A stretch of 12,761 bases of DNA from NCBI GenBank assembly GCA_030039825.1, contig JASHUV010000147.1:1-12761 (forward strand), given 5' to 3'. Each line of letters begins with the position of its first letter. Position 1 is the stretch's first letter. The notes under the pieces are model-generated. The model was given only the letters and a program-made list of their open reading frames with translations. It was not told where the DNA came from and ran no database searches. A program made the position numbers and the translations under genes. This DNA comes from Thermoplasmata archaeon. Its GTDB lineage: Archaea > Thermoplasmatota > Thermoplasmata > Lutacidiplasmatales > UBA184. Of the stretch, positions 1 through 12,761 are shown piece by piece.

Positions 1-316
1 CCACGGCCGTGAGGATCGGGAGGAGGTTGTAGGACTGGAAGACGAACCCGACCCGGCGCGCCCGGTAATCGCTCCGGCGGTTGTCGTCCATCGACTTGAG
101 GTCCGCCCCCTCCAGTGTGATCGAGCCCCGGGTGATCTCATCGAGCCCGGAGAAGCAGTTCAGGAACGTCGTCTTGCCGCATCCGGAGGGACCCATGATG
201 GCGAGCATCTCCCCGCGGTGGATCGCGACGTTGAGCCCCCGGAGGGCCACGACCTCGGTCTCGCCGGACCCGAAGATCTTCCAGACGTCCGTCCCGACCA
301 CCACCTCCTCGGTCAT
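1..316 (-). CDS. ABC transporter ATP-binding protein, MacB/LolD type (partial, cut at window edge)
   Basis: The first 105 residues of an ABC ATPase are present; the rest lies off the left edge. Seen: an N-terminal strand region ending in G-S-G-E-T-E-V-V-A-L-R-G-L, a Walker A motif GPSGCGKT at residues 42-49, and a Q-loop in FVFQSYNLLP with Gln94. The spacing and the A-L-R-G-L and VFQ-x-x-NLLP signatures are typical of the MacB/LolD/FtsE group, which powers FtsX-like permeases that move lipoproteins, peptides or drugs (family knowledge). Walker B, signature and H-loop are not in the window. The ATG at 316 overlaps the TGA of the ICMT-like gene as ATGA, so translation is probably coupled. The permease would be expected further left. 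The family call is firm; the substrate is unknown. Confidence 0.93.
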   Translation of the reverse strand, partial: MTEEVVVGTDVWKIFGSGETEVVALRGLNVAIHRGEMLAIMGPSGCGKTTFLNCFSGLDEITRGSITLEGADLKSMDDNRRSDYRARRVGFVFQSYNLLPILTAV

Positions 317-930
317 CGTCGCCCCGTCCGAGCCTCCGCGAACGCCCGCCACCCGGACGGGGGGAGAAAAGGCTGCCTCACATCGAGTGGCCTCCGGGAC
401 GCCGCCATGGCCCGTCGGACCGGCTTCCAGATTCCCGGAAGGAGTCGCGAGGTCGAGCGCGCGTGCTCCTCGTCGGCGTCGCTGAACTGGCGGGCGAGCA
501 TCCGTTCCTCGAGGCGGACCCGGTCGCCGAATCCGATCGCCCCGATCGGTACCGGGAGGAGGATCCCGTCGATCCCTCGGAGGGCGATCGCGCGGTCGAG
601 CGACGCGAGGAGCATCCCGGTGGAGATGGGGCGCCGCCGACGGCGGTACGGGCCGTCCCGGACGATGCGGTGCCCCTCGACGATGCGAATCTGCGGGGAG
701 AAGAGGCGGCCGAGCGTCCGGATGGAGACGACGATGAGCACGATCCCGCCGGCGACCGCCACCGCCCCGAGGAGGAGCCAGGGGAGGACGAGGACGGGGC
801 CCCCGCGCAGGAGGAAGACGGCGAACGCGAGCCCGAGGACCGAAAGGCCCCTATCCCCCGGCGGCCGATGCCCGTCCGTGGCTCGCGGGGACCCGGGGAT
901 CGGGGAGGAACCCGCCGGTATCGACGACAC
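313..930 (-). CDS. Isoprenylcysteine/phospholipid methyltransferase-like (ICMT family) membrane protein
   Basis: About 205 residues from GTG 930, or 210 from TTG 945; no ATG is available, so the start is uncertain. Residue numbers here count from TTG 945. Two hydrophobic segments (about 34-46 and 50-74) precede the family core: S-I-R-T-L-G-R-L-F-S-P, then E-G-H-R-I-V-R-D-G-P-Y at 90-100, a further hydrophobic stretch (about 112-139), an R-L-E-E-R-M-L helix and a closing R-L-L-P-G-I-W at 167-173. ICMT-family enzymes methylate thiols or lipid head groups at the membrane with S-adenosylmethionine. The usual R-H-P-x-Y-x-G after GPY is R-R-P-I-S-T-G here, so the conserved His and Tyr are replaced, as is the Tyr of the usual F-G-x-E-Y element. 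Function may be altered or lost. The 3' end overlaps the ABC ATPase start as ATGA. Confidence 0.72.
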   Translation of the reverse strand: MSSIPAGSSPIPGSPRATDGHRPPGDRGLSVLGLAFAVFLLRGGPVLVLPWLLLGAVAVAGGIVLIVVSIRTLGRLFSPQIRIVEGHRIVRDGPYRRRRRPISTGMLLASLDRAIALRGIDGILLPVPIGAIGFGDRVRLEERMLARQFSDADEEHARSTSRLLPGIWKPVRRAMAASRRPLDVRQPFLPPSGWRAFAEARTGRR

Positions 931-1924
931 GGCGCTCTGGCGCAAGCTCGGTCGCGACCCGCTCGTCCCGGCCGCGATCTACGCGGCGGCCCGCCACCAC
1001 CTCGTGCGACCCACGCTCGACGCCCCGGCGACGGCGGAGGAGATCGCCGGGCGGTGCGAGGTGGATCCCGCGGTGACGCGGCGGCTCGTCGAGTTGCTGA
1101 CCGAGGAGGGCTTCCTCGAGCGGGAGGCGGGCCACCGGTACCGGGCCACGCCCCTGGGACGACGTCTCGAGGACCCCGCCGTCCGGACGGAGGTCTGCTT
1201 CTGGTTCGAGATCCACCTCCCCTACGTGCTCCGGCTCGATCACTCACTCCGCACCGGGGCCGCGTCGTACGACGCGGTCCACGGCGAGGCGTTCTATCGG
1301 CACCTCGACGCGCGGCCCGAGTACTCCGTCCACGTCCGCGGCGACCTCGCCCGGGGCGCGTCGGAGGCCGAACGGGTCCTCTCGGCTCACTGCGACCTCG
1401 GGGCGGTCCGGACCGTCGTCGATGTCGGGGGGAACACGGGCTCGCTCCTTGCGGCCCTGCTCCGCCGATGGCCTCGGCTGACGGGCGTCCTCGTCGATCG
1501 CCCGGAGGCGACGCGCGCGGGGACCTCCCTCCTCGAGGAAGCGGGGCTCTCCACCCGCGCGCGCGTCCTCCCCGGCGACATCCTCTCCGACCCTCTCCCG
1601 GCGGCCGACGCCTACCTCCTGTCCTGGGTGGCGTCGGAGTGGGCCGACGCGGCGCTCGTCGGTCTCCTTCGGAACTGCCGTCGGTCGATGGCGCCGGAGA
1701 GCCGTCTGTGGATCCTCGAGCCGGTGATCTGGGAGGAGCCGCCCTCGAAGCGCCGCCGGGACCTGGACCTCCTGATCCGGGCGACGGTGGGGGGACACCT
1801 CCGTTCCGAGCGCGACTTCGTCGAGCTCTTCGCCCAGGCGGGCCTCACGCTCCGCCGTGCGATCCGCACGGGCGAGTACGTCGACGTGGTCGAAGGCGGG
1901 CCGGACGCGGCCGGCCGGACCTAG
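878..1924 (+). CDS. O-methyltransferase homologue (caffeic-acid/acetylserotonin type), catalytic His missing
   Basis: 348 residues from GTG 878, close to the family's usual 330-350. Residues about 15-90 form the winged-helix dimerisation domain (L-x-A-A-R-H-H-L-V-R-P-T-L, E-I-A-G-R-C, L-V-E-L-L-T-E-E-G-F-L-E-R). The SAM-binding loop is V-V-D-V-G-G-N-T-G-S around residues 180-189, followed by V-L-V-D-R-P. The segment normally reading L-x-H-D-W-x-D is V-A-S-E-W-A-D, with Ser253 where the catalytic-base His should be. The C-terminal E-P-V-I-W, D-L-D-L-L and G-x-L-R-S-E-x-D-F-x-x-L-F-x-x-A-G-L elements are all present. The fold and SAM site look intact, but classic O-methylation chemistry is doubtful. 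The start overlaps the 5' end of the divergent ICMT-like gene. The stop shares CTAG with the convergent surface-protein gene. Confidence 0.85.
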   Translation: MARGDPGIGEEPAGIDDTALWRKLGRDPLVPAAIYAAARHHLVRPTLDAPATAEEIAGRCEVDPAVTRRLVELLTEEGFLEREAGHRYRATPLGRRLEDPAVRTEVCFWFEIHLPYVLRLDHSLRTGAASYDAVHGEAFYRHLDARPEYSVHVRGDLARGASEAERVLSAHCDLGAVRTVVDVGGNTGSLLAALLRRWPRLTGVLVDRPEATRAGTSLLEEAGLSTRARVLPGDILSDPLPAADAYLLSWVASEWADAALVGLLRNCRRSMAPESRLWILEPVIWEEPPSKRRRDLDLLIRATVGGHLRSERDFVELFAQAGLTLRRAIRTGEYVDVVEGGPDAAGRT

Positions 1925-4900
1925 GAGGACCCGGACGGCGGTGGCGCGTCGTCCGTTATCCGGCCGGGGAGCTTCTTCCGCACGTAGGTCCCGGTCGCTC
2001 CCTCCGAAGCGCCCGGGTCGGCTGCGGGCGCCTCGGCCGCACCGGGCATCTTCTTCCGCGTGTACTGGCCCACGCCCGCGATCTCCGAGGGCGCCTCCGG
2101 CGGGTCGGCCTCCGCGCTCGACATCCTCCCGGGCATCTTCTTCCGCGTGTACGTCCCGAGGGCCGTATCGGAGGGGCCCGACGGACCACCCCCGAGCATC
2201 GCCGCGCCGGCCGTCGCCGGGCCCGAACCCCCCTCGCCCGACGAAGGCGAGGCGACCGACCCCGACGTCATCCTCCCGGGGAGCTTCTTCCTCGAGTAGG
2301 TGCCCCGCGCCGGTTCCGGGGCCCCGGCCGATCCCCCGGCGAGCGCCGCGCTGAGCGGCGCCGGGGAGGTGGGAACCGCACCGGAAGCCCCCCCGTCCGG
2401 GTCGGCGATCGACCCGGCGGTCATCCTCCCGGGCATCTTCTTTCGCGTGTACGTCCCGAGCTCGGGGCCCGGGTCGGACCCACCGCCCCCCTCGGGGGGG
2501 GCGGCACCGGCGTTCGTCGGCGGCGGGACGTCCCTCATCCGACGGATGCCGGTCGCGCCGTCCCCTCCGGCCCCCGCGCGGAAATAGAGGATCGCGCCCG
2601 CGGCGGCGATGGTCGCGATGACAGCGACGATCGCGCCGAGCCCCAGGGGCTGCGTCCACCAGGGCCGGGACTCCGCGGGGCTCGGTGGCCCGCCCTGCGT
2701 GGAGACGAGGACGAGCGAGATCCCGGACGTCCCGACCGTCAGGTGGAGGGTCTCGACCTCACCCGCCGAGAGGCTTCCCGAATAGCTCGCGTTGAGCACG
2801 AGGGTCCCGTTCGAGGCGCGCAGCACGGCGTCGATCGTGAAACGGCCGCCGACCGGCGGGACGGAGGCGAGGCCGCTCACTTGGACGGTGTAGACGCCCG
2901 ACACCGGCCCTCCGACGGCGATGAGCTCGAACGGCGACGGGGGCCCGGCGAGCGTGGCGTTCGGGTACCCGTTCGGAGCTCCGCCCGCGTTGCCGAACCC
3001 CGCCGAGTGGCCGGACGGGTCGGTCTCGACGAAGTTCGCCGGCCCCGCGACCGCGGTGGTGAGCGTGTTCGTGGAGAGGGTCGGGGGCGGCCCGACGCGC
3101 GCGGGCGGGACGAGCGGCTCGCACGCGCTCGTCGCCGGCCCATCGTTCCCGTCCCCGCCGTAGGTCGCCTCGTAGCTCTCCGAATCCGTCGGGAACGTCA
3201 GCGCCGAGGATCCCGGAACGACGCCGTTCGTCACGGTGACCGTGCTGACCGTGGTTGGGGATCCGGCGCACGACGCCCCGGAATAGTACCGGTACGTCAC
3301 GCTCCCCCCGGCCCCGGGCGCGGTCCCCGAGAGCGTCGCCGCGTCAGTCACCGTGACGTTCGGGACGAGCGGCGCGAGGAACTGACCGGACTCGGACAGG
3401 CCGACGTAGAGGGCGTGGTTCGCCGCGTCGTAGGCGATCCCCTGCGCGGGGAAGGGAAGGTAGCCGGCGAGGGTCGTCCCCGACATCTCGACGAGATCGT
3501 ACGGCGAGAAGGCCGTCGTGGGATCCGTCGCGTAGACGATCCCGTTGAGCGCGTCGTAGGCGATCCCCCACCCGTCGCTCGCGAAGACGTAGATCTCGGC
3601 GAGGAGGGTGTTGGTTGACGGGGCCACGACCTCGAGGCCCCCGGACGGCCCCGAGGCCACGAAGTAGAGGTCGCCGTTCGCGGGGTCGTACACCGCACCG
3701 GAGGCGTCGCCGAACACACCGTTCGGGAAGGCGGCGGTGACGCTCGTTCCCGAGATGACCTCGGTGCAGACGCTGCTCCCGCATCCCGGGACGACGCCGA
3801 ACGGATCGTCGACCGGAACGTACACCTTCCCGTTCGCGGGATCGACGACGATCGCCCCCCAGTCGGGCTCCACGTTCGTACCCAGCGGGACGGTCCCGAC
3901 GACCTTGTCCGTCTGGGCGCTCCCCCCGCACGGGGTACCGCCGTCGCACACGACGGAAACGTAGTTCGACTGCTGGTTCGCCACGTAGATCTCGTCCGTC
4001 GTGGTGTCGACGGCGAGGCCGTACGGCCCGTTCCCGACCGGGACCGTCGCCGACACGCTCGTCCCGGTGATCACCGAGACGGTCCCGGGGTTACCGAAGT
4101 TGTAGTTCGCCACGAAGATCTGCTGCGTGTTCGCGTCGTACGCCACCGCGCACGGCTCGCTCCCGACCGCGACCGTGGTGACGGTCGTGTTCGTCGCGCC
4201 GTTCTCGACCTGGACGTCGTTCGCGCTCAGGAGGGCGGCGTAGAGGTCGCCGTCCGAGGGATCGTAGGCGATCCCGCAGGCCGCCGCCCCTCCCGTCGTG
4301 GGAAGCTTCGTCCCGAGGCTGGCGCCCGGCGTCGCCGCGAGCGACGTCGTCAGGGTGGGGGCGGTCCGGTTGACGGTGAGCGGTTCGCACGGGCTCGTCG
4401 CGGGCGCGTTCGAGCCGTCGCCCGAGTACGTCGCGTTCCAGCTGTACAGGCCGGCGCTGAGGAAGCTGTGGGAGGAGGAGACGTAGCTGCCCGGTCCGTG
4501 GACGCTCGACGTGCTGATGGGATTCGCGGGGCCGGTGCACCCGGCCGTCGAGAAGAGGTAGAAGTCGATGCTGCCTCCCGCGCTCGCCGTGGCCCCCGTC
4601 AGGGTCGCGGTGTCGGTATCCGGCTGGCCGACCGGGAGAGGATCGGTCCGGAGGAGGGTGGTGAGGTTCGTGGCCGCGGGAGGAACGACGCTCATCGGCT
4701 CGCACGCGCTCGTCGCGGCGCTGTTGTTGGCATCGCCGCCATACCCCGCCGTCCAGCTGTACGCGCCCGGGGACGGGAACACGTGGGCCGAGCTGTTGGG
4801 CACGACGCCGGCCAGGACCGTCTCGACCGAGACGATGCCGGGCGTCCCCGAACAGAGGGAGCCCGTGAAGAGCTCGTAGGTGACCGTCCCCGACGCCGAC

Positions 4901-5427
4901 GGGGTCGCGCCGGAGAGCGTCGCGGAGTCGTGGACGGACCCTCCGGTCGGGATGGTCGTCGCCGAGAGGTTCGTCGCGACGGTCGGGGTCGACGCGTTGA
5001 CCGTCATCGGCTCGCAGGCGCTCTGGGTCGCGTTGTTGGCCGAGTTCCCGCTGTAGTCGGCTCTCCAGCTGTCCGAACCCGCCGCCGGGAAGGCGTGGGT
5101 GGGGGAGTCCGGGACCGTCCCGCCGCTCGCCACCGACACCGTCCCGATGAGCGTGGGCGCGGTGCTCGCGCAGGTGAGGCTGCCGGGATAGAGGAAGTAG
5201 GAGACGGTCCCGGCCGTCACGCCGGTGCCGTTGACGTACCCGGAGAGGTTCGCCGTGTCGTAGACCGACCCCCCCGCCGGGATCGATGTCGCCGAGAGGG
5301 CGGTGCTGATCGTCGCGGTCGCCGGGATCGGCCGCGCCACCCCCGCTCCGGAGGCGAAGGTGAGCAGCAGGGAGGCTCCCAGGAGCAGGAGCGCGATCCC
5401 CACCGCCGTGCGTCCCACCGTGCTCAC
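1921..5427 (-). CDS. Large surface protein: Ig-like repeats with inserted beta-propeller, one TM helix, cytoplasmic RKK(M/L)PG repeat tail
   Basis: 1168 residues. A signal peptide is clear at about 1-31 (hydrophobic core G-I-A-L-L-L-L-G-A-S-L-L-L). Three Ig-like repeats follow (about 37-143, 147-247, 252-352), each ending in A/P-C-E-P-M/L with an upstream partner Cys, so a disulfide per domain is likely. A fourth repeat begins at about 357, is interrupted by a YVTN/NHL-type beta-propeller (about 380-689), and resumes at about 690-772. A further beta-rich domain covers about 780-910. One TM helix spans about 928-949, then comes a 219-residue Gly/Pro/Ala/Ser-rich tail with five G-T-Y-x-R-K-K-(M/L)-P-G motifs. 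Many N-x-S/T sequons suit archaeal N-glycosylation. Predicted topology: outside to inside, with the tail in the cytoplasm. No enzymatic motif was seen. It could be an adhesin, sensor or scaffold; function unknown. Confidence 0.9.
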   Translation of the reverse strand: MSTVGRTAVGIALLLLGASLLLTFASGAGVARPIPATATISTALSATSIPAGGSVYDTANLSGYVNGTGVTAGTVSYFLYPGSLTCASTAPTLIGTVSVASGGTVPDSPTHAFPAAGSDSWRADYSGNSANNATQSACEPMTVNASTPTVATNLSATTIPTGGSVHDSATLSGATPSASGTVTYELFTGSLCSGTPGIVSVETVLAGVVPNSSAHVFPSPGAYSWTAGYGGDANNSAATSACEPMSVVPPAATNLTTLLRTDPLPVGQPDTDTATLTGATASAGGSIDFYLFSTAGCTGPANPISTSSVHGPGSYVSSSHSFLSAGLYSWNATYSGDGSNAPATSPCEPLTVNRTAPTLTTSLAATPGASLGTKLPTTGGAAACGIAYDPSDGDLYAALLSANDVQVENGATNTTVTTVAVGSEPCAVAYDANTQQIFVANYNFGNPGTVSVITGTSVSATVPVGNGPYGLAVDTTTDEIYVANQQSNYVSVVCDGGTPCGGSAQTDKVVGTVPLGTNVEPDWGAIVVDPANGKVYVPVDDPFGVVPGCGSSVCTEVISGTSVTAAFPNGVFGDASGAVYDPANGDLYFVASGPSGGLEVVAPSTNTLLAEIYVFASDGWGIAYDALNGIVYATDPTTAFSPYDLVEMSGTTLAGYLPFPAQGIAYDAANHALYVGLSESGQFLAPLVPNVTVTDAATLSGTAPGAGGSVTYRYYSGASCAGSPTTVSTVTVTNGVVPGSSALTFPTDSESYEATYGGDGNDGPATSACEPLVPPARVGPPPTLSTNTLTTAVAGPANFVETDPSGHSAGFGNAGGAPNGYPNATLAGPPSPFELIAVGGPVSGVYTVQVSGLASVPPVGGRFTIDAVLRASNGTLVLNASYSGSLSAGEVETLHLTVGTSGISLVLVSTQGGPPSPAESRPWWTQPLGLGAIVAVIATIAAAGAILYFRAGAGGDGATGIRRMRDVPPPTNAGAAPPEGGGGSDPGPELGTYTRKKMPGRMTAGSIADPDGGASGAVPTSPAPLSAALAGGSAGAPEPARGTYSRKKLPGRMTSGSVASPSSGEGGSGPATAGAAMLGGGPSGPSDTALGTYTRKKMPGRMSSAEADPPEAPSEIAGVGQYTRKKMPGAAEAPAADPGASEGATGTYVRKKLPGRITDDAPPPSGSS
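1957..2457 (-). repeat. Five-copy G-T-Y-x-R-K-K-(M/L)-P-G motif array in the surface protein tail
   Basis: Copies start at residues 991, 1042, 1091, 1120 and 1146. They read GTYTRKKMPGRM, GTYSRKKLPGRM, GTYTRKKMPGRM, GQYTRKKMPGAA and GTYVRKKLPGRI. Spacings are 51, 49, 29 and 26 residues, with low-complexity G/P/A/S linkers. The motifs sit after the membrane helix, so they should be cytoplasmic. Linkers diverge freely while R-K-K and P-G do not change, which implies selection on the motif. I recognise no named family for it. Confidence 0.9.
3112..5319 (-). repeat. Ig-like repeat region with a propeller nested in repeat 4
   Basis: Four copies of a roughly 100-residue Ig-like unit are seen. Shared features are an A-T-L-S-G/N-L-S-G strand, a T-V-T-Y/S-V-S-Y strand, a C-x-G-x-P turn, a V-V-P-x-S-x-x-x-F-P segment, Y-S-W-x-A-x-Y-x-G-D, and the closing S-A-C-E-P. 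The first strand of unit 4 lies at about residues 357-372 and its remainder at 690-772, on either side of the propeller. Similar units are common in archaeal and bacterial adhesin-like surface proteins. Confidence 0.8.
3361..4290 (-). other. Seven-repeat beta-propeller domain (YVTN/NHL-like) within the surface protein
   Basis: Seven G-(I/L)-A-Y-D-x-x-x-x-x-(L/I/V)-Y-V-type signatures occur: GIAYDPSDGDLY, AVAYDANTQQIF, GLAVDTTTDEIY, AIVVDPANGKVY, GAVYDPANGDLY, GIAYDALNGIVY and GIAYDAANHALY. Each is followed by a V-x-V-I-x-G-T-type strand. Seven repeats suggest a seven-bladed propeller. Cys pairs (V-C-D-G-G-T-P-C and G-C-G-S-S-V-C) suggest local disulfides, consistent with an extracellular location. 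Confidence 0.8.
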
Positions 5428-5493
5428 GTTCCGCGGTCCGAAACTCTCGCTTCGGGCCGGGCGTCCCCGCTGAGGGCCGGCGACCGGACCCCG

Positions 5494-5508
5494 AACGATA
5501 AATCTATC
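5494..5508 (-). promoter_or_regulatory. Possible TATA-like box for the surface protein gene
   Basis: On the minus strand the sequence GGATAGATTTATCGTT is an AT-rich patch in a GC-rich gap, about 70 bases before ATG 5427. A transcript starting about 25 bases downstream would carry a leader of about 45-50 bases. It is plausible but weak, and the box is also partly palindromic (GATAGATTTATC). Confidence 0.3.
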
Positions 5509-5556
5509 CTCGGGACCCGCCGACCGCTCCGGAGGCGGTCCTCGCCGGGCGGGGAC

Positions 5557-5751
5557 CTACTTCTTCCGAGAACGGCGGGCCGGTTCCTTCTTGGCGGCCC
5601 GCGGCTCCGCGTCGTCGCGCGAGGCGTCGGGTTCGTACGACGCTTCACTGGCACGCTTGAGGGTCGCCCCGTCCCGGTCGCAGACCGGATGGGCCGGTGC
5701 CGGGTCGATGACGTAGCCGCCCCCGCAGACAGGACACTCGAAGTATGGCAT
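5557..5751 (-). CDS. Small zinc-ribbon protein with basic C-terminal tail
   Basis: 64 residues. Residues 5-25 contain E-C-P-V-C and H-P-V-C (Cys6, Cys9, His21, Cys24), a likely single zinc-ribbon site. After R-D-G-A-T-L comes a charged, probably disordered tail rich in Asp/Glu, ending in A-A-K-K-E-P-A-R-R-S-R-K-K. The pattern resembles small archaeal zinc-ribbon proteins that bind nucleic acid or partner proteins, but no specific family is recognised. ATG 5751 has a TATA-like CTCATAAGG about 30 bases upstream, which fits a leaderless transcript. The gene lies upstream of the surface protein on the same strand with a 129-base gap, so co-regulation is possible but not shown. Confidence 0.75.
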   Translation of the reverse strand: MPYFECPVCGGGYVIDPAPAHPVCDRDGATLKRASEASYEPDASRDDAEPRAAKKEPARRSRKK

Positions 5752-5778
5752 GGCTTCCGGGGAGGGATGGGGTACCGG

Positions 5779-5787
5779 CCTTATGAG
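5779..5787 (-). promoter_or_regulatory. TATA-like box for the zinc-ribbon gene
   Basis: Minus-strand CTCATAAGG has 29 bases between the end of TCATAA and ATG 5751. The position suits an archaeal TATA box for a leaderless or near-leaderless mRNA. The flanks are GC-rich. Confidence 0.4.
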
Positions 5788-5884
5788 CCGCTCGGTCCGG
5801 CCCGCCTCCCCCCTTCGAGCCCCCGAGATCCGTCCGGACGGACCGGGCACGATCGGAGCGCGCCGGTCGGGGTGAGCGACGTCG

Positions 5885-6311
5885 ATGAGCGAACATCCGG
5901 GGATGTCGACGTCGGTCCCGGTCGTCGATGGACACGAGCCCGTCTCGGTCCCCCTCCGGGCATCGCGCGGACCCGGGAGTTCTACTCCACCGCCCGGGGA
6001 CTCACGGAGGCGAGCTTCGTACCGGCCGCCTCCCGCGCCGCGTTCGAGATCCCCGACACGAGCGCGTTCTTGATGAGGCACGTCATGGGGCCGGGCGAGA
6101 ACGATCGGGAGCGGGGGATGGTCTGCGGCATCGTGTTCACCCGCCGCGATCCCGAGCCGGCCCTCGAGGAGGACCACCGGCGGGGGGAGCCACGATCGGG
6201 GACGAACCGATCGCCTTGACGAACCGCCCCGGGCGCGTCACGCTCGGCGTGTTCGCGGACCCGGATGGCGATCAGATCGTGGTGCGGAGGATCAAGCGGC
6301 TCCCGCGGTGA
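5885..6311 (+). pseudogene. VOC/glyoxalase-fold protein, apparently frameshifted twice
   Basis: Three reading frames together give one VOC-fold protein of about 142 residues. ATG 5885 (or ATG 5903) starts frame A, giving G-H-E-P-V-S-V-P-L-R. Near 5955-5962 the homology moves to a second frame reading G-I-A-R-T-R-E-F-Y-S-T-A-R-G-L through M-R-H-V-M-G-P and I-V-F-T-R-R-D-P-E-P-A-L-E-E. Near the G6 run at 6182-6187 it moves again to G-A-T-I-G-D-E-P then V-T-L-G-V-F-A-D-P-D-G-D-Q-I-V-V, the classic VOC ending. One extra G at each point (GGG 5958-5960; G6 6182-6187) would restore a single frame. It is either a decayed gene or a consensus sequence error. VOC proteins include lyases, dioxygenases and resistance proteins; the substrate cannot be told. 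Confidence 0.65.
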
Positions 6312-6345
6312 GACCCCCGCCGGCGGGGCGGGGCCGGATCCGGGG

Positions 6346-6877
6346 TCAGGGCGTTCCCGGCCGGCGGAGCCCGTCGGTCATGAGGATATCGTCACGGTCG
6401 GCGCCAGCGCGCCGGAACGTCCCCGGGGACCCGCCCCCGTTCCACGAAGCCGAACCTCCGGTCGAGGCGCCGCGCCGGTTCGTTCCCGGACAGCACCGAC
6501 GACCGGAGGATATCGAAACGTCCCTCGCCCTTCGCGAGGACGCGCCCCACGAGCGCCGATCCGACCTCCCGACCCCGGTGCTCCGGGCGGAGGGCGATAC
6601 CGAGGTCGCCCGCCGGACGGCTCTCGCCGCGTCCTTCCCGGTCGGCCGTGCACAGGCCGACGACGGAAGCGCCGCTTTCCGCGACGGACGCCACGGGGTC
6701 CCCGTCGGGGATCCTCTTCCGGACCGTACCGAACCGGGCGGCCTCTTCGCCGAGGCTCGGGCGTATCGGGAGCGTCGTGAGCCCGAGGGCGGGATTCGTG
6801 GCGAGCTCCTCGAAGCGCGAGAAGTACAGCGCGGCCCCGCCCTCGAACTCGCCCCGCCGCAGGTCCCGGATGCTCAC
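6346..6877 (-). pseudogene. GNAT family N-acetyltransferase with a probable C-terminal frameshift
   Basis: GTG 6877 opens V-S-I-R-D-L-R-R-G-E-F-E-G, a GNAT-like N-terminus. The acetyl-CoA-binding motif A is seen as L-G-I-A-L-R-P-E-H-R-G-R-E-V-G-S-A-L, followed by V-L-S-G-N-E-P-A-R-R-L and F-G-F-V-E-R-G, all typical. As written, the frame ends at a TGA at 6392 (161 residues) after an atypical V-P-A-R-W-R-R-P. Removing one base from the C4 run at 6421-6424 (GGGG on the coding strand) instead gives T-F-R-R-A-G-A-D-R-D-D-I-L-M-T-D-G-L and a stop at 6346. That matches the usual D-D-I-L-M GNAT ending. So it is a frameshifted gene or a sequence error; the acceptor is unknown. The 3' end faces the broken VOC gene. 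Confidence 0.68.
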
Positions 6878-6977
6878 GACCGGGCCAGCCGGATCGCCCG
6901 GAGGTGCGTTCGCCCGGGCCGAGGGGGCCGGTGGGCGGCCTCGGCCCGCCGACGGCGCTCGCGCTCCTCCCGATGGT

Positions 6978-7637
6978 TCAGTCGGTCGAGGCGAACCGCC
7001 CCTCCACCGCGACCTCCCGGAGGGGCCGGCGGCCGCTCGGTCGCTCCCGCTCGGCGAGCGTCGGGGGAAGGGCCTCGGCCGGGCCCCGGTGGCCCAGCGC
7101 GATCGCGATCGCAACGTCGTACTCCTCACGCGGCACGCCCAGCACGGCGGCCGCCTTTTCGCGGTCGATCCCGCCCATGGCGTGGGCGGAGAGACCCGAC
7201 AGGTGGGCCTGCAGCGCCAGGGACATCCACGCGGCCCCCGCGTCGAACCACGCCGTCGGGTTCGGCTGCCCGGCCCAGGTCCCGTTGAGGATCTTCTTCC
7301 GGACCACGAGGTAGGCGAGGACCGGCGCCGTCGAGGCCCAGAGTCGGTTCATCTCCGCGAGCCCCTCGGCGAAGCGCGCGCGGTCCTGCGGACGCGTCGC
7401 GTAGACGAACGTCCAGGGCTGCTCGTTCGCGGAGGACGGGGCCCAGCGGGCCGCCTCGAAGACGGCGTCGAGCGTCGCCGGGTCGACCGGCTCGGGCGAG
7501 AACGCCCGCGGGGACCAACGCTCCACGAACAGGGGGTCGGCGGCGGCCTGAGGAACGCGGCCGCTCGGAAGGCGTCCGGACGCGGGCGGGGCGGTCGTCG
7601 TATTGCGGGCGGTGACGGTCGTGATCGCGGCTGCCAT
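6978..7637 (-). CDS. Nitroreductase family flavoprotein
   Basis: 219 residues from ATG 7637. An upstream in-frame start would add 40 unlikely residues translated from the promoter region. FMN-binding signatures are clear: E-R-W-S-P-R-A-F at 39-46, W-A-P-S-S-A-N-E-Q-P-W at 65-75, G-A-A-W-M-S-L-A-L-Q-A at 134-144, H-A-M-G-G-I-D at 152-158, and a closing I-A-L-G-H-R-G. Family members use FMN and NAD(P)H to reduce quinones, nitro-aromatics or other electrophiles in the cytoplasm. The gene is divergent from an HxlR-type regulator, and a 19-base palindrome lies between its TATA-like box and its start, so repression by that regulator is likely. In Bacillus, DUF24/HxlR repressors YodB and HypR control nitroreductases in the same way (established). 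Confidence 0.92.
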   Translation of the reverse strand: MAAAITTVTARNTTTAPPASGRLPSGRVPQAAADPLFVERWSPRAFSPEPVDPATLDAVFEAARWAPSSANEQPWTFVYATRPQDRARFAEGLAEMNRLWASTAPVLAYLVVRKKILNGTWAGQPNPTAWFDAGAAWMSLALQAHLSGLSAHAMGGIDREKAAAVLGVPREEYDVAIAIALGHRGPAEALPPTLAERERPSGRRPLREVAVEGRFASTD

Positions 7638-7643
7638 GTCTAT

Positions 7644-7662
7644 TACTATATGTTGTATAGTA
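7644..7662. promoter_or_regulatory. Operator-like palindrome 1 (nitroreductase promoter)
   Basis: TACTATA-TGTTG-TATAGTA is a perfect 7-base inverted repeat with a 5-base spacer. It lies between the TATA-like box and the start codon of the nitroreductase gene, where bound repressor would block initiation. It is the best match to the family of three sites in this gap. Confidence 0.7.
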
Positions 7663-7666
7663 TTAA
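7661..7666 (-). promoter_or_regulatory. TATA-like box of the nitroreductase gene
   Basis: Minus-strand TTAATA lies 24-29 bases upstream of ATG 7637, the spacing of an archaeal leaderless promoter. It sits in an AT-rich island and partly overlaps the edge of operator-like palindrome 1. Confidence 0.5.
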
Positions 7667-7685
7667 TGCTATCACTAGTGTAGTA
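7667..7685. promoter_or_regulatory. Operator-like palindrome 2 (imperfect)
   Basis: TGCTATC-ACTAG-TGTAGTA shares the 7-5-7 layout and CTA/TAG core with palindrome 1, with centres 23 bases apart (about two helical turns). It lies just upstream of the nitroreductase TATA-like box and may allow cooperative binding. Confidence 0.5.
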
Positions 7686-7758
7686 GTAAAGTCGCTTCCC
7701 GTCGGGGAAGGGTGAGTCCGTCGCGGTTGCCGGCGGGGGAATGGCCATCCCTCGCAAG

Positions 7759-7766
7759 CTATATTG
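7759..7766 (+). promoter_or_regulatory. TATA-like box of the HxlR-type regulator gene
   Basis: CTATATTG is centred about 30 bases upstream of ATG 7793, fitting a leaderless archaeal promoter. This position favours ATG 7793 over the upstream in-frame GTG 7712. Confidence 0.55.
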
Positions 7767-7783
7767 CTATCTATGTGATAGTG
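7765..7783. promoter_or_regulatory. Operator-like palindrome 3 (HxlR-type gene promoter)
   Basis: TGCTATC-TATGT-GATAGTG has the same 7-5-7 layout as palindromes 1 and 2; its left arm is identical to that of palindrome 2. It lies between the TATA-like box and ATG 7793, consistent with autorepression. Confidence 0.6.
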
Positions 7784-7792
7784 GCTTCGACG

Positions 7793-8221
7793 ATGAGGCC
7801 GGCTCCTCCCTCCGGGCGCGCCGCCGTCGGGTCCAAGCCGGCCCTGCTGGCCGGTGCCGGCCCGGGCTGCCAGGTCGGTGAGCTCTTCTCGATGTTGAGC
7901 CAGCCGCACATGCTCCACCTGCTCGACGTCATGGTCTCGAGCCCGGGGACGCCGATGCGCTTCTCCGCTCTTCAGGAGAGGCTCCACATCTCCCCGAAGA
8001 CCCTCGCCCAACGGCTCCGAACGCTGGTGGAGCGGGGCTTCCTGACGCGTCGGTCGTACAACGAGATTCCTCCCCGCGTCGAGTACGAGGCGACGCAGAA
8101 GGCGAGGGAGCTCGCGGAGCTCTTCCCGATCCTCGCTCGCTGGGCCGACCATAACACGATGGCGGCGGTGCCGACGGTCACCGTGGTGGGACGCGTCCCC
8201 CGGCCCGCCGCGACGGCCTAG
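7793..8221 (+). CDS. HxlR/DUF24-family winged-helix repressor with a single, conserved-position Cys
   Basis: 142 residues from ATG 7793, chosen because a TATA-like box and a palindrome precede it. GTG 7712 would add 27 residues translated across the operator. The domain runs from G-C-Q-V-G-E-L-F at 25-32, through M-R-F-S-A-L-Q-E-R-L-H-I-S-P-K-T-L-A-Q-R-L (recognition helix about 67-80), to the wing L-T-R-R-S-Y-N-E-I-P-P-R-V-E-Y-E-A-T at 84-101, a hallmark of HxlR proteins. Cys26 is the only cysteine and aligns with the redox-sensing Cys of YodB and HypR in Bacillus (family knowledge). It probably senses oxidants or electrophiles and represses itself and the divergent nitroreductase. Its stop shares CTAG with the convergent gene. 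Confidence 0.88.
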   Translation: MRPAPPSGRAAVGSKPALLAGAGPGCQVGELFSMLSQPHMLHLLDVMVSSPGTPMRFSALQERLHISPKTLAQRLRTLVERGFLTRRSYNEIPPRVEYEATQKARELAELFPILARWADHNTMAAVPTVTVVGRVPRPAATA

Positions 8222-9273
8222 CCGCGGACCCCCGGCGGGGGGGTCGTCACCCCCCGGGAGGTGACGGCGCTCCCGGCGGGTTCGGACCGGAACAACCGGT
8301 CGTAGCGGTGGTCCACGATCTTCCCGACGCTTCCGGTGGGCTCGATCGTCATCTCGAGGTCCCTCAGCCGTGACGCGAGCGTCGCGGTGACCGGGGCCGC
8401 GGCCCGGGGGAGCTTCGTCCTCCGGGCCGCGCCGGCCTCGGTCTGCCCGAGGGCGAGCAGGATCATCCTCCTCCCGTCGTCGGCGAGGAGGAGCGGGGAA
8501 ACGTGGCAATCGTTGTGCAACGCCCCGAGCACCTCCGGCGAGGAGGTCCCGGACCGAAGCTCCCCGGTGAGGAACACGATCTCCCCGAGCGATCGGCGTT
8601 CGTAGGACGGTAGCGTCTCGAGGTTGAGGAAGGTGCGGCTCCGGACCACGCCCTTCTCGACGAGGCGTTCCTCCGACCTCGACCGGTCCGAGGGAGAATG
8701 CCAGAGGCGGGTCCGAGGGCTCGGGCTCGCCTCGGTCCGATCCTGGAGGCAGAGCGTGGCCACGCCGGACAGGGGCGCCCGCATCGGCGGGGCGACGCCC
8801 TCACCGAGCGACCTCGGATAGCCGGTGTCCCGTTCCACGCCGATGAACCGGGACCACGGACGCGAGTAGTCGAAGTAGACCGGAAGGGAACCGGTATCGG
8901 CGGCGACCGTGACCGTGCGGCCCCCATCGACCGGCGGCGCGGCCTCCTCCGTGCGGAAGAAGAGGCCGAACAGGACGTTCAAACCGGACCAGAGCAGTAC
9001 GTTGTCCGCGCGTCGGGACCACGCCGCCACCAGTCGGGTGCGTTCGGCGGGGCCGGGCGTGACGATCACGCAGTCGATGGCCCGGACGCCGACCGCCCAC
9101 GGATTGGGCACGTACCGGTCGGTCAACCAGCCGGCGTCGTAGATCTTTCGGCGCGTGGCGAAGAAGGTCGAGGTCGGGATCCCGGAGGCGGCGACGTCCG
9201 CGCCCTCGCCCCCGCCGTCCTTGGCGAGGATCGCGAGGAGGGTGGCGGCCTCGGACGAGGTCAGCTCGTACAT
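8218..9273 (-). CDS. Uncharacterised winged-helix regulator, possibly Lrp-like with duplicated halves
   Basis: 351 residues from ATG 9273 (an adjacent GTG 9276 would add one). Residues 4-60 look like a winged helix: S-S-E-A-A-T-L-L-A-I-L-A, a turn, I-P-T-S-T-F-F-A-T-R-R-K-I-Y-D-A-G-W-L as recognition helix, then a wing at T-D-R-Y-V-P-N-P. Residues 64-107 (R-A-I-D-C-V-I-V-T-P-G and L-L-W-S-G-L-N-V-L-F-G-L-F-F-R) could form an alpha/beta effector domain like the Lrp RAM fold. A similar helix/strand pattern recurs at 203-239 (L-V-E-K-G-V-V-R-S-R-T-F-L-N-L) and 248-277, suggesting an internal duplication. No known family is confidently recognised. It is divergent from the DUF973-like membrane protein across a 98-base gap with direct repeats. 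Confidence 0.65.
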   Translation of the reverse strand: MYELTSSEAATLLAILAKDGGGEGADVAASGIPTSTFFATRRKIYDAGWLTDRYVPNPWAVGVRAIDCVIVTPGPAERTRLVAAWSRRADNVLLWSGLNVLFGLFFRTEEAAPPVDGGRTVTVAADTGSLPVYFDYSRPWSRFIGVERDTGYPRSLGEGVAPPMRAPLSGVATLCLQDRTEASPSPRTRLWHSPSDRSRSEERLVEKGVVRSRTFLNLETLPSYERRSLGEIVFLTGELRSGTSSPEVLGALHNDCHVSPLLLADDGRRMILLALGQTEAGAARRTKLPRAAAPVTATLASRLRDLEMTIEPTGSVGKIVDHRYDRLFRSEPAGSAVTSRGVTTPPPGVRG

Positions 9274-9304
9274 CACGCCCTCGCCTCGACGGCCCGGGGG
9301 TAGG

Positions 9305-9328
9305 TGTCGACTCTACGTTATGTTGACT
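9305..9328. promoter_or_regulatory. Direct repeat TGTCGACT / TGTTGACT in the divergent promoter gap
   Basis: Two 8-base copies (9305-9312 and 9321-9328, 7 of 8 identical) are offset by 16 bases in the 98-base gap between the regulator and the membrane-protein gene. A TATA-like CATAAC (minus strand, about 9317-9322) for the regulator lies between them. It is a candidate binding site for the regulator, but 8-mers at this density can arise by chance. Confidence 0.3.
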
Positions 9329-9342
9329 TTCTTGGAGTTCGG

Positions 9343-9349
9343 TCTAAAT
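9343..9349 (+). promoter_or_regulatory. TATA-like box of the DUF973-like gene
   Basis: TCTAAAT is centred about 26 bases before ATG 9372, in a GC-rich setting. The spacing fits a leaderless archaeal transcript. Confidence 0.5.
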
Positions 9350-9371
9350 CGGACCCCCCCGTTCTAGGGAC

Positions 9372-10526
9372 ATGGCCGGCGCGACTCCGCCCCCGAGATC
9401 GGATCCGCCCTCCTTCCGGCCAGAGGAGACCCGGGCCGGCGTCGCCGACCTCGAGATCGCCGCCCTTGGCGGGCTGTTGGGCCAGATCCTGATCTGGGGA
9501 AGCGTCATCGCGCTCTGGGTCTTCGGTTCGCTCTACGGGAACATTCCGACACGGACGAGCATCGCCTACGGGGCGAACGGGTTCTCCGTTTCCGCCGGGG
9601 CGATCTTCGGCCTCAACTACCTCCTGATCGGGGGCGCCGTCGTCACCGCGCTCGCCCTCCTGCTCACGGGCCGCGACCTCCGGAGGATCGCGGGAGCGAC
9701 GCCTCTTCCGTCGCTCGAGGCGGCCGCCTCGCTCGCGACCGTGGGGGCGATCGGGTTCGGCTTGTTCGCCCTGGGTTGGGGGGTCTGGATCGGGAGCTTC
9801 GTCCCTCCGGTGGCCGGTGCCGCGCCGTCCTACACTTCGGTGATGGACTCGAACCTCGCCGCCGTCGTGGACCTGATGCTGATCGCCGGGGGCCTCCTCG
9901 CCTTCGTGGGAATGCTGGGCCTCGCCTGGGGCAGCTCCCAGCTCGGGGGCAAGTTCGACGAGTCGGCCCTCGAGCTCGGGGGGGCGCTCTCCGCCCTGCC
10001 GGTGTTCTCGACGGTGGGCTACGTCCTCCTGATGATCGGCCTCGTCCGTGCGGACCGCAAGGTCCGGCAGGGCTGGGTTCCGTCCCCTCCCCCTCCCCCG
10101 CCGCCGCTCCTTCACTACGTGGCGTACCCGGCGGTCTACGCGTCCGGTGGCCCACTCGCCCCGTCGCGCGATCGGCCGTCGTGGGACGGCCTGGCCGTGG
10201 CGCTGGTCGTCGTGGTCGTCCTCCTCTGGGTCCTCATCGTCCCGATCTCGCTCGTGATCACCTCCGAGGACTCGCTCACGCACGGGCCCGCCAGCTCGGC
10301 GGGCAGCCCGAACGGCTCACCCGCTGGGGCCTCGGCCACGACGAGCGCAGGGTCTCCGTTCGCGGTCCTCCTGCTCGGCCTCGCGGCCACGGCCGTGCTC
10401 GTTCCGCTGGCCCTCGTTCGAAATCGGCGGAAGCGCCAGAAGTCGAGCTCACCCTCGCCCTCCCCGCCCCCGCCTCCCCCGCCTCCCCCGGCCGCGGACG
10501 AGGACGCGCTCGACCACCTCGTCTGA
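9372..10526 (+). CDS. DUF973-like multi-pass membrane protein with proline-rich segments
   Basis: 384 residues. Hydrophobic segments lie at about 30-55, 75-99, 117-142, 161-186, 203-225, 272-295 and 328-347, so about seven membrane spans. The part up to residue 228, with L-G-x-x-W-G-S-S-Q-L-G-G-K-F-D-E-S-A-L-E-L-G-G-A-L followed by V-G-Y-V-L-L-M-I-G-L-V, resembles archaeal DUF973 proteins, whose function is unknown. Two proline runs occur: one at about 237-246 linking the core to the sixth helix, and one near the C-terminus before an acidic A-D-E-D-A-L-D-H-L-V tail. The basic R-N-R-R-K-R-Q-K after the last helix places that end in the cytoplasm by the positive-inside rule. Divergent from a winged-helix regulator, which may control it. 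Confidence 0.7.
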   Translation: MAGATPPPRSDPPSFRPEETRAGVADLEIAALGGLLGQILIWGSVIALWVFGSLYGNIPTRTSIAYGANGFSVSAGAIFGLNYLLIGGAVVTALALLLTGRDLRRIAGATPLPSLEAAASLATVGAIGFGLFALGWGVWIGSFVPPVAGAAPSYTSVMDSNLAAVVDLMLIAGGLLAFVGMLGLAWGSSQLGGKFDESALELGGALSALPVFSTVGYVLLMIGLVRADRKVRQGWVPSPPPPPPPLLHYVAYPAVYASGGPLAPSRDRPSWDGLAVALVVVVVLLWVLIVPISLVITSEDSLTHGPASSAGSPNGSPAGASATTSAGSPFAVLLLGLAATAVLVPLALVRNRRKRQKSSSPSPSPPPPPPPPPAADEDALDHLV

Positions 10527-10562
10527 GCGAGGGCCGGCCGGATCCCCCTCCCGGCTCCCGGC

Positions 10563-10569
10563 TTTAATA
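10563..10569 (+). promoter_or_regulatory. TATA box for the peroxiredoxin-DsbA-like operon
   Basis: TTTAATA is centred 26 bases upstream of ATG 10592, preceded by GC-rich bases that could act as a BRE. This is the clearest archaeal promoter in the window and implies a leaderless mRNA. Confidence 0.65.
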
Positions 10570-10591
10570 CTGGACCCCCGGTGCTGAGACG

Positions 10592-11107
10592 ATGACGACC
10601 GACGGCAGGCACAAGGCGAGCTCGATCCTGAGGCCGGGGTCCAAGGCCCCGGATTTCACGCTCAAGAGCACGCCCGACCAGAACGTCTCCCTGGGCGACT
10701 TTCGGGGCCGGCCGGTCGTGCTCGCGTTCTATCCCGCTGACTGGAGCCCGGTCTGCAGCGACCAGATGGGGCTCTACGCCCAGGTGATGCCGGAGTTCAA
10801 GAAGTTCAACGCGGAGGTCCTCGGGATCTCGGTGGACGGCATCTGGACCCACCTCGCCTTCGCCAAGGACCGGAGGCTCAACTTCCCCCTCCTTTCCGAT
10901 TTCGAGCCGAAGGGCGCGGTCTCCCGGGCGTACGGGGCGTACGAGGCGCAGGTCGGTGAGTCCGCGCGGGCCCTTTTCGTGGTCGATCCGAAGGGGGACA
11001 TCGCCTGGAGCATGCTGTCGCCCGACGGCGTCAACCCCGGTGCCGACGGTATCCTCTCCGCGCTCGAGGCGCTCGAGCGGACCCCCGGCCGGAAGCGGTC
11101 CGCATGA
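10592..11107 (+). CDS. Peroxiredoxin (AhpC/TSA family, single-Cys)
   Basis: 171 residues. A-P-D-F-T-L at 19-24, then the peroxidatic motif P-A-D-W-S-P-V-C at 48-55, fitting P-x-x-x-(S/T)-x-x-C with Cys55 as the peroxidatic residue. The catalytic Arg is probably Arg126 in A-R-A-L-F-V-V-D. I-S-V-D at 79-82 and the P-L-L-S-D-F segment are also typical. There is no second cysteine, so it is a 1-Cys type that must be recycled by an external thiol. The enzyme reduces H2O2 or organic peroxides in the cytoplasm; no signal peptide is present. The stop overlaps the next gene's start as ATGA, so the DsbA-like protein is the natural candidate for recycling it. Family call is strong; subtype (AhpE/BCP-like) less so. 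Confidence 0.93.
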   Translation: MTTDGRHKASSILRPGSKAPDFTLKSTPDQNVSLGDFRGRPVVLAFYPADWSPVCSDQMGLYAQVMPEFKKFNAEVLGISVDGIWTHLAFAKDRRLNFPLLSDFEPKGAVSRAYGAYEAQVGESARALFVVDPKGDIAWSMLSPDGVNPGADGILSALEALERTPGRKRSA

Positions 11108-11652
11108 CGGAGCGCTACCAAGCGCCCCGACTTACCCTGCCGGTCGGGGAGCGGGACCACGCCGAGGGCCCGCCGGGCGCCCGGGTGGTCCTGGTCGAGT
11201 ACGGCGACTACCAGTGTCCCTACTGCGGGGCGGCCTACCCGATCGTGAAGCGGATCCAGAAGGCGCTCGGACCGAGGCTGCGCTTCGTCTTCCGGAACTT
11301 TCCCATCACGAACGCCCACCCCCAGGCCCAGTGGGCCGCGGAGACCGCCGAGGCGGCGGCGGCCCAGGGCAAGTTCTGGGAGGTGCACGACCTCCTCTAC
11401 GAGAACCAATCCTCCTTCGGGGACCCGGCGTTCTTCACCCGCCAGGAACGGAAGCTCAAGCTGAGCGTCGAACGGCTCGAGCAGGGCGTGGCCCAGCACC
11501 TCTACCTCGATCGGATCCAAGAGGACTTCATGAGCGGGGTCCGGAGCGGCGTGAACGGTACCCCGACGTTCTTCATCAACGGTGTCCGGTACGACGGGTA
11601 TCCGGACTACGCACCGTTGATCGCCGCGCTCGACGAGGCTGAGAAGGCGTAG
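11104..11652 (+). CDS. Cytosolic DsbA-like thiol oxidoreductase (CPYC)
   Basis: 182 residues. The thioredoxin-fold active site is C-P-Y-C at 38-41 after V-L-V-E-Y-G-D-Y-Q, and the cis-Pro loop is G-T-P-T-F-F-I-N-G with Pro153. The helical insertion contains F-R-N-F-P-I-T-N-A-H-P-Q-A-Q-W-A-A-E. The N-terminus resembles the DsbA-like domains that occur alone or fused to NhaA antiporters in bacteria and archaea. No signal peptide or membrane segment is seen, so it should act in the cytoplasm, more likely as a reductase or shuttle than as a secretory oxidant. The only cysteines are the two in CPYC. It is translationally coupled to the 1-Cys peroxiredoxin upstream, suggesting the pair works as a peroxide-reducing unit. 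Confidence 0.92.
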   Translation: MTERYQAPRLTLPVGERDHAEGPPGARVVLVEYGDYQCPYCGAAYPIVKRIQKALGPRLRFVFRNFPITNAHPQAQWAAETAEAAAAQGKFWEVHDLLYENQSSFGDPAFFTRQERKLKLSVERLEQGVAQHLYLDRIQEDFMSGVRSGVNGTPTFFINGVRYDGYPDYAPLIAALDEAEKA

Positions 11653-11753
11653 GTTGAGCTCCGGCGCTCCGGGTGGCGCTTCCGCACCTGCGTTCGGGCC
11701 GGCGTCGACCGAGGCCCGGAGCGGCCCCCCGGTCGGGCCTCCCGGGCAAGCGG

Positions 11754-12227
11754 CTACGCGAACTCTCCCTTGGATCGGAGGAACTTCACCACATAGCCGT
11801 CCGGGTCGTTGATCGTGAAGGCCCTCCCGTACGGCCAGTCGCGAAGCGGGGACTCGATCGTTACCTTGGCCGTCTTCGCCCTCGCATAGATCGCCTCCAC
11901 CGGCCGCAGCTCGACGTTCACGATCACGCCCCCGCCGAGCGGACCGTTGACCCATTCATGGTAATCCTCGTAGCCCCCCTCGGAAGTTCCCGCCGGCCAG
12001 ATCCGGCCGAGGGCGATCACGGCCTGCCCGATCCCGACCCCGGCGTAGTCGAGGTGGTCGTCCTCTCCCTTCCAGGCCCACCGGACATCGAAACCCAGGT
12101 TCTCGTAGAACCGGACGGAGCGGTCGACGTCCTTGACGTTGAACATCACGCTGATCTCCGCCTTCGTCCGGTGGCCCCCGACCCGCGCCACGCGCTTCGA
12201 ACGCGTCTTTTGCACGGTCCCGGACAT
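11754..12227 (-). CDS. VOC (glyoxalase/bleomycin-resistance) family protein
   Basis: 157 residues from ATG 12227; an upstream in-frame start would add 44 residues of poor quality. VOC signatures are M-F-N-V-K-D-V-D-R-S-V-R-F-Y-E-N-L-G-F at 28-46, D-H-L-D-Y-A at 57-62, and the closing A-F-T-I-N-D-P-D-G-Y-V-V-K-F at 136-149, which together make a paired beta-alpha-beta-beta-beta fold. A basic N-terminal stretch (about 7-22) precedes the domain. Family members range from metal-dependent lyases and dioxygenases to drug-binding proteins; the metal ligands cannot be assigned with confidence. It is complete, unlike the frameshifted VOC gene at 5885-6311, and is not its close copy. No clear TATA box was found upstream. 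Confidence 0.87.
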   Translation of the reverse strand: MSGTVQKTRSKRVARVGGHRTKAEISVMFNVKDVDRSVRFYENLGFDVRWAWKGEDDHLDYAGVGIGQAVIALGRIWPAGTSEGGYEDYHEWVNGPLGGGVIVNVELRPVEAIYARAKTAKVTIESPLRDWPYGRAFTINDPDGYVVKFLRSKGEFA

Positions 12228-12317
12228 GGCTTCTCCGCGAACCGCGACAACTGCGTCCGGAAGTTGAAGGATTCCTGAGCCTCGCGTAACCAACTGGGAG
12301 GCCCTCTCGCGCCCGGA

Positions 12318-12341
12318 CCCGCGATCGCCAAGCATCGCGGG
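12318..12341. repeat. Perfect 8-base inverted repeat between the toxin and VOC genes
   Basis: CCCGCGAT and ATCGCGGG flank an 8-base loop. The hairpin lies about 47 bases past the toxin stop and 91 bases before the VOC start (minus strand). No T-run follows on either strand, so it is not a standard terminator. It may act in RNA processing or be chance in GC-rich DNA. The rest of 12228-12387 shows nothing recognisable. Confidence 0.4.
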
Positions 12342-12387
12342 CGGAGGGGTGAACCGCAAGAAAGTTCAAATCCCCAACAGGCCCGCA

Positions 12388-12696
12388 TCATCTGCGCCCG
12401 CGGCCTCGGATTCGATCGAGCCTCCGGTAAAATCCCGGTCGAACACCGACCCCAAAGAGGACGATGGTCTCGCCTTCCACCACATACAGGAGGCGGTATT
12501 CGTCATCCGAGAAGTGAGCGCTCCAGGCTTCGGTCGGTGCGGCTCGGCGAAGTCGTTCCAGCCGAAAGCCGGCTCCCGGCGAGAACGGGCGACGCCGAAT
12601 CGACGCAATGACACGCCAACATTCGTCGCGAACCTCGTTGGGCGGCGCGAGGAATTCGTCGTCGAATCGCGGGTCCCGGAGGACCTTTCGGGTCAT
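12388..12696 (-). CDS. RelE/ParE superfamily toxin of a type II toxin-antitoxin module
   Basis: 102 residues. An N-terminal helical part (D-P-R-F-D-D-E-F-L-A-P-P-N-E-V-R-D-E-C-W-R-V-I) is followed by the RelE/ParE core: R-L-E-R-L-R-R-A, W-S-A-H-F-S-D-D-E-Y-R-L-L-Y-V-V-E-G-E-T-I-V-L-F-G-V-G. The D-x-Y-R-(L/V)-L-Y strand and following V-x-x-x-x-I-V-L-x-G-V-G are standard for the fold. Members are mRNA interferases or gyrase poisons; which one cannot be told here. ATG 12696 overlaps the stop of an upstream frame as ATGA, the usual antitoxin-toxin coupling. Base composition looks less GC-biased than the rest of the window, a hint of recent acquisition. Confidence 0.68.
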   Translation of the reverse strand: MTRKVLRDPRFDDEFLAPPNEVRDECWRVIASIRRRPFSPGAGFRLERLRRAAPTEAWSAHFSDDEYRLLYVVEGETIVLFGVGVRPGFYRRLDRIRGRGRR

Positions 12697-12761
12697 CGAT
12701 CGGGCTTCCGAGCACGGCTCCGCTGGTCCTTCTCCCAGAGGGTCTCGATCGGCTCTAGCTT
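12693..12761 (-). CDS. C-terminal end of the probable antitoxin (partial, cut at window edge)
   Basis: An open frame enters from the right edge, gives 22 residues ending L-E-P-I-E-T-L-W-E-K-D-Q-R-S-R-A-R-K-P-D-R, and stops at a TGA overlapping the toxin ATG. The charged tail and the ATGA overlap fit an antitoxin upstream of its toxin. No domain can be identified from so little sequence. Confidence 0.5.
   Translation of the reverse strand, partial: KLEPIETLWEKDQRSRARKPDR

Follow-up and report, generated by a model that had tools for sequence, protein, structure and literature searches.

The surface protein gene and its neighborhood

The window, by which we mean the whole 12,761-nucleotide stretch of Thermoplasmata DNA that was analyzed, carries a surface protein gene on its minus strand. 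In the 1168-aa product a signal peptide, Ig-like domains, a YVTN-type propeller, further beta domains, a transmembrane (TM) helix and a tail follow each other in this order, the signal peptide and the further beta domains having been assigned by eye. The features are:

1921..5427, minus strand: surface protein gene, 1168 aa, GTG start, with TIGR02276 and Big_3_5 above cut-offs
5347..5427, minus strand: signal peptide at the N-terminus, residues 1-27 (assigned by eye; a low-confidence model has a helix at 4-26)
4369..4641, minus strand: best Big_3_5 Ig-like stretch, residues 263-353 (Pfam search)
3358..4314, minus strand: YVTN/YncE-like propeller, about residues 372-690 (limits by eye)
2581..2643, minus strand: single C-terminal TM helix, about residues 929-949 (sequence and hydropathy; helix 930-942 in a low-confidence model)
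1924..2577, minus strand: G/A/P/S-rich tail of 218 aa, predicted cytoplasmic (sequence)

The protein belongs to a known kind, the YVTN-type propeller/Ig-like surface proteins, of which its tail represents a new variant. PF16640 matched the Ig-like domains with 43.4 bits (curated cut-off 35.5), two stretches of the protein passed E 0.1 for Big_3_5, and TIGR02276 matched the propeller repeats with 31.6 bits (curated cut-off 27.85), its best stretch being residues 390-431. By eye and hydropathy, the signal peptide is accompanied by a C-terminal TM helix with a positive-inside flank. These Pfam/NCBIfam matches and the hydropathy bear out the initial annotation, which had placed a single TM helix after an Ig/propeller ectodomain and ahead of a motif array. 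A structure prediction of the whole protein without alignment was useless (mean pLDDT 32.7). The GC content of the tail amounts to 0.904 at the third, 0.674 at the first and 0.725 at the second codon position, a pattern expected of coding sequence here.

The stop codons of the surface protein gene and a convergent methyltransferase gene overlap in a CTAG at 1921-1924. Directly upstream of the surface gene and on the same strand, a 64-aa ORF (5557-5751, minus strand) with a Cys-containing knuckle, a basic end and a weak ADK_lid match below cut-off is a possible operon partner. Two overlapping frames at 5884-6311 on the plus strand, both without a Pfam match at E 0.05, look by eye like one glyoxalase-like gene with a frameshift. 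A YoeB-like toxin at 12388-12696 (minus strand) was indicated by a weak Pfam match below cut-off (E 0.0037). The Pfam search also gave a DUF973 match in the window; this family is spread among archaea and, together with the surface-protein family, makes an archaeal source likely. Rfam at gathering threshold gave no match.

Copies, codons and lysines of the motif

The tail carries five in-frame copies of G-[TQ]-Y-x-R-K-K-[ML]-P-G on the minus strand, as read from the tail sequence:

2422..2457, minus strand: motif copy 1, GTYTRKKMPGRM
2269..2304, minus strand: motif copy 2, GTYSRKKLPGRM
2122..2157, minus strand: motif copy 3, GTYTRKKMPGRM
2041..2070, minus strand: motif copy 4, GQYTRKKMPG, without the R-M extension
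1957..1992, minus strand: motif copy 5, GTYVRKKLPGRI

In ORF 5427..1921, Y.RKK[ML]PG is located at residues 993, 1044, 1093, 1122 and 1148, which yields the spacings of 51, 49, 29 and 26 already reported in the initial annotation. Its description of a five-copy array with invariant R-K-K and P-G likewise stands, as seven columns (G, Y, R, K, K, P and G) are fixed in 5 out of 5 copies. The motif is longer than was given there, with R-[MI]-[TS] directly following the core in 4 out of 5 copies. Since the residue after the motif tyrosine varies between T, S and V, the tyrosine is the sole invariant hydroxyl residue of the core. Each of the four linkers between the copies contains 2-4 D/E and 0-1 K/R. 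A five-copy array by chance is excluded: 200 shufflings of the tail residues gave at most 2 similar 10-mers versus the 5 observed.

A 70-nt repeat composed of motif and flank is present in 4 places, three of them with 61-76% identity to the reference copy. Thus, duplication contributed at least in part to the growth of the array. At score 30 it is not listed by Tandem Repeats Finder, the copies being diverged and unevenly spaced. The earlier description of the linkers as unconserved fits the wide divergence of the flanks and fails in part where the 70-nt repeat extends into them. Furthermore, copies 1 and 3 differ at only 1 out of 7 synonymous places, and the motif proline is encoded by CCC in 5 out of 5 copies, although CCG is commoner in the gene. 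Hence, the copies are not fully independent.

Duplication is also what a passive, lineage-specific G/A/P/S-rich tail would display, grown without a partner and retaining the motif as a leftover of the duplicated unit. The 70-nt repeat, an array seen in one protein of one genome, and family tails that vary freely in length and sequence are in line with such an origin. We nevertheless regard it as rather improbable, since replacements are rife in the flanks yet spare the core, whose synonymous sites have moved. In 100 pairwise comparisons of the ten core codons, 59 were identical, 24 synonymous and 17 replacement, while replacements accounted for 101 out of 120 comparisons in the 12 codons left of the core and for 94 out of 112 in the 12 codons to its right. 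Same-residue codons over 12 positions differed in 27 out of 56 pairs (0.48) in a synonymous comparison that leaves out K, M, Y and W. Random draws following the codon usage of the gene averaged 0.62, with 5.8% of the 5000 draws being as low as 0.48. The silent sites of the core are moderately diverged, somewhat below random, while the core residues stay fixed. Together with the diverged flanks this argues for residues held by selection. Protein-level purifying selection on the motif core appears well supported by these codon comparisons, selection being judged from copies within one gene because no orthologues were found. Repeated sites under purifying selection, as looked for in a docking tail built of short linear motifs, are present when judged within this one gene.

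The motif is built with lysine in a family of tails dominated by arginine. In 87 other family tails, a count that leaves out the window and three doubtful long tails, R:K was 424:65 and KK occurred in 3; in 18 family tails of the own genome R:K was 112:11. The surface protein has 13 lysines in all, 10 of which are the KK pairs of the five copies. K was found at 10 out of 10 of these positions, without any exchange of R and K among the copies. Charge alone would let R replace K in some copies, which suggests either a partner that reads lysine or a modification of the lysines. Judged from copies that are not fully independent, the motif looks specific for lysine.

Modification may turn the tail into a signal platform, for instance through methylation, acetylation or conjugation of the paired lysines or of the T/S that follows R-[MI]. 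The lysine pairs kept in 5 out of 5 copies of a K-poor protein and the T or S after R-[MI] in 4 out of 5 copies would suit this explanation, which we consider highly improbable all the same. Another explanation is a clamp at the membrane interface, in which aromatic and basic copies lie on acidic lipid of the inner face, fold the tail back and hold or space the protein. The tyrosine followed by RKK and the P-G break is reminiscent of the inner edge in single-pass proteins, and the basic copies alternate with mildly acidic linkers. Pure charge, however, would allow the arginine prevalent in the family in place of the consistently kept lysine, and we consider the clamp unlikely.

Related surface proteins and searches for further arrays

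Propeller/Ig surface proteins have undergone a very large, genus-wide expansion. The propeller region matched in 76 out of 78 genus genomes at E 1e-8 and had 65 matches in its own genome at E 1e-4, its own gene included. C-termini were surveyed at 119 loci plus the window, taken from the matches listed as best matches and not as a random draw. Ectodomain matches were found in 132 ORFs, of which 115 were closed at the 3'-end; 1 was without a TM helix, and 23 were dropped since over 300 aa separate their last hydrophobic stretch from the end, which resulted in 91 C-termini. Among these matches listed, the median tail length is 27 aa versus 218 aa (221 as cut in the survey) for the window tail. 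The other three tails above 150 aa (282, 271 and 185 aa) seem, on inspection by eye, to be ectodomain that follows a hydrophobic stretch; thus, of the true tails seen, that of the window is the longest. In 88 out of the 91 C-termini, window included, the 15 residues that follow the helix contain more R/K than the 15 that precede it. This positive-inside pattern and the signal peptide agree with the cytoplasmic side named in the initial annotation, and the window tail is predicted to lie on that side.

The other 90 family C-termini among the matches listed are free of repeats of three or more. Three other family tails reached a repeat score of two (L129, L146 and L188); L146 (G222:C79) is a 43-aa tail containing the small near-repeat GSKGPEEPPRS twice. 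A wider look at these loci covered 441 likely coding ORFs; in 31 the last TM helix is located 60-400 aa from the end, and the sole other repeat of three or more in this group was a run of propeller blades. Absence of the motif from homologues, which the initial annotation had regarded as counter-evidence, was observed in the propeller family for the 90 other C-termini surveyed, which lack the array but are relatives by domain only.

A zinc-ribbon-like pattern terminates two family tails (L110, G027:C93; L134, G000:C63) and, also after a TM helix, a kumamolisin-like protease of the own genome (L225, G000:C13). These ends read C..C...C..C and gave weak Pfam matches below cut-off (DUF7577, DZR, Zn_Ribbon_1). 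Possibly, they constitute a recurrent cytoplasmic module on surface proteins. The surveyed C-termini are mostly short arginine-rich stop-transfer ends, and a few have extra parts like the zinc-ribbon-like ends or the five-fold lysine motif.

No second array was found among 300 class, 103 family and 78 genus genomes, and a general docking system is not supported so far, the array having been seen in one protein only. The strict DNA pattern matched in 7 out of 300 class genomes, with more than one match only in the own genome and one match in each of the other six; its reversed control matched in 5 out of 300. One of these six matches, L009, is situated in a 183-aa open frame of another genome, in which a TM helix is followed by YYRKKIPG. 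The five remaining ones fall into frames measuring 9-43 aa from stop to stop, one of them not reading R-K-K. As the only long-frame case of the six, L009 is a point in favor of the membrane clamp, although this coding look-alike is a single case. The looser DNA pattern matched in 3 out of 78 genus genomes (control 4 out of 78), again more than once only in the own genome; the two other matches, L026 and L027, are situated in frames of 68 and 39 aa. Single pattern matches in other genomes of the genus and class are at control level. In the own genome, 64.4% complete, R-K-K-hydrophobic-P-G occurs nowhere besides the five copies, so that no co-occurring partner can be inferred.

As a protein query, the tail matched 1 out of 61 relatives, namely itself; within the family, 3 out of 103 genomes had matches at E 0.01, one of these genomes being the own. 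The match in G024 (E 8e-5) is a frame with an internal stop, antisense to another membrane protein, that in G010 (E 0.0095) is a frame whose base composition is not coding-like, and a further match in the own genome (E 0.003) falls into the middle of a protease; an array tail is present at none of these places. With the C-terminal domain and the TM helix as query, 4 out of 61 genus genomes matched at E 0.01; besides the own genome these are three with weak matches (E 0.002-0.009), all without the motif. The searches for relatives in genus and family genomes brought up no orthologue of C-terminal domain and tail together. For whole-protein relatives in named genomes, 26 stretches matched the peptide pattern, 4 were confirmed, and 0 out of 4 loci had the motif. 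The adjoining methyltransferase as synteny anchor matched in 9 out of 78 genomes at E 1e-20, own included; the best other one shares just 38% identity, and hence there is no orthologous locus for comparison. In viral contigs the two-copy DNA pattern had 0 matches. Sites conserved between species, a further mark of docking tails, were not seen, as no relative with the array was found in these searches.

A candidate docking tail and its relation to known systems

The reading we favor, while putting it at slightly less than an even chance, is that the tail is flexible and multivalent and docks a partner that reads lysine. It would extend into the cytoplasm as a tether of an adhesin or receptor that spans the membrane once, and each Y-x-R-K-K-[ML]-P-G-(R-M) copy would be one binding site. 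Jointly, the five sites would sum weak single contacts to a tight or clustering attachment of a cytoplasmic partner. For this tail, which follows the TM helix in a member of a surface-protein family and has five selected copies with lysine kept as lysine, we infer a cytoplasmic side, disorder and multivalent binding. A partner reading the lysine, the tyrosine and the P-G turn, be it a protein or an RNA surface, fits better than a pure attraction of charge to acidic lipid, given that no copy has R exchanged for K or the reverse. Conservation between species, the usual proof of a docking motif, was not found, the array having been seen in one protein only. If the tail binds a partner, it would provide a route for an archaeal adhesin or receptor to act on the cell interior. 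To our knowledge, the cytoplasmic ends of archaeal surface proteins have received little attention so far.

The five-copy profile searched against 177635 distinct PDB sequences yielded one match at E up to 10, the KKMPGRM of mitochondrial uL3 (6ywe_C, E 1.4). A uL3 loop fragment as query retrieved 55 distinct sequences at E 0.01, all named uL3/L3 proteins, and two bacterial L3 alignments among the matches listed read FKGKKMAGQMG. The uL3 loop contacts 23S rRNA. The bacterial/organellar loop and the motif share the local likeness F/Y-x-x-K-K-M-(A/P)-G-(Q/R)-M, but the loop occurs as one copy in a ribosomal protein and the motif in five copies. Homology beyond the heptamer was not found, with E 1.4 for the profile and no match for the tail as one query; at the level of sequence the resemblance is a likeness, not homology, and serves as a lead only. 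The copies might accordingly be peptides that bind RNA and hold it, ribosomes or DNA at the membrane. That the sole PDB match is a uL3 peptide and that FKGKKMAGQMG lines up with YTRKKMPGRM, aromatic included, would favor such a contact. Yet for homology an E of 1.4 is at the level of chance, a PDB search with the whole tail as one query gave 0 matches at E 10, and we know of no nucleic-acid link of a surface protein, so that this contact has a rather small probability. Because of the likeness to uL3, RNA or ribosomes also come into question for a wider reading, a previously undescribed lysine-specific five-site docking tail that would tether a cytoplasmic machine to the envelope. This proposal has a slim chance of being correct; if true, it would add an archaeon to the examples of multivalent signalling or clustering through receptor tails.

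We know of no named system with this motif. In agreement with the same statement in the initial annotation, RKKMPG, RKKLPG and KKMPGRM were not found in the open-licence PMC literature. Among the matches listed for archaeal multivalent tails and Thermoplasmata tails, nothing was pertinent except for one paper, which reports beta-propeller surface proteins in Thermoplasmatales, citing Jing et al. 2002, and contains nothing on cytoplasmic tails in the text concerned (PMC10354927).

AT-hook proteins share with the tail a short basic P/G motif repeated in flexible linkers, but the R-G-R-P core is absent, R-K-K-[ML]-P-G taking its place, and the tail has no Pfam match at E 0.1. Archaeosortase substrates of the PGF-CTERM type have a TM helix and then a very short basic end, whereas the tail comprises 218 aa and has no NCBIfam match there at E 0.01. 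Multivalent short-linear-motif tails consist, like the window tail, of repeated short conserved sites in flexible linkers; in contrast to them, no conservation between species was seen for the window tail. YVTN/YncE-type propeller surface proteins share the Ig-like and propeller ectodomain, the signal peptide and the C-terminal TM helix. Their tails, as far as surveyed, are mostly short and rich in arginine and proline, whereas the window tail is long and carries a five-fold lysine motif.
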